Assembly: GCA_007859995.1 (NCBI GenBank)
Contig: SMSL01000002.1
Span: 124,001-188,000 of the forward strand
From: Candidatus Brocadiaceae bacterium S225
GTDB taxonomy: Bacteria > Planctomycetota > Brocadiia > Brocadiales > Scalinduaceae
Length of the DNA: 64,000 nucleotides
Reading direction: 5' to 3'
Shown here: positions 1-64,000 of the stretch, one piece after another
How positions within the stretch are numbered: position 1 is the first letter of the stretch
How the letters are laid out: every line of letters begins with the position of its first letter
Notes under the pieces: generated by a model
What the model saw: only the letters and a program-made list of their open reading frames with translations
Told to the model about the DNA's origin: nothing
Database searches by the model: none
Translations under genes and position numbers: made by a program

Positions 1-199
1 TTTCAAAGTATTATGCGCCTTCTATAATGAAAAAATTAAAACAAGTGAAGGAAGATTCATTTATTATAGGGAAGGTGATAAATGGTAATAGAAAAGTTGA
101 GATCGTATAGCTAAGGGTTTAATAAATGAAGATCTTGCAAAGATGGCCTGAAATTGAGATGAAAGGGTGGTAAATGTTTTATTGAACCCTACACGCGTG
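1..199. other. Window edge without recognisable gene
   Basis: I see no convincing gene here. A short plus-strand frame from the ATG at 28 runs 27 codons, and a minus-strand frame overlaps the end of pssA; neither resembles a known protein. The stretch is the 3' flank of pssA. It could hold the beginning of a gene that lies mostly outside the window. Confidence 0.4.
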
Positions 200-970
200 T
201 CAGGTGATATGAATCGCTCTGTTCCTGAATATGCCATGTTTGCCGATACCGATAATAATATATACACAAAAGCCGAGTGCAAGCATGATGCTCGGGTAGA
301 GAATGAAGAAGACAAGGAGAGTGAAAAAGAGTACAGATGTGATTAATAAGGAAACCGGATCGCGTTTGCTTCCTACAAGATCAATAATTCTTACATACGG
401 AACTTTGCTTAACATTAAGATGCCTAATACAAAGATAACACATGGAAGGCATGTAGAAACTGCTTGAATGTTAAGTGTGGTCTTGAGATACGAATCTAAT
501 AAGATCAGCGATGCGGCGGTGCCGCCTGCAAGTGTGGATGGCAGTCCTGTAAAGTATTTACTTCGCTTGCTGCCAGAGCTACTGCCTTTTAACTCGAATT
601 CGAACTTGGCTAACCTTATTGCGGCGCTTAAGGTGTAAAAGAAACATACGAACCAGACTGCGACAGGAGCGTTTAGAGCACCCAGTCTGCCAATCAGGAA
701 TGCTGGAACAAGTCCAAAAGTGATCATGTCTGCAAGCGTATCTAAATGAGCACCCCAGGCAATCGTTGTTTTTGTTAATCGTGCGATCTGGCCATCAAGT
801 CCATCGAATATCATGGCCAAGATAACAAGCCAGGCTGCGTAAGCCAGCTCATTATTTATGATAAATACGATTGCGCCAAAACCGCAGGCGAGATTGCCCA
901 TGGTGACAATTGTTGGCAAATAGTTTTTTACTGTAGCCATTATTTTTTGAAAAAATTGTAAATTTCTCAT
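200..970 (-). CDS. pssA: CDP-diacylglycerol--serine O-phosphatidyltransferase
   Basis: An integral-membrane CDP-alcohol phosphatidyltransferase that would join serine to CDP-diacylglycerol to make phosphatidylserine, the precursor of phosphatidylethanolamine. The full family signature DG-x2-AR-x8-G-x3-D-x3-D is present near residues 64-86 of the longest reading. Several hydrophobic segments follow it. The longest frame starts with a TTG at 991. I prefer the ATG at 970 (MRNLQFF), and the ATG at 940 (MATVKNY) is also possible; none has a strong ribosome binding site. Length (about 256 aa) is normal for the family. The serine versus other alcohol specificity is inferred from family resemblance. 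Confidence 0.85.
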   Translation of the reverse strand: MRNLQFFQKIMATVKNYLPTIVTMGNLACGFGAIVFIINNELAYAAWLVILAMIFDGLDGQIARLTKTTIAWGAHLDTLADMITFGLVPAFLIGRLGALNAPVAVWFVCFFYTLSAAIRLAKFEFELKGSSSGSKRSKYFTGLPSTLAGGTAASLILLDSYLKTTLNIQAVSTCLPCVIFVLGILMLSKVPYVRIIDLVGSKRDPVSLLITSVLFFTLLVFFILYPSIMLALGFCVYIIIGIGKHGIFRNRAIHIT

Positions 971-1212
971 AACCGCAATTATTATACACAAAAATGGTGC
1001 CGATAAAATGATATTATTTGAAAAAGAGGTATGTATTTCTGCAAGCTTAGATGTTTCAATGTGTTATGTGTATTTAATAAATTTTTTACCTTGGCCTGCT
1101 TGTAAATAAATGAATTATTAGTGCAAGAAAATTACTGCACTATATTGATGTAATACTGCATTCGGCTTACGTATTGCGTTTTGTGGTATACAAAACCTGA
1201 GAGGGAGAAGCA

Positions 1213-1860
1213 TTGGATAAAATAGACGATATAGTGTCCATTCTTAAACGGGAAAATAAGAAATATATTGTGCCTATTGTTACGATAGTTTCCATGACAA
1301 AAGGGCCATTTATGGTGCTTATTTCATGTCTGCTCAGTTTAAGGACCAAAGATAAAGTTACAGGAGAGGCATCAAACAGGTTATTTGGCCTTGCGGATAA
1401 TCCTGAAAAGATGCTTGGTTTAAGCACAAAGAATATTGAAAAAGCTATTTATCCTGTTGGTTTTTATAAAACCAAATCAAAAAGAATAAAAGAAATATGT
1501 AAGACCTTGCTTGATGATTATGATGGTGTTGTCCCTGATGAAATTGATGAACTTCTGAAGTTCAAGGGTGTTGGTCGTAAAACGGCAAATCTTACGGTTA
1601 CATTGGGTTATGGCAAGTTGGGAATATGTGTAGACACACACGTCCATAGAATTTCGAACAGACTTGGCTTGGTAACGACAAAAACACCGGAGCAAACAGA
1701 ATTTGCCCTGAGGAAGACATTGCCCCAAAAACACTGGCTAATTTATAATGACCTCTTGGTAACATACGGTCAAAATCTCTGCGTTCCGATTTCACCGTGG
1801 TGCAGCAAATGTAAAATTTTCAAGTATTGTAAAAGGATTGGTGTGAAAAAGACCAGGTAG
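1213..1860 (+). CDS. nth: Endonuclease III (DNA glycosylase/AP lyase)
   Basis: A base-excision-repair glycosylase that removes oxidised pyrimidines and nicks the abasic site. The helix-hairpin-helix spans about residues 113-128 and contains the catalytic Lys123. The catalytic Asp141 lies in the VDTHVHR motif. The iron-sulphur cluster ligands Cys190, 197, 200 and 206 have the exact C-x6-C-x2-C-x5-C spacing. The start is TTG, supported by GAGGGAG eight bases upstream; no in-frame ATG precedes the conserved core. The length of 215 aa is typical. The gene stands alone and points towards purC, which is on the other strand. Confidence 0.95.
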   Translation: MDKIDDIVSILKRENKKYIVPIVTIVSMTKGPFMVLISCLLSLRTKDKVTGEASNRLFGLADNPEKMLGLSTKNIEKAIYPVGFYKTKSKRIKEICKTLLDDYDGVVPDEIDELLKFKGVGRKTANLTVTLGYGKLGICVDTHVHRISNRLGLVTTKTPEQTEFALRKTLPQKHWLIYNDLLVTYGQNLCVPISPWCSKCKIFKYCKRIGVKKTR

Positions 1861-1879
1861 CGGTTTGTCAGTGTGTTAT

Positions 1880-2782
1880 TTACTTTACAATTTCTTCACC
1901 TGTAAGCTTGGTGAATGCCTCAAGATATTTTTTAGACGTAATCTGGATTACGTCTTCAGGTAGTGAAGGTGGTGAGGATTGTTTGTCCCATCCTGATTTT
2001 TCCAGATGATCTCTGACAAATTGTTTATCAAAAGATGGTTGCGGCTTTCCGGGGGAATAGCTTTCCAGCGGCCAGAAACGGGAAGAGTCTGGCGTCAATA
2101 CTTCATCAATCAGGATTATTCTATCTTCATATTTACCCCATTCAAATTTGGTATCACTAATAATAATTCCTTTTGTCAGGGCGTATTCACTTGCTTTTTT
2201 GTATATCTCTATGCTTTTTTGTCTCAGTTCCTGAGCAATTTCTTCGCCGGTGATCTTTATGACTTCTTCGAATGAAATGTTTTCGTCGTGCCCGGATGTT
2301 GCTTTTGTTGAAGGGGTGAAAATAGGTTCCGGTAGCTTGTCACTCTCTTTTAAATTATCAGGTAAATTAATATTGCAGACAGTCCCGCTCTCTTTATACT
2401 CTTTCCAGCCTGAACCTGCGAGATAACCGCGTACCACACATTCAACCGGAATTACCTCTACTTTCTTTACGAGCATGGAGCGTCCTCTTAGAAGATCCTT
2501 GTCCTCTTTTATTATTTTATCAATTCCATCGATCTCCATCGTGATTAAGTGATTTTCCGTTAACTCTCTTGTCAGCTTGAACCAGAACTCGGACATGAGT
2601 GTAAGGACTCTGCCCTTATGCGGGATGCCATTTGGGAGGATGTGGTCAAAAGCTGAAATTCTATCAGTCGCGACAAGCAAGAGGTTGTCGTCAATCTCGA
2701 ATATCTCTCTGACCTTTCCCCTATTATGCAGTTTTAAATAAGGGATATCTGTTTTTAGTAAAACCGAATCGTGAGAAGTCAT
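1880..2782 (-). CDS. purC: Phosphoribosylaminoimidazole-succinocarboxamide synthase
   Basis: SAICAR synthase, the purine-pathway step that couples aspartate to CAIR using ATP. The N-terminus has the RGKVREIF nucleotide-binding segment and the ATDRISAFD signature. The central GHDENISFEE and the SDTKFEWG segment are family hallmarks. At 300 aa it matches the longer, yeast-like PurC group. It converges on nth with only 19 bases between the stop codons, so any shared terminator would have to lie inside the coding ends. Translation starts at ATG 2782. Confidence 0.95.
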   Translation of the reverse strand: MTSHDSVLLKTDIPYLKLHNRGKVREIFEIDDNLLLVATDRISAFDHILPNGIPHKGRVLTLMSEFWFKLTRELTENHLITMEIDGIDKIIKEDKDLLRGRSMLVKKVEVIPVECVVRGYLAGSGWKEYKESGTVCNINLPDNLKESDKLPEPIFTPSTKATSGHDENISFEEVIKITGEEIAQELRQKSIEIYKKASEYALTKGIIISDTKFEWGKYEDRIILIDEVLTPDSSRFWPLESYSPGKPQPSFDKQFVRDHLEKSGWDKQSSPPSLPEDVIQITSKKYLEAFTKLTGEEIVK

Positions 2783-2821
2783 TGTTTTGAAAAGTAACGA
2801 AAATTATGTGAAATAGTTTTT

Positions 2822-3631
2822 TTATGAAAACTGCTTGTTCAGCTTATTTTTTAATGTTTGAATGCCTTTGAGATTAGGGCAAAGTGACATTGCCTTATTA
2901 AAGCTTGCCAGTGCGCTATCCCATTCACCTGAAGTTATATAAATATCAGCAATTTTTTTGTATATGAAGGCTTTTTCATTTTTATTCACTTTTAATTTTA
3001 AAACTCTTGTCAAGTACGCTATTGCCATGTCAGGTTTTGCTAGTTTTACTAACTTTTTACATGATAAACGAATGATCCTTTCTTTGATTTCCTCCAGCAA
3101 GAGCTTGCGCGCAGGATTACCATCTTCATTTTGGTAAACATACTCGTACAATTCAAAGGCTAGTTCGTAATTTTTCTGCTCTTCGTACTGTTCTGCAAGG
3201 AGAAATTTGCAATCCAGATAATCTTTTAGATCTAAAAAATTCAGTAGTTTGAAGCCTTTGTTTTCTTCTTTTAAACGTTCATAATTTTTGACTGCCTGAT
3301 ACCCGTTTCTGTTTAAGAGGTCATTTAATATAATTTTTGCCTGAGATTTTAAATCATATTTATATTTCTCTCTTTCTACTTCTGTTCTTTCTTTATAGTA
3401 GAAATCTCTAGTATTCTCATTTTGCAACAGACTGTCATAATGAACTCTTTTCTCGGAGTCGGTCAGCGTTTTATATGCTTTGATCAGCAGTTTAATTTTA
3501 TCTTCTGAAGAGATTCCATTTGTTTTGTTTTTGTCAGGATGATATTTTTTTACAAGTTTTCTAAATGAGTTTTTGATCTCATCTCTGGCAGATCCCTCTT
3601 GTACGTGTAAAACGTGATAGTAATTGATCAA
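2822..3631 (-). CDS. J-domain protein with C-terminal TPR
   Basis: A 269-aa protein with an N-terminal J domain (residues about 2-68) carrying the HPD motif at residues 31-33, which stimulates Hsp70 ATPase activity. There is no Gly/Phe region and no zinc-finger domain, so this is not the general chaperone DnaJ. The central part is charged and helical. The end (about 222-255) reads as a tetratricopeptide repeat ending in a typical helix-turn-helix pattern, suggesting a protein-binding co-chaperone. It sits just upstream of purC on the same strand with a 39-base gap. The client is unknown. Confidence 0.8.
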   Translation of the reverse strand: MINYYHVLHVQEGSARDEIKNSFRKLVKKYHPDKNKTNGISSEDKIKLLIKAYKTLTDSEKRVHYDSLLQNENTRDFYYKERTEVEREKYKYDLKSQAKIILNDLLNRNGYQAVKNYERLKEENKGFKLLNFLDLKDYLDCKFLLAEQYEEQKNYELAFELYEYVYQNEDGNPARKLLLEEIKERIIRLSCKKLVKLAKPDMAIAYLTRVLKLKVNKNEKAFIYKKIADIYITSGEWDSALASFNKAMSLCPNLKGIQTLKNKLNKQFS

Positions 3632-3899
3632 TGTGTGTTACCTCTTCTCTGTTCTATTTAAAATTTTATGCTGTTTGGGCAAAAAATCTAAGTTCAATTT
3701 AAACCGCAATAATTGTTGATTCTCTGCATATTATCATCCGTATACTTGCAAGTCAAAACTTTTTGAATTTGCCAGATATCAACGATGTTGTGAGTTTGTC
3801 TTAAATCTTTTGGAGTTAAGGTTTTATTCTCTCGTTTTGTTTGTGGTTGAGGCAACGGCTTGCCGTGGGTAGGAAGGTCGAGGCGGAATCCCCATTACG

Positions 3900-5156
3900 T
3901 TACTCGTATCTAAGTGTCTCTATCGGGTCTAAACGTGCTGCTTTTAATGCCGGATATATACTAAATAGAACGCCACACGCAATAGAGAAGGAGATAATGA
4001 TAATTATGCTCTTAGCGTCAACAACAGTGGGTATTTCGTTAAAATAATAAACTTCCGGCGGAAATGGTCTCCAGCCCGAATAATTGTATACTGTATTCTC
4101 AATCCAATTAATTCTATTTATAAACGCAAGTCCTACTCCGGTTCCTATTGCAGAACCTAAAAGGCCAATGAAAAGCCCATTCATAAGAAAGATAAGCATT
4201 ATGCCTTTGGTTGTGGCGCCCAGCGCCTTTAGAATGCCAATGTCTTTTGATTTTTCTAATACAATCATGGTTAAAATTGCAAGTATGTTGAATCCTGCCA
4301 CGATAATTATAAAAAACAAGATAAATGCCATGACGCGTTTTTCAAGTGCAACAGCTTTCAGGAATGTCCCACGTACTTCTTCCCAGGTTTGAATATAAAA
4401 ACCAAACCCAAGCTCTCTTTGAAGTCGTTCTCGTACTAATGGCGCGTTCTTATAATCATCTAATCTGACACTTATGCCTGTAACAGAATCCTCTGTTCCG
4501 GCTAAGTCTTGTGCAATATCTAATGGTATGTATATATAGTTTTTATCAACATCATACATGCCTGATTTAAATTTTCCCGTGAGAATAAACGGTTTTACAC
4601 TGATCTTATCCCATCCTTTTATTGATACTAAAACAATTTTTTCTCCATTTTGTACAAAATTTTCTGGATTAGTTTCAGGATCGCCTTCTCTGATGCGTAA
4701 CAGTTCGATGCCACCAAAGGCGCTGGGAGTTTTCTTCTCCCCATGAATCGTTAATAAATCTTGAGGTTTATTGCCAAATGGTTTGATATAGTTTTCAAAA
4801 TCTCCCACCTTTGCTTCCGAAACAGGATCTATGCCCTTAAAATAGGTAAATTCTTTTGCGCCTCTTATGTTTAGGAGAGCGGGGCCCTCAATATACGGGG
4901 CACAAGCCTGGACATGTTCAGCAGATTCTATCTTTTTGAGAACCTCTTTATAATTGTCTAAGCCATAGATACCTCTTTTTTGGACAATAAGATGTGATAG
5001 CGTACCTCTTATTTTCGAGCGTAACTCCTTATCAAAGCCGCTCATCACCGATAGTACAACTATTAAAGTCATAACTCCTACGGCAACTCCTGCAGCGGCG
5101 AAAAAGGTGATTTTTTTTCTTCTAAGATATCTCAGGCTTACAAATAGTTTGTACAT
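3900..5156 (-). CDS. LolC/LolE-family lipoprotein-releasing permease
   Basis: An inner-membrane FtsX-like permease of the LolCDE/MacB type, which works with an ABC ATPase to extract lipoproteins or export substrates. The N-terminal segment (MYKLFVSLRYLRRKK) leads into a first membrane helix and a large periplasmic domain. Three membrane helices follow in the C-terminal half, including the FtsX core with the ILKALGATTKGI motif. The reading frame extends upstream to 5324, but those 56 residues look non-coding. The ATG at 5156 aligns with the family N-terminus and gives 418 aa, the usual length. No ATPase gene (lolD) is adjacent, so the partner must be encoded elsewhere. Confidence 0.85.
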   Translation of the reverse strand: MYKLFVSLRYLRRKKITFFAAAGVAVGVMTLIVVLSVMSGFDKELRSKIRGTLSHLIVQKRGIYGLDNYKEVLKKIESAEHVQACAPYIEGPALLNIRGAKEFTYFKGIDPVSEAKVGDFENYIKPFGNKPQDLLTIHGEKKTPSAFGGIELLRIREGDPETNPENFVQNGEKIVLVSIKGWDKISVKPFILTGKFKSGMYDVDKNYIYIPLDIAQDLAGTEDSVTGISVRLDDYKNAPLVRERLQRELGFGFYIQTWEEVRGTFLKAVALEKRVMAFILFFIIIVAGFNILAILTMIVLEKSKDIGILKALGATTKGIMLIFLMNGLFIGLLGSAIGTGVGLAFINRINWIENTVYNYSGWRPFPPEVYYFNEIPTVVDAKSIIIIISFSIACGVLFSIYPALKAARLDPIETLRYE

Positions 5157-5500
5157 TTTTATATATTCAAAATTCGAATGGTTGAAAAATACTATCATAA
5201 GGCTGTGGTCATAAGCAATTAAAAATCCACGTATACAGTAGTGGCAGCAGGTTTTTCTGTTTTGTGTTTGAATCGGGCGGTATTGCCCTGTCGTAGTCGG
5301 CGGCTTCCTTTTGTATTGTGCCATTCATGTGGGCGCCCAGTATTTCTGGCCATCAGATGGGTTTGTGGCAATCCTCTAAGATGTTACATAGAATCATTAA
5401 ATTTTGGCTATATTTAAAAAAAGCTTGAAGAAGTTATATTTAAATATAGAATGACCGATTCGTATAATAATCGCTTTTTAGATAATTTTTGAGGTTTTTA

Positions 5501-6628
5501 ATGCTGAATTTTACTACTGCCGGCGAATCGCATGGAAAGTGCCTGGTTGTAATAGTAACCGGATTTCCCGCAGGGGTTCATTTGGATGAATCTGATATTA
5601 ATGCTGAATTGAAAAGGCGTCAAGGCGGTTATGGCAGAGGTGGAAGGATGCAGATTGAAAGCGACAAAGTATGTATTTTGTCGGGTACAAGAAAAAATAT
5701 AACTATTGGAAGCCCTATTTGTTTGAAGGTAGAAAATAAGGATTACAAGATAGACGTTTTACCTGATGTTACAAGGCCGAGGCCGGGACATGCCGATTTG
5801 CCGGGGATTATTAAGTTTGGCCACAGGGATGCAAGGAATATTCTTGAAAGAGCAAGTGCAAGAGAAACCGCTGCCAGGGTTGCTGCGGGGGCTTTGACGA
5901 AAATTCTACTTGCTAAGTTTGATATAAATGTTTTGGGCTATGTCAAAAGTATTGGTGGTGTAAATTCAAAAAGAACAATCAAAAATTCAGATGAAATATT
6001 TAGAAATAGGAATAAAAGCAAGGTCTATTGTCTGGATAAATTGGCTGAATCGAAAATGATTGAAAAAATTAAGAAGGCCAGGAGGGAAGGCGATTCTCTA
6101 GGGGGCGTTATAGAAATAGTAGCTTTTGGGGTTCCGCCCGGACTGGGTAGTCATGCGCAATGGAATTTGCGATTAGATGGGATTCTGGCAGGTGCTTTGA
6201 TGTCAATACAGGGGATAAAGGGGGTCGAGATTGGCCTTGGGTTTGATTTTTCAAAAAAGTTTGGTTCTCAGGTACACGATGAGATTTTTTATTCTGAAGA
6301 CAAAGGTTCTTTCGGCAGAGTAACTAATAATGCCGGCGGGATAGAAGGCGGCATAACAAATGGTGAGGTTGTAATTGCAAGGGCTGCTATGAAGCCTATT
6401 CCAACTCTCATGAAGCCATTAAGGTCTGTGGACATAATCACTAAAAAACCGGAAAGCGCATCGACGGAGCGATCAGATGTCTGTGCCGTGCCTGCTGTGT
6501 CCGTTATTGGTGAGTCGGTTATGGCTTTTGAAATAGCCAGGTGTTTCATGGAAAAATTTGGCGGTGATAGTATTGGCGAAGTAACTAGAAATTATGAGGG
6601 TTATTTGGGGCAAATCCGCGTAATTTAA
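5501..6628 (+). CDS. aroC: Chorismate synthase
   Basis: The last enzyme of the shikimate pathway, converting EPSP to chorismate with reduced FMN. Family signatures are present in order: GESHG near the N-terminus, RPRPGHAD, the ERASARETAARVAAGA segment, and NNAGGIEGGITNGE towards the end. The frame opens with a TTG at 5489. The ATG at 5501 is preferred because GAGG lies six bases before it and because family members begin close to the GESHG motif. A TATAAT hexamer at 5463-5468 could serve as a -10 element. The gene is divergent from the LolC/E-type gene. It has 375 aa. Confidence 0.95.
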   Translation: MLNFTTAGESHGKCLVVIVTGFPAGVHLDESDINAELKRRQGGYGRGGRMQIESDKVCILSGTRKNITIGSPICLKVENKDYKIDVLPDVTRPRPGHADLPGIIKFGHRDARNILERASARETAARVAAGALTKILLAKFDINVLGYVKSIGGVNSKRTIKNSDEIFRNRNKSKVYCLDKLAESKMIEKIKKARREGDSLGGVIEIVAFGVPPGLGSHAQWNLRLDGILAGALMSIQGIKGVEIGLGFDFSKKFGSQVHDEIFYSEDKGSFGRVTNNAGGIEGGITNGEVVIARAAMKPIPTLMKPLRSVDIITKKPESASTERSDVCAVPAVSVIGESVMAFEIARCFMEKFGGDSIGEVTRNYEGYLGQIRVI

Positions 6629-6693
6629 TTGATGGCAAAGGTAGTTTTGTCTTGTAAAAATAAAATATTATGATAATCTTGTAAGGTTTCCCG

Positions 6694-6765
6694 GCTAGCG
6701 TAGCTCAACGGCAGAGCAGCTGATTTGTAATCAGCAGGTTGCGGGTTCGAATCCCACCGCTAGCT
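6694..6765 (+). tRNA. tRNA-Thr (anticodon TGT)
   Basis: The cloverleaf closes with a 7-bp acceptor stem GCTAGCG/CGCTAGC. The anticodon stem GCTGA/TCAGC encloses the loop TTTGTAA, giving anticodon TGT for ACA codons. The T arm carries TTCGAAT. One pair of the T stem (6742 with 6756) is a C-A mismatch. CCA is not encoded. This is the first of four tRNAs in a row upstream of tuf. Confidence 0.93.
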
Positions 6766-6820
6766 CATACTGTTTAGTATGGACTGACATGGGTATTTTA
6801 GTGGTATGTCCAAATATTGT

Positions 6821-6902
6821 GGGGAGGTACCCGAGTGGCCAAAGGGGACAGACTGTAAATCTGTTGGCATAGCCTTCGGAGGTTCGAATCCTCCTCTCCC
6901 CA
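6821..6902 (+). tRNA. tRNA-Tyr (anticodon GTA)
   Basis: A class II tRNA with a long variable arm. The acceptor GGGGAGG pairs with TCTCCCC through six Watson-Crick pairs and one wobble. The anticodon loop CTGTAAA gives GTA. The T stem GGAGG/CCTCC is perfect. CCA is not encoded in the gene. Confidence 0.95.
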
Positions 6903-7088
6903 TATTTTAGGTATTTTTGGTTTTGGTGTGATAGTAGCGTGTTGGTTATGGGTTGATATTGGCTCTAGCAGTTGTTTTGAGGTCTTCAAGGAATCATCAC
7001 TGGCGTATCCCAATTCAAAGAAAGAAAACTGGAATATGGCTAAAAGTTTTGTTTCTACATGCCTAAAGCGATAGTTCAGGCTGGGTAA

Positions 7089-7159
7089 GCGGGCGTGGCT
7101 TAATGGTAAAGCCCTAGCCTTCCAAGCTAGTCATGCGGGTTCGATTCCCGCCGCCCGCT
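7089..7159 (+). tRNA. tRNA-Gly (anticodon TCC)
   Basis: The acceptor GCGGGCG/CGCCCGC, the anticodon stem CTAGC/GCTAG with loop CTTCCAA (anticodon TCC) and the T stem GCGGG/CCCGC are all perfectly paired. CCA is not encoded. Confidence 0.95.
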
Positions 7160-7270
7160 CTTACTTTAGAGCTAGTAAGGTAAATTCTGCAAAATTATTG
7201 ATTCTCTCTGCACTGTTTGGCGGCTGCCGTAGGGATTGATATTTTTTTTTACTTTATTAGAAAAAAGTTT

Positions 7271-7298
7271 TTGACTTCTATCGTATTTGTGATAAACT
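7271..7298 (+). promoter_or_regulatory. Candidate sigma-70 promoter for tRNA-Thr(GGT)-tuf
   Basis: TTGACT at 7271-7276 and TAAACT at 7293-7298 are separated by 16 bases, and both are close to the housekeeping consensus. The pair sits 50 bases upstream of tRNA-Thr(GGT) in an AT-rich gap, the right place to drive that tRNA together with tuf and rpmG. Seen by eye only. Confidence 0.5.
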
Positions 7299-7347
7299 AA
7301 AATGCTTTCCGCTATATCCTAAATCTTTTAGCAGTTTTGCGTTACAT

Positions 7348-7419
7348 GCTGCTGTGGCTCAGGGGTAGAGCACGTCCTTGGTAAGGACGAGGTCATGGGT
7401 TCAAATCCCATCAGCAGCT
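7348..7419 (+). tRNA. tRNA-Thr (anticodon GGT)
   Basis: The acceptor GCTGCTG/CAGCAGC and the anticodon stem CGTCC/GGACG with loop TTGGTAA give anticodon GGT for ACC/ACT codons. It lies 86 bases upstream of tuf and is probably co-transcribed with it. The tRNA-Thr, Tyr, Gly, Thr, tuf order also occurs in other bacterial phyla, so it is probably an old arrangement. Confidence 0.95.
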
Positions 7420-7505
7420 GTTTTATTTATGTATATGGGTTTTGTGAATATGACGCTATTTTAATGATAAATGAATTTTAAGTAAATTTGTAGGAGTTTT
7501 GTGTT

Positions 7506-8708
7506 ATGGCCAAGGAGATATTTCAGAGGACAAAGCCGCATGTGAATGTAGGGACAATAGGGCATGTGGACCATGGTAAGACTACGTTGACGTCAGTGAT
7601 AACGAATACATTGGCGACGAGCGGGCATGCCAAGGCGAGGGCCTTTGATTCGATAGACAATGCGCCTGAGGAAAGAGAGAGGGGTATAACGATAGCGATA
7701 GCGCATGTTGAATATGAGACTGAGAAGAGGCATTATGCTCATGTTGATTGTCCTGGTCATGCTGATTATGTAAAGAATATGATAACCGGTGCTGCGCAGA
7801 TGGATGGTGCGATATTGGTGGTGAGTGCGCCGGATGGTCCGATGCCTCAGACGCGAGAACATATATTGCTGGCGAGGCAGGTAGGTGTGCCGAGGATAGT
7901 GGTATTTATGAATAAAATGGATCAGTTGGAAGATCCTGAGCTGGTAGAGTTGGTAGAGATGGAGATCCGGGAGTTGTTATGCAAGTATGAGTTTCCCGGT
8001 GATGATATACCTGTGATTAAGGGATCTGCGATAAAGGCTGCCGAGTGTGGTTGCGGCAAGAGGGAGTGTGAACATTGCGGGCCTGTACATGAGTTGATGG
8101 ATGCGCTTGATACATATATACCTGATCCTGTGCGTGAGACGGACAAGCCGTTTTTGATGTCTCTGGAGGATGTTTTTAGTATAAAAGGCAGAGGTACGGT
8201 TGGTACTGGTCGAATGGAGCGGGGAGTGTTGAAGGTTGGAGACGAGGTAGATATCGTTGGTATGGTAAAGGAGATAAGGAAGACGGTGGTTACTGGAGTA
8301 GAGATGTTTAACAAGACGCTTGAGCAGGGAATGGCGGGAGATAATGTAGGCGTATTGTTAAGGGGAGTGGAGAAGGATGATTTAGAGCGAGGTCAGGTGT
8401 TGGCGAAGCCGGGTAGTATAACGCCGCATACCAAGTTTGAAGCGGAGGCGTATATATTGACGAAGGAAGAGGGTGGTAGGCATACACCGTTTTTTAACGG
8501 ATACAGGCCTCAGTTTTATTTCAGGACGACGGATGTGACAGGGGTTGCGACGTTATTGGGTGGTGCGGAGATGGTGATGCCGGGGGATAATGCTAACTTG
8601 CTGATAGAGTTGATAACGCCGATAGCGATGGACAAAGAGTTGAGATTCGCTATAAGAGAGGGCGGTAAGACTGTGGGTGCCGGTGTTGTTACTAAAATTA
8701 TTGAATAA
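7506..8708 (+). CDS. tuf: Elongation factor Tu, copy 1
   Basis: A 400-aa GTPase that delivers aminoacyl-tRNA to the ribosome. It has the P-loop GHVDHGKT (residues 19-26), DCPGH (81-85) and the NKMD guanine-specificity motif (136-139), followed by domains II and III. An extra loop after residue 179 contains Cys181, Cys183, Cys188 and Cys191, which could bind a metal; this stretch is not cysteine-rich in E. coli EF-Tu. The DNA is identical to the copy at 23317-24519 over the whole coding region and about 7 bases past the stop, while the upstream flanks differ, which points to gene conversion. GTAGGAG precedes the start. Confidence 0.97.
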
Positions 8709-8723
8709 TAGAATTAGGGTGTA

Positions 8724-8873
8724 ATGGCGAACTATATAACTTTGGCGTGTACAGAGTGCAGCAGCAGGAATTATAGAACAAGTAAGAAGGCGAAGCAGGT
8801 GGAGCGCTTGGAGTTGAAAAAATTCTGTAAATTTTGCAGGGCGCATACGCCACATAAAGAGCAGAAAAAATAG
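8724..8873 (+). CDS. rpmG: 50S ribosomal protein L33
   Basis: A 49-aa protein beginning [12 protein letters not shown]. It retains four zinc-ribbon cysteines, Cys9 and Cys12 (C-x2-C) and Cys35 and Cys38 (C-x2-C), so it is the C+ form. It lies between tuf copy 1 and tRNA-Trp, 15 bases after the tuf stop, in the order tuf-rpmG-trnW-secE-nusG that many bacteria conserve. Confidence 0.93.
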
Positions 8874-8882
8874 AAAGAGAAA

Positions 8883-8960
8883 AGGTCTGTAGCTCTAATT
8901 GGCTAGAGCACCGGATTCCAAATCCGGGTGTTGGGGGTTCGAATCCCTCCAGACCTGCCA
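8883..8960 (+). tRNA. tRNA-Trp (anticodon CCA)
   Basis: The acceptor AGGTCTG/CAGACCT and the anticodon stem CCGGA/TCCGG with loop TTCCAAA give anticodon CCA. Unlike the other tRNAs in this window, the 3' CCA is encoded (8958-8960). It lies between rpmG and secE, its classical position. Confidence 0.95.
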
Positions 8961-8988
8961 GAATATTTTTCCGAATAGAGTATCGAGT

Positions 8989-9447
8989 ATGACATTTCAG
9001 ATTTATAGAAAAGGGGTAGGCGTATATGCAAGAGGTGCGGTAGCGGGCCTTTTTGGTCTTGTTGCGATATTTGCAGCATACTCTCTGTATGGGGCGTTGA
9101 TAGACCTTCCGGAGTTCTACGCAGGCGCTCGGGTCCCTCTGTTGGGTATTCGTTTGACTTGGGGTGGCGTGGGGGCCTGTTCTCTTTTTGTTTTGTGCTG
9201 CGCGTTTATCTGTGTGTTTACAACAGGTTTTGAGGTAGGGCTTAAGGGTCTGGATAATAAGTCCAAAAAGGCAGTTGAGTTTTTTATAGAAACGCAGGCA
9301 GAGCTTCAAAAGGTTTCGTGGCCGACAAGGGGCGAATTAATTGGATCGACAATTGTTGTGGTTGTCTGCTTGGTCGTGTTGGGGGTTTATGTTTTTTTTG
9401 TTGACTGGGTAGTGTCGACTTTTATGAAAGCTATAGATATATTATAA
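8989..9447 (+). CDS. secE: Preprotein translocase subunit SecE
   Basis: A subunit of the SecYEG channel. The conserved C-terminal core is present: an amphipathic helix with ETQAELQKVSWPTRGEL, then a membrane helix of mostly Val/Leu. Two further hydrophobic helices lie upstream, so this is a three-helix SecE like that of E. coli rather than the short single-helix form. The open frame continues upstream through tRNA-Trp. The ATG at 8989, after the tRNA, is the only sensible start and gives 152 aa. Its neighbours rpmG/trnW and nusG support the call. Confidence 0.92.
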   Translation: MTFQIYRKGVGVYARGAVAGLFGLVAIFAAYSLYGALIDLPEFYAGARVPLLGIRLTWGGVGACSLFVLCCAFICVFTTGFEVGLKGLDNKSKKAVEFFIETQAELQKVSWPTRGELIGSTIVVVVCLVVLGVYVFFVDWVVSTFMKAIDIL

Positions 9448-9633
9448 AGTGGTTTTTGCGTTCAGGTTTGAGGGGTAATAGCATAGAGTTCCTTTTGGGT
9501 TTTGATCCATGCCTATTCTAACATCGTTTGAGTCGCACCAATCGTCTTTCTGCTAGCTGTGTCTCTCTAAGAACTTAAATAATGGGTGCTTGTGGTGTGC
9601 TTTTAGTTTTAGCAAAAATTTTGATTTTGGATT

Positions 9634-10182
9634 ATGGCTAAAAAGTGGTTTGTGCTTCGTGTTCAAAGTAACAGAGAAGATAAAGTTAAAGGCGATTTGG
9701 AAAAGCGTATCAAAATTCAGGGGATTGAAAACCTTGTGCCGCAGATTTTAGTTCCAAGTGAGAAGGTTTCTGAGATTAAAGGCGGTAAGAAAAAGGTTGT
9801 CGAGAGGAAGGTGTATCCAGGCTATATAATGGCGGAAATAGAGGTTGGCGAAAAGGGAGAAATTCCGGAAGAGGTTTGGTATATGATTCGTGATGTTCCT
9901 GGGGCTGGAGATTTTGTTGGTGGTGATAGCAAGCCGATCGCGATGGAGAATAGCGAAGTGGAAAAGTTGTTGAAAGAGGCTGTGCTAGGGGAAGATAAGC
10001 CGAAGGCCGAGATAGATTTTAACAATGGGGATCGTGTAAGGGTCAAAGAAGGTCCTTTTGAGAATTTTGAAGGAGTGGTTGAGGAAGTCTTGCCGACTAG
10101 TGGGTGCTTAAAGCTGATGCTAACGATTTTTGGTCGGCCTACCCCTGTGGAGCTAGAATACTGGCAGGTTGAAGCGTTATAG
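9634..10182 (+). CDS. nusG: Transcription termination/antitermination protein NusG
   Basis: NusG binds RNA polymerase and links it to Rho or the ribosome. The N-terminal NGN domain begins KKWFVLRVQSNREDKV and includes the VYPGYIMAEI strand. The C-terminal KOW domain (about 128-182) contains the GDRVRVKEGPFENFEG motif. Length is 182 aa. There are 186 bases between secE and nusG without an obvious gene, probably holding the promoter of the rplKAJL-rpoBC run. Confidence 0.96.
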   Translation: MAKKWFVLRVQSNREDKVKGDLEKRIKIQGIENLVPQILVPSEKVSEIKGGKKKVVERKVYPGYIMAEIEVGEKGEIPEEVWYMIRDVPGAGDFVGGDSKPIAMENSEVEKLLKEAVLGEDKPKAEIDFNNGDRVRVKEGPFENFEGVVEEVLPTSGCLKLMLTIFGRPTPVELEYWQVEAL

Positions 10183-10210
10183 TGTGTACTTTTTGGTATA
10201 GGAGCTTTTA

Positions 10211-10636
10211 ATGGCGAAAGAAGCTGTCGCTAAGATAAAATTACAAATTCCTGGAGGGCAGGCGACACCGGCGCCTCCTGTTGGTCCGGCTTTGGGACAA
10301 CAAGGGGTTAATATCGGTCAATTTGTTACTCAGTTTAATGAGAAAACAAAGGATGCGCAGGGGATGACGTTGCCTGTTGAGATCTCTGTTTTCAAGGATA
10401 AGTCCTTTACTTTTATTATTAAATCTCCTCCTGCTGCTGTATTGCTCAAAAAAGCGGTTGGCATAGCAAAGGGTTCGTCTGAGCCGAACAGGGAAAAAGT
10501 AGGTAGTGTTACGAAGTCGCAGGTTGAAGAGATTGCAAAAATAAAATTGCCGGATCTGAACGTAAACAAGCTTGATATGGCCTCAAGAATAATTGAAGGT
10601 ACGGCTCAGTCTATGGGTATAAAGGTTGAAGGTTAG
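10211..10636 (+). CDS. rplK: 50S ribosomal protein L11
   Basis: A 141-aa protein of the GTPase-associated centre, with rplA and rplJ following. The glycine/proline-rich start [20 protein letters not shown] is the diagnostic thiostrepton-binding N-terminal domain. The C-terminal domain binds 23S rRNA helices 43-44. GGAG lies six bases before the ATG. Confidence 0.97.
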
Positions 10637-10666
10637 GAATATTTTGATTTATAAGGAAAGCTAATA

Positions 10667-11356
10667 ATGAAGTCTAGAAGCAAGCGTTATATTGAATCAA
10701 GCAGAATGGTTGAAAAAACGAAAGAATATGAAGTCGGTGAGGCGGTCTCGATCGTTAAGGCTTTTAAGGCAGCTAAATTCGATGAGGCGGTTGATATTGT
10801 TATGAAACTGGGCGTTGATCCAAAGCATTCGGATCAATTAGTTCGCGGATCTTTCTCGTTGCCAAAGGGGATTGGAAAAGAAGTTCGGGTTGTGGTGTTC
10901 GCTGGTAGTGATGATAAGATAGAGATGGCGCAGAAAGCTGGAGCGGTTGAGGCTGGTGGTGATGATTTGCTGAAAAAAATAGAGGATGGCTGGCTGGATT
11001 TTGATGTTGCGATTTCTACGCCAGATATGATGGGGAAAGTAGGTAAATTGGGTAGGGTTTTAGGGCCACAGGGTAAGATGCCGTCACCAAAATCAGGTAC
11101 TGTAACGAATGATATTCTTAATGCGGTTAAGGAGTTTAGAGAAGGGAAAATAGAGTATAGGACTGATGCTGGTGGGAATGTTCATGCCCCCGTAGGAAAG
11201 ATCACTTTTCCTGGTGAAGATCTGGTTGCGAATATTGAGTCGTTCATAAAGCATATTGTTAGTAATAGGCCGCCTGCGGCAAAAGGTACATTCGTTCAAA
11301 AAATATCAATTTCATCTTCTATGGGTCCAGGTGTAAGAATTATTCTGGCGGCATAG
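10667..11356 (+). CDS. rplA: 50S ribosomal protein L1
   Basis: A 229-aa two-domain L1 that forms the L1 stalk at the ribosomal E site. The segment LGRVLGPQGKMPSPKSGT is the classical signature. In many bacteria L1 also represses its own operon by binding the leader mRNA. I saw no obvious copy of the rRNA-like target in the 30-base gap after rplK. Confidence 0.97.
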   Translation: MKSRSKRYIESSRMVEKTKEYEVGEAVSIVKAFKAAKFDEAVDIVMKLGVDPKHSDQLVRGSFSLPKGIGKEVRVVVFAGSDDKIEMAQKAGAVEAGGDDLLKKIEDGWLDFDVAISTPDMMGKVGKLGRVLGPQGKMPSPKSGTVTNDILNAVKEFREGKIEYRTDAGGNVHAPVGKITFPGEDLVANIESFIKHIVSNRPPAAKGTFVQKISISSSMGPGVRIILAA

Positions 11357-11380
11357 TCAAACTATTTTAAAGTAATAAAA

Positions 11381-11902
11381 ATGTCTAGAGCGTTAAAAAA
11401 ATTGATTGTAGAAGAGCTTGTTGCTGATTATAGGGATAGAAAAAATCTGGTTCTGGTAAATTTCAAGGGGATAGATGCTCAGCAGACCAATGTTTTGAAG
11501 AGAAGTCTGGGTGAGAAAAATATTTGTGCGAGGGTTGTGAAAAATTCACTTGCAGCAATTGCGTTCAAAGAAGTGGGAATTTCGGGACTAGGGCAAATAC
11601 TTGCGGCGCCCACCGTTGTTGCGACAAATGATGACGATCCTGTAGAGTTGGCTAAAACATTAAAAAAGTATTCTAAAGAAATACCGGGTTTTGATATTGT
11701 AGGTGGATGGGTGGATGGGGAGCTAATGTCTATTGAGGATCTTGGCGCCTTGGCTTTAATTCCGCCTAGAGAAGTGGTATTAACGCAAATAGTATGTGCG
11801 TTCAATGCTCCTGCGGTTCAGTTGGCAAACGTATTTAATGCTACGGCGAATAACCTTTGTCAGGTTTTACGTGCAATAAAAGAAAAAAAGAGCGAAGTTT
11901 AA
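11381..11902 (+). CDS. rplJ: 50S ribosomal protein L10
   Basis: A 173-aa protein that anchors L7/L12 dimers to the ribosome stalk. The N-terminal domain (LIVEELVADYRDRKNLVLVN) and the central VVKNSLAAIA segment are typical. The C-terminal helix that binds L7/L12 is present. Only 24 bases separate it from rplA. Confidence 0.96.
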   Translation: MSRALKKLIVEELVADYRDRKNLVLVNFKGIDAQQTNVLKRSLGEKNICARVVKNSLAAIAFKEVGISGLGQILAAPTVVATNDDDPVELAKTLKKYSKEIPGFDIVGGWVDGELMSIEDLGALALIPPREVVLTQIVCAFNAPAVQLANVFNATANNLCQVLRAIKEKKSEV

Positions 11903-11938
11903 CATATAGTAAAGATTGAAAGGTAAAAGGAGGAAACA

Positions 11939-12358
11939 ATGACAACAGAAACAGAATTGGAGAAAACTGAGTATACCGAAAAAATTACCCAAGTGTTAGA
12001 TCTGGTTGAGGGGATGAGCTTGCTTGAGGCTTCTCAGTTGGTTAAGGCGTTCGAGGAAAAATTTGGAGTTTCTGCTTCCGCGGCGATGGCAGTTCCTGTT
12101 GCAGGAATGGCTGCGGCTGGAGGAGGAGAGGCGGCTGTAGAAGAAAAAAGTGAATTTGATGTCTTGTTGAAAGAAGTAGGTGCGAACAAAATTCAGGTTA
12201 TTAAGGCTGTTCGTGCAGAAACGGCACTTGGCTTAAAAGAGGCAAAGGCGTTGGTTGATGCCGCTCCGAAAGCTATAAAAGAGGGTGTCGCAAAGGATGA
12301 AGCAGAGAAAATTAAGAAGGCGTTGGAAGACGCAGGTGCGGTTGTGGAACTTGTGTAA
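11939..12358 (+). CDS. rplL: 50S ribosomal protein L7/L12
   Basis: The multicopy stalk protein that recruits translation GTPases. The N-terminal dimerisation domain is followed by an Ala/Gly hinge and the conserved C-terminal domain ([20 protein letters not shown] and [13 protein letters not shown]). At 139 aa it is slightly long because of an extended N-terminus. AAAGGAGG lies just upstream and is among the strongest ribosome binding sites in the window, fitting a protein needed in four or more copies per ribosome. Confidence 0.97.
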
Positions 12359-12391
12359 GATATTTACAAGCCGTTACTTGGTGAAATAAGC

Positions 12392-15300
12392 ATGAAAAAT
12401 ATGAAAATAAGGAATTATAGTAAGGTCGCAGATGTAATTGAGTTTCCTAACCTGATTAGGACACAGACTAAGTCTTATTCTGCTTTTTTACAGGAAGATA
12501 CGCTCCCGCACAAACGTAAAGATCGTGGGCTTGAGGCGATTTTGCGGGAGACTTTTCCAATTATAAACTATGATGAGACGGTGACCCTTGAGTATTTAAA
12601 ATACGAAATAGGAAAACCGCGATATACTCCGGATGAATGTAGGAAGTTGAAGCTGATTTACGGTAAGCCTCTTAGGGTTTGGTTGAGGTTAAATAAGGAG
12701 GAGCCCATAGAGGAAGCGGTATACCTGGGAGAAGTTCCTGTGATGATAGGTGGTGGTGAGTTCATAATCAATGGAACGGAGAGGGTTATTGTTACTCAGC
12801 TTCACAGGTCGCCAGGTGTCGATTTTGTTGAGGATATGAGTGCAGAAAAGAGGATGCATTCCTGCAGGATTATTCCAGAAAGGGGCAGTTGGATTGAGAT
12901 GGAAGTTGGCAAGAAAAACGTATTAACCACAAGGGTTGATCAAAGTGGTAAATTTCCTGCGACTTGTTTCCTGAGGGCTATGTCGGAAAAGTATTCAAAA
13001 GACGAAGATATTATTAGGGTTTTTTATGATACAGAGACAGTTAATATTAAAGATTCTGCTTCTGTAGCCAAGCTTAAGGATAAATATATAGTAGGCCGGT
13101 TGATAAACCCGCAAACGGGTGAAATTATACTGGAGGCTGGTCGGCAAATAACTGAGGATGTTATCGGTATAATAACGAACTCAAATCTAAAGAAGGTTGA
13201 AGTTATTGTAAATATGGTTGATCCGTTGATACTTAATACTTTGGAAACGGATTATACAGAATCACACGAAGATGCGTTGCTAAAGGTCTATACGAGGTTC
13301 AGGCCTGGTAATCCACAGCAGCTGGATAAGGCTAGGCAGCTTTTTCATGATAAATTTTTCGATTCGAAAAGATACAAACTTGGCCCTGTGGGGCGTTTCA
13401 GGTTGAATAGGAAGTTGGGGCAAGAGGTGCCTATTGATGAGATGACGTTGAAGCCTGAGGATTATGTAAATTGTATCAAATACATTACAACGCTTAGGAA
13501 TGACGAAGGAAGTATTGACGATATAGATCATCTTGGTAATAGGCGTCTTAGAACTATTGATGAGTTGTTTGGAGAGGAGCTGCGTAAGGGCTTCCTTAAG
13601 CTTAGGAGGACTGTTCAGGAAAGAATGAATACTAAAGATTATGAGCTTTTGACGCCGAGGATTCTCATAAACTCCAGAACAATATTTTCCGCAATAGAAT
13701 ATTTCTTTAGTCGTGGTGAGCTTTCTCAGGTTTTAGATCAGACTAATCCTTTAGCGCAGCTTACACATGAAAGAAGATTAAGTGCCTTGGGACCGGGGGG
13801 TCTCAATAGGAAGAGAGCCGGTTTTGAAGTCAGAGACGTTCATATCTCACATTATGGGCGTATATGTCCTATTGAAACGCCAGAGGGTACGAATATTGGC
13901 TTGATTGCATCATTAAGCATATACGCATCGACAGACGATTATGGATTCTTGATAACCCCATACATGAAGATCAAAAATGGTAAGATGACAGATGAAATTG
14001 TATATCTTCGTGCCGATGAAGAAGAGGGTAAGCATCTTGCGCCGGCTGATACAAATGCATGTTTTGAGGAGAATGCTTCAAGTACCGAGCTCCTTGCGCG
14101 TTTTAGTGGTGATTTCAAACTGGTAGAGGCAAAGGATGTTGATTATATGGATGTGTCTCCGAAGCAGTTGGTAGGTGTCTCTACAAGCCTGATTCCGTTT
14201 CTTGAGCATAGCGATGCGAACAGGGCATTAATGGGGTCAAACATGCAAAGGCAAGCCGTACCGCTCTTGCGTACGGAACCGCCTCTCATTGCTACCGGAA
14301 TGGAAAAGGTTGTTGCGCGGAATTCAAGTATGGTTGTTTGTGCGGAAAACGCTGGTACGGTTACTAAAGTAGAGGGAGACAAGATAGTAATTAACGATAG
14401 TGATGTATATAATTTGAGGAAATATGTAGGATTGAACGAGGGGACGTGTTTAAATCAGAAGCCTATAGTGGTAGATGGGCAAAAGGTAAAAAAGAATGAG
14501 GTTATTGCAGATGGAGCTGCTACATGTAATGGCGAGTTGAGCTTGGGTAAGAATGTGTTAGTTGCCTTCATGACATGGGATGGTTACAATTTTGAGGATG
14601 CTATGGTGATTAGCGAGGACTTGCTTAAGAAGGATTACTATACGTCGATACATAGAGATGAGTTTGAGGTTGAGATCAGGGAGACAACTCTTGGGAGAGA
14701 AGAATTTACCAGAGACATACCGAATGTTTCAGAAAAGGCACTCAGCAATTTAGACGAAAATGGAGTAATACGTATTGGAACGCATGTAAGACAGGGGGAT
14801 ATTCTTGTCGGAAAAATTGCACCAAAGAGCAGAAGTGAGCTGTCTCCGGAAGAAAAGCTATTATATGCAATTTTTGGTAGAGCAGGGGAGGACGTCAAGA
14901 ATGTTTCTTTGGAGGTACCATCCGGCGTCGAGGGAATTGTAATAAATACACAGCTTTTTTCTCGAAGGGCTAACCTTTCAGATGAGAAAAAGAAGAAAAT
15001 TGAGAGTGAAGCAATAAGTGTGGAAGAAGAATTTGATACGGCTATATCAAAAGAGTTTGTCAAAATGGTTAAAGAGTTGGAACAGCTTTTTGGGGGGGCT
15101 CTTGTAAGTCTGGAGACTGGGAGACCATTGAATGTGTCTAATGCAACAGATGTTGCGCATGTTCTTGATTTGCAGAAGCAATTTGATATTAGGAATTTTG
15201 ATTCAGGCAGTAATAAAAAGAAAAGTGACAGCGCGTTAAATATTTGCGATGAATATAATGGCAAGATTGAATCTTTGCAGGAAGACAAAAATTCAAAAAT

Positions 15301-16078
15301 AAGTCAGTTGAAAAGAGGTGATGAATTACCAAGTGGCGTATTAGAGGTGGCAAAGATTTCCATTGCTACCAAAAGAAGACTATCTGTCGGAGATAAAATG
15401 GCTGGAAGGCATGGGAACAAAGGGGTTATTGCTAAAATACTGCCCGTGGAAGATATGCCATGCTTGGAAGATGGGACGCCGGTTGAAATGGTCTTAAACC
15501 CTCTCGGTGTTCCTTCCAGGATGAATGTTGGGCAAATACTGGAGACACACTTGGGGTGGGCGGCAAAAACGCTGGGTTTCCAGGCAGTTACACCTATTTT
15601 TGATGGAGCTAAAGAATTTGAAGTCAGGAGTACTTTGAAGGAGGCTGGGCTTCCGGAGGACGGCAAGGCTGTTCTGTATAATGGGCGCACGGGTGAACCT
15701 TTTGATCAGAAGGTATGCGTGGGTTATATGTATATGTTGAAGCTGCATCACCTGGTTGATGAAAAGGTGCATGCCAGGGCTACAGGGCCGTATTCATTAA
15801 TAACACAACAGCCGCTTGGAGGAAAAGCAAGATTTGGTGGTCAGCGATTTGGAGAAATGGAAGTATGGGCATTAGAGGCATACGGGGCTGCTTACAATTT
15901 ACAGGAACTTCTGACAGTAAAAAGTGATGATGTAGAGGGGCGTACAAGAATATATGAGTCTATGGTAAAGGGCAAAAATACACTGGAAGCAGGGACTCCT
16001 GCTTCGTTCGAGGTGCTTTCAAAAGAGGTTGAGGGGCTTGGGCTTTGCTTGACGCTGGAGAAAGAAGAAGTTATATAG
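12392..16078 (+). CDS. rpoB: RNA polymerase subunit beta
   Basis: A 1228-aa catalytic subunit. The region [20 protein letters not shown] and [13 protein letters not shown] form the active-site fork and rifampicin pocket. The residues usually mutated in resistant strains (the Asp of LDQTNP, the His of LTHERR and the Ser of RRLSAL) are all present, so the pocket looks sensitive-type at those positions. The C-terminal signature [20 protein letters not shown] is intact. The start ATG (MKNMKIRN) is 33 bases after rplL; a second ATG three codons later could also be used. Confidence 0.97.
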
Positions 16079-16170
16079 TCACATTAGGGTGTAATGAGGT
16101 CTCCATTAAGTGAAGGTTTGAAATATCAGGTTTTCCCTCTCTTTATTAATATTAATAAAAGGACAAAGTT

Positions 16171-19100
16171 ATGACAGTCGGTACATATGAAAAGATAAAC
16201 GAATATAGTTCGGTCAGGATATCTTTAGCGTCAACAGAGGATGTCAAGTCCAAATCATATGGTGAGGTCAAAAAACCAGAAACTATAAATTATCGTACAT
16301 ATCGAGCGGAGAAGGATGGACTGTTTTGTGAAAGAATTTTCGGCCCGGAGCGTAATTGGGAATGTTTTTGCGGAAAATATAAAGGAATAAAACATAAAGG
16401 TATTGTGTGTGATAGGTGTGGGGTTAAGGTAACTCATTCTCGTGTAAGAAGGAAGAGGATGGGACACATTGGATTGGCAGCGCCAATTGTGCATATTTGG
16501 TTTTTTAAGGCCATGCCTTCGAGAATAGGAACGCTCCTGGGCATGAAAACTAATGTATTGGAGAGAATCATTTACTTTCAGGGTTATATGGTTATAGATC
16601 CAGGATCCACGCCACTTAAAGAATATCAATTATTGTCGGTGGATGAGTTTGCAGAGGCTCAGGAATTATATGGAGAGAGTAGCTTTAGTGCAGATATGGG
16701 AGCCGAGGCTATTCGGACGGTACTAAAGAATCTAGACTTGGAGAAAACGTCTAAAGATCTCAGGGTGGCACTTGCAGAGACGAAATCTAAACAGAGAACA
16801 AAAGATATAATTAAGCGACTGGCAATTGTTGAAGCATTTAAAGATTCTGGAAACGAGCCGGAGTGGATGGTTATGGATGCGGTGCCAGTAATTCCTCCAG
16901 ATTTAAGACCTTTAGTATTGTTGGAAAGTGGTGACTTTGCCAGTTCGGATCTTAATGATCTTTACAGGCGTATAATTAATCGAAACAACCGACTAAAAAA
17001 ACTTATAGATCTTAATGCGCCAGAGGTAATAATTCGTAATGAGAAAAGAATGTTGCAGCAGGCAGTGGATGCTCTGTTTGATAATGGGAGAGGAAAACGT
17101 CCTATTTTGGGGAGCAATAGCCGTCCTTTAAAATCCTTGACTGATATGATTAAAGGTAAGCAGGGACGTTTTAGGGAAAATTTGCTCGGTAAAAGAGTTG
17201 ATTATTCGGCACGTTCTGTAATAGTTGTGGGTCCTGAACAAAAATTAAGTCAATGTGGTATTCCTAAAAAAATTGCATTGGAACTGTTTCAGCCATTTAT
17301 AATTAGGCGTTTGAGAGAGATAGGATTAGCTGATACAATAAAAAGTGCAAAAAAAATGCTGGTAAGGCAAGATGAGGAGGTTTGGGACATTCTTGATGAC
17401 GTGGTAAGAAAGCATCTGGTTTTGCTTAATAGAGCTCCTACATTACATCGTATGGGAATTCAGGCGTTTGAGCCGATTCTCGTGGAAGGTAACGCAATCA
17501 AACTTCATCCATTGGTGTGTCGTGGCTTTAATGCTGACTTTGATGGGGATCAAATGGCAGTGCATTTGCCACTTTCTATTGAGGCACAAATCGAAGCAAG
17601 AACACTGATGTTATCGACTAACAATATTTTTTCTCCCGCATCTGGAGAACCGGTGATTACACCTTCGCAGGATATTGTTTTGGGTATATATTATTTGACC
17701 ACTATGGTGGCCGAAAAAGAAAGCGAAGATAAACTAAAAAGTTTCAGTAATTACGACGAAGTATTAATGGCTTATGCGCTGAATAAAGTAAAAGTTCATA
17801 CCCAAATCAAACTCAGATTAGACTCTGGCAAAGTTGTCAAAAATGATGCTGGGGAGCGGGTTGAGAAGGGGTTATGTGTTACTACTGTAGGGCGTGTTGT
17901 CTTTAACGAAACCTTGCCTCCTGAACTACCGTTTTATAACTATCCTCTTGACCATCAGTCGATAAAAAGTGTTATCCAGGATTGTTATAAAATACTTGGA
18001 AAAGGAGCGACTATTGATCTGTTGGACAAAATAAAAGAGATAGGATTTAAAGAGTGTACAAAAGCGGGTCTCTCTCTTTCAGTAATGGATTTAAAAATGC
18101 CTAAGAAGAAGGCGCAAATATTAGAGAAGACTCAGAAGGAAGTAGAAAAAACACAAAAACTATACCATAGGGGCATAATTACCGAGGGTGAAAGATATAA
18201 TCAGGTTATTGATACTTGGACATATGCTGGGGAAATGGTGGCGGAAGAGATGTTAAGTGAGCTTAAAAATGATATAAGAGATGGTAAGGTGTATGTTAAC
18301 CCAGTGTATTTGATGTCTGCGTCTGGAGCCAGGGGTAGCACGCAACAGTTGAGGCAGCTTGCCGGTATGAGAGGTTTAATGGCAAAGCCGTCAGGCAAGA
18401 TAATAGAAACGCCGATTAAGGCGAATTTCCGTGAAGGATTAAGCGTGTTAGAGTATTTCAGCTCAACACATGGTGCAAGGAAAGGTTTGGCTGATACCGC
18501 ATTAAAAACAGCAGACTCTGGGTATTTGACCAGGAAGCTTGCGGATGTCGCACAGAACGTTATTATAACCTCTCAAGACTGTGGAACGGTTAACGGGATT
18601 AGCAAGAGTGCGGTGTATAGAGGGGATCGTGTAGAGGTTCCACTTCATAGGATTATAACTGGTAGGGTGTCCTTAAACAATATTGTTGATTTGATTAAAG
18701 ATGAAAGAATTGTTAGGGAAAATGAGCTAATTACAGAAGAGAAGGCAAAGAAGATTGAGGCGTTGGGATATGAAAAGATCCGTGTACGTTCTCCGTTAAC
18801 ATGTGAAATTGCACAAGGTTTGTGTGTCAAGTGCTTTGGTATGGATCTTTCTAAGGGCAGGATGATAGAAGAAGGTACTGCTGCGGGAATAATTGCGGCG
18901 GAGTCAATCGGAGAGCCTGGAACTCAGTTGACAATGAAAACATTTCATATCGGCGGAACTGCAACGAGATCAATTGAAGAGTCCGATATAAGGGTAAGGA
19001 GAGCGGGTAGGGTCAATTATAGCGACGGCCTGAATGTGGTAAAAAATCCAGAAGGAGAAAACATTACCCTTAGTGGTAATGGAGAAATATTTATTGTTAA

Positions 19101-20286
19101 TGATCAGGGTCGCCAGATTGAGAAACACGCCGTTCCGCTTGGAGCAGTGGTCATGGTAAAAGATAATGAGAAAATTGCGGTGAATCGAACAATTGTCAAG
19201 TGGGATCCTCATATGACACCAATTCTTGCAGAGATAGCGGGTAAGGTTCGGTTTGAAGATATAATAGAAAACAAAACAATGCGGAAGGAATATGATTCTG
19301 TAACGCGCATTAAAAGAAAAGTGATTATAGAGCATAAAGGAGATCTCCATCCTCAAATAATTCTTGAGGACAGTACAGGGAAAATCCAGGGGCTTTACCC
19401 AATACCGGAAAAGGCGCATATAGAAGTAGAAGAGAGTGCAGAGGTTGTTGCCGGTACGCTACTTGCGAAGACACCAAGAGAAATTGCGAGGACAGAGGAT
19501 ATAACCGGTGGATTGCCCCGAGTGTCAGAGATTTTTGAGGCAAGGAGACCAAAGGATCCTGCAGTAATGAGTGAAATAGATGGAACGATAGAGCTTGGCG
19601 AAAAGAAGAGAGGTAAAAGAACAATAATTGTAAAAGGTGATTCCGGAATGGAAGTAGAGCATCTGGTTCCTCGGGGAAAGCATTTGAGGGTGCACAGGGG
19701 TGATCGAGTAAAAGCGGGAGATGCGTTGGTGGAAGGCCCTCTTGTCCTTCAAGATATTTTAAGGATTTGCGGAGAAGAGGAATTGCAGCAGTATACATTA
19801 AAGGAGGTTCAAAATGTTTACCGTTCGCAGAATGTGCCAATTGATGATAAGCATGTTGAAATAATTATTGGACAGATGCTGAGGAAGGTGGAAGTGAGCG
19901 AGCCCAATGATACGGACTTATTGCCGGGAACAGTTCTGGATAAATTTAGATTTAAAGCAATAAATATGGAAGTTATGCAAAAAGGTGGTAAGCCTGCTGC
20001 TGCAGAGCCATTGTTGCTGGGGATTACTAAAGCTTCCGTCCAATCAGAAAGTTTTATTTCTGCTGCTTCTTTCCAGGAAACAACAAAAGTGCTGACTAAA
20101 GCCGCGTTGGAGGGAAGCAGGGACATGCTTGTAGGTTTAAAGGAAAACGTAATTCTTGGGCATTTGGTACCAACTGGCACAGGATATAAGCCATATAATA
20201 AGATGCTCGCGAAGAAAGTGGAAATAGAAACAGCTAGTGATAAAATTGAAGAGAAGGACGAGTTGTTATCAACATTGTCTAATTGA
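16171..20286 (+). CDS. rpoC: RNA polymerase subunit beta'
   Basis: A 1371-aa catalytic subunit. The N-terminal zinc ribbon has its cysteines in the CFCGKYK and VCDRCG segments. The catalytic loop NADFDGDQ falls at residues 454-461, with Asp456, Asp458 and Asp460 as the magnesium ligands. The second zinc site includes the Cys of SQDCGTVNG and the [11 protein letters not shown] segment. The trigger loop and the C-terminal [11 protein letters not shown] segment are present. There is a 92-base gap after rpoB with no evident gene or terminator. AAAGGACA precedes the ATG. Confidence 0.97.
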
Positions 20287-20302
20287 GATAGAGGAATAAT
20301 AG

Positions 20303-20674
20303 ATGCCAACCATAAATCAGTTAGTAAGAAAAGGTAGAAAAAAAATAAAAAGTAAAAGTAAGAGTCTTGACTTGGATAGATGTCCTCAGAAGAAAGGCGT
20401 TTGTCTTCAGGTTATGACGAGGACGCCAAAAAAACCGAACTCCGCATTGAGGAAGGTGGCAAGGGTAAGATTAACCAATGGAAAAGAAGTTACGGCTTAT
20501 ATCCCAGGAGAGGGGCACAACTTACAGGAACATTCGATCGTCTTGTTAAGAGGGGGTAGGGTTCGTGATCTTCCTGGTGTAAAGTATCACATAATAAGGG
20601 GTCGATTAGACACAGCAGGGGTGGACGGTAGGAAGCGTGGTCGATCTAAATACGGGACAAAAAGCTCAAAATAA
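20303..20674 (+). CDS. rpsL: 30S ribosomal protein S12
   Basis: A 123-aa decoding-centre protein. The [11 protein letters not shown] and [10 protein letters not shown] motifs are intact, including Lys43. In the [10 protein letters not shown] loop residue 88 is Arg where most bacteria have Lys. The neighbouring Asp89, the usual methylthiolation target, is present. Established mutation data in other bacteria link K88R (K87R in E. coli numbering) to streptomycin resistance; whether that holds here is inference. It starts the str cluster (rpsL, rpsG, fusA, tuf) 16 bases after rpoC. Confidence 0.97.
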
Positions 20675-20716
20675 TTAGTAAATTTATTTGTTAATTAAAG
20701 ATGTAGGAGATAATAC

Positions 20717-21190
20717 ATGGCACTGCAATATAGGAGTACAGAAGTTTTTCATAGACCTGATGTGCGGTTTAAAAGTATGTTGGTTACTAAGTTTATAAAT
20801 AATTTAATGCATGAAGGAAAGAAAAGTGTTGCGGAGAAAGTGTTTTATCGAGCCATGGATATACTAGTGACTAGATTTGAAGATAAAGAGCCTCTGGAGA
20901 TATTTGAAACAGCTATTGGTAATGTTAAACCATTGGTTGAAGTAAAGTCGAAGCGGGTAGGGGGTGCGACTTATCAGGTGCCGCGTGAGGTGTCGAAAAA
21001 AAGACAATTATCTCTGGCGATAAGGTGGATCCTCACTGCTGTGCGAAGTAAAAAGGGGAAGGCCACATATTTAAAACTTGCAGATGAACTTTCTGACGCA
21101 TACAAAAAACAGGGTGTGTCGATTACTAAAAAAGAAAACACACACAAAATGGCGGAAGCAAACAAGGCTTTTGCGCATTTTGCGTGGTAA
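20717..21190 (+). CDS. rpsG: 30S ribosomal protein S7
   Basis: A 157-aa protein that organises the 3' domain of 16S rRNA. The segment VEVKSKRVGGATYQVPREVS is the family signature. It ends in the usual C-terminal helix (ANKAFAHFAW). It sits between rpsL and fusA in the conserved str order, with GTAGGAG upstream of the ATG. Confidence 0.97.
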   Translation: MALQYRSTEVFHRPDVRFKSMLVTKFINNLMHEGKKSVAEKVFYRAMDILVTRFEDKEPLEIFETAIGNVKPLVEVKSKRVGGATYQVPREVSKKRQLSLAIRWILTAVRSKKGKATYLKLADELSDAYKKQGVSITKKENTHKMAEANKAFAHFAW

Positions 21191-21208
21191 TATTTAATTT
21201 GGCGTATT

Positions 21209-23272
21209 ATGAAAAAAAGTAAACTGAACAATCTCAGGAATATTGGAATTGCAGCTCATATAGATGCAGGGAAGACTACAACTACGGAGCGTATCCTCTT
21301 TTATACCGGAAAGAATTTTAAGCTGGGTGAGGTACACGAAGGTACTGCAACCATGGACTGGATGGAGGAGGAGCAGAAGCGTGGTATTACAATATCGTCA
21401 GCAGCCACTACATGCTTTTGGAAGGATTATCAGATAAATGTAATAGATACTCCGGGGCATGTAGACTTTACCATTGAAGTTGAAAGATCTCTAAGGGTTC
21501 TGGATGGTGCAATATGTGTTTTTTGCGGTGTGGGTGGTGTTGAAGCGCAAACCGAAACCGTGTGGAGGCAGGCTAATAAATATAAAGTTCCCCGAATCTG
21601 TTTCGTTAATAAAATGGATAGAATGGGTGCTGATTTTATAAAAGTATTTAACGATATTAAAAATAAATTAAACAGGAATATCGTTCCGGTCCAACTCCCT
21701 GTTGGCAAAGAAAAAAACTTTGAAGGTGTTGTTGATTTAATAAAAATGAAGGCTATAATATTCTTCCAAACCAATGATAAGACGGGATCTGAGTATGAAG
21801 AGCGTGAGATACCTGAGGATTTGCTGGAAGAAGCAACACAGTATAGAGAAATGATGATAGAGGGCATTGCTGACAAAGTAGATTGGTTCATGGAAAAATA
21901 TTTAAGTGAAAGTGCCTTCAGTGAAGAAGAAATGATGAGTGCTTTGCGTGAAGGAACTATTAATTATGGTTTGATGCCTGTGCTGTGCGGATCGGCATTT
22001 AAGAACACGGGAGTTCAGCTGCTGCTTGATGCGGTGTGTAACTATTTGCCGTCTCCTCTGGATATTCCGCCAGTAAAAGGTATAAATATAAAGGATGATA
22101 CTGAGACGGAAAGGAAGCCTGACGCAGAGGAGCATTTTAGTGCTCTGGCTTTCAAGATTGCATCTGACAAGCATGGGGATCTTACTTACTTGCGAATATA
22201 TTCAGGAGTGCTTACATCAGGACAAAGGCTTTATAATCCAAGGACAAGGAAGAAGGAGCTGGCAAGTCGTATTTATAGTATGCATGCGGATAAGCGTGAG
22301 CAGATGGAAAGTGCAACGGCAGGTGATATTGTGGCTGTAGTGGGTTTTAAAGATACCGGTACCGGAGATACGGTTTGTGTTGAGGATCATCCTATAATAC
22401 TGGAGAAAATAGAATTTCCTGAAACGGTTATTTCTATGGCCATAGAGCCTAAGACGGAAGCAGAAAAAGAGAAATTGGCTATTGTGTTGGCCAAACTGGG
22501 TAAAGAGGATCCGACGTTTAAGATTCATACAGATAGTGAGACGAGTCAGCTGATTGTCTCCGGGATGGGCGAGTTGCATCTTGAAGTCTTAAAAAACAGA
22601 ATGCTAAGTGAGTATAAAGTAGACGCAAACGTTGGTGCTCCCAGAGTTTCATATAGAGAAACAATAGAGCGTGAAGCGGAAATAGATGAAAAATTTGTAA
22701 AACAGACGGGTGGTCGTGGGCAATACGCTCGTATAGAAATTAAGCTGGAACCGCATAAAGGAGAGAAGTCGGTTGAATTTGTAGATAAGATAAAAGGCGG
22801 TGTAATTACTAAGCCGTATATAAAGTCGGTAGAAAAGGGCATTATGGACACGGCAAAGAGCGGTGTGGCAGGTGGTTATCCACTAGTAAATATAAAAGTG
22901 ACCTTGATGGATGGAGATATGCATACTGTTGATTCGTCAGAGTTTGCCTTTTACAACGTTGCAGGTATCGCCTTGAGAAAGGCAGTAGAAAAGGCAAAAT
23001 CTGTATTACTGGAACCAATAATGAAAATAGAGGTTACTGCACCAGAGAGTTATCTTGGCGATGTCCTTGGCGATTTTAATAGTAGAAGGGCCATTGTCGA
23101 GGAGATGGTCAATGATGGAGATCTGAGAATAGTTAAGGGGAAAATACCATTGGCTGAAACGTTTGGATATTCAAGTGTTATAAGATCGATAACTCAGGGT
23201 AGAGGAACGTATACAATGGAGCCTTGCGAGTACAAACCGGCACCGGCAAAAGCCTATAGTAGCATAGCGTAA
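21209..23272 (+). CDS. fusA: Elongation factor G
   Basis: A 687-aa translocase GTPase. The P-loop is [10 protein letters not shown], followed by DTPGHVDFT and [10 protein letters not shown]. The five-domain length is normal and the C-terminal domain IV/V signature ([12 protein letters not shown]) is present. Cysteine in the [15 protein letters not shown] segment is common outside proteobacteria. It starts 18 bases after rpsG. It is the translocation EF-G rather than the recycling-only EF-G2, judging by its place in the str operon. Confidence 0.96.
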
Positions 23273-23316
23273 TTTTAGATAATAATTAATAAGTTGTTTT
23301 AGGAGGTGAAAGAGGT

Positions 23317-24519
23317 ATGGCCAAGGAGATATTTCAGAGGACAAAGCCGCATGTGAATGTAGGGACAATAGGGCATGTGGACCATGGTAAGACTACGTTG
23401 ACGTCAGTGATAACGAATACATTGGCGACGAGCGGGCATGCCAAGGCGAGGGCCTTTGATTCGATAGACAATGCGCCTGAGGAAAGAGAGAGGGGTATAA
23501 CGATAGCGATAGCGCATGTTGAATATGAGACTGAGAAGAGGCATTATGCTCATGTTGATTGTCCTGGTCATGCTGATTATGTAAAGAATATGATAACCGG
23601 TGCTGCGCAGATGGATGGTGCGATATTGGTGGTGAGTGCGCCGGATGGTCCGATGCCTCAGACGCGAGAACATATATTGCTGGCGAGGCAGGTAGGTGTG
23701 CCGAGGATAGTGGTATTTATGAATAAAATGGATCAGTTGGAAGATCCTGAGCTGGTAGAGTTGGTAGAGATGGAGATCCGGGAGTTGTTATGCAAGTATG
23801 AGTTTCCCGGTGATGATATACCTGTGATTAAGGGATCTGCGATAAAGGCTGCCGAGTGTGGTTGCGGCAAGAGGGAGTGTGAACATTGCGGGCCTGTACA
23901 TGAGTTGATGGATGCGCTTGATACATATATACCTGATCCTGTGCGTGAGACGGACAAGCCGTTTTTGATGTCTCTGGAGGATGTTTTTAGTATAAAAGGC
24001 AGAGGTACGGTTGGTACTGGTCGAATGGAGCGGGGAGTGTTGAAGGTTGGAGACGAGGTAGATATCGTTGGTATGGTAAAGGAGATAAGGAAGACGGTGG
24101 TTACTGGAGTAGAGATGTTTAACAAGACGCTTGAGCAGGGAATGGCGGGAGATAATGTAGGCGTATTGTTAAGGGGAGTGGAGAAGGATGATTTAGAGCG
24201 AGGTCAGGTGTTGGCGAAGCCGGGTAGTATAACGCCGCATACCAAGTTTGAAGCGGAGGCGTATATATTGACGAAGGAAGAGGGTGGTAGGCATACACCG
24301 TTTTTTAACGGATACAGGCCTCAGTTTTATTTCAGGACGACGGATGTGACAGGGGTTGCGACGTTATTGGGTGGTGCGGAGATGGTGATGCCGGGGGATA
24401 ATGCTAACTTGCTGATAGAGTTGATAACGCCGATAGCGATGGACAAAGAGTTGAGATTCGCTATAAGAGAGGGCGGTAAGACTGTGGGTGCCGGTGTTGT
24501 TACTAAAATTATTGAATAA
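23317..24519 (+). CDS. tuf: Elongation factor Tu, copy 2
   Basis: Identical in protein and DNA sequence to the copy at 7506-8708, including the cysteine-rich loop at residues 181-191. Only the flanks differ. This copy has a stronger ribosome binding site (AGGAGGTGAAAGAGGT) and sits in the str operon between fusA and rpsJ. Identity stops abruptly at the start codon and a few bases after the stop. Two tuf genes are common in bacteria and are known to be kept alike by gene conversion. Confidence 0.97.
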
Positions 24520-24534
24520 TAGAATTGATAAGCC

Positions 24535-24852
24535 ATGGGAAACAAAATAGATTACAAAATTAGGATTCGGATGGAAGCTTATGATCATAGGATACTCGAT
24601 CAGTCTGCTGTGGATATAATGGATACTGCTAAACGCACGGGAGCGAGGGTGTCAGGTCCGATACCCTTGCCGACTCGTATGGAGCGGTATACGGTTCTTC
24701 GTTCGCCTCATGTTGACAAAAAGTCTAGGGAACAATTTGAAATAAGAACGCACAAACGGCTGATAGATATCATTGAGCCAACTCCGAAGACTGTTGATGC
24801 ATTGAACAAGCTTAATATGCCTGCTGGTATAGAGATAAAAATAAAAGCATAA
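24535..24852 (+). CDS. rpsJ: 30S ribosomal protein S10
   Basis: A 105-aa protein, also a transcription antitermination partner of NusB in other bacteria. The segment [20 protein letters not shown] and the [16 protein letters not shown] strand are diagnostic. It follows tuf by 15 bases with no terminator, so the str and S10 clusters are fused into one run. Confidence 0.97.
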
Positions 24853-24912
24853 TAGCTTATTGAGTTTTTTAATATAAAAATATTTTTTAAATGAATTGTA
24901 TAGGTGTTATAT

Positions 24913-25548
24913 ATGATAGCAGGACTGCTTGGTAAAAAATTAGGTATGACCCAGATTTTCAGTAAAGAGGGTGGTTTAATCCCGGTGACGTTGTTGCAGG
25001 CGGGCCCGTGTGACCTCTTGCAAATTAAAGACAAGGAGAATGATGGGTATTCTGCCCTGCAGATTGGTTTCGATGAGAAGAAAAAGAAAAGAGCGTCCAG
25101 GGCTGAGATTGGACATTGTTCAAAAGTCAAGGCAGGTGTAAAAAGAATAATAAGAGAATTTCGTACTGATACATTAGATACGGAATATGAGCCGGGGCAA
25201 ATATTTACGGTTTCTGTTTTTGATGATGTGAAGTCGATAGATGTAACTGGTACCAGTAAAGGTAAGGGTTTTGCCGGGGTTATGAAGAGGTGGGGATTTG
25301 GTGGAGGGCCTTCAACGCACGGTTGTACAACGCCAAGGGGTGCTGGTTCGGTTGGTTCTGGTACTAGTCCTGGGCATGTGCATAGGGGTAAAAAAATGCC
25401 AGGGAGAATGGGTGGTAAAAGGATTACTGTGAAGAATCTGGATCTAATCACAGTAGACAAAGACAGGAATATGTTAATTGTTAAGGGGGCCGTTCCCGGT
25501 CCAAATGGTGGATATTTAATTATACGAAAGAGTAGAAACGAATTATGA
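24913..25548 (+). CDS. rplC: 50S ribosomal protein L3
   Basis: A 211-aa early-assembly protein. The start MIAGLLGKKLGMTQIF and the central GKGFAGVMKRWGFGGGP signature are diagnostic. The frame opens with a GTG at 24904, but the ATG at 24913 matches the family N-terminus and is preceded by AGGTG at a good distance. The stop overlaps the start of rplD by four bases (ATGA), implying translational coupling. Confidence 0.96.
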   Translation: MIAGLLGKKLGMTQIFSKEGGLIPVTLLQAGPCDLLQIKDKENDGYSALQIGFDEKKKKRASRAEIGHCSKVKAGVKRIIREFRTDTLDTEYEPGQIFTVSVFDDVKSIDVTGTSKGKGFAGVMKRWGFGGGPSTHGCTTPRGAGSVGSGTSPGHVHRGKKMPGRMGGKRITVKNLDLITVDKDRNMLIVKGAVPGPNGGYLIIRKSRNEL

Positions 25549-26162
25549 TAAAAGTACCAGTGTTTGATAATAGCGGTAATTCGCTAGAGGATGTGACATT
25601 GTCTGAAGAAACTTTCGGTGGCAAGGTGCGTAGGGAGCTCTTGAGAGATACGATAATTATGCATGAGGCAAATCATAGAAAAGGGACGGCATCGACTAAA
25701 ACTCGTGGAGAGGTTGCAGGCGGGGGAAGGAAACCGTGGAAGCAGAAGCATACTGGAAGGGCGAGGGCTGGTGATATTCGTTCCCCTATATGGAAGGGCG
25801 GTGGAGTTGTTTTTGGTCCAAAGCCCAGGGATTATTCTTTTTCGTTAAATCGTAAAGCCAAGAGAGTTGCCTTGCAGACTGCAATCCTGTCTAGACTGAT
25901 AGATAATGAGGTGGTTCTTATTGATAAGCTTGAATTGGATTTGCCTAGCACAAAAAAGCTGGCAAGTATATTGAAATGTTTAGAAATCAGAGAAAGCTGC
26001 CTTATCGTAATGCAAGAGTTTGATGAGACGATTTGGAAGTCATCCAGGAACATTTATAATGTAAAGTTTAGGGTTGCATCTGATTTGAATGCGTATGATG
26101 TTGTTAAATACAAAAAGCTATTAATAGTTAAAGATGTATTAGAGAATCTTAAATTCGAATAA
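25545..26162 (+). CDS. rplD: 50S ribosomal protein L4
   Basis: A 205-aa protein lining the exit tunnel. The loop segment KGTASTKTRGEVAGGGRKPW and GRARAGDIRSPIWKGGG are signatures. In E. coli L4 represses the S10 operon; I see no clear leader for that here because the upstream gap is occupied by coding sequence. The start codon overlaps the rplC stop. Confidence 0.96.
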   Translation: MIKVPVFDNSGNSLEDVTLSEETFGGKVRRELLRDTIIMHEANHRKGTASTKTRGEVAGGGRKPWKQKHTGRARAGDIRSPIWKGGGVVFGPKPRDYSFSLNRKAKRVALQTAILSRLIDNEVVLIDKLELDLPSTKKLASILKCLEIRESCLIVMQEFDETIWKSSRNIYNVKFRVASDLNAYDVVKYKKLLIVKDVLENLKFE

Positions 26163-26213
26163 ACTGACTAAAGAGTAATTAAAGAGAGAGAATTTTTTTT
26201 CTAAAAGAATATT

Positions 26214-26495
26214 ATGGATTATTACCAAATTATAAAAAAACCTTTGTCTTCGGAGAAAAGTGTAGGCGATAGAGAAACGTCAAATGCGTATCACTTTGAG
26301 GTAGATAGGAAAGTAAATAAGATTCAGGTAAAAGAGGCGGTTGAGAAGTTGTTTGAAGTGACAGTCCTGACAGTGAGAACTTTAAACAAAACCGGAAAAA
26401 CGAGGAAATATAGGAATAGAGAATTCAAGGCAAGTGGATGGAAAAAGGCAATAGTAACCTTGAAAGAGGGTGATCGGATAGATCTTGGATATTAG
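26214..26495 (+). CDS. rplW: 50S ribosomal protein L23
   Basis: A 93-aa protein at the tunnel exit that docks SRP and trigger factor. The segments IIKKPLSSEKS and VNKIQVKEAVEKLFEVTV are typical. It sits between rplD and rplB as expected. The upstream gap of 51 bases is AT-rich with no strong ribosome binding site. Confidence 0.95.
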   Translation: MDYYQIIKKPLSSEKSVGDRETSNAYHFEVDRKVNKIQVKEAVEKLFEVTVLTVRTLNKTGKTRKYRNREFKASGWKKAIVTLKEGDRIDLGY

Positions 26496-26525
26496 TCTAC
26501 TTTGTAAATATGAAAGCGTGATTAA

Positions 26526-27365
26526 ATGGGAATGAAACGGTACAAACCGACAACTAGTGGAAGGCGTCTGGGGACAGTTTCTGATTTTGCAGAGATAACA
26601 TCAGTTACTCCGGAAAAAAAATTGTTGCTTCCAATGAATAAAAAGGGAGGAAGGAACAACGAGGGTAAAATAACAGTTAGGCACAGGGGCGGCGGGAGTA
26701 AAAGAAAATATAGAATTATCGACTTTAAAAGAGACAAGCATGGCATTCCGGCTAAGGTTGCGACGATAGAGTACGATCCAAATCGTTCGGCTAACATTGC
26801 TTTGCTGCATTATCTGGATGGAGAAAAACGTTATATATTGGCGCCTGTTGGTTTGGTTGTGGGAAATCAAGTGTTGTCAGGCGAAAAAGTTGAGTTTCAA
26901 ACTGGCAATAGTATGCCTCTTAAAAACATACATCTGGGGATAGAAGTTCATAATATTGAACTAAGGCCTGGAGAGGGTGGAAAAATTGTTAAATCTGCAG
27001 GTAGTGTTGCGCGTGTTTTAGCAAAAGAGGAGAAGTATGTGCAGATAGTCCTTCCTTCTGGTGAAGTTCGCAAGATTTTCCATGAATGTATGGCAACTGT
27101 AGGTAGGGTAGGCAATACTGATCATATGGGTGTCAGGCTAGGAAAGGCTGGTCGGAAAAGATGGAAGGGTCGCAGGCCACATGTAAGAGGTACGGCAATG
27201 AATCCGGTTGCGCATCCTTTAGGTGGAGGAGAAGGACGGAGCCATGGCGGAAGACATCCTTGTTCTCCGACAGGAGTATTGGCTAAGGGTGGTAAGACAA
27301 GAAAAAGGAAGTCCGCAAGTAGCAAGTTCATAATAAGAAGAAGAAAGTCTAGGCGTAATAAGTAG
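26526..27365 (+). CDS. rplB: 50S ribosomal protein L2
   Basis: A 279-aa protein essential for peptidyl-transferase assembly. The start [14 protein letters not shown], the [12 protein letters not shown] segment and the C-terminal [20 protein letters not shown] loop are diagnostic. That last loop carries the conserved His (of the AHPLGG motif) that lies near the catalytic centre. Start chosen by N-terminal alignment. Confidence 0.97.
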
Positions 27366-27442
27366 CACTTCATAATAATATGAAGCAGGTCTAGGTGATA
27401 TTAATTCTAGTCAGCAATAAATTTATAAAAAGAGTTAAAATT

Positions 27443-27712
27443 ATGGGACGTTCAGTTAAAAAAGGCCCTTATATCGATGCCAAACTACTTAAGAAAGTAT
27501 TAAAGCAGAGAGATACTGGTGTTAAAGACCCTATACGTACGTGGGCTAGAAGCTGTATAGTTATTCCTGAATTCGTGTCACATACATTTATGGTTCATAA
27601 TGGCAAGATTTTCCATAAGCTTTTTATTATGGAAGATATGGTCGGGCACAAACTTGGAGAATTTGCACCTACGAGAACCTATAGAGGTCATGGTGGATCG
27701 AAGAAGAAGTAG
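27443..27712 (+). CDS. rpsS: 30S ribosomal protein S19
   Basis: An 89-aa protein of the 30S head. The family start [12 protein letters not shown] fixes the ATG at 27443; the longer frame from 27395 adds 16 implausible residues. The C-terminal [16 protein letters not shown] signature is complete. Confidence 0.96.
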
Positions 27713-27765
27713 CGGTAATGTGTGAAGTATAAACTCGAATTATTAATAATAATTGACCAATAAAA

Positions 27766-28104
27766 ATGAATTTTAAAGCAAGCTGTAGATACGTTAAGAT
27801 GTCTCCGAGAAAAGCAAGGTACGTTGTTGATCTAATAAGGGGGAAGACTGTAAATCACGCTTTAGAGGCTTTGAGGCTGACAAATAAGAGGGCTTCTTTC
27901 TTTGTGGACAAAACACTAAGGGCGGCAATTGCAGGTGCCAGTGAGAATCAAAGTGTGGATATAGATTCTTTATTTATTAAAGAAATATATGTGGACGGGG
28001 GTCCTGCGCGTAAATGGTTCAGGCCCAGGGCAAGAGGTGTTTCTTCGATGATTAAGAAGCGTACAAGTCATATATCTCTAGTGCTATCAGATAGAAAAAA
28101 ATAG
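27766..28104 (+). CDS. rplV: 50S ribosomal protein L22
   Basis: A 112-aa protein whose beta-hairpin lines the exit tunnel. The segments YVKMSPRKARYVVDLIRGK and KEIYVDGGPARKWFRPRARG are diagnostic. It sits between rpsS and rpsC in the usual order, with no strong ribosome binding site upstream. Confidence 0.96.
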   Translation: MNFKASCRYVKMSPRKARYVVDLIRGKTVNHALEALRLTNKRASFFVDKTLRAAIAGASENQSVDIDSLFIKEIYVDGGPARKWFRPRARGVSSMIKKRTSHISLVLSDRKK

Positions 28105-28183
28105 AAATTAATTCTCTTTTTTTCAAAAGAGGAATAGTATTTTTTAGTGATATTATTAATGCATTGTAATTAGAAAGGCAAAT

Positions 28184-28855
28184 ATGGGTCAAAAAGTTTG
28201 TCCAATAGGGTTCAGATTAGGAATAACACAAACATGGCGTTCACGGTGGTATGCTGATAAGAAGAACTTCGGCAAGTTGCTTGTGGAAGATCAAAAAATA
28301 AGAAAATATATTAAAAAAAACTATCGTTTTACGGGTATTCCTAAAGTCGAAATTGAAAGAACACGTGACGAAGGCGCAAAGATTATAATCTATGCAGCAA
28401 GACCTGGATTGATTATTGGGCGTAAGGGTTCAGAAATTGAAAAATTAAAAAATGGAATTGAAAAAATAGTGGAAAAAAGTGTAGATATAAAGATTCAAGA
28501 AGTTGATAAGCCAGAGCTAGAGGCACAGCTGGTTGCGGAGAGCATTGCTGAGCAATTGCAAAAAAGGGCTGCATATAGAAGAACAATAAAGAAATCGGTA
28601 GAGAGTACAATGGGGTTAGGTGCTAAAGGAGTCAAGATACAAGTGTCTGGGCGTTTAGGTGGTGCGGAGATAGCAAGGACAGAAGGTGCTACTGTTGGGA
28701 GCATACCTCTGCATACGCTGAGGGCAAATATAGATTATGGATTTGCTGAGTCTATGACAACTTATGGTACAATTGGAGTAAAAGTGTGGATATATAAAGG
28801 GTTGGTTGATTTGGACAAAGGGGTTAATTATGCGGTTGATGCCAAAAAGAGTTAA
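28184..28855 (+). CDS. rpsC: 30S ribosomal protein S3
   Basis: A 223-aa protein at the mRNA entry tunnel with helicase activity. The KH domain has ARPGLIIGRKGSEIEKLK. The C-terminal domain includes GRLGGAEIARTE and the end of the family signature. It overlaps rplP by 26 bases in another frame, so the two are probably coupled. Confidence 0.96.
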   Translation: MGQKVCPIGFRLGITQTWRSRWYADKKNFGKLLVEDQKIRKYIKKNYRFTGIPKVEIERTRDEGAKIIIYAARPGLIIGRKGSEIEKLKNGIEKIVEKSVDIKIQEVDKPELEAQLVAESIAEQLQKRAAYRRTIKKSVESTMGLGAKGVKIQVSGRLGGAEIARTEGATVGSIPLHTLRANIDYGFAESMTTYGTIGVKVWIYKGLVDLDKGVNYAVDAKKS

Positions 28856-29249
28856 GTTTAGAAAGTCTCATAGGGGAAGGATTAAGGGAAATGCAACAAG
28901 TGGTAATACTGTGTGCTTTGGTGACTATGGCCTGCAATCTACCGAGCCAGGTTGGATATCTGCACAACATTTAGAGGCTGGTAGGGTGGCGGCCACGCAA
29001 TATAGTTCGAGGGATGCCAAGTTATATATAAGGGTTTTTCCGCACAAGCCGATTAGTGCAAAACCAATTGAAACTAGAATGGGCAAGGGTAAGGGTGATA
29101 CTGATAGATGGGTTGCGGTAGTCAAGCCTGGTACTGTTCTGTTTGAGTTGGGAGGGGTTACAGAGGAGATGGCAAGGTCGGCATTTAATAGGATAGCATA
29201 TAAGATGCCTGTGCGGGTTGTATTTGTTAAGAGGAGAGTGGCGACTTGA
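28830..29249 (+). CDS. rplP: 50S ribosomal protein L16
   Basis: A 139-aa protein near the A site. The N-terminus reads RLMPKRVKFRKSHRGR, and the TEPGWISAQHLEAGRVA and GKGKGDTDRWVAVVKPG segments are signatures. The frame extends to 28806. I chose the ATG at 28830 because AAAGGGG lies six bases upstream and the length then fits the family. The start lies inside the 3' end of rpsC. Confidence 0.95.
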   Translation: MRLMPKRVKFRKSHRGRIKGNATSGNTVCFGDYGLQSTEPGWISAQHLEAGRVAATQYSSRDAKLYIRVFPHKPISAKPIETRMGKGKGDTDRWVAVVKPGTVLFELGGVTEEMARSAFNRIAYKMPVRVVFVKRRVAT

Positions 29250-29470
29250 AGGCGAGTGAAATTAGAGAAAAATCTCATCAAGAACTACTTGATGAGCTGG
29301 AGGGTTGCAAGAGAGAGCTACTAAACTATAGATTTCAGTGGCAGGCTGGTGAAATACGTAATTCTGCACAATACAAACAGATAAGAAAAGATGTTGCGCG
29401 ATTAAAGACTGTTTTAAGGGAAGTAGAATTGGGAATTAACACTGACCTTACTAAGAAGAAAAAGGATTAA
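29246..29470 (+). CDS. rpmC: 50S ribosomal protein L29
   Basis: A 74-aa helical hairpin protein at the tunnel exit. The segment [20 protein letters not shown] and the later [13 protein letters not shown] are characteristic. It begins with a TTG that overlaps the rplP stop codon, supported by GAGGAGAG eight bases upstream. Confidence 0.93.
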
Positions 29471-29481
29471 AAGAGTACACA

Positions 29482-29739
29482 ATGGAAACTGAAAAAAATA
29501 AAAAACACAGGAAGACTGTAATTGGTGTGGTTTCAAGTAATAAAATGACAAATACGATTACAGTGAAAGCGGAAAGACGAGTAAAACATCCCAAGTATGG
29601 AAAATTTGTTAAAAGGGCAACTGCTTATAAAGCACATGATGAAGGAAACAAGGCTGGACAGGGTGATAAGGTAGAGATTGTAGAGTCAAGGCCAATAAGC
29701 AAGGATAAACGCTGGAGATTAGTTCGTATTGTGAAATAA
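29482..29739 (+). CDS. rpsQ: 30S ribosomal protein S17
   Basis: An 85-aa OB-fold protein. The motif [19 protein letters not shown] and the [12 protein letters not shown] segment are diagnostic, and the C-terminal [18 protein letters not shown] completes the domain. It follows rpmC by 11 bases. Confidence 0.95.
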
Positions 29740-29757
29740 TAAAAGGATGTTGATAAA

Positions 29758-30126
29758 ATGATAATGGAACAAACAATGTTAGATGTGGCCGATAACTCAG
29801 GTGCAAAAATGGCTAAGTGTATAAAGGTGCTTGGAGGCTCTAGACGTGTGTATGCGTCAGTTGGTGATATAGTTGTGGTTGCTGTTAAGAAAGCAATTCC
29901 AAACGGTGTTGTGAAAAAAGGTGATGTAGCTAAAGGTGTGGTTGTCAGGACAAAGAAAAATATAAGGCGCGATGATGGTTCTTACGTGAAATTTGATAGA
30001 AATGCAATTGTAATCGTAGAGGATGATGGGAGTCCAAAGGGAACTAGAATTTTTGGTGCAGTTGCTAGAGAATTAAGACAAAAGAATTTCATGAGAATAA
30101 TTTCATTAGCTCCTGAAGTCGTTTAA
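29758..30126 (+). CDS. rplN: 50S ribosomal protein L14
   Basis: A 122-aa protein at the subunit interface. The start [17 protein letters not shown] aligns residue for residue with the family, which fixes the ATG at 29758 rather than the second ATG. The segment [19 protein letters not shown] is diagnostic. Confidence 0.96.
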
Positions 30127-30160
30127 ATGTAATATTCTAAAGGGGAGTCGGTATAAAGAT

Positions 30161-30496
30161 ATGCATGTAAGAAAAAATGACATTATACAAGTTACTGCCG
30201 GTGATGATGCAGGCAAAACGGGCAAAATTTTGTATGTAATGACAAAGCAGAATCGAGTCATTGTTGAAGGAATTAATTTCATTCAAAAGCATATAAAGCG
30301 TAGTGAAAAGAACCCGCAGGGAGGCCGCGTACAGAAAGAGGCGCCAGTATCTGTATCGAATGTTTTGGTAATATGTCAAAATAAAAATTGTGAGAAGAGT
30401 GGTAAGGGTGTGCGAACCAGACGTAAGATTCTGGAGAATGGTGAGAAGAGTCGAGTATGCTATAAATGTGGAAGCGAAATAATCGCTTCTGATTGA
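30161..30496 (+). CDS. rplX: 50S ribosomal protein L24 with zinc-ribbon tail
   Basis: A 111-aa assembly-initiator protein with an N-terminal KOW motif (KNDIIQVTAGDDAGKTGKIL) and the EGINFIQKHIKRS segment. The C-terminal half carries C-x4-C (CQNKNC) and later C-x2-C (CYKCG), a probable zinc ribbon. Many L24 proteins have the second half with C-x2-C spacing instead, so the first pair is slightly unusual. Confidence 0.94.
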   Translation: MHVRKNDIIQVTAGDDAGKTGKILYVMTKQNRVIVEGINFIQKHIKRSEKNPQGGRVQKEAPVSVSNVLVICQNKNCEKSGKGVRTRRKILENGEKSRVCYKCGSEIIASD

Positions 30497-30524
30497 AATT
30501 GAAGATTAGGATATAAAATAAAGT

Positions 30525-31064
30525 ATGGCGCGTTTAATAGAAAAATATAATGTGGAAATAGTACCCAAGTTGATGGAGAAGTTCAGTCTAAAAAATAAGC
30601 TGGAAGTTCCAAAACTGGAGAAGATTGTTATAAATATGGGTGTTGGAAGAGCTAAGGAGAATAAAAAACTTCTTGAAGATGCGATGAAGCATTTAGCAAC
30701 GCTTTCCTGCCAGAAACCAAGTATGACAAGGGCGCGTAAGGATATAGCGGGCTTCAAGTTGAGAAAAGGTGACCCTGTCGGTTGTAAAGTAACGCTGCGC
30801 GATAAAATGGCTTACGAATTTATGGATCGTTTGATAAGTATTGTTTTGCCGAGAATAAAAGATTTTCAGGGCCTCTCAGCTAAGTCGTTTGATGGCCGTG
30901 GCTGCTATACATTGGGTATAAATGAATTGGCGGTTTTTCCTGAAATAGATATTGACGATATAGAATTTGTTCAGGGCATGGATATCACGTTTGTGGTGTC
31001 TGTGAAATCAGATGAGCAGTCGCGTGAAATGTTGAGGCTATTTGGAATGCCTTTTAAATCATAA
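30525..31064 (+). CDS. rplE: 50S ribosomal protein L5
   Basis: A 179-aa protein that binds 5S rRNA. The segments LEKIVINMGVGRAKENKK, QKPSMTRARKDIAGFKLRKG and the end of the RDFQGLS-type loop are typical. It follows rplX by 28 bases in the spc cluster. Confidence 0.96.
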   Translation: MARLIEKYNVEIVPKLMEKFSLKNKLEVPKLEKIVINMGVGRAKENKKLLEDAMKHLATLSCQKPSMTRARKDIAGFKLRKGDPVGCKVTLRDKMAYEFMDRLISIVLPRIKDFQGLSAKSFDGRGCYTLGINELAVFPEIDIDDIEFVQGMDITFVVSVKSDEQSREMLRLFGMPFKS

Positions 31065-31121
31065 TTTGTTTTTTTTGAGAATTTTAAATTAATAACGGAT
31101 TTCTAAACACTCGGGGTATAT

Positions 31122-31307
31122 ATGGCAAGAAAAGCATTAGTAGTAAAATCTAAGAGGGAACCAAAATTCAAGACTCGAAGATATAATAGGTGTCAGCTTT
31201 GTGGAAGACCCAGGTCGTATTACAGAAAATTCCAAATATGTAGGTTGTGTTTTAGGAGTCTTGCCTCAAAAGGGGAAATACCTGGAGTAAAGAAGGCAAG
31301 TTGGTAG
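31122..31307 (+). CDS. rpsN: 30S ribosomal protein S14, zinc (type Z)
   Basis: A 61-aa short S14 with two C-x2-C pairs ([10 protein letters not shown] and ICRLCFRSL), the zinc-binding form. The C-terminal [11 protein letters not shown] is nearly invariant in the family. Position between rplE and rpsH is standard. Confidence 0.96.
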
Positions 31308-31354
31308 GGTACATAAAGAAAGATTTTTTATAAAGTACAGAGGGGTTGATTAAA

Positions 31355-31753
31355 ATGAGTATGACTGATCCGGTTGCAGACATGTTAACGAGAATACGTA
31401 ATGGAATTATGGTCGGAAGAGAGGCTGTAAATATCCCTTCGTCACGTATTAAGATTGGTATTGCAGAGGTTTTGAAAAAGGAAGGTTTTATAAAGGAGTT
31501 TAAGGAAATTCCTGATGAAAAGCAAGGTGTACTGAGGGTTTATTTGAAATACGGACCATTAAACCAGAAGGTAATTAGCCATATAAAAAGAGAAAGCACG
31601 CCAGGCAAGAGAATCTATAAGGGAGTAGAGGATATAGGTAAGGTGCTGGGTGGTATTGGCATATCAATATTTTCAACTTCGAAAGGTATTTTGAGTAATA
31701 AAGAGTGCAGAGTGCATAATATAGGTGGTGAGCACATTTGTACAGTATGGTAA
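31355..31753 (+). CDS. rpsH: 30S ribosomal protein S8
   Basis: A 132-aa protein binding the central 16S domain. The start MSMTDPVADMLTRIRNG matches the family and is preceded by AGAGGGG, so I use the ATG at 31355 rather than the TTG at 31346. The C-terminal GGIGISIFSTSKGILS and the final EHICTVW are conserved. In E. coli S8 regulates the spc operon. Confidence 0.96.
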   Translation: MSMTDPVADMLTRIRNGIMVGREAVNIPSSRIKIGIAEVLKKEGFIKEFKEIPDEKQGVLRVYLKYGPLNQKVISHIKRESTPGKRIYKGVEDIGKVLGGIGISIFSTSKGILSNKECRVHNIGGEHICTVW

Positions 31754-31837
31754 ATATGGCTTAATGTTGTCTTGTTTATTCAAAAAGAATAAAATAATTT
31801 TTTAAATTTTATATTTTACAGCAATATAGAAAAAGAT

Positions 31838-32392
31838 ATGTCGCGAATAGGAAAGAAACCCATACCAATACCAGACGGTGTCGAAATAAAATATGATGAA
31901 GATACCGTAACAATTGAAGGTTCTAAAGGAAAAATAGTGCAGCCAATTCATTCACTCATGAAAGTTGAGGTTGACAAAGATGCAAAGCAGTTCAGTGTAA
32001 TACGGCCCTCTGAAGAACGGCAATGTAGAGAGCTTCATGGTTTGACCCGTACTCTTTTAGCAAACAACGTTCACGGAGTTGTAAGCGGGTTTTCTAAGAA
32101 TCTGGAAATAATTGGATTAGGGTACAATATAAAAATGCAGGGTGAAGAACTGATATTACAATTAGGGTTTTCACATCCTATAAATGTAAAAATTCCGAAA
32201 GATATAAAGATTGAAATTCAAAATCAGACAAATCCAGGGAAATTTACAGTTTTGGGTATTGATAAACAAAAAGTCGGTCAGTTTGCGGCAAATATAAGAC
32301 GCTTGCGTCCTCCTGAACCATATAAAGGGAAGGGTGTGAAGTATGCTGATGAGGTTGTTCGCAGAAAGGCTGGTAAGGCGTCGGCTAAATAG
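31838..32392 (+). CDS. rplF: 50S ribosomal protein L6
   Basis: A 184-aa two-fold protein near the factor-binding site. It begins MSRIGKKPIPIPDGV and ends with RRLRPPEPYKGKGVKYADE, both diagnostic. An 84-base AT-rich gap precedes it. Confidence 0.96.
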   Translation: MSRIGKKPIPIPDGVEIKYDEDTVTIEGSKGKIVQPIHSLMKVEVDKDAKQFSVIRPSEERQCRELHGLTRTLLANNVHGVVSGFSKNLEIIGLGYNIKMQGEELILQLGFSHPINVKIPKDIKIEIQNQTNPGKFTVLGIDKQKVGQFAANIRRLRPPEPYKGKGVKYADEVVRRKAGKASAK

Positions 32393-32430
32393 TAATTTTA
32401 GCACTTCTTTTTACTTAGAAAAATAAAGCT

Positions 32431-32799
32431 ATGGATATTATTAAAAAAAAATACAAAAGTCGACTCAGACGTCGTAAAGGAATAAGAAAAAAAATCATTG
32501 GTGTTAAAGAAAGACCGAGATTAAGTGTGTTCAGAAGTTCAAAGAACATATATTGCCAGATAATAGATGATACTGACGGTGTGACACTAGCTAGTGCATC
32601 ATCACTGGAAAAAGATATTAAAGATAAAACACCCTATGGTGGAAATGTAAAGGCAGCGGAGCTGGTAGGCCAGAAAATAGCGGAGGAAGCATCGAAGCTG
32701 GGGATTACCAAAATAGTCTTTGATAGGGGCGGATATAAATATCATGGGAGAGTTAAGGCTTTAGCTGATAGTGCAAGAAAAAATAATCTTGATTGTTAA
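32431..32799 (+). CDS. rplR: 50S ribosomal protein L18
   Basis: A 122-aa 5S-rRNA-binding protein. The segments RPRLSVFRSSKNIYCQIIDD and KIVFDRGGYKYHGRVKALAD are signatures. The N-terminal tail is rich in Lys and Arg as expected for an rRNA binder. Confidence 0.96.
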   Translation: MDIIKKKYKSRLRRRKGIRKKIIGVKERPRLSVFRSSKNIYCQIIDDTDGVTLASASSLEKDIKDKTPYGGNVKAAELVGQKIAEEASKLGITKIVFDRGGYKYHGRVKALADSARKNNLDC

Positions 32800-32840
32800 G
32801 GCACTTACTGAAGGAATATTGTAAATAATAGGAGGCTCTT

Positions 32841-33323
32841 TTGGCGTACAAAAAAGAAACTGGACAATTAGAAGAAACAGTTGTAAAAATCAATAGATGT
32901 ACTAATGTGACGAAGGGTGGAAAGAGTATGAGCTTTAGCGCATTAGTGGTTGTTGGAGATAAAAAAGGAACTGTAGGGCATGGGTTTGGCAAGGCAAGAG
33001 AAGTGCCAAATGCAGTAGGAAAGGCAGTAAAAGATGCTAATAGGTATACTTATTTAATACCTCTTGTTAATGGGACAATACCGCACGAAGTATGGGGGCG
33101 CTACAAAACAGCAAGGGTATTTATGAAGCCGGCGGCGCCAGGAACCGGGATCAAAGCGGGGACTTCAGCAAGATCTGTACTGGAATCTGTTGGTATTACT
33201 GACATTTTAACAAAATGTTATGGAACGAGAAATCCTCTGAATGTTGTAAAAGCTACAGCTGAGGGGCTTAAGTCGTTAAGAACAAAGCAAGAAGTCGAAT
33301 TATTAAGAGGTGTAAAGATATAA
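32841..33323 (+). CDS. rpsE: 30S ribosomal protein S5
   Basis: A 160-aa protein important for fidelity. The N-terminal domain contains VVKINRCTNVTKGGKSMSFS and the GHGFGKAREVPNAVGKA signature. It starts with a TTG, clearly supported by GGAGG five bases upstream. The loop where spectinomycin-resistance mutations fall (NRCTNVTKGGK) has no obvious deletion. The last base of its stop codon is the first base of rplO. Confidence 0.95.
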   Translation: MAYKKETGQLEETVVKINRCTNVTKGGKSMSFSALVVVGDKKGTVGHGFGKAREVPNAVGKAVKDANRYTYLIPLVNGTIPHEVWGRYKTARVFMKPAAPGTGIKAGTSARSVLESVGITDILTKCYGTRNPLNVVKATAEGLKSLRTKQEVELLRGVKI

Positions 33324-33766
33324 TGAATTTGATAGATGCTAAAAAAACATTCCAAAAGGTAAAAAAGAGAAAACGTGTAGGGCGCGGAGCAGGTTCTGGT
33401 CACGGTAAAACAAGTTGTAAGGGATTTAAAGGTCAAAAATCACGTTCAGGTGGTAATTTAAGAACAATATTTGAAGGTGGGCAGATGCCTCTGTTTCGTA
33501 GAATTCCTAAAAGAGGTTTTAACAACCCTTTTAAGAAGAAGTATACAATATTGAACATCAAGGATTTTGAAAGTTTTGATTCTGGAACTCGTGTAGATTT
33601 GCAAGAATTAAAAGATTCTGGATTGATAAAGAACACAAAGTGTGATTTAAAGGTTCTGGGTGAAGGGGTACTCACCAAATCGCTTACTATTGCTGCGCAC
33701 AAATTCAGTGGAGTAGCGATTGCCAAAATTAAGGACGCGGGAGGAGAAGCAGTAGCAATATCATGA
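33323..33766 (+). CDS. rplO: 50S ribosomal protein L15
   Basis: A 147-aa protein. The glycine-rich N-terminus (KRVGRGAGSGHGKTSCKGFK) and GGQMPLFRRIPKRGFNNP are diagnostic. L30 (rpmD), often found between rpsE and rplO, is absent here; many bacteria lack it. The end overlaps secY by four bases. Confidence 0.95.
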   Translation: MNLIDAKKTFQKVKKRKRVGRGAGSGHGKTSCKGFKGQKSRSGGNLRTIFEGGQMPLFRRIPKRGFNNPFKKKYTILNIKDFESFDSGTRVDLQELKDSGLIKNTKCDLKVLGEGVLTKSLTIAAHKFSGVAIAKIKDAGGEAVAIS

Positions 33767-35145
33767 TAGAGAAGTTCACTAATATGTTCAAAATTCCTGA
33801 GCTTAGGAATAAATTACTGATAACTCTGGGATTGCTTGCGGTATGCAGATTAGGTGTTTTTATTCCTATGCCCGGCATAGATACAGCAGTACTTAAGACA
33901 TACTTTCAGCAGTTTACTCAATCTGGTGTTGGTCAGTTGCTAGGCTTGGTTGATTTGTTTGCAGGTGGTGCTATGAGTTCGGGGGCGATTTTCGGTTTGG
34001 GGATTATGCCGTATATCAGCGCTTCCATTATATTTCAACTTCTAGTTGGTGTTGTTCCGTTTCTTGAGAGACTACAAAAGGAAGGTGATGTTGGTAGAAA
34101 AAAAATAAATCAATATACAAGATTGACTACCGTTGGTTTGTGTCTTTTCCAGGCGTTCATAATGATTCGTACTCTGTACGCGATCGAAATTAATGGTGTG
34201 TCTGTTGTGCCTATACATATACAGGGTTTCCAGTTTCAGCTTATGGCTGCAGTCCTTTTGACAACGGGAACTGTGTTGTTGATGTGGATAGGAGAACAGA
34301 TTGATGCACACGGTATAGGTAGTGGTATTTCGTTAATTATTATGATAGGTATTATCGATAGATTACCGTGGGCATTTAGTCAGATTTTACAAAACTTTAC
34401 TTTCTCGGTAGCTCCTGCTGAACACGAGATAGGAATTGCGAAATTGCTGTTGTTGATAGCTATGTTTTTTGGGATAATTGCAGGGGTAGTATATATTACT
34501 CAAGGACAAAGGCGTATTCCTGTGCAGCAGGCGAAACATACAAGAGGCAGAAAAGTTTACGGTGGACAGAAACATTTCCTGCCTCTGAAAGTAAATCAAG
34601 CGGGAGTTATGCCAATAATTTTTGCACAATCACTACTGATCTTTCCCGCCGCAATAACTAAAGGTTTGCAAGTCAGGTTCGAACCTGGAACGTTTTGGTA
34701 TTGGATTACATCTCGAGTGTCAGAAGCATTTGCTGGTGGATTTGTATACGTAGTTATGTATGTTGTTCTAATTGCTTTCTTTTGTTATTTTTGGACAGCT
34801 ATACAATTTAACCCGAAGGAAATGTCAAATAATATGAGGGATTATGGTAGTTTTATTCCTGGAATAAGGCCTGGACATCGAACGGCCGATTATCTTGAAG
34901 GAGTTATGAGTAGAATCACACTTGCCGGTGCAGCATTTTTGTCATTAATCGCAGTCTTGCCAATGATTATAGCTGGTGGATTCGAGCTAAACAGAGCTGT
35001 TGCCAGCTTTTATGGAGGTACCGGACTTTTAATTGTAGTTGGTGTGGCTTTGGATTTGGTACAAAAAATAGAATCTCATTTGATTATGAGGCATTATGGT
35101 GGCTTTCTGGGTGGTGGCAATAAAGTAAGAGGCAGAAGGGGATGA
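33763..35145 (+). CDS. secY: Preprotein translocase subunit SecY
   Basis: A 460-aa channel protein with ten predicted membrane helices. The second helix/plug region (GLVDLFAGGAMSSGAIFGLG), the GSGISLIIMIGI segment and the C-terminal cytoplasmic loop GSFIPGIRPGHRTADYLE are family signatures. It shares ATGA overlaps with rplO and adk, implying coupled translation of the three. Confidence 0.96.
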   Translation: MIEKFTNMFKIPELRNKLLITLGLLAVCRLGVFIPMPGIDTAVLKTYFQQFTQSGVGQLLGLVDLFAGGAMSSGAIFGLGIMPYISASIIFQLLVGVVPFLERLQKEGDVGRKKINQYTRLTTVGLCLFQAFIMIRTLYAIEINGVSVVPIHIQGFQFQLMAAVLLTTGTVLLMWIGEQIDAHGIGSGISLIIMIGIIDRLPWAFSQILQNFTFSVAPAEHEIGIAKLLLLIAMFFGIIAGVVYITQGQRRIPVQQAKHTRGRKVYGGQKHFLPLKVNQAGVMPIIFAQSLLIFPAAITKGLQVRFEPGTFWYWITSRVSEAFAGGFVYVVMYVVLIAFFCYFWTAIQFNPKEMSNNMRDYGSFIPGIRPGHRTADYLEGVMSRITLAGAAFLSLIAVLPMIIAGGFELNRAVASFYGGTGLLIVVGVALDLVQKIESHLIMRHYGGFLGGGNKVRGRRG

Positions 35146-35813
35146 GGCTTATATTCCACGGTCCTCCCGGTGTGGGTAAGGGTACTCAGGCTGGAAGGAT
35201 TAGTTTAGAAGAAAATATAAACCATATTTCTTCTGGTGATCTTTTAAGGGTTGCTGTTGATGCTAAAACAGAGGTAGGGCTGAAAGCAAAGAAATATATT
35301 GAGAACGGTTTGCTGGTTCCGGATGAGTTAATAGTTAATATAGTTGGGGACAAGATAAATTCAGCAGAGTGCGAGAGGGGATTTATTTTAGACGGGTTTC
35401 CAAGAAATCTATCCCAAGCTAGAGTGCTTGATAGTACACTGGAAAAAGTAGGAAAAAAGCTAGACAGAGTTTTCAGTTTTACAGCGTCTGAAGAAGTCAT
35501 AATTACACGTATTTCTGGTAGGCGAATTTGCAAATCATGTGGAGCTCACTATCATGAGATATTTAGTTCTCCATTAAAGAAGAATATCTGTGATAAATGT
35601 GGTTCTGAGCTGTTTCAGCGTAAAGATGACTATCCGGAAACAATAAAAGTACGACTAAAAGTATATAAAGAGCAGACTGAAACATTAATAGATTATTATA
35701 ATAAAAAGGGTATATTGGTAGAAATAGATTGCAATGGAGAGAAAAAAGAAATTCAGGAAAATATTCTGGCGGGATTACAAGCTATGTCTGAAGGAAAAAG
35801 GGATATGGAGTAA
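35142..35813 (+). CDS. adk: Adenylate kinase with zinc-type LID domain
   Basis: Interconverts ATP + AMP and 2 ADP. The P-loop is GPPGVGKGTQ and the AMP-binding motif DGFPRNLSQA is present. The LID domain has C-x2-C twice (CKSCG and CDKCG), the structural zinc site typical of Gram-positive and many other adenylate kinases. It is 223 aa and overlaps secY by four bases; the secY-adk-map-infA order is conserved widely. Confidence 0.96.
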   Translation: MRLIFHGPPGVGKGTQAGRISLEENINHISSGDLLRVAVDAKTEVGLKAKKYIENGLLVPDELIVNIVGDKINSAECERGFILDGFPRNLSQARVLDSTLEKVGKKLDRVFSFTASEEVIITRISGRRICKSCGAHYHEIFSSPLKKNICDKCGSELFQRKDDYPETIKVRLKVYKEQTETLIDYYNKKGILVEIDCNGEKKEIQENILAGLQAMSEGKRDME

Positions 35814-35816
35814 CGC

Positions 35817-36572
35817 GTGGTGATAGTACGTAAGTCTGAGCGTGAAATAGAAATAATGCGTAAAGCAGGAAGAATTGTAGCAGAGGCGCTTGCGATGACG
35901 AAGGAGATTGCAAGGGAAGGTGTCTCTACAGAAGATATAAATGCAAGACTGGAAGAATATGTATTACAGAAGGGTGGCATTCCGGTATTCAAAGGCTATA
36001 GGGGCTATCCAAAAAGTATTTGCGCGTCTATTAACGAAGAGATAGTTCATGGTATTCCGGATCAGAGAAAACTATGTAATGGCGATATATTGAGTGTTGA
36101 CATAGGGGTAGAATTTAATAAATATGTCGCTGATGCGGCGATAACTATTCCAATAGGAGAGATTTCTAAAGAAGCGGAGTCTTTATTAGAAGTTTGTGAA
36201 GAATCGCTAAATAAGGCTATTCAGAAAGCATGTGCGAACAACAAGTTGTCAGAAATTTCAAGATCGATACAAGAATATGTTGAAAGTAAAGGGCTTTCTG
36301 TAATACGGGATTACACGGGGCATGGCATTGGTAGACAGATGCACGAAGATCCACAGATTCCTAATTTTGTCAGCAGGGAATTGTTAAAGGCCGACGAAAT
36401 ATTATTACAGGGGATGGCATTAGCAATAGAGCCGATGATATGTGTTGGAAAATATGATACTGAAGTTCTGAAAAATAAATGGACTGTTGTAACAAAAGAC
36501 AGAAAGCTATCGGCACATTTCGAACATACAGTTGTAGTTACAGAAAACGGAGCAGAAATACTTACTGTGTAG
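35817..36572 (+). CDS. map: Methionine aminopeptidase type I
   Basis: Removes the initiator methionine from new proteins. The metal ligands can be placed: Asp of LSVDIGVE, Asp of YVADAAIT, His of GHGIGR, Glu of AIEPM and Glu of FEHTVVV. The start is GTG at 35817, with GGAG six bases upstream. At 251 aa it is the short form without a zinc-finger extension. Confidence 0.95.
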   Translation: MVIVRKSEREIEIMRKAGRIVAEALAMTKEIAREGVSTEDINARLEEYVLQKGGIPVFKGYRGYPKSICASINEEIVHGIPDQRKLCNGDILSVDIGVEFNKYVADAAITIPIGEISKEAESLLEVCEESLNKAIQKACANNKLSEISRSIQEYVESKGLSVIRDYTGHGIGRQMHEDPQIPNFVSRELLKADEILLQGMALAIEPMICVGKYDTEVLKNKWTVVTKDRKLSAHFEHTVVVTENGAEILTV

Positions 36573-36618
36573 AGGAAGAGTATCTTACTTTTACAAAAAG
36601 TAATGCTAAAGTTTATTT

Positions 36619-36837
36619 ATGGCCAAAGAAGAACCTATAAGAGTAGAAGCAGTAGTAAAAGAGTCATTGCCTAATGCCAAGTTTCGCGTTGAATTGGAGA
36701 ATGGTCACGAAGTACTTGCGCACGTGTCAGGGAAAATGAGAATGCATTTTATTCGCATTCTTCCAGGTGATAAGGTAACTATAGAAATGTCACCGTATGA
36801 TCTTAGTAAAGGAAGAATTATTTACCGTCAAGGCTAA
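36619..36837 (+). CDS. infA: Translation initiation factor IF-1
   Basis: A 72-aa OB-fold factor occupying the ribosomal A site during initiation. It reads [20 protein letters not shown] and then [20 protein letters not shown], which are diagnostic. The final segment [11 protein letters not shown] is standard. It stands between map and rpmJ. Confidence 0.95.
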
Positions 36838-36849
36838 AAAGGAAAAAAT

Positions 36850-36966
36850 ATGAAAGTTAGGGCGTCTGTAAAAAGAATATGTGAAAATTGTAAAGTGGTG
36901 AAGCGTAAAAGAGTTGTGCGTGTAATTTGTACTAATCCAAGGCATAAGCAGAGACAAGGGAAATAA
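36850..36966 (+). CDS. rpmJ: 50S ribosomal protein L36
   Basis: A 38-aa protein starting [19 protein letters not shown]. Zinc ligands Cys11, Cys14, Cys27 and His32 follow the C-x2-C-x12-C-x4-H pattern. It is 12 bases after infA and is too short to appear in most automated reading-frame lists. Confidence 0.95.
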
Positions 36967-37029
36967 GTTACAACGCTGATTCATGATGGTCTAGAGAAGA
37001 TTTATTACATTTTGAAAGGATTACATTAA

Positions 37030-37416
37030 ATGCCAAGAATTGCAGGAGTTGATATTCCTGGAGAAAAAAGAATTGTTATTTCATTAACTTACATTTATGG
37101 AATAAGCAAGCATCTGTCACAAAAAGCATTAAAAGCTCTTGGAATGGACGATAATGTTCGCGCGAAGGATGTTTCTGAAGATGAGTTGAGTACTTTGGGT
37201 GCATACCTAGATAAAAACTTTATTATTGAAGGTAATCTGAGAAGACAGGAATCGCAGAACATAGCAAGATTAAAGAATATTGGATGTTACAGGGGTTTGC
37301 GTCATAGATTGGGATTGCCGGCAAGAGGACAGAGAACTAAAACTAATGCTCGTACACGCAAGGGAAAGAAGAGAACCGTATCTGTGAAAAAGGGTATTAA
37401 GGAAATGAAAGGCTGA
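37030..37416 (+). CDS. rpsM: 30S ribosomal protein S13
   Basis: A 128-aa head protein contacting P-site tRNA and L5. The start [14 protein letters not shown] and the [20 protein letters not shown] segment are diagnostic, followed by the basic C-terminal tail. The expected next gene, rpsK, is displaced by an intervening gene. Confidence 0.96.
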
Positions 37417-37436
37417 TAGTTTAATCTTCAAAAGTA

Positions 37437-38273
37437 ATGAAAATTATTAATAAAGCGGAAATAGTTAATCTACTTGAACAGGAGGGCATCATATCAAACC
37501 CACTTGGATTTAGGCATAGCAATGGGTTGTTAAAAAAGGATATGAACAAAAAGATTAATGAGATTGCCGGCTTTTGCGAACAAATATTAAAGATTATCAA
37601 TAAATATAATAAAAAAAAAGAAATCGTTTTTCTTGAATGCTCCTGTGGTAAATCATATCTTTCATTTGTCTTAAGTTACATTTTTGAAAAAGAGTTTAAT
37701 ACAAAACCATTTTTCTTCGGTGTAGATACGAATGATGAGCTGATACGAAGGTGTGAGAAGATCAGGGCTGATTTGGATTATGAGAATATGATCTTTAAGC
37801 ATGGAAGAACTATAGATTTCAATACGGATAAAAAAGTAGATGTAGTTATTGCACTACATGCATGTAATACGGCCACTGATGAGGCGATCGCTAAAGGTAT
37901 TGAAGTTGGGGCCAGGTATATTATGGTTGTGCCATGTTGTCAGGGACAGTTACGCTCTCAGCTTAAGGATCATCATCCTCTGACTACTGTAACTCAATTT
38001 GGTTTACTGAGAAGTAAATTTGCGGATATATTAACAGATGCGCTGAGATCACAATTTCTTTTGGGAAATGGATATTATGTTGAACTTTTAGAAATAGTAC
38101 CTCCAAAGTTAACTCCAAAGAATATGTTGATATCAGCAAGAAAGACTAAAAATACGAGCAAAAGGAGTTTAGAAGGATATCATCAACTCAACAATATTTT
38201 TAATACTAACTTCAGCTTACAAGATTATTTATCTGAACAGCCATTAAATGATGATCAGGCCTGTGCTTGTTAG
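37437..38273 (+). CDS. SAM-dependent methyltransferase inserted in the alpha operon
   Basis: A 278-aa protein resembling the Methyltransf_32 type. The glycine motif I appears as LECSCGKSYLSF (around residues 66-77), preceded by a helical N-terminus. The later HACNTATDEAI and VVPCCQGQL segments match the family's second conserved block. The C-terminal end has CAC. It lies on the same strand between rpsM and rpsK, which are adjacent in most bacteria. It starts 20 bases after rpsM and is followed by 50 bases before rpsK. Substrate unknown; rRNA, tRNA or a ribosomal protein is a reasonable guess from the location only. Confidence 0.7.
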   Translation: MKIINKAEIVNLLEQEGIISNPLGFRHSNGLLKKDMNKKINEIAGFCEQILKIINKYNKKKEIVFLECSCGKSYLSFVLSYIFEKEFNTKPFFFGVDTNDELIRRCEKIRADLDYENMIFKHGRTIDFNTDKKVDVVIALHACNTATDEAIAKGIEVGARYIMVVPCCQGQLRSQLKDHHPLTTVTQFGLLRSKFADILTDALRSQFLLGNGYYVELLEIVPPKLTPKNMLISARKTKNTSKRSLEGYHQLNNIFNTNFSLQDYLSEQPLNDDQACAC

Positions 38274-38323
38274 CTTTATTAAGAAAACTAGACTTTACTT
38301 TTGAAAAAGATTGGATAATTTAA

Positions 38324-38698
38324 ATGGGTAAAAAGAAGGAAAAGCGCAGTGTTGCAAAAGCAGTTGTACATGTAAAGGCAACTTTTAATAATACATATAT
38401 TACGGTATCTGATATCTATGGTGAAACTCTATGTTGGGCTAGTGGAGGAACAGTCGGTTTCAAAGGATCAAGGAAAAGTACACCCTTTGCTGCACAAAGG
38501 GCTGCAAGAAATGTTGCAGAAAGAGCTCGGAAAAGATTTGGAGTTAGAGAGGTTGAAGTCAGGGTAAAGGGACCTGGTCCAGGAAGAGAATCGGCGATTA
38601 CAGCTCTACAAGAAGCGGGTCTTGTTGTTAGAGCTATAGAGGACGTTACGCCTTTGCCTCACAATGGATGTCGTCCAAGAAAAAAGAGAAGAGTTTAG
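38324..38698 (+). CDS. rpsK: 30S ribosomal protein S11
   Basis: A 124-aa platform protein. The segments [19 protein letters not shown] and [20 protein letters not shown], and the end [12 protein letters not shown], are diagnostic. It follows the inserted methyltransferase gene. Confidence 0.96.
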
Positions 38699-38778
38699 TT
38701 GCATATATCTTCTTTTGAAATAAGAAGAGTAGGAAATAATAATTTAGTGTAAATTTTGATTTATGAAAAGGGAATAAG

Positions 38779-39408
38779 ATGGCAAGACATGTAGACCCTA
38801 AATGTAGATTGTGCAGAAGAGAAGGTGTGAAACTGTATCTTAAAGGGTACCGTTGCGAAACTGCAAAATGCAGTATAGCAAAAAGAAGAGGTGTGCCTGG
38901 CGGTAGAACGTCACGGAGAGTGAGGAAATTGTCTTCTTATGGGTTACATTTCAGGGAAAAACAGAAATTGAAGCGATTTTATGGTGTTTTTGAAAGACAG
39001 TTTAAAAATTATTATCATAAAGCAGAAAGAAAAGAGGGTAACACAGGGGAAAATCTACTTATATTGTTGGAAAGAAGGCTTGATAATGTATTGTGCCATT
39101 TCGGTTATGGACATTCTCGAAGTCACTCCAGACAGATTATCAATCATGGCCACATAACAGTAAACGGTAAAAGGGTGAATATACCTTCCTTTTTAGTCAA
39201 GCAGGGTGACGTAATTAAACCTGTAGACAAGGAAGCTGATATAAATATGATAAAAATGAATGTGGAAACAAATAAGGATCGCAAACAGCCTTCTTGGTTA
39301 GAACGTGGAGATGGCGATTTAGATGGCCGTGTTCTGCAACTTCCTAATAGGGATGAGGTGTCAGTAGATATACAGGAACAGCTTGTTGTTGAGCTTTGCT
39401 CAAAATAA
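38779..39408 (+). CDS. rpsD: 30S ribosomal protein S4 (zinc-containing form)
   Basis: A 209-aa assembly and fidelity protein. The N-terminus has Cys9, Cys12, Cys26 and Cys31, the C+ zinc form. The S4 RNA-binding domain (about 99-160) contains RRLDNVLCHFGYGHSRSHSR and INHGHITVNGKRVN. In enteric bacteria S4 controls the alpha operon; the gap that follows could hold a control site for rpoA. Confidence 0.96.
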   Translation: MARHVDPKCRLCRREGVKLYLKGYRCETAKCSIAKRRGVPGGRTSRRVRKLSSYGLHFREKQKLKRFYGVFERQFKNYYHKAERKEGNTGENLLILLERRLDNVLCHFGYGHSRSHSRQIINHGHITVNGKRVNIPSFLVKQGDVIKPVDKEADINMIKMNVETNKDRKQPSWLERGDGDLDGRVLQLPNRDEVSVDIQEQLVVELCSK

Positions 39409-39536
39409 ACTAAAGAGTTATTTTATATTAATAAAGTTGTAGATTAGACATTTAATTTATGAAATCCTACCTTGAGTGTTCTGCCCAACGAAAGGCTTTT
39501 TTGGCTCATGATGGTTCAATCTAATTAAAATAAAAG

Positions 39537-39552
39537 GCCTTCTATGGAAGGC
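39537..39552 (+). promoter_or_regulatory. Hairpin in the rpoA leader
   Basis: GCCTTC at 39537-39542 pairs with GAAGGC at 39547-39552 around a four-base loop. It sits in the 184-base gap between rpsD and rpoA, 40 bases before the rpoA start. No T run follows, so it is not a normal terminator. It may be a processing or regulatory site of the rpoA-rplQ message. Confidence 0.35.
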
Positions 39553-39592
39553 TATATCCAGAGAGATTTAATGGTAGGAAGGAGGAGTATGT

Positions 39593-40624
39593 ATGCGTAT
39601 CAGATGGAGGGAGTTTGAGCTGCCAAATCGGGTCAGAGCCGAAAAAGAAACATATACTGACTTTTATGGAAAGTTCATTGCTGAGCCTTTTGAGCGAGGT
39701 TTTGGAATGACTATCGGAAATGGTCTGAGGAGAATCTTGCTTTCCTCGATAGAAGGAAGCGCTGTAACATCGGCTAAAATTGATGGTGTTGAACATGAGT
39801 TCAGTACCATTCCAAATGTGGTAGAAGATACAATTGATATTATTCTTAATATTAAAAATCTAGTAGTACAATTACATACTGATAAACCTAGAAAAATAAG
39901 AATAGAAACAAAGAAAAAAGGTGTCGTAACAGCAGCAGATATTATTACTGATGACGGTGTGGATGTTATTAATAAAGATCTTCATATTGCAACTATTTCA
40001 GAAAATATAGATTTTAATGTTGAAATGGAAGTTAAAAAGGGAAGAGGCTATAAAACCGCGGAGGAGCATGGAGTTGGAAGTTCTGAAGTTGGTGTGATTC
40101 CTATAGACGCAATATTTTCCCCCGTTCGTAAGACAAAGATACGAGTAGAAGAGACTCGAGTCGGTAGACGGACAAATTATGATAAGTTGATTATTGAAAT
40201 CTGGACAAATGGTATTATTTCACCTGAGATGGCACTTACAGAAGCATCAAAAGTTTTCAGAAAGCACTTGAATCCATTTGTGCATTATTTTGAATTGGGT
40301 AGAGAGCTGCCAAATGCCGGTGAAAAGCAGATTGAACAAGTTGAAGAACAAGAGGAAGACGCTGAAGATGAAGTAAAAAAGAGAGCGGTGGTGTCTGTCG
40401 CCGAGTTGGATTTGTCTGTCAGGGCTTCAAATTGTTTAGAGTATGCGAATATAAAGACTGTTAACGAGCTTATTACGAAAGAAGAAGATGAGTTGTTAGA
40501 ATTGAAAAATTTTGGAAAAACAACGCTAGTTGAAATCAAGAAAAAGCTTAATCAGTTGGGTTTGTCATTTAAAGAACCTGGAGATGTAAATCGAGCAGGA
40601 AAGGAATTGTCGCATGAGGCATAG
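39593..40624 (+). CDS. rpoA: RNA polymerase subunit alpha
   Basis: A 343-aa assembly platform. The N-terminal domain has EPFERGFGMTIGNGLRRILL and the dimer interface; an acidic linker near residue 250 (EQVEEQEEDAEDEV) leads to the C-terminal domain with LDLSVRASNCLEYANIKTV and GKTTLVEIKKKL, which contacts promoter UP elements and activators. A very good ribosome binding site (GGAAGGAGGAG) precedes the ATG. It overlaps rplQ by 11 bases. Confidence 0.97.
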   Translation: MRIRWREFELPNRVRAEKETYTDFYGKFIAEPFERGFGMTIGNGLRRILLSSIEGSAVTSAKIDGVEHEFSTIPNVVEDTIDIILNIKNLVVQLHTDKPRKIRIETKKKGVVTAADIITDDGVDVINKDLHIATISENIDFNVEMEVKKGRGYKTAEEHGVGSSEVGVIPIDAIFSPVRKTKIRVEETRVGRRTNYDKLIIEIWTNGIISPEMALTEASKVFRKHLNPFVHYFELGRELPNAGEKQIEQVEEQEEDAEDEVKKRAVVSVAELDLSVRASNCLEYANIKTVNELITKEEDELLELKNFGKTTLVEIKKKLNQLGLSFKEPGDVNRAGKELSHEA

Positions 40625-41177
40625 GAAAAAATCAAAACATTTGGGCAGAACAAGCAGTCATAGAAAAGCGTTGAGAGCTAATATGGCCAATAGTCTTTTC
40701 ACTTATGGTCGGATTATTACGACTAAGGAGAAGGCTAAATATATTCGTCCGTTTGTAGAAAAGTTAATTACAACGGCGAAAAAAGGCGTTATAAAGAAAG
40801 AGGTAGATAAGCTTGCTTATATCCACTATTATAGACAGGTTCTGTCAAAGCTAAACAATAAAGAAGTGGTGAGAAAGTTATTTGGCGAAGGAGATTGGCG
40901 CGAGTCCGGTGGAATTGCTGAGCGATATTTGGAGCGCAATGGAGGCTATACCAGAATACTTAAGCTTTCAGGGAGTAGATTGGGCGTTTTGTCCGGCAGT
41001 AGCGTTGGAGATGTACCGAAACTAGAGTATAAAATGGAAGGTTTTGAGCGAAAACTTCGCATGGTAGGAAATCGTCTGGGAGACAATGCCAGTAGGGTCA
41101 TCTTTGAATTAATAGAGGAAGTGGAAGAGGAAAAAGAGATTACGCCTAAGGTATCAGTAGCGGAAGAGAAGAAATAG
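40614..41177 (+). CDS. rplQ: 50S ribosomal protein L17 with C-terminal extension
   Basis: The N-terminal part is normal L17: MRHRKKSKHLGRTSSHRKAL and SLFTYGRIITTKEKAKYIRP. At 187 aa it is much longer than the common ~120-aa form: the region from about residue 115 has an insertion (SGSRLGVLSGSSVGDVPK) and an acidic tail (EEVEEEKEITPK). Longer L17 proteins exist in several phyla. It begins inside rpoA and ends the superoperon. Confidence 0.93.
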   Translation: MRHRKKSKHLGRTSSHRKALRANMANSLFTYGRIITTKEKAKYIRPFVEKLITTAKKGVIKKEVDKLAYIHYYRQVLSKLNNKEVVRKLFGEGDWRESGGIAERYLERNGGYTRILKLSGSRLGVLSGSSVGDVPKLEYKMEGFERKLRMVGNRLGDNASRVIFELIEEVEEEKEITPKVSVAEEKK

Positions 41178-41204
41178 AGTTTAACCTAATTTTGTACTAT
41201 AAAA

Positions 41205-41657
41205 GTGATTAGGAATTTTAGCTGGTTAATAGAAGATGAAATAGCGGGTATGGCCAAGCCAGCATCTTCTGTGTATGATTTTGAATTTCTCAAAGAAAAA
41301 GGCCTTGAGGCGATAGTTTCACTTACGGTGTATCCTCTCAGTGAGATGTTGATAGAGGAATTCGGCTTCACTGTTAAGCATATTCCGGTCAGGGATTTTC
41401 AAGCACCAACACTGGAACAGATTGAAGATTTTGTGGCATTTGCGAAGAATGCACGATCCGAAGGTAAAAAGCTTGTTGTGCACTGTGATGCAGGTATAGG
41501 GCGGACAGGAACTATACTAGCCTGTTATCTTGTTAGCAAAGGACGTAAGGCCACTGACGCAATAGAAGAATTAAGAACTAAAAGGCCTGGTTCAATAGAG
41601 ACAATAGAGCAGGAAGAAGTTGTGCTTAAGTTCGAAAGCAAAAACGAACACAAATAG
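41205..41657 (+). CDS. Dual-specificity/tyrosine phosphatase-like protein
   Basis: A 150-aa cysteine phosphatase. The P-loop HCDAGIGRTG gives the nucleophile Cys94 and Arg100, and Asp64 in VRDFQAP is the likely general acid. The start FSWLIEDEIAGMAKP is typical of the DUSP23-like group. GTG start at 41205, only 27 bases after rplQ, so it could share the ribosomal transcript. The substrate is unknown. Confidence 0.82.
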   Translation: MIRNFSWLIEDEIAGMAKPASSVYDFEFLKEKGLEAIVSLTVYPLSEMLIEEFGFTVKHIPVRDFQAPTLEQIEDFVAFAKNARSEGKKLVVHCDAGIGRTGTILACYLVSKGRKATDAIEELRTKRPGSIETIEQEEVVLKFESKNEHK

Positions 41658-41743
41658 TTTTTATGCTTGTAGTAGCTCATTTGAAGATTCTGTAAGTAAC
41701 TATCTCTTATCAGGTTCTTCCGCAAAACATACTGGCAACTATC

Positions 41744-43096
41744 CTACATATTTATATACCGTTTATTTTGTTCTTTCAGCTTCTTTTGCATTTCTTTAGC
41801 CCATTTTATTATTTTGTTTATATCTGTCGCCTTGCCTCCCGTTGTAAACCGTAATTGCCTTCCTTCAAATATTTTCTTTTCTTGACCATTTGCAACAACC
41901 GTTGCTTTCCCTTTTGTTACAGTAACAAAAACCGTGTATTTTGATACCCTTATATCAATATTACTATTGTTTGAAGTTATAACGTTATCTTTGGCGGCTA
42001 CCATAAATGGTTTATCATCTGCCTTAATAGCAATGAGTATTTGCCCCTTTATAAGATTGAGGTTTCTGCTTTTAACAAACTTAATTGTTGTATTAACATC
42101 CATTATGACATAAGTACCATCTTTGAGGAGAAAAGATGCTTTACTCCCTTTTCCTGTCTTCAATGTGGCACCATTGTGGATTTTAGATTCTGATGATAAT
42201 GGTTGCCAATTTATGCTGGCATTCGGAAGTATTTTAACAGTACCTGTCGATTCCAGGAAATTCGCTTTAGTCGGAAGTGTGAAAACTAGAAAAATAACAT
42301 ATACCAGTAAAATACCGCTGCCTAATAAAATACCAAATCGTTGAACCGCTTTCTTTGTAGGTCTAATGGCAAGGATACCGACTTCGTAGAGAATGATCAT
42401 GGGTAAAGCTGTCATGATCTGTGTAAATGGATCTGGTGGTGTTATTACTGCGGCGAGGATAAATATAATAAGGATTGCATACATCCGCCATTTAATAAAA
42501 TCCTCTGCCTTAAGCATTCCTATCTTAGAAATAAACAACATTACAAGGGGAAGCTGAAAAACAATTCCAAGTGCGAGTGTCAGCATCGTGACCAGCGAGA
42601 TATACTGACTCATTGTTATCATCGGCTGAATGCCTCCACCCAATATTTTTATCAGGAATTGAAGGCCGTAAGGTATTAAGAAATAATACCCGAATAATAC
42701 ACCTGTCACGAATGCAATGTATGAAATAGGAGCAAAAGTTTTTACGTATCTGCGCTCTTTTTTAAATAAACCTGCTTCTACAAATCTCCAGACTTGATAT
42801 AAGATTATAGGGTATGCCATAAAAACAGAGGTTATCAGGCACAGTTTTATATAAGCATAAAAACCTTCCTGGTAGCTCAGTACTTGAAGCGATTGTGACA
42901 GCCCCAGATTTTTCATAGTGATGCTATGAGGTCTTTTGATGATATCAAGGATTTTTGCCTTAAAGAACCAGTTGATAAAGAATAACACAATAACGATGAG
43001 GATCGACTTTATAATCCTTGCTCTCAACTCTTCAAGATGTTCGCTTATGGGTAATCTTTTTTCTTTAAGTTTTTCTTCTTCCGTTGGTTCTGGCAT
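41744..43096 (-). CDS. tatC: TatC translocase fused to a periplasmic FecR domain
   Basis: Residues about 15-245 form a standard six-helix TatC: the LPISEHLEELRARI start, the FVEAGLFKKERRYV loop, the YFLIPYGLQFL segment and AVITPPDP (before helix 6). TatC alone usually ends there, at about 250 aa. Here an extra hydrophobic segment (256-274) would return the chain to the periplasm, followed by a FecR-like domain (about 280-425) with alternating strands such as LKTGKGSKASFLLKDGTYVI and a final EGRQLRFTTGG. The last 20 residues are charged. No frameshift is visible. The gene is convergent with the phosphatase gene; tatA/B are not adjacent. Confidence 0.9.
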   Translation of the reverse strand: MPEPTEEEKLKEKRLPISEHLEELRARIIKSILIVIVLFFINWFFKAKILDIIKRPHSITMKNLGLSQSLQVLSYQEGFYAYIKLCLITSVFMAYPIILYQVWRFVEAGLFKKERRYVKTFAPISYIAFVTGVLFGYYFLIPYGLQFLIKILGGGIQPMITMSQYISLVTMLTLALGIVFQLPLVMLFISKIGMLKAEDFIKWRMYAILIIFILAAVITPPDPFTQIMTALPMIILYEVGILAIRPTKKAVQRFGILLGSGILLVYVIFLVFTLPTKANFLESTGTVKILPNASINWQPLSSESKIHNGATLKTGKGSKASFLLKDGTYVIMDVNTTIKFVKSRNLNLIKGQILIAIKADDKPFMVAAKDNVITSNNSNIDIRVSKYTVFVTVTKGKATVVANGQEKKIFEGRQLRFTTGGKATDINKIIKWAKEMQKKLKEQNKRYINM

Positions 43097-43613
43097 TTTT
43101 TAATGTTGTCCTGTAAGCCGTGATCTGTAGAAAGTAATGCTAATAAAATGTATTATTTGCATATTTGTAATATATATTTCAGTAATATTCAGGATGAGTG
43201 TGATTGGTATTTCTGGTAGTATTTTATACCATACGGTTGTGCAGTCAAAACCAGCTTAACCATAGCTTATAGAAAAAGTATTCAGAGCGTAGGCAAAAAA
43301 AATTATCTACTGAAGGACTGATACCTGGTCTCAGGTAAATACATACACTACAAATTTGCGGGAAGTTTGTACTTGCAAAAAATCTACTCCCGTAATTCCA
43401 GACCCTGGATAAGGCCGTTTCTCACCCTGAAATTACTTATTTTAAGGTGAGATTATAATACTAAGAAGAAGTTTAAATTACAAGATTCAATATAATTATA
43501 CATGTTTATCGCACTCCAGAGGGGGATCAGAAAAGCCTTGCAAGGGTTATTGGTTTTTGATACCATTGCTTCTAAAGCCTTGTCACTCTTTCTCTTAATT
43601 AGGAGACAATCCC
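43097..43613. other. Divergent promoter gap between tatC and ribH
   Basis: 517 bases without a gene. CTCACC (43421-43426) can pair with GGTGAG (43446-43451), extended inward by further pairs, giving a hairpin that is not followed by T's. I looked for FMN-riboswitch motifs before ribH and found none. The ribosome binding site TAGGAG precedes ribH. Both flanking genes start away from this gap, so it should hold two promoters. Confidence 0.5.
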
Positions 43614-44081
43614 ATGGGAAAATCATTTGAAGGCAACCTTATTGGTAAGAATAAGACCTTCGGAATAGTTGTTAGCAGATTTAATAGTTTTATTACAAAG
43701 AGGTTGTTGGAAGGTGCTCAGGACTGTCTCGTTAGACATGGCACGAAGGAAGATGATATCGATGTATTTTGGGTCCCGGGAGCGTGTGAGTTGCCGATTA
43801 CGGCTATGAGGCTTGCCAAAAATGCTAAGTATGATGGAATAATTTGTCTCGGGGCGGTAATACGTGGTGAGACTCCCCATTTTGATTATGTATCAAGTGA
43901 ATCCGCGAAGGGCATTTCTGAAGTAGGACTTCAAACAGGCATACCAACAATTTATGGTGTTATTACAACAGAGACATTGGAACAAGCTATAGATAGAGCC
44001 GGAGCCAGGGTTGGTAACAAAGGTGCGGAGTCCGCGCTTACCGCCTTGGAGATGGTGAATCTGTTTGATGAAATAAAATAG
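43614..44081 (+). CDS. ribH: 6,7-dimethyl-8-ribityllumazine synthase
   Basis: Penultimate enzyme of riboflavin synthesis, joining a pyrimidine and 3,4-dihydroxy-2-butanone 4-phosphate. The segments [19 protein letters not shown], the VPGACELPI loop and [15 protein letters not shown], including the catalytic His of the last, are diagnostic. It has 155 aa, the usual length, and TAGGAG upstream. It lies 22 bases before nusB; a ribH-nusB pair is frequent in bacteria. Confidence 0.96.
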
Positions 44082-44103
44082 TATTTTTTATGGAGAGTTA
44101 TGG

Positions 44104-45411
44104 ATGCGGAAAAGAACGCGATCCCGAGAAATTGTATTACAGGTTCTTTATCAATTAGAGATTCGTGGTAATGACGTCATAGCTGAGGTAGACGCCTTCT
44201 GCATTGAACAGGGCAAAGAAGCCGAAGTAAGTGATTTTGCCATAAAACTGGTAAGAGGGTGTATTCAAAAGATAAAAGAAATAGATAAAAAGATAATTGG
44301 TATTTCTGAGAATTGGGAATTACAAAGGATGCCGGTTGTGGACAGAAATATTTTGAGGTTGGCATGTTATGAACTTTTTTATATGAATGACATCCCTCCA
44401 AAGGTATCTATCAACGAGGCGATTGATTTAGCGAAAAAATACAGTACTGAAAAATCAGGTATATTCGTAAATGGTATATTAGATAAAATATATTCACTAA
44501 ATATAAAGAACGGTAAAAAGGTACAAGAAATTACAACAAGTATAAAGGGTATGGATGTCTTAGGAAAGGCAGAAAGAGCCGGAGGTGATTTGCATATCCA
44601 TACGGATTTTTCAGATGGGACCATGTCTCCTACACAAGTGGTTAAGGAGGCGTCGAGACTTAACCTGCGTACAATCGCAATAACCGATCATGATACAGTT
44701 GATGCTATAGAAATTGCTCAAATCGCTGGAAACATGGAAGGAGTAGATATTATTCCTGCAATAGAGCTCTCTTCTAATTATAATTCGGTAGATATTCATC
44801 TTTTAGGTTATTTTATTGATATAAAGAACAGTGCCCTTTTAGAGAAATTAGCTGAGTTACGTTCTGAAAGAGTAGAACGAATTAAGGAAATAACAAAGAA
44901 GCTCAGGGCTTTGGGTGTTAACATAGAACATCAAGAGGTTTTTGATGTTTCTAAAGAGGGGACACCAGGGCGGATGCACATAGCTGATGTTTTATGTAGT
45001 AAAGGTTACTGTAGCTGTATTCGAGAAAGTTTTCAAAAATATCTTTCTGATAATGGGCCGGCTTATGTGCCCAAGGAGGCGTTAACATTAAAAGACGCTA
45101 TAGAACTTATAATTTCTTCTGATGGCGTTCCGGTGCTTTCACATCCCGGTGTTAATAAGAGAGATACACTAATACCAAAGATGGTGGAATACGGTCTGCA
45201 GGGGATTGAGGTTTATTATCCGACACATCAACCGGAAGCCGTAAAGAGATATATGCGGATTGCAAAAAAATATGATCTTGTTGTAACCGGTGGCTCTGAC
45301 TGCCATGGTAACCGAAAACCAGATATTGCGTTAGGGAATATCAGGATAAGTGATGACCTGGTTGACAAGATTAAGGACAGACGCGACAATATGGTTGCTG
45401 CCTTGAGCTAA
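44104..45411 (+). CDS. nusB: NusB fused to a PHP-domain phosphoesterase
   Basis: Residues about 3-132 form NusB, the boxA-binding antitermination factor: TRSREIVLQVLYQLE, VVDRNILRLACYEL and KVSINEAIDLAKKY are its signatures. A linker then leads to a complete PHP domain (about 160-435) of the YciV/TrpH (3',5'-nucleotide bisphosphatase or RNase AM) type. Metal-site motifs are DLHIHTDFSDG (162-172), TDHDT (194-198), the Glu of AIELSS, LSHPG and GGSDCHG. The reading frame is continuous. The two halves are normally separate genes. The PHP half could be an enzyme for RNA ends or nucleotides; coupling to antitermination is inference. Confidence 0.88.
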   Translation: MRKRTRSREIVLQVLYQLEIRGNDVIAEVDAFCIEQGKEAEVSDFAIKLVRGCIQKIKEIDKKIIGISENWELQRMPVVDRNILRLACYELFYMNDIPPKVSINEAIDLAKKYSTEKSGIFVNGILDKIYSLNIKNGKKVQEITTSIKGMDVLGKAERAGGDLHIHTDFSDGTMSPTQVVKEASRLNLRTIAITDHDTVDAIEIAQIAGNMEGVDIIPAIELSSNYNSVDIHLLGYFIDIKNSALLEKLAELRSERVERIKEITKKLRALGVNIEHQEVFDVSKEGTPGRMHIADVLCSKGYCSCIRESFQKYLSDNGPAYVPKEALTLKDAIELIISSDGVPVLSHPGVNKRDTLIPKMVEYGLQGIEVYYPTHQPEAVKRYMRIAKKYDLVVTGGSDCHGNRKPDIALGNIRISDDLVDKIKDRRDNMVAALS

Positions 45412-45464
45412 GAGAGCTGTTTGGAATATTATAAGGTTGTTTTTGCCTTTTGTTGTATAAAATT

Positions 45465-46433
45465 ATGGGTTGGTTTTCAAAAAAAAAAACAGGAACAGCA
45501 GCAGATGTAGAAAGCAAATCCTGGTCTCCATTTCAAAAGCTTAAAAATAGTCTCACAAAAACACGCAGTAAAATTACTTCTAAGTTCAAGGACCTGCTTT
45601 CATTCAAGAGGAATATTGACGAAGGCGTGTTGGAAGAATTAGAAGTCGTATTACTTGAGTCAGACATAGGGGTCGGCCTGGTAACCAAGATAATACAGGA
45701 TATCAGAGATGCCTGGAAATCTAAGGAAATTGAAGACACAACAGGTGTTTACGATTTCTTGAAAAATGATCTCAAGCAAAGCCTTAAGGATGGGAATTCT
45801 TCAATAAAGATCGCACCCGCTCCTCCAACCGTGATTATGGTTGCAGGTGTCAATGGCGTAGGCAAGACAACGTCGATTGCAAAACTGGCCAATTTATATA
45901 TAAAACAGGGCAAGAAGGTAATGTTGGCAGCCGGTGATACCTTTCGTGCTGCCGCAACGGAACAACTGGATATATGGAGTAAAAGAATTGGCGCTGATAT
46001 TGTGAAACATCAGTCCGGCGCTGACCCCTCTGCAGTTACGTTCGATGCGCTTGAAGCCAGCTTAAGCAGGGGGATAGATATCTTGATAGTTGATACAGCA
46101 GGGCGTTTACATACTCATGAAAATTTGATGAATGAGTTGACAAAGATAAAGCGGGTAATATCAAAAAAAATTGAGAATGCGCCGCATGAAGTGCTCATGG
46201 TTTTGGATGCCACAACGGGACAAAATGCCATTTCTCAAGCAAAATTATTTAAAGAAGCAGTTGGTGTTACGGGAATATTTCTATCAAAACTTGATGGTAC
46301 TGCTAAGGGCGGTTCTATTTTGGGAATGCGCAAAGAGATAGATGTACCGGTAAAATATGTCGGCCTTGGTGAAGGTATAGATGACATTCAGGAATTTGAT
46401 GCAGATAAGTTTGTGGATGCTTTGTTTGATTAG
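45465..46433 (+). CDS. ftsY: Signal recognition particle receptor FtsY
   Basis: A 322-aa SRP receptor GTPase. A basic N-terminal A region is followed by the N domain and the G domain with GVNGVGKTTSIAKLA, DTFRAAATEQL, DTAGRLHTHENLM and KLDGTAKGG. The open frame starts with a TTG at 45450; the ATG at 45465 (MGWFSKKK) fits the family better. No long acidic domain precedes it, unlike E. coli. Confidence 0.96.
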   Translation: MGWFSKKKTGTAADVESKSWSPFQKLKNSLTKTRSKITSKFKDLLSFKRNIDEGVLEELEVVLLESDIGVGLVTKIIQDIRDAWKSKEIEDTTGVYDFLKNDLKQSLKDGNSSIKIAPAPPTVIMVAGVNGVGKTTSIAKLANLYIKQGKKVMLAAGDTFRAAATEQLDIWSKRIGADIVKHQSGADPSAVTFDALEASLSRGIDILIVDTAGRLHTHENLMNELTKIKRVISKKIENAPHEVLMVLDATTGQNAISQAKLFKEAVGVTGIFLSKLDGTAKGGSILGMRKEIDVPVKYVGLGEGIDDIQEFDADKFVDALFD

Positions 46434-46477
46434 AAAAAAGGTAATTGCCAAACAAGCCGAGGAAAATATTCACTAAA

Positions 46478-46500
46478 TCCCCTCCTTATGAATGAGGGGA
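46478..46500 (+). terminator. Possible terminator hairpin after ftsY
   Basis: CCCCTC at 46479-46484 pairs with GAGGGG at 46494-46499 around a nine-base loop. It is 45 bases after the ftsY stop. It is not followed directly by a T run, so termination is uncertain. The same neighbourhood ends in a GAGACACAAAGCCACAAAG-like string typical of dispersed short repeats. Confidence 0.35.
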
Positions 46501-46664
46501 AAAGGGGTGGTTTTAAATAAATAAGTTTCTGCCGGCTTATTGAGCAATTACAGAAGAAGCATTGAATACACTCTCCATTTTACAACTTTTTCTTCTCTCC
46601 AAACATCCTCAAGAAAATATAGAACTCGCACAGAGACACAAAGCCACAAAGAAAATGAATGAAA

Positions 46665-47651
46665 ATGAAAGATAATATCTCAAGAAGGACTTTTCTCAAG
46701 ACAGGTATTGCCGTCGGAGCAGGTCTTTACGGTCTATCATATTTGAGCTCATTTGAGAGGCCAAGATCTTTTAAGGCGTTCAAAGGAAATAGTTTAAAAA
46801 AGGGCCTGGTAGTTGTTCGTGGTGATGTTGACGAAAGGAATGATGAAGGTTCAGTAATAAGGGAAATGGTGAATAGGGGAATCAGGGCCATTGGTGGAAT
46901 GGATAAGCTGGTATCCAGGGGTGATAATGTTGTTATCAAACCGAACATAGCATGGGACAGGAAACCGGAATATGCGGTAAACACAAATCCATTTGTTGTT
47001 GCCGCGCTGGTTGGAATGTGCCTGGAAGCCGGGGCAAATAGAGTAAAAGTGTTTGATCATACCTGCGCCTCAAACCCGGAGACTTCATATACAAATAGCG
47101 GAATCGAAAAGGCGGCGAAAGAAGCGGGCGCTGCGGTTAGATTTGTTAACAAAGAACTTTTTAAGGATCTTAAGATACCGGATGGTAAGGTGCTTGCTTC
47201 ATGGGAGTTTTATGAAGAATTAATTTATCAGGATAAAACCGATGTGCTGATAAATGTTCCTATAGCAAAACAACATAGTGCGTCCCGTTTATCTATGGCG
47301 CTTAAAAATACCTTGGGAATGGTAGGTGGTAACAGAGGGTCGCTTCATAAGGATATACATCCTAAAATAGCAGACCTGAATAAAGTAGTTAAGGTTGACC
47401 TTACTATTCTTGACGCATTCAGAACTTTAAGACGACATGGACCAACCGGTGGAAGATTAGAGGATGTTGATAATAATGTTGAGACTGCCAGAAGATTGGT
47501 GTTTTGTGTTGACTCTGTGGCCGTGGACTCTTACGGCGCTACCTTGTTTGGATATCAAGGCAAGGATATAGGTTATATCAGAGAATCGCATGAAGCTGGG
47601 CTCGGAGAAATTGACTTTAAACTAAGAGGTTTTGAAGAAATAACCGTTTAG
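46665..47651 (+). CDS. DUF362 protein with twin-arginine signal
   Basis: The start carries a Tat signal: SRRTFLK, then a hydrophobic stretch (TGIAVGAGLYGLSYL) and a short neutral segment. The remainder (about 45-328) is the DUF362 fold, with NVVIKPNIAWDRKPE and LINVPIAKQHSASRLSMALK. DUF362 proteins are often linked to iron-sulphur clusters, but this one lacks a ferredoxin Cys motif. The first ATG is 46659; the second (46665) gives the same signal. The product should cross the inner membrane folded, via TatC. Function unknown. The last 27 bases around its stop recur beyond the RNase HI gene. Confidence 0.8.
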   Translation: MKDNISRRTFLKTGIAVGAGLYGLSYLSSFERPRSFKAFKGNSLKKGLVVVRGDVDERNDEGSVIREMVNRGIRAIGGMDKLVSRGDNVVIKPNIAWDRKPEYAVNTNPFVVAALVGMCLEAGANRVKVFDHTCASNPETSYTNSGIEKAAKEAGAAVRFVNKELFKDLKIPDGKVLASWEFYEELIYQDKTDVLINVPIAKQHSASRLSMALKNTLGMVGGNRGSLHKDIHPKIADLNKVVKVDLTILDAFRTLRRHGPTGGRLEDVDNNVETARRLVFCVDSVAVDSYGATLFGYQGKDIGYIRESHEAGLGEIDFKLRGFEEITV

Positions 47652-47658
47652 GGAAAGG
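47632..47658 (+). repeat. Direct repeat, copy A (DUF362 3' end)
   Basis: 27 bases, starting TTGAAGAAATAACCGTTTAG, overlap the end of the DUF362 gene. The same 27 bases occur again at 48251-48277. Weaker similarity extends for about 25 bases past the repeat in both copies. Confidence 0.85.
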
Positions 47659-47723
47659 GAATAACTGATTTATACTGTTACTCTGCAAAGTTGAGCTCTG
47701 TAAAACCTTTTTCTTTAGGCACT

Positions 47724-48206
47724 TCAAAAATGTCTATCTTCTCTCAACGCACTCCTTGATGCCCTGTCCACAAGGGTAAAAATCCTGTCTATATCATCTT
47801 TTTGTTTCGATACCTGATGTCCGCGCACTTTAACAAATCTACAATTCAACTGGTCTGTCACTCTATAAAATTCCTGATACAGCTCATAATTATTAAGGAG
47901 CCTGCCTTTCTTTGAACGATAACTGTTTTGCTCAAACCGCCCACGTCTTCCCGGCAGGCCCATAATATTTTGAGAATCGGTATATACAACTACCTTACTC
48001 TCCAATGCCTGTATATCCCTTAGCGCCCATAACAGAGTCTGCAATTCCAGTTTCGTTGAAGACGTATGCTCAAATCGCTTCACCTTCACGCACTCCCTCA
48101 ACGAATCCAATGAAAGTCCATGTTCAGGCACAACGAGATAAGCCCCATATCCAATTTTAGACTGACTGTTCACACTTCCATCGGTAAGTAGCATCAGTTC
48201 ATTCAA
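47724..48206 (-). CDS. rnhA: Ribonuclease HI
   Basis: A 160-aa RNase H fold protein that cleaves the RNA strand of RNA-DNA hybrids. The four catalytic acids are in place: Asp9 (LLTDGS), Glu54 (KLELQ), Asp77 (VYTDSQN) and Asp147 (LVDRASR). His130 (VRGHQV) is also conserved. It lies alone on the minus strand between two direct repeats, and its orientation is opposite to its left neighbour. It may be the replication/repair enzyme or a mobile gene. Confidence 0.9.
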   Translation of the reverse strand: MNELMLLTDGSVNSQSKIGYGAYLVVPEHGLSLDSLRECVKVKRFEHTSSTKLELQTLLWALRDIQALESKVVVYTDSQNIMGLPGRRGRFEQNSYRSKKGRLLNNYELYQEFYRVTDQLNCRFVKVRGHQVSKQKDDIDRIFTLVDRASRSALREDRHF

Positions 48207-48250
48207 TTATTTCAATAAGTTATTCTATAGTTTCTGTGCAGTAAGAAGCT

Positions 48251-48277
48251 TTGAAGAAATAACCGTTTAGGGAAAGG
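48251..48277 (+). repeat. Direct repeat, copy B
   Basis: 27 bases identical to the 3' end of the DUF362 gene at 47632-47658, here without any coding context. It brackets the RNase HI gene with copy A. This copy is a remnant, not a functional 3' end. Confidence 0.85.
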
Positions 48278-48335
48278 AAACAGATTCATATTATTAACCT
48301 GATATGCAGTTACGCGGAGATTTGATAATCATTCT

Positions 48336-48548
48336 CTAAGATGCCCAATGGAGTTTTAACTTCTTTTTTGATTGAGCACAATCTTGCAAATACAAATTAA
48401 TGAGGCTCTGATAAGGGACTCCGGTATCTTCAGATTGCTTCTTGAAGTAATTAATTACGTCAATTCCCAAACGAAGGGTCACCTGTTTTTTGAGTTGTTT
48501 CGCATAGGGATTTTTAACTGATTGTGAAAAATCGTATTCTTTCCTCAT
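48336..48548 (-). CDS. brnA: BrnA-like antitoxin
   Basis: A 70-aa ribbon-helix-helix type protein, starting MRKEYDFSQSVKNPYAKQL, with VTLRLGIDVINYFKKQSEDT as the DNA-binding strand and helix and a hydrophobic SLINLYLQDCA segment. It would neutralise BrnT and repress its operon. It overlaps the brnT stop by four bases and follows it, the standard toxin-first order of this family. Confidence 0.85.
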   Translation of the reverse strand: MRKEYDFSQSVKNPYAKQLKKQVTLRLGIDVINYFKKQSEDTGVPYQSLINLYLQDCAQSKKKLKLHWAS

Positions 48549-48838
48549 GGTAGAAAACTCCTATATTGTTTCTGTTCTGTTTTAGTCGCTTTTCGTGCGG
48601 AAATAATTCTAATGACCTGGTTCTCTTTTCTATAACAATGACAGACTGCTAAAATTCGTAATGCCGAACTTACACCAAGAAGTATAAATCTTTCTTCATC
48701 ATTAGAATGACCAGGGTCATATATCATCCTACCGTTTGGATCTATAAAAACCGCCTTGGCTTCCTCAAAGGTGACTTTGTGTTTCTTGTGATTCGCATTT
48801 GCTTTCTTCTTATTCCAAACAAATGATATGGAATTCAT
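48545..48838 (-). CDS. brnT: BrnT-like ribonuclease toxin
   Basis: A 97-aa protein of the RelE-like BrnT family. The start FVWNKKKANANHKKHKVTFE, the DPGHSNDEERFILLGVSS segment and VIRIISARKATKTEQ are diagnostic of BrnT. Known members cleave mRNA and stop growth under stress; BrnA restores it. The pair is intact by inspection. Confidence 0.88.
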   Translation of the reverse strand: MNSISFVWNKKKANANHKKHKVTFEEAKAVFIDPNGRMIYDPGHSNDEERFILLGVSSALRILAVCHCYRKENQVIRIISARKATKTEQKQYRSFLP

Positions 48839-49159
48839 ATTTACACTATAATTATAATTTCAATATATTTCAAGGGTTTAATTTTATAGAATGAAATTAC
48901 TGTTAACGAATAACTATAATGACTCCTAAGCGGCCATTAAAAATACTCCTACCTATAAGGATTTCAGTAGTGATAGTGAGTAGCGATGTTTAGTCCTTCC
49001 ATTCTGTGTTTTAAATCTCTAGCGTTGAATATATTATTTGTTTATATCATTTGCTTTCTTGGTATTCGGATTCCGTTATAAATTTATAGTCTTCATCTAA
49101 AATGTTTTTTACGATTTTCCAGTTGCAAAATATTTTTGATTATTTTAGCTATTGATTAT
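48839..49159. other. Gap upstream of the BrnT operon and HTH gene
   Basis: About 320 AT-rich bases with no gene. It should carry the promoter of brnTA on the minus strand and that of the HTH gene on the plus strand. I see no convincing operator palindrome. Confidence 0.4.
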
Positions 49160-49426
49160 ATGCCTTATGATCAACCTTTAGATATTATTAGAGATCCGGA
49201 GTACATGCTTCAAAATCATATTGAACATATTATTGCACAAATAAAGGAAGAGCTTGAAAAGAAAAAAATTTCTAAAAAATATTTATCTCAACAGCTTGCA
49301 ACTTCAGACAATCAAATCCAAAGGCTTCTCAATCCCAACATTTTCAATAAGAACCATACTCAGCGCTATAAAGTTGCTTCTCTTTTAAAGCCTAAGTTTG
49401 AGATCTGTTTGAAAAATGCCGCTTAG
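49160..49426 (+). CDS. Small helix-turn-helix protein
   Basis: An 88-aa protein (from ATG 49160; a TTG at 49136 would add eight residues). The region KISKKYLSQQLATSDNQIQRLLNP looks like the two helices of an Xre/Cro-type HTH. Nothing marks a catalytic domain. It lies between brnTA and a broken transposase on the opposite strand. It might regulate or be an antitoxin, but no partner is seen. Confidence 0.55.
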   Translation: MPYDQPLDIIRDPEYMLQNHIEHIIAQIKEELEKKKISKKYLSQQLATSDNQIQRLLNPNIFNKNHTQRYKVASLLKPKFEICLKNAA

Positions 49427-49476
49427 CATCTGATTGTGTTGTGGATCAATGTAACAATATATATGATTTCGTTTAT

Positions 49477-50520
49477 TTAGTCTGCGTTTGAAAAACCGTT
49501 GTATAATACGGTTTTATAATTGAAAATCATACTTTCTAAATTTATAAGACTAGTATTTACCGCCATAACATATCCGTACTCCTGCCCATGCCTGATGTGC
49601 CTTTTGACATTACAGGCAATAGCGGAAAATATTAACTGCAATTGAGTGCGCACTTCATTCCGATGCCGTGATTTCCTAATGCCATGCCCTCGGACAAGCT
49701 CACTAACCATTGCCTCTGCACCAGCCCGAATAGAACATTTTTTCCGATATCCGGTGCCTTCCATATATTTGTGATGACGAGAAGCGCCTACATAAGATCT
49801 CTCATCAAGGGTTAGCGTTGCGACCTTTACACTAATCTTTACCGGACATCTCTCCTTCAACTGACATGCAGAACAAACGGCCGCAACAAAATGCACTATT
49901 ATGTTCCCTGTCTTAGTACTACGAGTCTGGTCTATAGGTTCTTGTTTTCTTCTATCTCAACTTTAAAATCCGCCACATCCAAGGGACGTTCTTCTGCATT
50001 ATACGCCTCGAAAGATCGGGAACGACCAGAACTCGGGCCTTCAAGTAATATCTCATTAGTCTGAGAATCCAGAACGGTTTGGCCATTGACAAAACCAGCA
50101 TCTGCATATTGCGCATCTGGTTTCATGTCGGATTCTTCTAAACGTTTATGTATCTGCGGAAGTTCTTTGGAGCCTGCGGTTGTTGACGGCGTCGTTTCTA
50201 CATCGGTGATAAATTGTGTTTTGTCGCTTTCTTCACAGCTTTCAGTTATAAATCCTTTTTGACCGCAAACTTTTTGTTTCCCTTTTCTGATATAACGAGC
50301 ATCGGTGTTGTGAGGGGTAGATATTATTTTTTCACCATTTGGTTTCTCACGTATGACAATCTCCATCTTTCCGCCATCCGTACCTTCTGCGGTTTCACAT
50401 TGCTGATCAAATATTTTTACCAATGTTTTAAAGCTTTCATAATGCTTGACCTGGTTATGGTTGATAAATGTTTCATATAAATAAATACATATCCTTTGCC
50501 ATAACCTTTATTTGCCGTCG
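49477..50520 (-). pseudogene. Broken IS1182-type transposase
   Basis: Two reading frames make up one decayed DDE transposase. The 5' part (ending 49932) has YESFKTLVKIFDQQC, HNTDARYIRKGKQKVCGQ and YADAGFVNGQTVLDSQTNE. The 3' part (49477-49896) has SACQLKERCPV, the HHKYMEGTGYRKKCSIRAGAEAMV segment and CNVKRHIRHG. These are in different frames, and the N-terminal third is missing or frameshifted around 50503-50520. The element ends are not clear. It is an inactive insertion remnant. Confidence 0.75.
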
Positions 50521-50758
50521 TTGGGTCTTTTCACGATCTTTCTCTGTTTAACACCGATTTTTACAAGTAGTCAAACCGTCATATGCTTATGTACTTGACT
50601 CAAGTGGCCCCAATATCTTGTTTTTTGTTTGTAGCTTCCCCAAAAATACCTTTTACTAATACAAGGGAAGCTTAAAAGGAAAATCACATGACAAACTTGA
50701 ATAAAGTATCATTAGTAAAATGTACAAATTATTCTAAAAGAAGATATACGTAATATAA

Positions 50759-51553
50759 TTATAACATAACTAAACTTGCTGCCATTACCATCATTCCTAA
50801 GATTATTCCGATGATGACGGTATGGCTGTGGCCGTAACGGTGAACCATTGGGAGCAATTCATCCACTGAGACATAGATCATAATTCCTGCGACAAATGCC
50901 AGCAACCCGGCTAATAAACCAGGTGACAGAAAATGCCTTAAAAAGGCATAGCCTACCAGTGCGCCGAGCGGTTCTGACAAACCTGAAATCGCAGAGAAGA
51001 AAAAAACTTTGTTTCTGTTTCCGGTTGCGTAGAAGATCGGCATTGAGACGGAGATGCCTTCGGGTATGTTATGGATCGCTATTGCTATTGCGATGAGGAC
51101 ACCAAGTCTTATGTCAGACAAAGCGGCTCCGAATGTTGCCAGCCCTTCGGGGAAATTATGTATTCCTATTGCCAATGCCGTCATCATTGATGCGCGAAGC
51201 AGTTTCTTATCCTGGAGTGTTTTTTTGTGCGGATTCTGCAGGTTGTTGAAGTGGTCAGGATTTTCTGATTCCGGGATTAAAAAATCAATTATTCCGATGA
51301 AAAACATGCCTATGAAAAATACCACGACCGCTTTTAGTTGGCCTAATGTTTGTATGGCACTTGTAAGCAGTTCCATAAATGAGACGTATATCATCGTACC
51401 TGCGGAGAAGCCAAGAGAAAAGGTCAGGTAGCTTAAGCGAGGTTCTTTGATGAAATAGGCAATTGCAGCGCCGATCATCGTTGCAGAACCGGCGAGGGTT
51501 GTCAGCAATAATGCAATTTTAATATTAGCAGAGGTATCCACATCAAGCTCCAT
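50759..51553 (-). CDS. zupT: ZIP-family divalent metal transporter
   Basis: A 264-aa membrane protein with about eight hydrophobic segments. The paired metal-binding motifs HNFPEG (in helix 4) and HNIPEG (in helix 5) are the ZIP/ZupT hallmarks. A His/polar loop lies between helices 3 and 4. Likely imports zinc, iron or other divalent cations into the cytoplasm. Which metal cannot be told from the sequence. It stands alone, with a long non-coding region upstream. Confidence 0.92.
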   Translation of the reverse strand: MELDVDTSANIKIALLLTTLAGSATMIGAAIAYFIKEPRLSYLTFSLGFSAGTMIYVSFMELLTSAIQTLGQLKAVVVFFIGMFFIGIIDFLIPESENPDHFNNLQNPHKKTLQDKKLLRASMMTALAIGIHNFPEGLATFGAALSDIRLGVLIAIAIAIHNIPEGISVSMPIFYATGNRNKVFFFSAISGLSEPLGALVGYAFLRHFLSPGLLAGLLAFVAGIMIYVSVDELLPMVHRYGHSHTVIIGIILGMMVMAASLVML

Positions 51554-52195
51554 TTATTCGATATCAGTTTACTCTTGTCCAAGATAAAGTTTTTTTGAAA
51601 AATAAATAAAAAATATCTCCCGCTTTTCGAAAGGGTGTTCCATACACCAGAAACAGCCTCCCGCAAAAGTTGCTTTCTCATATTTAGTTCCAGCAAACAG
51701 ACTGAATGGCATAAAAAAAATAAAACAAGGAAAGAAAGGAAATGTATATTATATTTTCCTGACATAATTCACCTCCATCGATTAAGTGTATATTATCTAA
51801 TCTGTCTCTCCATTGTCCTATTAAAAAAAGGGTTTTTTTAATAAATATCTCTAAAACTAAAAACCTCCTTTGCATAACAGTTGCAAAGAACGCTGAGAGA
51901 ACAAAATTAGAGTTGTTTTTTTGGAGTGCAGTAACACGGTTACTGCTTTATTACGCATCATCACGCCTGTCTGCCTCGGGCAGGGATGATGCACTATAAA
52001 TTTATGCATAGGACGTTCAATGTTGATAACACTTCGACTCCGCTCAGAAGATATGGATGACTCCTTTCTTAAAATTAGAACTAATAAATGGTCAACTTTT
52101 AATTCTAATAATAAAAGGAAGGACTGTCATCCATATCTTCTGGATAGATTCTGAACTAAATACAGGGCCTTCTGTTTCAGAATTTAATAGTTTCA
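51554..52195. other. Non-coding palindrome-rich stretch
   Basis: No convincing gene. It contains three clear inverted structures: GCAGTAA/TTACTGC at 51928-51946, GCATCATC/GATGATGC at 51955-51992, and a 16-bp arm palindrome at 52046-52141. A CTTCGACTCCGCTCAG string just before the last is common in dispersed repeats. This gap is upstream of the ZIP gene on the minus strand, so its first part should hold that promoter. Confidence 0.5.
52046..52141. repeat. Long imperfect palindrome
   Basis: AGAAGATATGGATGAC at 52046-52061 is the exact reverse complement of 52126-52141. The sequence between continues as an imperfect inverted repeat, so the whole 96 bases could fold back on themselves. It resembles a MITE-like or decayed insertion element, distinct from the 138-bp element that follows. 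Confidence 0.6.
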
Positions 52196-52333
52196 CCTAA
52201 ATTGAGCGATTTTATTTCATATACTGTAGTAGCCGCCCGCCTAAGTGGGCGTTCGCTCTCATCCGGTGGGTGCATGTGAATTTCACGTAAGTTACCCCTA
52301 AAGGACGCGGCTACTTAAATCGTTCAATTTAGG
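52196..52333. mobile_element. MITE-like element, copy 1
   Basis: 138 bases bounded by terminal inverted repeats: CCTAAATTGAGCGATTTTA at the left matches the complement of the right end at 16 of 19 positions. It is flanked by an exact 5-bp target duplication, TTTCA (52191-52195 and 52334-52338). Inside are a second inverted pair (AGTAGCCGC...GCGGCTACT) and a hairpin (CGCCCG...TGGGCG). There is no open frame, so it would need a transposase elsewhere. Copy 2 is at 55117-55257. Confidence 0.85.
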
Positions 52334-52602
52334 TTTCAATAACTTCGCAACATTAGAGATCTCGCAACAATACTGAATCAAGTTCATCACAGGATTCTGG
52401 ATGACAATTGCGACACAGTCTGTTAGCCACTAAGAAAACCCTTTGCCGATAGTGACGGCGGCAGCATATTTTACGGCAGTGGGGTTAGATGCGCAAGCGA
52501 AGCTAAAGTTGATGGCGGGCTATGTCTTCAAGGCAGCCAAACGGCTCTTTGGTAGAGCATCGCCTTAAAAAAAATTTGGGGAAGTCCTTGGGCATTTAGC
52601 CC

Positions 52603-52630
52603 TTGACAAATTGAAACATTTATGTAAATG
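52603..52630 (+). promoter_or_regulatory. Candidate promoter of the c-di-GMP riboswitch leader
   Basis: TTGACA at 52603-52608 is a perfect -35 element. TAAATG at 52625-52630 is a fair -10 with a 16-base spacer. Transcription would start about 30 bases before the riboswitch. Confidence 0.45.
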
Positions 52631-52662
52631 TACATCTAAGGTGTTAATGGCCTCACAATAAA

Positions 52663-52782
52663 TCTTGATAAAGGCAAACTCTGGGTGACTAGGGGGCGCA
52701 AAGTAAAGGGTCTTTGAAGGTATACAGGCGTGTGTTGCGAATATGAAGAGTGTCCCTGCCGTCTGTAAACAGTCCAGCAAGA
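52663..52782 (+). ncRNA. Cyclic di-GMP-I (GEMM-I) riboswitch
   Basis: The core fits the GEMM-I pattern: GATAAAGGCAAAC, then a stem CTCTGG/CTAGGG capped by the GNRA loop GTGA (52679-52694), then GCGCAAAG (52696-52703), GGGTCT at the start of the third helix and TGCCG near its end. TCTTG (52663-52667) pairs with CAAGA (52778-52782) to close P1. A perfect terminator begins four bases later. The GEMM-I class binds cyclic di-GMP; some members respond to cyclic AMP-GMP, and I cannot say which applies. The next gene on this strand is the STN protein at 53300. Confidence 0.82.
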
Positions 52783-52785
52783 GAC

Positions 52786-52828
52786 AGCCTTACTGCCAAA
52801 AGATATTTTTGGCAGTAAGGCTTTTTTT
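52786..52828 (+). terminator. Intrinsic terminator after the riboswitch
   Basis: A 16-bp perfect stem, AGCCTTACTGCCAAAA with its complement, is followed by seven T's. It is one of the clearest terminators in the window. It starts four bases after the aptamer P1 stem, so the aptamer probably decides whether transcription passes it. Confidence 0.9.
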
Positions 52829-52909
52829 ATTGTATCAGCACGCTAGTTTAAAACTATGCACTTTCTGTGCAAGGCTTTCAGCTGGTTTTCAAAAAATTTA
52901 TTGACAATC

Positions 52910-53032
52910 GGTGAACAAAGAACGTACGCGGAAGCTATACTACTTTAAGTTACAGTAGATTGTTCACCAGAATAAAAAGGACTTTTAGTCCGCTTTTTTT
53001 GAACCTCTGGACTTTCAGTCCAGGGTGGTTCA
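52910..53032 (+). other. Second structured leader with terminator-like hairpins
   Basis: GGTGAACAA (52910-52918) pairs exactly with TTGTTCACC (52960-52968), enclosing a 41-base loop with inner pairs (CTAC...GTAG). A hairpin GGACTTTTAGTCC (52979-52991) followed by GC and seven T's is a second intrinsic terminator. A nested hairpin TGAACC...GGTTCA with CTGGACTTTCAGTCCAG inside lies at 53000-53032. The order resembles aptamer plus terminator, but I do not recognise the class. Confidence 0.5.
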
Positions 53033-53299
53033 GTTTCAGGATATTTACTTAGGTTTGCTTACTTAGAGGCAACCCTTGAAGTGGCACTATTCTCCATGTG
53101 GTTAGCATTCATGTGCCCAACACACGGAGAACAGGTTTTGACGAGTGGTCCACGCAGCAGAGAGGTTTTAACCCTCACAATCACTGTGGTTGCGTTAATC
53201 ATTTGTATTATAATTAATACATTTTTTATTTAAATGTAATCTTAGTTAATCAATAATATAAATACTATTAATATTCTATACCAAAGAGGGAGGGATAAG
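53033..53299. other. Leader region before the STN gene
   Basis: About 265 bases with no gene. A stretch at 53090-53135 has an inverted TTCTCCATGTG/CACACGGAGAA pair. Before the gene the sequence becomes very AT-rich, with TATAAT-like hexamers that could serve as a local promoter. Confidence 0.4.
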
Positions 53300-53956
53300 A
53301 TGGTCTCATTTTTAACTCTTAAAAAGGCTTTGATTATCTGCTTTATATTTGTTTCTGCAGTGTTTTTATTCCATAAAGGCGTTTCTTTGGCGGGAGAGAA
53401 GAATCCATCACCAGGTAAGGAATTTTCAGGTGTCGATTTTAAAAATGGTCTATTGAAAATATCAGTAGACAAACAAAGTTTTAAAAAGGTTATGAGTGAG
53501 ATAGCGAAAAAAGCTGAGATAAAGATTTTTATTTATTTTGCTGCTGAGGAGGAACTAACTATAGATTTTGATTATCTCCCCTTGGAAAAGGGACTAGTTA
53601 AGCTTCTAAGAGGAAGAAACTACGCCTTCTGTCGTTCTCGGGAAGACCAACAGCCTGACAGACTAACGAGTGTAACGGTCTTTAGTAGAGAAGAAGGTGT
53701 ATCTGTGGCAATGAAGGATGGCCAGCAGCAGAGACTGGAAGAGATTCTACAGCGCAATTTTATAAACGAATTGGATATGAGACAAAAAATTGACGAAGCT
53801 ATGGAGAAGGTAAAGGAGGCTGGCATCTCTAAAGAGATAGAAATGGTCAAAGGTGAAATTGGACAAGATTTTCTCCTTGATGAGAAAAACGTGGCAACCA
53901 TTGTAGAAAAAATAAACATGGCTTTGGATGGAATAACGGCAGGTGGAAGCCTTTAA
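53300..53956 (+). CDS. Secreted protein with STN (secretin/TonB short) domain
   Basis: A 218-aa exported protein. The N-terminal segment (residues 7-31) is a hydrophobic signal that ends in SLAGEK. Residues about 50-112 match the STN fold of secretins and TonB receptors (LKISVDKQSFKKVMSEIAKK and LTIDFDYLPLEKGLVKLL). The rest is helical and charged, without a channel domain. GAGGGAGGG is an excellent ribosome binding site. It may help assemble or gate an envelope complex, and lies downstream of the c-di-GMP riboswitch. Confidence 0.65.
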   Translation: MVSFLTLKKALIICFIFVSAVFLFHKGVSLAGEKNPSPGKEFSGVDFKNGLLKISVDKQSFKKVMSEIAKKAEIKIFIYFAAEEELTIDFDYLPLEKGLVKLLRGRNYAFCRSREDQQPDRLTSVTVFSREEGVSVAMKDGQQQRLEEILQRNFINELDMRQKIDEAMEKVKEAGISKEIEMVKGEIGQDFLLDEKNVATIVEKINMALDGITAGGSL

Positions 53957-54435
53957 TACAAAATAGAATATAAAATCTAAAGGTAGGATTATGTTGAAGC
54001 TGAGTAAGCAAGTTTTGAATAATGAATTATCTTAATCAAACTAAAAAGGTTTAAATTTGCTATTTTAAGGAGGCCGGTTGTGAAAAGAGGTTATAGTTGA
54101 TGTGTAGTAGTAGGAAGTATTTAAATTTCTAAAACGTATTTATTTAAGGAGGTAATCACAGTATGAAAAAGCTACAAAACAGTATCAAAAAAGAGGGGGG
54201 GGGGGGTAAAGCGAAAAAAGTTTAAACTGGGGTATGCATTTGTTTCCTGTAGCTAAATCGCAAGCAATTGAAATTTAATGAGATAAGCTCCGTATAATCG
54301 GTACCTTATTAAATTGTACGGGAAGCAAGTGCATTCCTCCACAATTTAATATACAATGTTAATAAGCATGTACGTTTGTAGTTCTTATTTTTTTAGTTTT
54401 GTTACTATAACAATGAAAGAAAGGAAGAAAATCAA
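53957..54435. other. Short reading frames with strong starts, and a G12 tract
   Basis: 480 bases with no normal gene, but with three start sites preceded by good Shine-Dalgarno sequences: ATG 53991 (14 codons), GTG near 54080 (six codons) and ATG 54163 (AAGGAGG upstream, 20 codons). The third runs into 12 consecutive G's at 54195-54206. With one G fewer, that frame would continue for ten more residues (KFKLGYAFVSCS). An inverted repeat ATTAAATTGT/ACAATTTAAT (54308-54350) follows. Decayed genes or leader peptides are both possible. Confidence 0.5.
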
Positions 54436-55044
54436 ATGAAAAACTTATTAAAACTTAGTATTATGTTGGCCGCTCTGCTTGTTTTTACAGGAACAAATAC
54501 CGTTATTGCCCAAGAAGCTGTGGTAAGCTCTAATATAGAAGCTGGGGTAAGCTCTAATATATCAGCTAGCGCTCTCCCAGGTAATATAAATTTTGATCCG
54601 CCATCTCTTTTTGCCCAAACACTCCCTCTGCAAACCTATATGAATAACAATACAAATGCAGTTTTTGTTGGTGGTAACGGAGCAGTGTTAAGCGAAAATA
54701 GTAACTTTGGAGTAACTGGCCATAGCTCTCCTAATTTCTTAGCGTACAATCCAAGTACACAAAATAGCGATGGCAGTATTCCGGCCTTACCAGCAATAAT
54801 CTACTTTCCCAATCCAGTCAACAATGTTAGTATGCTTGCAGGAGCCGGCTCCACAACTGGCACCGTTATATTGGCCGCGCTTGACGCTAGTTTCACTGTT
54901 GTCGCTGTTGATGTAAAAGCAATTACTCCAGCGATGCAGCTTTTATCTGTAGCCTGGAATCCAGGAATTCAAGCAGTAGTTGTTGTGGGTAACTTTACTA
55001 GTGCGAATAAATGGATGGTTCTGGACAATTTGAGATTTCAATAA
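54436..55044 (+). CDS. Secreted protein, truncated paralogue of the metalloprotease N-domain
   Basis: A 202-aa exported protein with a signal peptide (1-25, ending VIAQ). The body is almost identical to the first 202 residues of the neighbouring protein at 55289, including NPVNNVSMLAGAGSTTGTV. A TAA follows LRFQ, where the paralogue continues with Asp-Gly-Gly. It therefore lacks the calcium repeats and protease. The fold looks like a beta-rich surface or binding domain. It could be functional on its own or be the debris of a tandem duplication. Confidence 0.7.
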   Translation: MKNLLKLSIMLAALLVFTGTNTVIAQEAVVSSNIEAGVSSNISASALPGNINFDPPSLFAQTLPLQTYMNNNTNAVFVGGNGAVLSENSNFGVTGHSSPNFLAYNPSTQNSDGSIPALPAIIYFPNPVNNVSMLAGAGSTTGTVILAALDASFTVVAVDVKAITPAMQLLSVAWNPGIQAVVVVGNFTSANKWMVLDNLRFQ

Positions 55045-55083
55045 GAAAATCGGATAAAACTTGTATACTATTTTATCTCTGTA

Positions 55084-55116
55084 GTAGTTCTTATCTTTTG
55101 AGTTTTGTTACTATAA
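55084..55116 (+). repeat. Duplicated promoter/leader segment
   Basis: These 33 bases (GTAGTTCTTAT...CTATAA) closely match 54378-54410, upstream of the truncated paralogue. In that copy CTATAA runs directly into CAATGAAAG. Here the MITE (55117-55257) intervenes, followed by TAAAA and CAATAAAAC. The first copy is therefore the empty site of the insertion. Confidence 0.8.
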
Positions 55117-55257
55117 TCTAAATTGAGCGATTTTATTTCCTATACTGTAGTAGCCGTAGGCTTTAGTCTGCGTTCGCTCTCATCAGATGGGTGCATGTGG
55201 ATTTCACGTAAGTTACGCAACCTAAAGGATGCGGCTACTTAAATCGCTCAATTCAGG
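55117..55257. mobile_element. MITE-like element, copy 2
   Basis: 141 bases, about 85% alike to the element at 52196-52333. It has the same terminal inverted repeats (CTAAATTGAGCGATTTTA...AAATCGCTCAATTCAGG). The flanking target duplication is TATAA/TAAAA (one mismatch). The hairpin here is CGTAGG/TCTGCG with loop CTTTAG: against copy 1, two pairs change on both sides (C-G to A-T and C-G to G-C), so pairing is preserved. It splits the leader of the metalloprotease gene. Confidence 0.85.
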
Positions 55258-55288
55258 TAAAACAATAAAACAAAGGGAAGGGAATCAA

Positions 55289-56965
55289 ATGAAAAACTTA
55301 TTAAAACTTAGTATTATGTTGGCCGCTCTGCTTGTTTTGACGGGAACAAATACTGTTATCGCCCAAGAAGCTGTGGTAAGCTCTAGTATAGAAGCTGGGG
55401 TAAGCGCTAATATATCAGCTAGCGCTCTACCAGGTAATATAAATGTTGATCCGCCACCTTATTTTGTCCAAACACTCCCGCTGCAAACCTATATGAATAA
55501 CAATACAAATGCGGTTTTTGTTGGTGGTAACGGCGCAGTGTTAAACGAAACTAGTAACTTTGGAGTAACTGGCCATAGCTCTCCTAATTTCTTAGCATAC
55601 AATCCAGGTGCACAAAATAGCGATGGCAGTATTCCGGCATTACCAGCAATAATCTACTTTCCCAATCCAGTCAACAATGTTAGTATGCTTGCAGGAGCCG
55701 GCTCCACAACTGGCACCGTTATATTGGCCGCGCTTGACGCTAGTTTCGCTGTTGTAGCTTTTGATGTAAAAACAATTACTCCAGCGATGCAGCTTTTATC
55801 TGTAACCTGGAATCCAGGAATTCAAGCAGTAGTTGTTGTGGGTAACTTTACTAGTGCGAATGAATGGATGGTTCTGGACAATTTGAGATTTCAAGATGGT
55901 GGATGCACGCTTGGAATTGACTCGGATAACGACCGTTTGGATGACTGCTACGAGACAAACACAGGTGTATATGTAAGTCCTACTGATACTGGGACAGATC
56001 CTTTAAATCCTGATACGGACGGTGATGGTATCAAAGACGGTGACGAAGTACTCGGAACACTTAGCAACCTTGATTTGCCTGGAATGGGGGCTAACCCTCT
56101 CCGAAAAGACATTTTTATTGAATATGATTGGTTTATAGATAGTCTTGATTGTGCTAACCACTCTCATCGACCCTCGGTAAATGCTGTAAATATGGTAGCA
56201 CAGGCATTTGCTAATTCTCCTGTATTAAACCCTGACGGGACAACGGGTATTACACTTCACAACGACCGTGGACAAGGAGGTCTCTTTACAGGCGGCAACC
56301 TGATCAATGACGCTGACGGGGTACTTACAGGAGGCGTAAACAGTCCGGAATTCATGTCACACAAAGCGGCCAACTTCGCTTCCAATCGGCATGGTTATTT
56401 TCACTATTGTATTTTACCTCACCGATACAATACAAACAGTAGCAGTTCAGGACAAGCAGAGTTGCCTGGAGACGACCTCATAGTTTCTCTGCAATGCTTC
56501 AACAGTGACACTAACGTTAGCCACACAATCATGCACGAATATGGCCACAACGCTAACATTCGCCATGGGGGTAACGTCAATTGCAACTATAAGCCAAACT
56601 ACAATTCTGTGATGAATTATAAGTACCAGTTTCCTGGTGTTGACAATAATTGTACACCTCCGGGAGATGGTGTCTTGAATTATTCTATTGGCGACCGTAT
56701 TGTTCTCAACGAAAATAATCTCAATGAGAACAACGGCATTTGTGGCGCTCCGCCTTGGGATTGGAATGGGAACACTATAATTGAAAATGGTGTAGCGTTT
56801 AATATAAATAGCCAGGACTCCGGCGACTGTGGTGGCACATTTACTACGCTTACCGATTATAATGATTGGGCAAATTTGAGCTTTACAGGCCTACAGGATG
56901 CTGACGGAGCGTTGCCTGTTCCACCTGAAATCATTGATTGTGATAACCCGGCGCCTGAGAACTAA
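55289..56965 (+). CDS. Secreted metzincin metalloprotease with calcium-binding repeats
   Basis: A 558-aa exported protein. After a signal peptide (1-25) comes the domain shared with the 202-aa neighbour. Residues 211-255 (DSDNDRLDDC and DPLNPDTDGDGIKDGDEV) are type-3 thrombospondin calcium repeats. The protease domain follows, with HEYGHNANIRH at 416-426 (ligands His416, His420, His426 and catalytic Glu417) and the Met-turn near Met442 (SVMNYKYQ). The start ATG 55289 has the same context as its paralogue; the frame open to 55229 lies partly inside the MITE. Its substrate and target are unknown. It probably acts outside the cell. Confidence 0.85.
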   Translation: MKNLLKLSIMLAALLVLTGTNTVIAQEAVVSSSIEAGVSANISASALPGNINVDPPPYFVQTLPLQTYMNNNTNAVFVGGNGAVLNETSNFGVTGHSSPNFLAYNPGAQNSDGSIPALPAIIYFPNPVNNVSMLAGAGSTTGTVILAALDASFAVVAFDVKTITPAMQLLSVTWNPGIQAVVVVGNFTSANEWMVLDNLRFQDGGCTLGIDSDNDRLDDCYETNTGVYVSPTDTGTDPLNPDTDGDGIKDGDEVLGTLSNLDLPGMGANPLRKDIFIEYDWFIDSLDCANHSHRPSVNAVNMVAQAFANSPVLNPDGTTGITLHNDRGQGGLFTGGNLINDADGVLTGGVNSPEFMSHKAANFASNRHGYFHYCILPHRYNTNSSSSGQAELPGDDLIVSLQCFNSDTNVSHTIMHEYGHNANIRHGGNVNCNYKPNYNSVMNYKYQFPGVDNNCTPPGDGVLNYSIGDRIVLNENNLNENNGICGAPPWDWNGNTIIENGVAFNINSQDSGDCGGTFTTLTDYNDWANLSFTGLQDADGALPVPPEIIDCDNPAPEN

Positions 56966-57028
56966 ACACTTTGACGAATGTATCTTTCGTCTAGATTTGA
57001 AGGAATTACAAAACCCATTATCGAGGGC

Positions 57029-57062
57029 AATCTTGGTGCCGGGCTGTCCCGGTACCAAGATT
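57029..57062 (+). terminator. Strong hairpin after the metalloprotease
   Basis: AATCTTGGTGCCGGG pairs with CCCGGTACCAAGATT through 15 continuous positions (one G-T) around a CTGT loop. It lies 64 bases after the stop. No T run follows, so it may protect or pause the transcript rather than terminate it. Confidence 0.5.
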
Positions 57063-57303
57063 CATAGGTGTATACTTTGTAATAACACAATCAATAGTAG
57101 ATAATGTAAAAAGTTATTTTTTTGTTTATTGGAAATGGAATTTTGGTCAAGTGGGTATCTACTTTTAATCATTTGGTATTATTTCGAATTTTGTGCCGCA
57201 TATTTCGATATTTATATTAAATTATGCTGAAATCTAATCCGCCATTTAAGATCACCTTTTCCACGTACTGTTTCGGAAAAAGCTTAAAGAAGAGGTTATG
57301 AGA
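57063..57303. other. AT-rich gap before the small lipoprotein-like gene
   Basis: About 240 bases, very AT-rich. I see no gene. AGAGG at 57291 is the likely ribosome binding site for the next gene. Confidence 0.4.
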
Positions 57304-57717
57304 ATGTTTTTCTGTTTGGCAATATCAATCCTCACTTGCATTTGTCATCCCGGATGCGCCCAAACCGCCAAAGGAACGTTTCTGGAAGAGCAAGCATCGG
57401 AAAACCAAGCTATGTCAGGAACCTCAAAGTATGTTGATGCTGAAAATGCCATAAATGGTGCCATGTTTCGCTCGGTCAAGAAATGGGAAAGTGGTTTGTC
57501 ACTCAACGGTGTTGTACTTGGATACTGGACTATCAAATTTGACAACGGGATGTATTCATGGGTTTACTCGGACGTTGAGAGTACTGGCAGTTATTCCTGC
57601 AAAGGGTGGAATATTATTGTTGCCGGTTCGAGCCAATCAAAGATTCACGCAGAGTACAATCCTCATGAAAATCTTCTGATTTGGGACGGTAAGAAATATA
57701 AACGAATTGAAGAATAG
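57304..57717 (+). CDS. Small exported protein of unknown function
   Basis: 137 aa from ATG 57304 (or 139 from ATG 57298; AGAGG sits eight bases before 57304, which favours the later start). The first 20 residues are hydrophobic and end in CHPGCAQ, so it may be a lipoprotein or be cleaved after Ala. The rest is hydrophilic, with a beta-rich pattern (SCKGWNIIVAGSSQ, LLIWDGKKYKRI). I do not recognise the family. Confidence 0.5.
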   Translation: MFFCLAISILTCICHPGCAQTAKGTFLEEQASENQAMSGTSKYVDAENAINGAMFRSVKKWESGLSLNGVVLGYWTIKFDNGMYSWVYSDVESTGSYSCKGWNIIVAGSSQSKIHAEYNPHENLLIWDGKKYKRIEE

Positions 57718-57827
57718 CGTAAGGAAAGCTAAGTTGTTGGTGCCTCCCAGTTATTATACATAAGAGGCTTATGTGAGAAATTGCATAGTCCTTTTTTCAT
57801 GTCATACTCTTAAACACCATTCACATA

Positions 57828-58052
57828 TCAAGCGTACTTAGGTGATGAAATGTAAGCTGTCGTAGCCTCTTTTTCCTCCGCTAAGTCTTTTAACTGACAA
57901 CTACTATTACGCCAATCCCAGTGCGTGCTTATCTCGCGTGATAAACGCCATCGACTACAGGTAGGTTCTGTTTGAATAAGCAACCGAATGAAGGATACGT
58001 CCGATTTGCTTAATATTCGGTCTTGAACCTTTATTACATTTTCAATCATCAT
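57828..58052 (-). pseudogene. Fragment of a DUF4338 (DruA-type) gene
   Basis: About 60 residues, from LSKSDVSFIRLLIQTEPTCS through WRLSREISTHWDWRNSSCQL, look like the N-terminal part of DUF4338 proteins, a group that includes DruA of the Druantia phage-defence system and many stand-alone members linked to mobile DNA. The frame then diverges and stops. The family call rests on eye comparison of a short segment. Confidence 0.55.
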
Positions 58053-58142
58053 GGCGTTATTTTAACTGAAAATGATTTAGGAGTTCAGTTTCTTTTTATT
58101 AATTTTAGAACTTAATAGGGATAGTTGTTATACCCAGATTAA

Positions 58143-58752
58143 CTGTTACCGATCGCATCATTGATCGAACAGTCTGAACCATTGCAACAGATACTAGCCG
58201 GTTATGAGAAAGTGTTCGAACGTGACTGGCAATCTATGATGGCCCAGAAATTGGGACTAAATGCTTTCAGTCCTGAAACTGACAATGAGTTCGTAACAGA
58301 GCTACAGGCGATATTGCAGTTAGCCGAGACAGACATGACAATTTTCTACCGTCAGCTTGCAAAGATTGATATCGGCATCGGATCTTTGAATGATGTACAT
58401 GATGCAACACTACCGGAACCTCTTTTGAATGCTTACTATGTACCTGAGCAGTTAACTAATGATAATGTAGCGCGTATCGGCAATTGGACACGCTGTTACA
58501 AAGCGCGGGTATGCAAAGACGGTACGTTAAACTATACGAGACGCAAGCGGATGAACGCCGTCAACCCGAAGTATGTGCTGCGAAACTACCTGACCCAACT
58601 AGCCATTGACAAGGCAGAGCAAGGTGATAATTTTATGGTAAATGAATACTGGAGTTACTGCGCCGCCCTTACGACGAACAACTCAACAAAGAAGAGTATG
58701 CTGAGAAGCGTCATCGAGCAGGCTGTTCGATGCTTTCGTGTAGCCCTTGATG
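58143..58752 (+). pseudogene. selO: Remnant of SelO (protein adenylyltransferase) gene
   Basis: The segment LIEQSEPLQQILAGYEKVFE and then KRMNAVNPKYVLRNYLTQLA match the C-terminal third of SelO/YdiU. The catalytic N-terminal part is missing; a stop lies just before 58143. The final stretch shifts frame: after about 58657, the +1 frame reads [20 protein letters not shown] then GCSMLSCS, the normal SelO end, stopping at about 58752. It is therefore both truncated and frameshifted. Confidence 0.8.
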
Positions 58753-58804
58753 TCCCACTTTCACGGTTAAGTGATTAACTATTGGTCAAATTTCAGTGGA
58801 TCTA

Positions 58805-59350
58805 TTATTTAGTAGTGGAAGAACGTTTTTCAGGAGTGTGTGGGTTGCTCAGAAAAAAGCTGCTTCCATCCTTCTTGTCAGGATTGAGATCAAGTTCGCC
58901 TTTATATTCGAATGGGAGCCTGCGTATCCGATTTGTCAATTTAGCCTTGCCGGTCAGACGATAACTCACTTTCTTAGTACCGCCTGACATCAATTCCTGA
59001 AACTGTCTGAGCATACTGGTCAGATCACTGGCTGCAACTATTTCGACAACTTCCTCTCCGAATTCCGGAATTATAATCGATTTGTTACTCACTCCGCGCG
59101 CAAAGTTTTGTTCGTTAATAAATATCCGGTAGCTCATACCTTTGATGGGAATAACAACGTCGTTGGGATTTTGAATGCGCATCATTATACGATAGCGCTG
59201 TTCAAATACACCCACATTAAGCAGATTAATATTTGACAGGGTAATATACGGGGGTTCAGAAATTTTACCTGTGCCGGCGCAGCCTGCAAATAGTGCTACT
59301 ACGAGCAAAGGAAAAATTAACTTTTTAATAATTTCTGCATTTGTAACCAA
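58805..59350 (-). CDS. LEA14-like lipoprotein
   Basis: A 181-aa protein with a signal and a lipobox-like FAGC at residue 24 (position -3 is Phe, atypical). The domain (about 33-150) has the WHy/LEA_2 pattern of beta strands (LSNINLLNVGVFEQRYRIMM, MRIQNPNDVVIPIKGMSYRI), known in desiccation- and envelope-linked proteins. TTG start, with GAGAGG ten bases upstream. Its role is not known. Confidence 0.7.
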   Translation of the reverse strand: MVTNAEIIKKLIFPLLVVALFAGCAGTGKISEPPYITLSNINLLNVGVFEQRYRIMMRIQNPNDVVIPIKGMSYRIFINEQNFARGVSNKSIIIPEFGEEVVEIVAASDLTSMLRQFQELMSGGTKKVSYRLTGKAKLTNRIRRLPFEYKGELDLNPDKKDGSSFFLSNPHTPEKRSSTTK

Positions 59351-59668
59351 TGTTATGGTTCCTCTCTATTGGCTGATTTTATAAAATAAGATACATAAAT
59401 ACCATGTTATTTAAGACCAATTCTTGAGTAAACGATACAGGCACGATTTAATTTTGATCATTTATACCCATCTCAAAATAGTTTTTAGATATAATCCAAA
59501 ACTGTTTTGCCCGAGTAAAGTCCTCGGCGCCTGTTCGTGGATAACTGCAACCAAGATTTGATTTTTTTAAAAATCAAAAACCAAACCGGTTTTAGTATAG
59601 AATCAATAAAAATACAGGTTCACCCATTAGTAGGCCCCTGTCCTTGAAAGCAGAAAATATCACTTGCC
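59351..59668. other. Non-coding gap upstream of the lipoprotein
   Basis: 318 AT-rich bases between bpt and the LEA14-like gene, both on the minus strand. Nothing striking apart from likely promoter elements for the lipoprotein gene. Confidence 0.4.
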
Positions 59669-60358
59669 CTATGTAACCTCCCACTTATCCTGAAACCAGT
59701 TATAGTGCTCTCTCGGTTTAAAATTATTCTTATACACCATTCTCTGACACTCTTGCACGTAATAACCCAGACAATAGTATTTTAATCCAAGCGATCGAGT
59801 GTGCTCTATCTCCTTTAAAATGCTGAAAGTTCCCAGTCCCAGATGTGAAAACTTTGTGTCATAAATAAAATAGACACTACTCAGACAATCCTCGCCTTTG
59901 TCCAGGAAGCCCAGGCCAATCAACTCTCCATCCAGATAGTATTCTGACTGAAGGCTTGGAGTGGAGGGTGAGAAGAAGCTGGCAATGAACTCTTCCATAT
60001 TGCATTCCTGTGAGAAACGTCGGGTTGAATGGTCTTTGTAAATCTCAAAGGCTCTGTTGCTGAATTTAAGCGGACCGAAAACCACATCGATAATCCTGTT
60101 CTTTTTTAGGTTGCGCCTCTGACTTTTAGACGGTTTAAATTCATCAGACATAACCCGGACAGGAACGCACTCCTGGCAGTCAGGACAGGAAGGTTGAAAA
60201 AAATATACCCCAAATTTCCTCCATCCTTTTGCAAGTAAAAATGAAATGTCTGATTCATCAAGCTCGCTTGCAAGAAAGTATCTGAACTGCTTTTGTCTAT
60301 TCGGTAGATAAGGACAGAGAGAAAGCTCTCCTGTATCCAGTTCTCTATGCAGAATCAT
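59669..60358 (-). CDS. bpt: Aspartate/glutamate leucyltransferase
   Basis: A 229-aa protein that adds leucine to N-terminal Asp/Glu residues, marking proteins for ClpAP/ClpS degradation. Signatures are CPYLPNRQKQFRYF, the GWRKFGVYFFQPSCPDCQEC segment with its Cys cluster, then SSVYFIYDTKFSHLGLG and YYCLGYYVQECQRM. Related arginyltransferases share the fold; bacterial members are mostly Bpt. Confidence 0.9.
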   Translation of the reverse strand: MILHRELDTGELSLCPYLPNRQKQFRYFLASELDESDISFLLAKGWRKFGVYFFQPSCPDCQECVPVRVMSDEFKPSKSQRRNLKKNRIIDVVFGPLKFSNRAFEIYKDHSTRRFSQECNMEEFIASFFSPSTPSLQSEYYLDGELIGLGFLDKGEDCLSSVYFIYDTKFSHLGLGTFSILKEIEHTRSLGLKYYCLGYYVQECQRMVYKNNFKPREHYNWFQDKWEVT

Positions 60359-60454
60359 AATTTATACCTCATACGAAATCACGAAGAACACAAAGGATAA
60401 AAGCTATTATTTTCTTAGTGATCTCGGCGTCTTTGTGCGAAATTTCTTTTACAT

Positions 60455-60943
60455 CTAAAATAGTTTTATAACGAATATGCCGATCATAACGACACTTATA
60501 ACCAGCTTTACTATTACACCGCCGAGAAACCCGACCAATGTGCCCACGCCTGATTTAAATGCCCCTCTTAAATCCTTACCAAAGATTAATTCAAAAAATA
60601 CTGCACCAAAAAACGGGCCGAAAATCAACCCGACAATTCCGCCCATAAAAAAACCTGCGATACCACCGATTACGGATCCAATCAAACCCCACCTTGTTGC
60701 ACCATATTTTTTTGCACCGATAACACCTCCAAGATAATCAAGGACAAGGGAAACGATTGTTAAGATAGCGAAGATCAGGAGAAGAGACCATCCTATGGTC
60801 TCAAATCTATCGTAAGCGGCATATATAAAAACACCTATCCATATCAGGGGTGTACTTGGGATAATAGGTAGTACTATTCCCAGAAGACCACTGAGTATGA
60901 TCAGCAACGAAATAATTAAGACAGTTATGTGGTATGCATCCAT
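60455..60943 (-). CDS. DUF456 membrane protein
   Basis: A 162-aa protein made almost entirely of hydrophobic segments. The repeated Gly-rich motif (GLIGSVIGGIAGFFMGGIVG) and GPFFGAVFFELIFGKD are typical of DUF456. It has no catalytic motif. It is 9 bases behind the flavoprotein gene, in the same operon. Confidence 0.85.
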   Translation of the reverse strand: MDAYHITVLIISLLIILSGLLGIVLPIIPSTPLIWIGVFIYAAYDRFETIGWSLLLIFAILTIVSLVLDYLGGVIGAKKYGATRWGLIGSVIGGIAGFFMGGIVGLIFGPFFGAVFFELIFGKDLRGAFKSGVGTLVGFLGGVIVKLVISVVMIGIFVIKLF

Positions 60944-60952
60944 TATTATTAT

Positions 60953-62005
60953 CTATATCGGCATTAAATCCCTGCCAGCCAGCCTCGCGCCTAATCGCCA
61001 GGAAGTTGTTGTTTGCTTCCGCTCTCGTTTTGTCAGATCAGTATACAGTTCAAGTGCGTTACCGTTTGATTTAATACTCTTGCTTATTGCATCAGCAGCA
61101 AACAGGCCTGATGTCAATGCGCATGAAATTCCCTCGCCAAATGCGTTAAGAAATCCTGCGGCTTCACCTACCAGGAGAACATTATTTTTGCCCAGGTAGA
61201 ACTTCCCTTCCGGACACATATTATTTCCAATGCATCCAGATTTCCTGATCATTTTTCCACGCTTAAGATTAAATTTTTTCTCTAATAACTCTGTGTATTT
61301 CAAGAGATAGGGCTTTATCTTTTTCCCTTTTGCTGCCGCAGTGCCGAAGACTTGCAAACCGTCTTTAACACTAAACCACGCGTAGACTTCACCGTATTGA
61401 GGTTCCAGGAAACCGTGATAAAATTCAGGTTCCAGACTTGAACTTCCTTCGTAATAATTCTGGTATGCGGTAAACCATTTCAGGCTCTTTTCAAATTCGG
61501 GATCAAGCTTTGCTCTGATTACCGACTTACCGCCTTCCGCGCTTATCAGGTACTTGCATTTGATATCTATTACTTCATCGTTTAAATTATGATGAGCCTT
61601 CAGAAGGATATAATCATCGGTGTCGTTAAAGTCTGTTAAGGCACAATAATCTTTAATCTCTGCTCCGGATTTCTTGACAAGCCAGTAGTCATACTCAGAA
61701 CGCCATATGTTGGGTGCTCCAATGCCACCTTTATTGAAAGGATAATCTTTATAGTTTTCATCATCAGACCAGAATCTAACACCCCTTAAATGTTCAGGAG
61801 TAACGTATGCTGACGTTGGGATCTCTCCAAAATATTTTTCGGTAATATCCTGAGATTTTTTGAAGATAATACCAGAGCATATTTTGTACCTGGGTAGTCT
61901 CTTTTTCTCCAGCACCAGGACACTTAGTCCTTCATTTACCAGACCTTTAGCCGCCGCAGCGCCCGAGGGGCCAGAACCTGCTATCACAACGTCATATTCT
62001 TTCAT
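60953..62005 (-). CDS. Geranylgeranyl-reductase-type FAD oxidoreductase
   Basis: A 350-aa flavoprotein. The N-terminus DVVIAGSGPSGAAAAKGL is the Rossmann FAD motif. The region VLEKKRLPRYKICSGIIFKK and the later VLLVGEAAGFLNAFGEGI are typical of geranylgeranyl reductases and related FAD-dependent hydrogenases. It could saturate isoprenoid chains or hydroxylate another substrate. It is three bases after the symporter gene and shares its operon. Confidence 0.85.
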   Translation of the reverse strand: MKEYDVVIAGSGPSGAAAAKGLVNEGLSVLVLEKKRLPRYKICSGIIFKKSQDITEKYFGEIPTSAYVTPEHLRGVRFWSDDENYKDYPFNKGGIGAPNIWRSEYDYWLVKKSGAEIKDYCALTDFNDTDDYILLKAHHNLNDEVIDIKCKYLISAEGGKSVIRAKLDPEFEKSLKWFTAYQNYYEGSSSLEPEFYHGFLEPQYGEVYAWFSVKDGLQVFGTAAAKGKKIKPYLLKYTELLEKKFNLKRGKMIRKSGCIGNNMCPEGKFYLGKNNVLLVGEAAGFLNAFGEGISCALTSGLFAADAISKSIKSNGNALELYTDLTKRERKQTTTSWRLGARLAGRDLMPI

Positions 62006-62008
62006 GGT

Positions 62009-63760
62009 TTAATTGGTCCTAACATGTTTCCGTGAAAAGTAGTCTTTAGTCAAACTTACCACTACACCACTTAAGGAAATAATGGCGATGAGGTTTGGAA
62101 GCGCCATTAAACCCAGTGTGATATCAGAAAAATTCCAGACAAATTCTAACCGCACCACTGCACCCACAAAAAGTGCTACGACGTAAATCCAACGGTAAGG
62201 AAGGATTGCTCTACTGCCAAACAAATATTCTGCACAACGGTCTCCGTAATACGACCAGCTAATGGCAGTAGAAATGGCAAACAGTATCAACCCTACCGCA
62301 ACTATAACACCTCCAAAATATGGAATTCCTGCGTTGAAGGCATTTTTAGTTAAAACTGATGAATCTGCGTTACCAGTCCACTCTCCTGAAATAATGATTA
62401 CCAGTGCAGTCATGGTACAGATAATCAGGGTATCAATTAACGGTCCCATCATTGCAACAAGTCCTTCACGTACAGGCTCTTTTGTTTTTGCTGTAGCGTG
62501 GGCAATCGGAGCGCTTCCAAGTCCCGCTTCATTGGAGAACGCGGCCCTTCTGACTCCCCACGTTATTGCATACAGCACCGTAGCTCCGGCAAAGCCTCCG
62601 GTTGCGGCGGTTGGTGTAAATGCATGTTTGAAGATCAGATAAAACGAATCCAATATTCTATCATAGTTCCAGAAAATTATAAAAAGTGCTCCTGCAATAT
62701 ATATTGAAGACATAACGGGTACGAGTCTGCTTGCCACCTTTCCAATCCTCTTGATACCGCCAATAATCACCATCCCAACGATTAAGGAGATTGCTACTCC
62801 AAGAACTGCTTTCAATAAAAGCCTTTCAGGTATAACGGTAGATATTTTACCATTACTGAACGTATTGATATTGCCATCATCATTTACAAAACCAAGATTC
62901 TTTATAAGTTTACCGCCATCCGGAGATGTGAGTGTAAACTCATGCTTACCCTCAGTTAAATCTGTAAACTCAATGCTATTATTATCTGTGGCTATTTCTG
63001 CCATGACGGTTTGAGACATATTTTCCTGATGATCATTTATAGCATTTAAAAAATCGCTAACCGTTTTGACCCGGGAGATATCAATCCCGATTGTTTTTCC
63101 ATTACTTGTTTTTATGATAAACTCTGTGTCCTCTGTCTGACTGGTTTCTTTTCCGTTATTCAGCTTAGATAATGGAGTATCATTGTAAAACTTTTGTGTA
63201 GCAAATTGATCGGTGAAGGCGATAACCATTGAATTAGATTGGACCATGTTGCCACCGCCAAATGTCGCAATAAGGCCGCAACTGGCAAATATTATGGCCA
63301 GCCATTTGAACCTGCTTCCCATTCCCTTCTCAATATAATACATTGGTCCGCCGCTTATGGAACCATCACTGTGAATGACCCGATATTTCTGTGCAAGAGT
63401 ACATTCGGCGTATTTGGTAACCATGCCAAAGAGCGCGGCTATCCACATCCAGAAAATGGCTCCCGGACCGCCGGCATGTAAGGCGATTGCGACACCGGCG
63501 ATGTTGCCGACACCGACGGTTGCGGAAAGAGCTGCGCAAAGCGCTTGAAAATGGGTTATGTCTCCCGGATCATCGGGGTTATCATATTTACCTTTGGCAA
63601 CTGCTATGCCATGGCCAATCCTTCTGAATTGTGGAAAAACAAGTCTTATACTGAAATAAACACCGGAACCAACAAGCAGGATGACCAGCGGCATACTCCA
63701 GATATAGCCCGCAATCTTTCCCAGGAGGCTTGTTACTTCGTCAAGTGCTGAAAAATTCAT
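62009..63760 (-). CDS. AGCS sodium:alanine/glycine symporter with inserted IN-like domain
   Basis: A 583-aa member of the AGCS family. Core signatures are SATVGVGNIAGVAIAL, MWIAALFGMVTKYAECTLA, FSNEAGLGSAPIAHATA and ISTAISWSYYGDRCAEYLFG. Between helices that are adjacent in relatives (after FGGGNMVQSNSMVIAF, before LLKAVLGVAISLIVG) lies an insert of about 125 residues. Part of it (ISRVKTVSDFLNAIND and NNSIEFTDLTEGKHEF, then KLIKNLGFVND) resembles the flagellin hook IN motif. The frame is open to 63811, overlapping mnmA by 41 bases. I prefer the ATG at 63760, 10 bases after mnmA. Confidence 0.85.
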   Translation of the reverse strand: MNFSALDEVTSLLGKIAGYIWSMPLVILLVGSGVYFSIRLVFPQFRRIGHGIAVAKGKYDNPDDPGDITHFQALCAALSATVGVGNIAGVAIALHAGGPGAIFWMWIAALFGMVTKYAECTLAQKYRVIHSDGSISGGPMYYIEKGMGSRFKWLAIIFASCGLIATFGGGNMVQSNSMVIAFTDQFATQKFYNDTPLSKLNNGKETSQTEDTEFIIKTSNGKTIGIDISRVKTVSDFLNAINDHQENMSQTVMAEIATDNNSIEFTDLTEGKHEFTLTSPDGGKLIKNLGFVNDDGNINTFSNGKISTVIPERLLLKAVLGVAISLIVGMVIIGGIKRIGKVASRLVPVMSSIYIAGALFIIFWNYDRILDSFYLIFKHAFTPTAATGGFAGATVLYAITWGVRRAAFSNEAGLGSAPIAHATAKTKEPVREGLVAMMGPLIDTLIICTMTALVIIISGEWTGNADSSVLTKNAFNAGIPYFGGVIVAVGLILFAISTAISWSYYGDRCAEYLFGSRAILPYRWIYVVALFVGAVVRLEFVWNFSDITLGLMALPNLIAIISLSGVVVSLTKDYFSRKHVRTN

Positions 63761-63770
63761 GAGTGGTAAA

Positions 63771-64000
63771 TTAACGTTCAATCCATCCACCCCCGATAAC
63801 GATATCATCATGATAAAAGACGGCAGCCTGCCCCGGTGTGATGGCGCGTTGAGGTTGCTTTAGCTCAACCCTGACGCGATTATGTTTCAGTGGGTAAATT
63901 ACGGCTGGAGTTCCGTCATGCTTGTACCTGATCTTTACTGAAGCGCACAACTCATTTTCCAGTTTTTCAATTGAAATCCAGTTTACCTTATCTACCGTGA
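63771..64000 (-). CDS. mnmA: tRNA 2-thiouridylase MnmA, 3' end
   Basis: A partial gene that runs off the window. The readable C-terminus (about 75 residues) contains KIRYKHDGTPAVIYPL and ends TPGQAAVFYHDDIVIGGGWI, the typical end of MnmA, which thiolates U34 of tRNA for Lys, Glu and Gln. The catalytic cysteines lie outside the window. It is the first visible gene of a minus-strand operon leading to the symporter. Confidence 0.85.
   Translation of the reverse strand, partial: TVDKVNWISIEKLENELCASVKIRYKHDGTPAVIYPLKHNRVRVELKQPQRAITPGQAAVFYHDDIVIGGGWIER

Follow-up and report, generated by a model that had tools for sequence, protein, structure and literature searches.

What a FecR-type domain is doing on the C-terminus of a TatC protein is the question raised by one gene in the 64,000-nucleotide stretch of the marine anammox bacterium Candidatus Brocadiaceae bacterium S225 analysed here (the window). 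TatC forms the core of the Tat machinery, which transports folded proteins across membranes. An open problem of anammox biology is how one and the same set of Sec and Tat translocases can supply the cell envelope as well as the anammoxosome; a FecR domain carried by TatC had been put forward as one piece of the solution. The architecture itself is not new: a TatC-FecR fusion was published for one genus, Kuenenia, by Medema et al. in 2010, who called it unique and speculated that proteins might be sorted to the anammoxosome by means of it (PMC2881027), a report that the first-pass annotation of this locus did not mention. New here are the occurrence of the fusion in further families of the same class, f8 among them (f numbers denote families), and the absence of the anti-sigma parts of FecR-type regulators.

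Sequence and structure of the fusion protein

The gene is open from its ATG to the stop codon and encodes one unbroken protein of 450 residues (Table 1). The genome is close to Candidatus Scalindua, and the closest named record shows 95% identity over the whole length of the protein. Residues 19-232 match the Pfam TatC family PF00902 with 216 bits (cut-off 25.1) over profile positions 1-208 of 208, and the TatC model TIGR00945 is matched with 189 bits (cut-off 132.7). The Pfam FecR match reaches 37.1 bits (cut-off 24), and when the C-terminal part was scanned alone, a check proposed in the first-pass annotation, FecR was recovered with 39.9 bits (E 5.9e-10). A search of the PDB with the single C-terminal sequence gave no match; a profile was needed, and by sequence alone the profile of this part finds both PupR (6ovk, E 1.4e-8) and BDI_1681 (4m0n).

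Table 1. Positions of the features discussed in the text; numbers without a locus label refer to the window.
Feature	Position	Strand	Remark
tatC-fecR fusion gene, 450 aa	41744..43096	minus	only TatC found in its own genome
TatC core, residues 13-247	42356..43060	minus	six membrane segments
Seventh transmembrane segment, residues 254-274	42275..42337	minus	behind the positive loop RPTKKAVQR
FecR-type beta domain, residues 307-419	41840..42178	minus	Pfam PF04773 at 311-398
Conserved C-terminal motif (GRQ...GG....W) and helix, residues 412-449	41750..41863	minus	
Intergenic region, tatC-fecR to divergent ribH	43097..43613		
TatC with FecR-unrelated extension	L060, L094, L095, L098, L100 (f16); L097, L101 (f45); L096 (f79)		
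Other FecR-domain proteins of the same genome	L109 2910-4847; L110 2804-5317, 7761-8966		

An AlphaFold model of the fusion protein, built with 46 relatives (mean pLDDT 81.6, pTM 0.57), comprises the TatC helices, a helix at 248-272, an all-beta domain at 278-418 and a final helix at 426-449; the mutual orientation of the TatC and FecR domains in this model is uncertain. In two fold comparisons, model residues 13-247 matched the TatC structures of E. coli, Aquifex and others with Z-scores of 21-22.6, and residues 307-419 matched PupR and BDI_1681 at Z 16 and an rmsd of 1.6 Å (for 6ovk, Z 16.0 and 1.6 Å over 113 residues). The annotated arrangement of a full TatC and a FecR-like beta domain in one frame is thereby borne out, the first by the end-to-end PF00902 match in the 450-residue frame and the second by the agreement of Pfam, profile and fold. 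A weaker fold match was also seen between model residues 274-361 (41774-42277 in the window) and the adhesin retention domain 5ix9 (Z 7.4), and the same interval has a weak match to the NCBIfam model retention_LapA (E 0.0076).

For the FecR part, dN/dS is about 0.1-0.25 in all but one of nine comparisons; the exception, from the closest pair, is 0.75 and rests on very few changes. These ratios show that purifying selection acts on the FecR part. It also diverges faster than TatC: the Scalindua and Brocadiaceae copies are only about 30% identical. In the Kuenenia stuttgartiensis protein kustc0286, which is present in single copy, TatC is likewise followed by a FecR domain outside the cytoplasm (PMC2881027); the window protein is its Scalindua orthologue, and the low identity of the FecR part between the two families is accompanied by the loss, in the window protein, of a Gly-Thr pair present in most f5 sequences.

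Membrane topology and the signal-peptide site

Hydropathy analysis reveals a strong seventh segment at residues 256-274 (mean 2.68), directly behind the positively charged loop, and together with the modelled helix at 248-272 this supports the additional membrane segment of the first-pass annotation. TatC is known to have an N-in topology, and according to the positive-inside rule positively charged loops face the cytoplasm. Since the loop that precedes helix seven, RPTKKAVQR, is positive, as expected of a cytoplasmic loop, the FecR domain is predicted to lie on the trans side of the membrane, in keeping with the periplasmic placement suggested earlier. The trans side would correspond to a periplasm-like space or to the anammoxosome lumen.

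The TatC part shares its core fold and its signal-peptide residues with E. coli TatC (9dzz), which, however, ends after six helices and has no trans-side domain. In the E. coli protein, signal peptides are contacted by His12, Glu15, Phe94 and Glu103 (PMC13323110). These residues align with His20, Glu23, Phe105 and Glu114 of the window protein, all four of which are invariant across the 46 relatives, and from this conservation the TatC part should work, with its signal-peptide site intact.

Absence of the anti-sigma parts

In the regulators PupR and FecR, too, a single membrane helix is followed on the periplasmic side by a FecR-type beta domain (6ovk; 4m0n). The fusion, however, has TatC where those regulators have their cytoplasmic anti-sigma domain, and it lacks the STN-like subdomain. 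Neither the anti-sigma domain DUF4880 (PF16220) nor an STN-like subdomain gave a Pfam match in the TatC-FecR protein, and in the model the FecR domain is followed by the helix at 426-449. Homology to PupR runs through the conserved tryptophan and ends at residue 146 of the 219-residue chain, before the STN-like subdomain, and the C-terminal motif and helix (412-449) likewise stop where that subdomain would start. FecR and FoxR are further known to cleave themselves at a Gly-Thr pair (PMC9249621). This site, whose position rests on the alignment, is absent from the window protein, from Scalindua and from f8, and is kept only in part of f5.

These observations bear on the view that the domain is a true receiver of envelope or iron signals, switching Tat export or transcription as FecR does. 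While the fold is indeed that of FecR and PupR, both the anti-sigma domain and the STN-like subdomain are missing, no DUF4880 was detected in 24 genomes of the class, the genome of the window among those without a detected copy, and the self-cleavage site has been retained only in part of f5. Signalling of the FecR/FecI type was rejected on the DUF4880 result, the siderophore and envelope-stress reading of the first-pass annotation is not upheld, and a signal receiver in the wider sense is improbable. Most of the Brocadiales genomes searched yielded no FecR-domain protein besides TatC. The genome of the window encodes three others (Table 1), which by eye appear to be exported, one of them with TPR-like repeats.

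Distribution of the fusion

All 75 available genomes of the class were searched for the fusion. Every Brocadiales genome with a complete tatC gene carries the FecR part, and no exception was encountered among those searched; shortened matches either lie where a contig ends or belong to the broken genes of G040 and G056. The phylogenetic spread called for by the first-pass annotation thus covers all complete Brocadiales tatC genes and extends to families f7, f8 and f9 of the same class, where the full-length fusion occurs in one, seven of nine and one genome, respectively; the other two f8 genomes gave no TatC match. The Pfam FecR score of the f8 proteins stays below the cut-off (at most 17.5 bits), but hhalign identifies the f8 and Brocadiales C-termini as homologous over 155 columns (E 4.5e-18). 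Two genomes of f6 possess a plain TatC of a distant lineage, which would fit loss as well as replacement.

A profile search of the phylum covered 392 genomes, of which about 355 belong to other classes, and among the matches listed none from outside the class extended past approximately position 280. The TatC tree is compatible with a single origin, the fused group being weakly supported (80/20). The domain may have been acquired in an ancestor within the class, from a FecR-like membrane protein that would have contributed its membrane helix together with its first periplasmic subdomain.

The split copies in G040 and G056 could be taken as a sign that a sequencing error had joined two genes, or that the FecR match arose by chance. 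Yet the breaks in these two genomes resemble a homopolymer deletion and a short duplication, one and the same frame is shared by dozens of related genomes, the similarity to FecR is real by sequence, profile and fold, and the purifying selection on the FecR part likewise speaks against an error. An artefact was therefore rejected and is extremely improbable, and neither a separate C-terminal gene nor a want of FecR similarity, the two grounds for doubt in the first-pass annotation, was found.

Relation to anammox

The fusion occurs throughout the Brocadiales, and the Tat system of Kuenenia was predicted to be anammoxosomal (PMC2881027). Both observations fit the suggestion of Medema et al. (2010) that the domain serves to direct Tat export, or the translocase as such, to the anammoxosome. 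However, f8 has the homologous fusion, and hydrazine synthase alpha was found in none of its nine genomes, either by family or with full-length HzsA as the query. Several Scalindua drafts also lack a hydrazine synthase match, as do, for PF18582, the genome of the window (G000), G004 and G008, probably on account of incomplete assembly, so that absence from a draft weighs less than absence from a complete genome; an absence in nine of nine f8 genomes is nevertheless hard to explain by gaps.

Because the fusion is found in f8, it probably predates anammox and probably arose for something other than the anammoxosome. Its presence in class members without hydrazine synthase argues against an evolution for the organelle, and anammox as the origin of the fusion is disfavoured on the same grounds. 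Later reuse in the organelle could still apply, and as an explanation of the domain anammoxosome sorting is unlikely. Furthermore, non-anammox relatives with the fusion allow the role of the domain to be compared.

In f7 and f9, PF18582 is an ambiguous marker of anammox (11 and 16 distant matches), which is why full-length HzsA was used as well; both families carry distant HzsA- and HzsB/C-like genes. Two genomes outside the Brocadiales, with 11 (G063) and 16 (G069) HZS_alpha-domain matches, encode fused HzsC-HzsB-like proteins close to HzsA-like ones: 618 and 859 residues in G063 (L093, 6157-12503), and 666 and 1032 residues in G069 (L091, 753-5778). These proteins have about 22-32% identity to the anammox hydrazine synthase.

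Proposed role of the FecR domain

Another TatC with an additional folded domain facing the periplasm is that of Myxococcus xanthus (9e03; PMC13323110). Its domain differs in being an insert within a periplasmic loop, with no involvement of a seventh helix, and it forms a homotrimer, contributing further contacts among the TatC subunits of the core complex. In PupR, the periplasmic region that contains the FecR-type subdomain binds the receptor's signalling domain (PMC9249621). By analogy with this trimer and this receptor binding, an interaction module is favoured: the FecR part may act as a fixed module for protein-protein interactions, located at the trans face of the Tat core complex, a reading to which we assign a probability of roughly 0.5. 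The fusion would be a functional TatC with a seventh helix added at its C-terminus, from which the FecR domain hangs on the trans side. There it might stabilise or cap the TatC oligomer, hold emerging exported or partner proteins, or both, and would have no part in an anti-sigma relay. Since no other TatC was found in the genome, whose assembly is 79% complete, the fusion is expected to serve all Tat export. The fast divergence of the FecR part is compatible with both a lineage-specific role and a simple structural one. The control of Tat export or scaffold envisaged in the first-pass annotation is possible and comes close to the interaction module preferred here. The fusion also joins the small number of natural trans-side extensions described in TatC.

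Binding of another protein by the periplasmic part of PupR (PMC9249621) is also in line with a docking site, one that would anchor a particular exported redox or cell-envelope protein rather than support the oligomer. The neighbourhood offers a candidate. Divergent from tatC, positions 43614-47651 of the window encode ribH, a NusB-PHP frame, ftsY and a DUF362 protein bearing a Tat signal. The divergent arrangement of tatC-fecR and ribH is conserved in Scalindua, f2 and f5; the whole order of the cluster recurs in Scalindua and f2, and f5 keeps it as far as ftsY. However, this conservation is confined to the Brocadiales, and docking is hard to separate from an oligomer module with the present data; we regard it as unlikely, ranking it above a later role in anammoxosome export and the latter above true signalling. 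The tatA genes lie apart from tatC and thus lend no operon support. The 435-residue frame at 44104-45411 apparently combines NusB with a PHP-type phosphoesterase-like domain, as judged by eye.

Other TatC extensions in Planctomycetota

The TatC proteins of f16, f45 and f79 (Table 1) also possess a seventh hydrophobic segment, followed by a C-terminal extension of 160-190 residues. The extension of one f16 member (L060) gave no Pfam match on scanning, and a diverged FecR domain was rejected for these families by a negative profile comparison (probability 0.1%). A model of the extension, of moderate confidence (mean pLDDT 66), looks alpha/beta. TatC may thus have gained trans-side domains repeatedly in Planctomycetota, with FecR in the class and an unrelated domain without a Pfam family in f16, f45 and f79, serving a wide trans-side function of which the FecR form was later used for anammoxosome export; we hold this only tentatively. 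If true, it would point to a widespread Tat receptor function on the trans side that is absent from the textbook TatC. The TatC of f14 has a weak HEAT-like match.

Follow-up and report, generated by a model that had tools for sequence, protein, structure and literature searches.

An IS1380-type MITE family with a REPIN interior and block-exchanged hairpin tips in Candidatus Scalindua and its relatives

The window analysed here, a stretch of 64,000 nucleotides from the draft genome of Candidatus Brocadiaceae bacterium S225, an anammox bacterium and by its kinship probably a Scalindua species, contains two copies of a short repeat that we consider, with high probability, to be a non-autonomous MITE of the IS1380 family with a REPIN as cargo, whose hairpin tips are exchanged as blocks, for which we propose template switching. 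The element documents a chimera of two unrelated mobile systems, since its ends are those of a DDE-type IS1380 transposon and its core is an HUH-type REPIN, and an autonomous partner was identified for each. Two-sided changes in REPIN hairpins had already been reported in 2011 (PMC3116915). What is new is the evidence that such changes can arise as blocks in place, together with the finding of a REPIN enclosed by the ends of an IS1380 element, a combination for which our literature search, covering few subscription papers, gave no report in Scalindua.

The two elements of the window and their family

A preliminary description of this DNA had reported two elements of 138 and 141 bases that share terminal inverted repeats (TIRs), carry no gene and lie between 5-bp target duplications. 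All of this is borne out. Copy 1 (138 bp, plus strand) spans positions 52196-52333 and copy 2 (141 bp, plus strand) positions 55117-55257. In both, the TIRs are about 17 bp long and 94% complementary; those of copy 1 lie at 52196-52212 (plus strand) and at 52317-52333 (minus strand). The left one reads CCTAAATTGAGCGATTT, and in relatives transposons of the IS1380 family have the same ends. Within neither element is there an ORF of 80 aa or more. An ATG inside copy 2 opens a frame of 578 aa, and the start at 55289, which is shared with a paralogue, is likely the true one rather than this ATG. Copy 1 is flanked by TTTCA on both sides (52191-52195 and 52334-52338), and copy 2 by TATAA on the left (55112-55116) and TAAAA on the right (55258-55262), with one mismatch between them.

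The surroundings of copy 2 provide a natural empty site. This copy ends about 30 bp upstream of the start codon at 55289, which belongs to the second of two tandem paralogues (54436-55044 and 55289-56965); the upstream sequence is common to both genes, and the element is found only before the second. Before the first paralogue (54378-54435, plus strand), the same promoter region lacks the element and runs from GTTACTATAA straight into CAATGAAAG; in the filled site, GTTACTATAA is followed by the element, TAAAA and CAATAAAAC. The lengths of the two sites fit a duplication of 5 bp and not of 3 bp. A 3-bp duplication with the TIR ACCTAAATT was considered as an alternative, and is disfavoured by the length of the empty site and by the table of target duplications, which favours 5 bp.

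A BLAST search with copy 1 gave 35 matches in the same genome, 14 of which are full or partial copies; among 59 relatives, 25 also gave matches. From Ca. Scalindua and relatives, including the genome of the window, 76 full copies were collected, all of them from draft MAGs and selected by BLAST similarity. Perfect 5-bp duplications flank 46 of the 76, as compared to a mean of 2.4 expected from shuffled right flanks, and a further 16 have duplications with one mismatch; the first base of the perfect ones is T in 44 cases and the last is A in 45. When the exact junction of TIR and hairpin was used for a scan, the named genomes matched were those of Candidatus Scalindua, including S. sediminis, S. 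rubra and S. arabica, and matches were also obtained in other Planctomycetota bins and in two deltaproteobacterial MAGs. The elements are therefore short, non-coding, bounded by TIRs and target duplications and present in multiple copies, and this confirms that the two in the window are members of a real MITE family and more than debris, as had been supposed.

An account in which the elements are fixed, immobile regulatory leaders or terminators could appeal to the position of copy 2 just before a start codon and to the strong hairpins of both elements, but the target duplications, the empty site and the scattering of copies over unrelated places refute it in general and make it exceedingly improbable. 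Local effects on neighbouring genes are possible.

IS1380 transposons with the same ends

Because the ends and the duplication resembled those of ISEcp1, an IS1380 element with the ends CCTAGATTCTACGT and CCTAAATTCCACGT and the 5-bp duplication TCATA (PMC7864471), we searched for the IS1380 transposase family (PF13701). Full-length IS1380-family transposons with CCTAAATTGAGCGATTT ends and 5-bp duplications were found in relatives. A sister species (G010) has five full-length copies of the transposase, with an intact frame of 464 aa, and at the three loci that were read the elements measure 1713-1714 bp and are flanked by TATAA and TTTAA. The same TIR is found on an element with a broken frame (G001, duplication TTATA), and an element with one in-frame stop has CCTAAATTGAGCGATT at both ends (G019, duplication TAATA); a further element has a variant TIR, with the ends CCTAAATTAGGCG and CCTAAATCAGGCG (G021, duplication AATTA). 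The partner transposase scores 232 bits against NCBIfam NF033539, over the cut-off of 180, and so is an IS1380 transposase. The full-length transposon with the ends of the MITE thus exists in the first three of these genomes, and in the fourth with the variant TIR.

As in ISEcp1-type members of the IS1380 family and the MITEs derived from them, the TIR of our elements starts with CCTAAATT and is accompanied by an AT-rich 5-bp duplication, so that IS1380-type ends and a duplication in the range of 4-5 bp occur together; and the full-length elements with the same ends encode an IS1380 transposase. In contrast to IS1380-derived MITEs, the interior is a REPIN and not a deleted transposase gene. 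In fact, the MITE and the full-length transposon share only the terminal 17 bp or so, with no resemblance beyond them when compared by eye.

These observations strongly support the view that an IS1380 transposase moves the MITE in trans, which would direct it to AT-rich T-NNN-A targets and produce the 5-bp duplications. The genome of the window, which is 79% complete, gave no match to the IS1380 transposase above the family cut-off, so that any present mobility there is conjectural. The solo TIRs of the same genome were also inspected for an adjacent transposase, and the listed ORFs included no recognisable one.

The interior and its REP transposase

Three parts follow one another between the TIRs: a GTAGCCG-hairpin, then a spacer that contains short palindromes, then another hairpin, the reverse complement of which also starts with GTAGCCGC. 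In copy 1 the left GTAG-tagged hairpin lies at 52229-52251 (plus strand), with a tip of the class CCGCC/GGCGG at 52235-52250, and the right one at 52295-52314 (minus strand), with a partly deleted tip. In copy 2 the left hairpin (55150-55172, plus strand) has a tip of the class AGGC/GCCT, and the right one (55216-55238) reads GTAGCCGCATCCTTTAGGTTGCG on the minus strand. The interior is accordingly a REPIN, that is, two GTAG-tagged REPs in inverted order, and the sequence shows that such a pair has come to lie between the 17-bp ends of an IS1380 transposon. The GTAG foot and the short inverted hairpin pair are shared with known REPINs and BIMEs, made of GTAG REPs with their RAYTs (PMC3116915, PMC3733652), as are a REP-flanked cognate gene of the REP_Tyr_transpos type and two-sided changes in the stems; unlike these, the pair is here placed inside IS1380 ends with target duplications, and its tips are exchanged as blocks.

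The same hairpins also exist without the MITE ends. Four genomes of f2, another taxonomic family of the same order, have 75-120 of them each (G017, G020, G023 and G029), and the TIR-REP junction pattern was found zero times in these genomes. Such junctions are confined to f1, the taxonomic family of the window, with 10 in the genome of the window and 33 in S. sediminis; the former genome also has one REPIN without TIRs (C5:180865).

In f2, a gene for a REP-associated tyrosine transposase (NF047646) lies at one conserved locus with REPs on both sides (L240-L242). Homologues with 62-63% identity, flanked by REPs as well, are found in S. sediminis and in G003 (L243 and L244), so that a cognate RAYT is seen in f2 and in two Scalindua relatives, and S. 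rubra retains a remnant. In the genome of the window, no cognate RAYT with these REPs on its sides was found: the best homologue is 36% identical and has other GTAG palindromes beside it, and when the Y1 transposase loci were checked for adjoining GTAGCCGC REPs, the sole match was a full MITE, separated by about 760 bp from a truncated gene.

Covariation in the hairpins

The preliminary description had also noted that the internal hairpin of the two copies differs at two pairs on both sides, and had concluded that pairing is under constraint. The two changes, C-G to A-T and C-G to G-C, are there, with an adjacent C-G to T-G. In an alignment of 40 copies, 94.7% of the cells are paired and 33 cells are changed on both sides, as compared to 7.2 in shuffles (0 of 500 reached the observed value) and to 2-11 when the partners were slid by 1-3 columns. 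Covariation in the MITE hairpins is thus significantly higher than expected by chance, and this part of the earlier conclusion stands. That the pairs are kept one by one does not follow from it: the changes come in blocks. The seven pairs of the left hairpin tip hold 24 of the 33 cells. The joint states of three pairs are almost always either A-T, G-C and T-A (34 copies) or C-G at all three (9 copies); combinations between these two that retain full pairing are few.

One reading of these data is that selection preserves, pair by pair, the stems of a folded RNA made by the element, or of a DNA cruciform. The significant pairing and covariation agree with it, as do the folding of both window elements, which as single strands are far more stable than dinucleotide shuffles (z of -5.7 and -5.1), and one left-hairpin pair with T-G intermediates. 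G-T also outnumbers A-C in the left hairpin (17 versus 8) and in the foot (26 versus 12), but these counts include the same T column twice and the excess is reversed in the right hairpin, the TIR and the spacer palindrome. Moreover, the two-sided changes are mostly linked blocks, found even inside one insertion event, and Rfam gave no family match for either element at E<=1. We consider this reading very unlikely. The covariation, concentrated in one hairpin tip and block-like, is by itself no proof of a preserved folded RNA, and as tips change as whole blocks, the paired changes cannot be read as selection on RNA structure. The T-G intermediates at some single pairs indicate that ordinary compensation may account for some of the covariation, and selection on the hairpin may act at the DNA level, for example through recognition by the REP transposase. 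The case calls for caution in the discovery of RNAs from covariation in repeats.

Exchange of hairpin tips as blocks

The most direct comparison is offered by copy 1 and a copy on another contig (C4:22892-23029), which share one 93% segmental duplication and are therefore the same insertion. They differ at 7 of the 16 bases of the tip; the remaining 121 aligned bases show 2 differences. The concentration of 7 of the 9 substitutions in the tip has a hypergeometric p of 2.4e-6, and both tips are palindromes, which gives a clean natural pair, from a single insertion, in which the two arms of a hairpin have changed jointly. We sorted the tips into classes by a simple rule of our own and placed these classes on a tree of the remaining part of the element. 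The agreement was only slightly better than in shuffles, with 10 changes as compared to a mean of 12.0 for shuffled labels, and 40 of 500 shuffles needed 10 or fewer; the tree, built from 125 columns without the tip, is weakly resolved, and its starred branches alone force 4 changes. A REP outside any MITE behaves in the same way: directly 3' of the REP transposase gene, at an orthologous site, the tip is CCGCC in S. sediminis and AGGC in G003 and S. rubra.

In many copies of S. sediminis the right tip AACC..GGTT is replaced by CCCC-CATAGCTTCCTTGCGTAAGCTAGGAATG-GGGG. This 28-nt tip occurs 39 times in S. sediminis, 32 of them without a mismatch. The MITEs that carry it have 15 distinct spacers, and it is also present at 11 non-MITE sites, most of which (at least ten) are on unrelated palindromes and one of which is in S. 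rubra. Capped and uncapped MITEs of the same body differ at the tip. Similarly, a left-hairpin module, GTGCCTGAGGCAGATTCGCCTTGGCGAACTTTTATCTGCG, and an insert at the right foot, CCCGCCCGTACCGAACGGTACGTTCGGGCGGG with its variants, recur in different MITE bodies, and the tips of four further loci (L127, L130, L131 and L209) hold inserts of about 24-27 nt. Taken together, the sequences show that the distal parts of REP hairpins are exchanged as whole palindromic blocks, with the foot and the flanks unchanged, in MITEs and in one REP outside them.

Ordinary gene conversion among MITE copies, in which homologous recombination spreads the tips with no special hairpin process, would account for the several tip classes that are common to multiple copies and for the flanks beside the right-hand tip that copies of one genome have in common. 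Still, the S. sediminis tip crowns palindromes whose only homology to the MITE is in runs of C or G, the uniquely flanked REP beside the transposase gene has also switched its tip, and spacer differences 10-15 nt from the tip were not co-transferred. As the main process we regard it as unlikely. It could account for part of the exchange within the MITE, where copies have their right-hand flanks in common.

It is also conceivable that the REP transposase (HUH, Y1) itself swaps or pastes hairpins at the GTAG feet, given that the same REPs flank its gene in two families and that enzymes of this kind are believed to mobilise REPs (PMC3116915, PMC8266576). The junctions of the exchange, however, lie above the GTAG foot, the 28-nt tip is found on palindromes without GTAG as well, and in the genome of the window the best homologue is distant and surrounded by other palindromes, which makes this quite unlikely.

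Setting gene conversion and REP transposase action against it, we infer that template switching is the main process of exchange. Replication would stall at the hairpin, and the new strand would copy another tip, or its own other arm, and then return; a palindromic donor would alter the two arms together, which mimics covariation. Multi-base compensatory changes arising in single events of replication template switching have been described (PMC8794818), and our elements share with these mutations the alteration of both arms by one event and the perfection of quasi-palindromes. In fact, at two loci (L189 and L196) the 3' flank of the left hairpin has become an exact complement of the 5' foot at 8 of 8 extra bases, as compared to mostly 2-4 in the others, and these changes are template-switch footprints. 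Unlike the switches described in that work, the tip is here often replaced by a palindrome from elsewhere in the genome, so that a donor outside the hairpin is needed. No host function of the element needs to be assumed, and the unit acted on would most likely be the DNA hairpin and not an RNA. How REP hairpins change both arms is now a directly testable question.

A broader and more tentative view, which we hold at somewhat below even chances, is that the tips are mobile palindromic modules of about 12-40 nt that spread within genomes into the apices of any DNA hairpin. MITEs and REPs would then serve as landing pads, the existing apex being either replaced or entered, and the 28-nt tip of S. 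sediminis would be the clearest example. As a minor likeness, the small dispersed repeats of cyanobacteria, as far as they are characterised in the papers that cite them (PMC2884548, PMC3116915), are likewise tens of bases long, dispersed and geneless.

The duplicated segment and the REP transposase of the genome

The segment at 50759-52440, which contains a ZIP transporter gene, has a second copy on contig C4 of the same genome, with about 93% identity. In the window this segment carries a long stem-loop (52045-52142), where the C4 copy has unrelated sequence instead; the loop of a nearby GTAAC hairpin holds another palindrome on C4. The best REP transposase of the genome (NF047646, 96.7 bits) was found at positions 1180-1950 of locus L046, in the C5:43153 region. 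The GTAG palindrome flanking this gene is a different one (GTAGGG...) and belongs to another REP family.

Neighboring repeats and genes

The stretch adjoining MITE copy 1 (52359-52426) is similar to the flanks of some S. sediminis palindromes bearing the 28-nt hairpin tip (TTAGAGATC ... GGATGACAATTG), and this likeness suggests a further dispersed repeat with a variable center. A separate subfamily of this MITE was observed in MAGs of Desulfobacterales and Deltaproteobacteria (loci L126, L128, L132 and L139), which may derive either from mis-binning or from horizontal transfer.

Broken fragments of a PF13751 DDE transposase lie on the minus strand at 49477-50423. A c-di-GMP-I-GGC riboswitch-like match at 52664-52830 scored 56.7 bits, slightly below the gathering score of 59, and shares sequence with a strong hairpin that has a run of Ts; an ORF (53300-53956) starts about 480 nt after them. 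The region 54436-56965 encodes tandem paralogous proteins, exported-looking and with the N-terminal part in common, the second of which is longer (to 558 aa) and gave weak metallopeptidase matches.

Follow-up and report, generated by a model that had tools for sequence, protein, structure and literature searches.

A probable transcriptional ON-type c-di-GMP-I riboswitch ahead of a gene for an exported-looking STN-like protein in an anammox planctomycete

It is highly probable that a transcriptional ON-type c-di-GMP-I riboswitch, with an exported STN-like gene as its likeliest target, is encoded in the DNA investigated here, a stretch of 64,000 nucleotides that is called the window below and comes from Candidatus Brocadiaceae bacterium S225, a member of the Scalindua family. 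The class of riboswitch is known and the host is unusual; the more interesting observation was the expansion of the class across the order Brocadiales, which comprises the anammox Planctomycetes. Anammox bacteria grow in granules and biofilms and are not amenable to routine genetics, and therefore a c-di-GMP regulon that can be read from DNA gives testable predictions. It predicts which surface proteins of these bacteria accompany the attached state.

Aptamer and terminator in the window

A cmscan of the window placed RF01051 (c-di-GMP-I) at 52663-52800 of the + strand; the score of 54.1 bits exceeded the gathering score of 35, and the E-value was 8.8e-8. A GEMM-I aptamer had been proposed at this site in the initial annotation, and the covariance model bore it out. 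RF03167 (c-di-GMP-I-GGC) also aligned with the aptamer over its full length, with 56.7 bits against a cut-off of 59. By family membership, the window element is a genuine c-di-GMP-I riboswitch.

The core elements of the family were present. These were GGCAAAC, with its GGC placed at 52673-52675 (+) by the RF01051 alignment, the P2 hairpin CTCTGG-GTGA-CTAGGG at 52679-52694 (+), seen in both the cmscan alignment and the fold, GGCGCAAAG, and the 3' strand GACAGCCTTACTGCC. Both the GNRA tetraloop on P2 (GTGA in the window) and the conserved GGCAAAC / CGCAAAG of the class were found. The P3 5' strand GTAAAGGGTC (52703-52712, +), which would be the antiterminator partner, was identified from the model and the fold and was conserved in Brocadiales copies. 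It was followed by a 70-nt P3 extension (52713-52782, +), which prolonged the P3 helix via GTCTTTG/CAAGAGAC as judged from the fold and from relatives. The closest relative (L093, genome G004) carried a P3 insert of 72 nt and was 77-79% identical over the aptamer. The aptamer had earlier been taken to end at 52782 and to be closed by TCTTG/CAAGA as P1. This layout was rejected, since the covariance model and the relatives put CAAGA (52778-52782) in the P3 extension. The model ended at 52800, with GACAGCCTTACTGCC (52783-52797) as the 3' side.

Upstream of the aptamer, TTGACA at 52603-52608 (+) was a candidate -35 element for the riboswitch promoter, and another copy in the same genome (L004) likewise had TTGACAAA 5' of its aptamer. 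No clear -10 was seen at the usual spacing from this TTGACA. The candidate was regarded as weak because the promoter scan did not pick it.

An intrinsic terminator was located at 52786-52829 (+), consisting of a hairpin (52786-52822, -25.4 kcal/mol alone) and a T7 tract. The presence of a strong terminator was confirmed. It did not start four bases past the aptamer as described, since its 5' arm was the 3' strand of the aptamer and positions 52786-52797 were common to both. The shared strand GACAGCCTTACTGCC (52783-52797, +) formed the 3' side of P3 and the ligand pocket, and also most of the terminator 5' arm. In the case of the whole leader, the minimum fold contained the terminator (-57.1 kcal/mol, compared with -43.5 when P3 was enforced). 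In the case of the leader only to 52802, before the terminator 3' arm, P3 was the minimum fold, with -33.8 kcal/mol. The RF01051 match and the terminator on the aptamer strand agreed with the proposal of a c-di-GMP riboswitch that controls transcription termination. From the sequence, aptamer and terminator are predicted to be mutually exclusive, and an ON switch is most likely. Since 52783-52797 is common to both structures, the ligand should block termination.

In the proposed mechanism, P2 and the long P3 would fold first while RNA polymerase traverses the leader. With c-di-GMP bound, 52783-52797 would be kept in P3 and the ligand pocket, the terminator hairpin would be blocked, and transcription would go on. 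With the ligand absent, the same strand would pair with the 3' arm (to 52822) in a far more stable hairpin ahead of T7, and transcription would stop. The read-through RNA would cross an insertion of 213 nt derived from IS200/IS605 and would then reach the exported STN-like gene at 53300. The seven GGDEF domains in the window's genome were counted for the explanation as a c-di-GMP switch.

Mobile-element relic and the putative target gene

The T-tract ended about 470 nt before the ATG of the gene at 53300, and about 210 of these were filled by a MITE-like element at the terminator T-tract (52823-53036, +). The element was 77-85% identical to dispersed copies in four genomes of the same genus (G008, G004, G010 and G009), and its left edge was ambiguous by a few T/A. 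Alignment of 15 copies gave a common left end TTTATTGTATCAGC and the right-end palindromes GGACTTTYAGTCC and CTGGACTTTCAGTCCAG. A longer copy (L100) encoded a Y1_Tnp transposase (PF01797, E 1e-38). The window element shared both ends with this transposase-coding copy, and it was therefore assigned as a non-autonomous element of the IS200/IS605 type. It was 213 nt long, contained no gene and was the sole copy found in its own genome. A weak terminator-like hairpin GGACTTTTAGTCC-GCTTTTTTT lay within it (52979-52999, +), with a T-run that was shorter in most other copies of the element. The closest riboswitch relative (G004) carried no such insertion, and the remaining stretch of ~260 nt (53031-53299) had no similarity to any locus compared.

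A gap of about 520 bases had been noted and called unusual. The gap itself was confirmed, at about 470 nt from the T-tract, and it was partly explained by the 213-nt relic. The aptamer-to-gene distance exceeded 500 nt in 9 of 62 ON-type switches, so a long leader was not exceptional. Other readings of this region were rejected. An ancient gene remnant was dismissed on the dissimilarity of 53031-53299 to the loci compared, and for a hidden RNA family the only matches were to miRNAs, fell on the terminator hairpin and were spurious (E 0.05-0.7). The repeated GGACTTTYAGTCC hairpins were not a regulatory family and corresponded to the palindromes of the IS200/IS605 element. Targeting of terminators by the element was also dropped; among 17 left flanks, only that of the window was a clear strong terminator, and a T-rich left flank was common.

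The nearest intact gene downstream, with RBS GAGGGAGGG, was located at 53300-53956 (+). It encoded an exported-looking protein of 218 aa with an STN-like N-terminal part and was taken as the putative target. Homologues had 55-68% identity in the same genus (G010, G008) and 20-33% in more distant Brocadiales. By eye, they consisted of an STN-like part and then HEAT-type repeats. In the initial annotation, the gene product was a secreted protein with an STN domain. The exported-looking ORF on the + strand stood. Pfam gave no STN match for the protein even at E 10, and the resemblance was by eye. An alignment-free AlphaFold model had a mean pLDDT of 42 and could not be used, and a search of the genome contigs with the STN protein found no relative.

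The genes that follow such switches were compared. In the window's genome, all five riboswitches with a readable downstream gene (the window copy, L001, L002, L167 and L168) preceded a signal-like N-terminus. Across Brocadiales, a signal- or membrane-like N-terminus was found after 29 of 62 ON-type switches and in 38 of 148 control ORFs, with both the predictor and the gene calls being crude. The earlier expectation of such switches ahead of exported surface proteins was thus consistent with the results in the genome and in the order. Since all five readable targets in the genome were exported, control of the STN gene by the switch is plausible, although it was not conserved. The pair of riboswitch and STN gene was not conserved because the homologues lacked the riboswitch and its closest relative preceded another gene. 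The link was also uncertain because of the small transposon remnant between them, with its weak terminator-like hairpin. With these points weighed, the balance tilts slightly toward control of the STN gene.

It is quite possible, though on balance doubtful, that the riboswitch is an orphan, that is, a functional RNA whose former target was lost by insertion and rearrangement, with the STN gene served by its own promoter within 53037-53290. The relic directly past the terminator and the dissimilarity of 53031-53299 to all loci compared were in line with such a loss. No c-di-GMP-I element was found in the surrounding 14-19 kb of the STN homologues of G010 and G008, and their upstream DNA was dissimilar. 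In G004, the closest riboswitch relative was followed, ~535 nt after the terminator, by a different and very long secreted protein. In addition, a perfect TATAAT near 53209, in an AT-rich stretch and with a poor -35 element, could serve the STN gene as a promoter of its own. However, no other intact gene intervened between switch and STN gene, leaders of similar length occurred in the family, as seen above for the nine distant genes and for G004, and exported targets were the rule in the window's genome. A transposon relic can part a riboswitch from its presumed target, and assignment to the nearest gene may mislead.

That the riboswitch governs the later paralogues and the protease was considered far less probable than that it governs the STN gene. 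The initial annotation implied control of the entire downstream set, which was unsupported. The paralogues and the protease lay beyond further gaps of ~480 and ~180 nt. The ORFs at 54436-55044 and 55229-56965 shared about 200 N-terminal residues. The second ORF added a TSP3-like repeat and a metzincin-like HEYGHNANIRH, for which the Pfam hits were sub-threshold. Farther out, a C-terminal fragment of SelO (adenylyltransferase) was found at 58161-58778, as was part of a DDE transposase gene at 49477-49896; both were signs of gene decay flanking the riboswitch region.

Ligand, switch direction and spread in Brocadiales

The G at 52673, the first G of GGC, aligned with the position that we take to be G20 of Vc2. 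Because this position held G and not A, c-di-GMP is the expected ligand of the window aptamer. It is unlikely that 3',3'-cGAMP is sensed instead, even though GEMM-I members of Geobacter sense it (PMC8683041, PMC9262584) and A occupies the specificity position in a copy from another family of Brocadiales (L016, G021). The change linked to 3',3'-cGAMP binding is G20A (PMC6274999), and the window aptamer retained G.

The design was then followed through other genomes. A pattern scan for the switch core gave matches in records of Ca. Brocadia and Ca. Scalindua sediminis and in Planctomycetes MAGs. A 160-nt query of the switch matched 39 of 197 genomes searched, and all 39 were within Brocadiales. 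Nearly all of the 79 related Brocadiales aptamers shared the ON design. Among 56 distinct aptamers with a P3 of the GTAAAGGGTC type, the terminator 5' arm was the shared strand in 55. When at least 10 of the 12 pairs were demanded, 53 of the 56 qualified, compared with a mean of 0.9 after shuffling, where the downstream sequence was randomised and the T-runs were retained. Two copies in the window's genome (L167 and L168) had altered three strands jointly (P3 GTAGAGG, shared CCCTAC, terminator GTAGGG), and both pairings were kept. One-sided A/C mismatches in P3 were seen in L135-L143 and were counted against compensation. Most strand columns were near-invariant across the 79 copies, and because of this conservation the compensation rested on few independent events.

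An OFF switch following the earlier layout, in which the aptamer ends at 52782 and bound ligand leaves the terminator free, is very improbable. In the GCC-type copies L001 (own genome) and L011, the terminator is separate and its 5' arm is able to pair with the 5' strand of P3, which suits an OFF switch. For the window, the covariance model puts the aptamer 3' strand within the terminator, and the near-universal overlap and the three-way compensatory change point to the ON switch.

The window riboswitch had many near-identical counterparts in anammox bacteria, often placed before genes for exported proteins. Genomes of the genus Brocadia gave 56 (G030), 45 (G037), 44 (G032), 43 (G053) and 42 (G048) RF01051 matches. 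Such numbers, with many copies of one ON design, were unusually high for a single class. The window's genome, which was 79% complete, contained at least six c-di-GMP-I elements (the window copy, L001, L002, L004, L167 and L168), and L001 scored above the RF03167 cut-off. P3 inserts spanned 8 to about 79 nt across the copies. We tentatively propose, with confidence just short of even, that one ON leader design in dozens of copies per genome forms a c-di-GMP-wired programme in Brocadiales, largely for exported and surface proteins and with the window copy included, and that P3 tolerates inserts of this range, repeat elements among them, with the core intact. In the literature searched, which included few subscription papers, neither an account of such an expansion nor anything relevant on riboswitches in anammox bacteria or Planctomycetes was found, which is no proof of novelty.

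Several individual copies were of separate interest. L001 (own genome, C2:4373-4451) and L011 were GCC-type aptamers and, judged from their separate terminators, probable OFF switches alongside the ON switches. L016 (G021:C132) consisted of two tandem aptamers, one of which had AAAAGCAAAT with A at position 20 and was a candidate 3',3'-cGAMP sensor beside a G20 copy. In L027 and L031, the P3 loop contained a palindromic repeat (AGGGGCGTATTGCAATACGCCC in L027 and a near copy in L031), an apparent insertion with the core retained. One protein of 89 aa (KEKxKRK...CLMCGKKFISRGPHN) recurred ~110-120 nt past ON-switch terminators in Brocadia, at L018, L031, L068, L073, L077, L079, L081 and L110.

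Comparison with known systems

The window aptamer had the conserved core, the P2 with a GNRA loop, P3 and the pocket strands in common with RF01051. However, its P3 held 67 nt where the model has about 16. It aligned over the full length of RF03167, with a score 2.3 bits under the cut-off. The inserted element resembled IS200/IS605 elements and MITEs in its right-end palindromes and T-rich left flank, and longer copies carried a Y1 transposase. In contrast, the window copy was geneless and only 213 nt long.

The closest parallel in switch logic was the pilM riboswitch of Geobacter metallireducens, an ON-type GEMM-I member in which aptamer and terminator are likewise mutually exclusive (PMC9262584). 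In pilM, the terminator takes the strand with the ligand-pairing C, and the ligand gives read-through (PMC9262584). The terminator 5' arm of the window similarly lay over the aptamer 3' strand. The two differ in that the ligand of pilM is 3',3'-cGAMP, whereas G20 predicts c-di-GMP for the window. In addition, the window P3 carries the 70-nt extension, and the organism and the target are unrelated.
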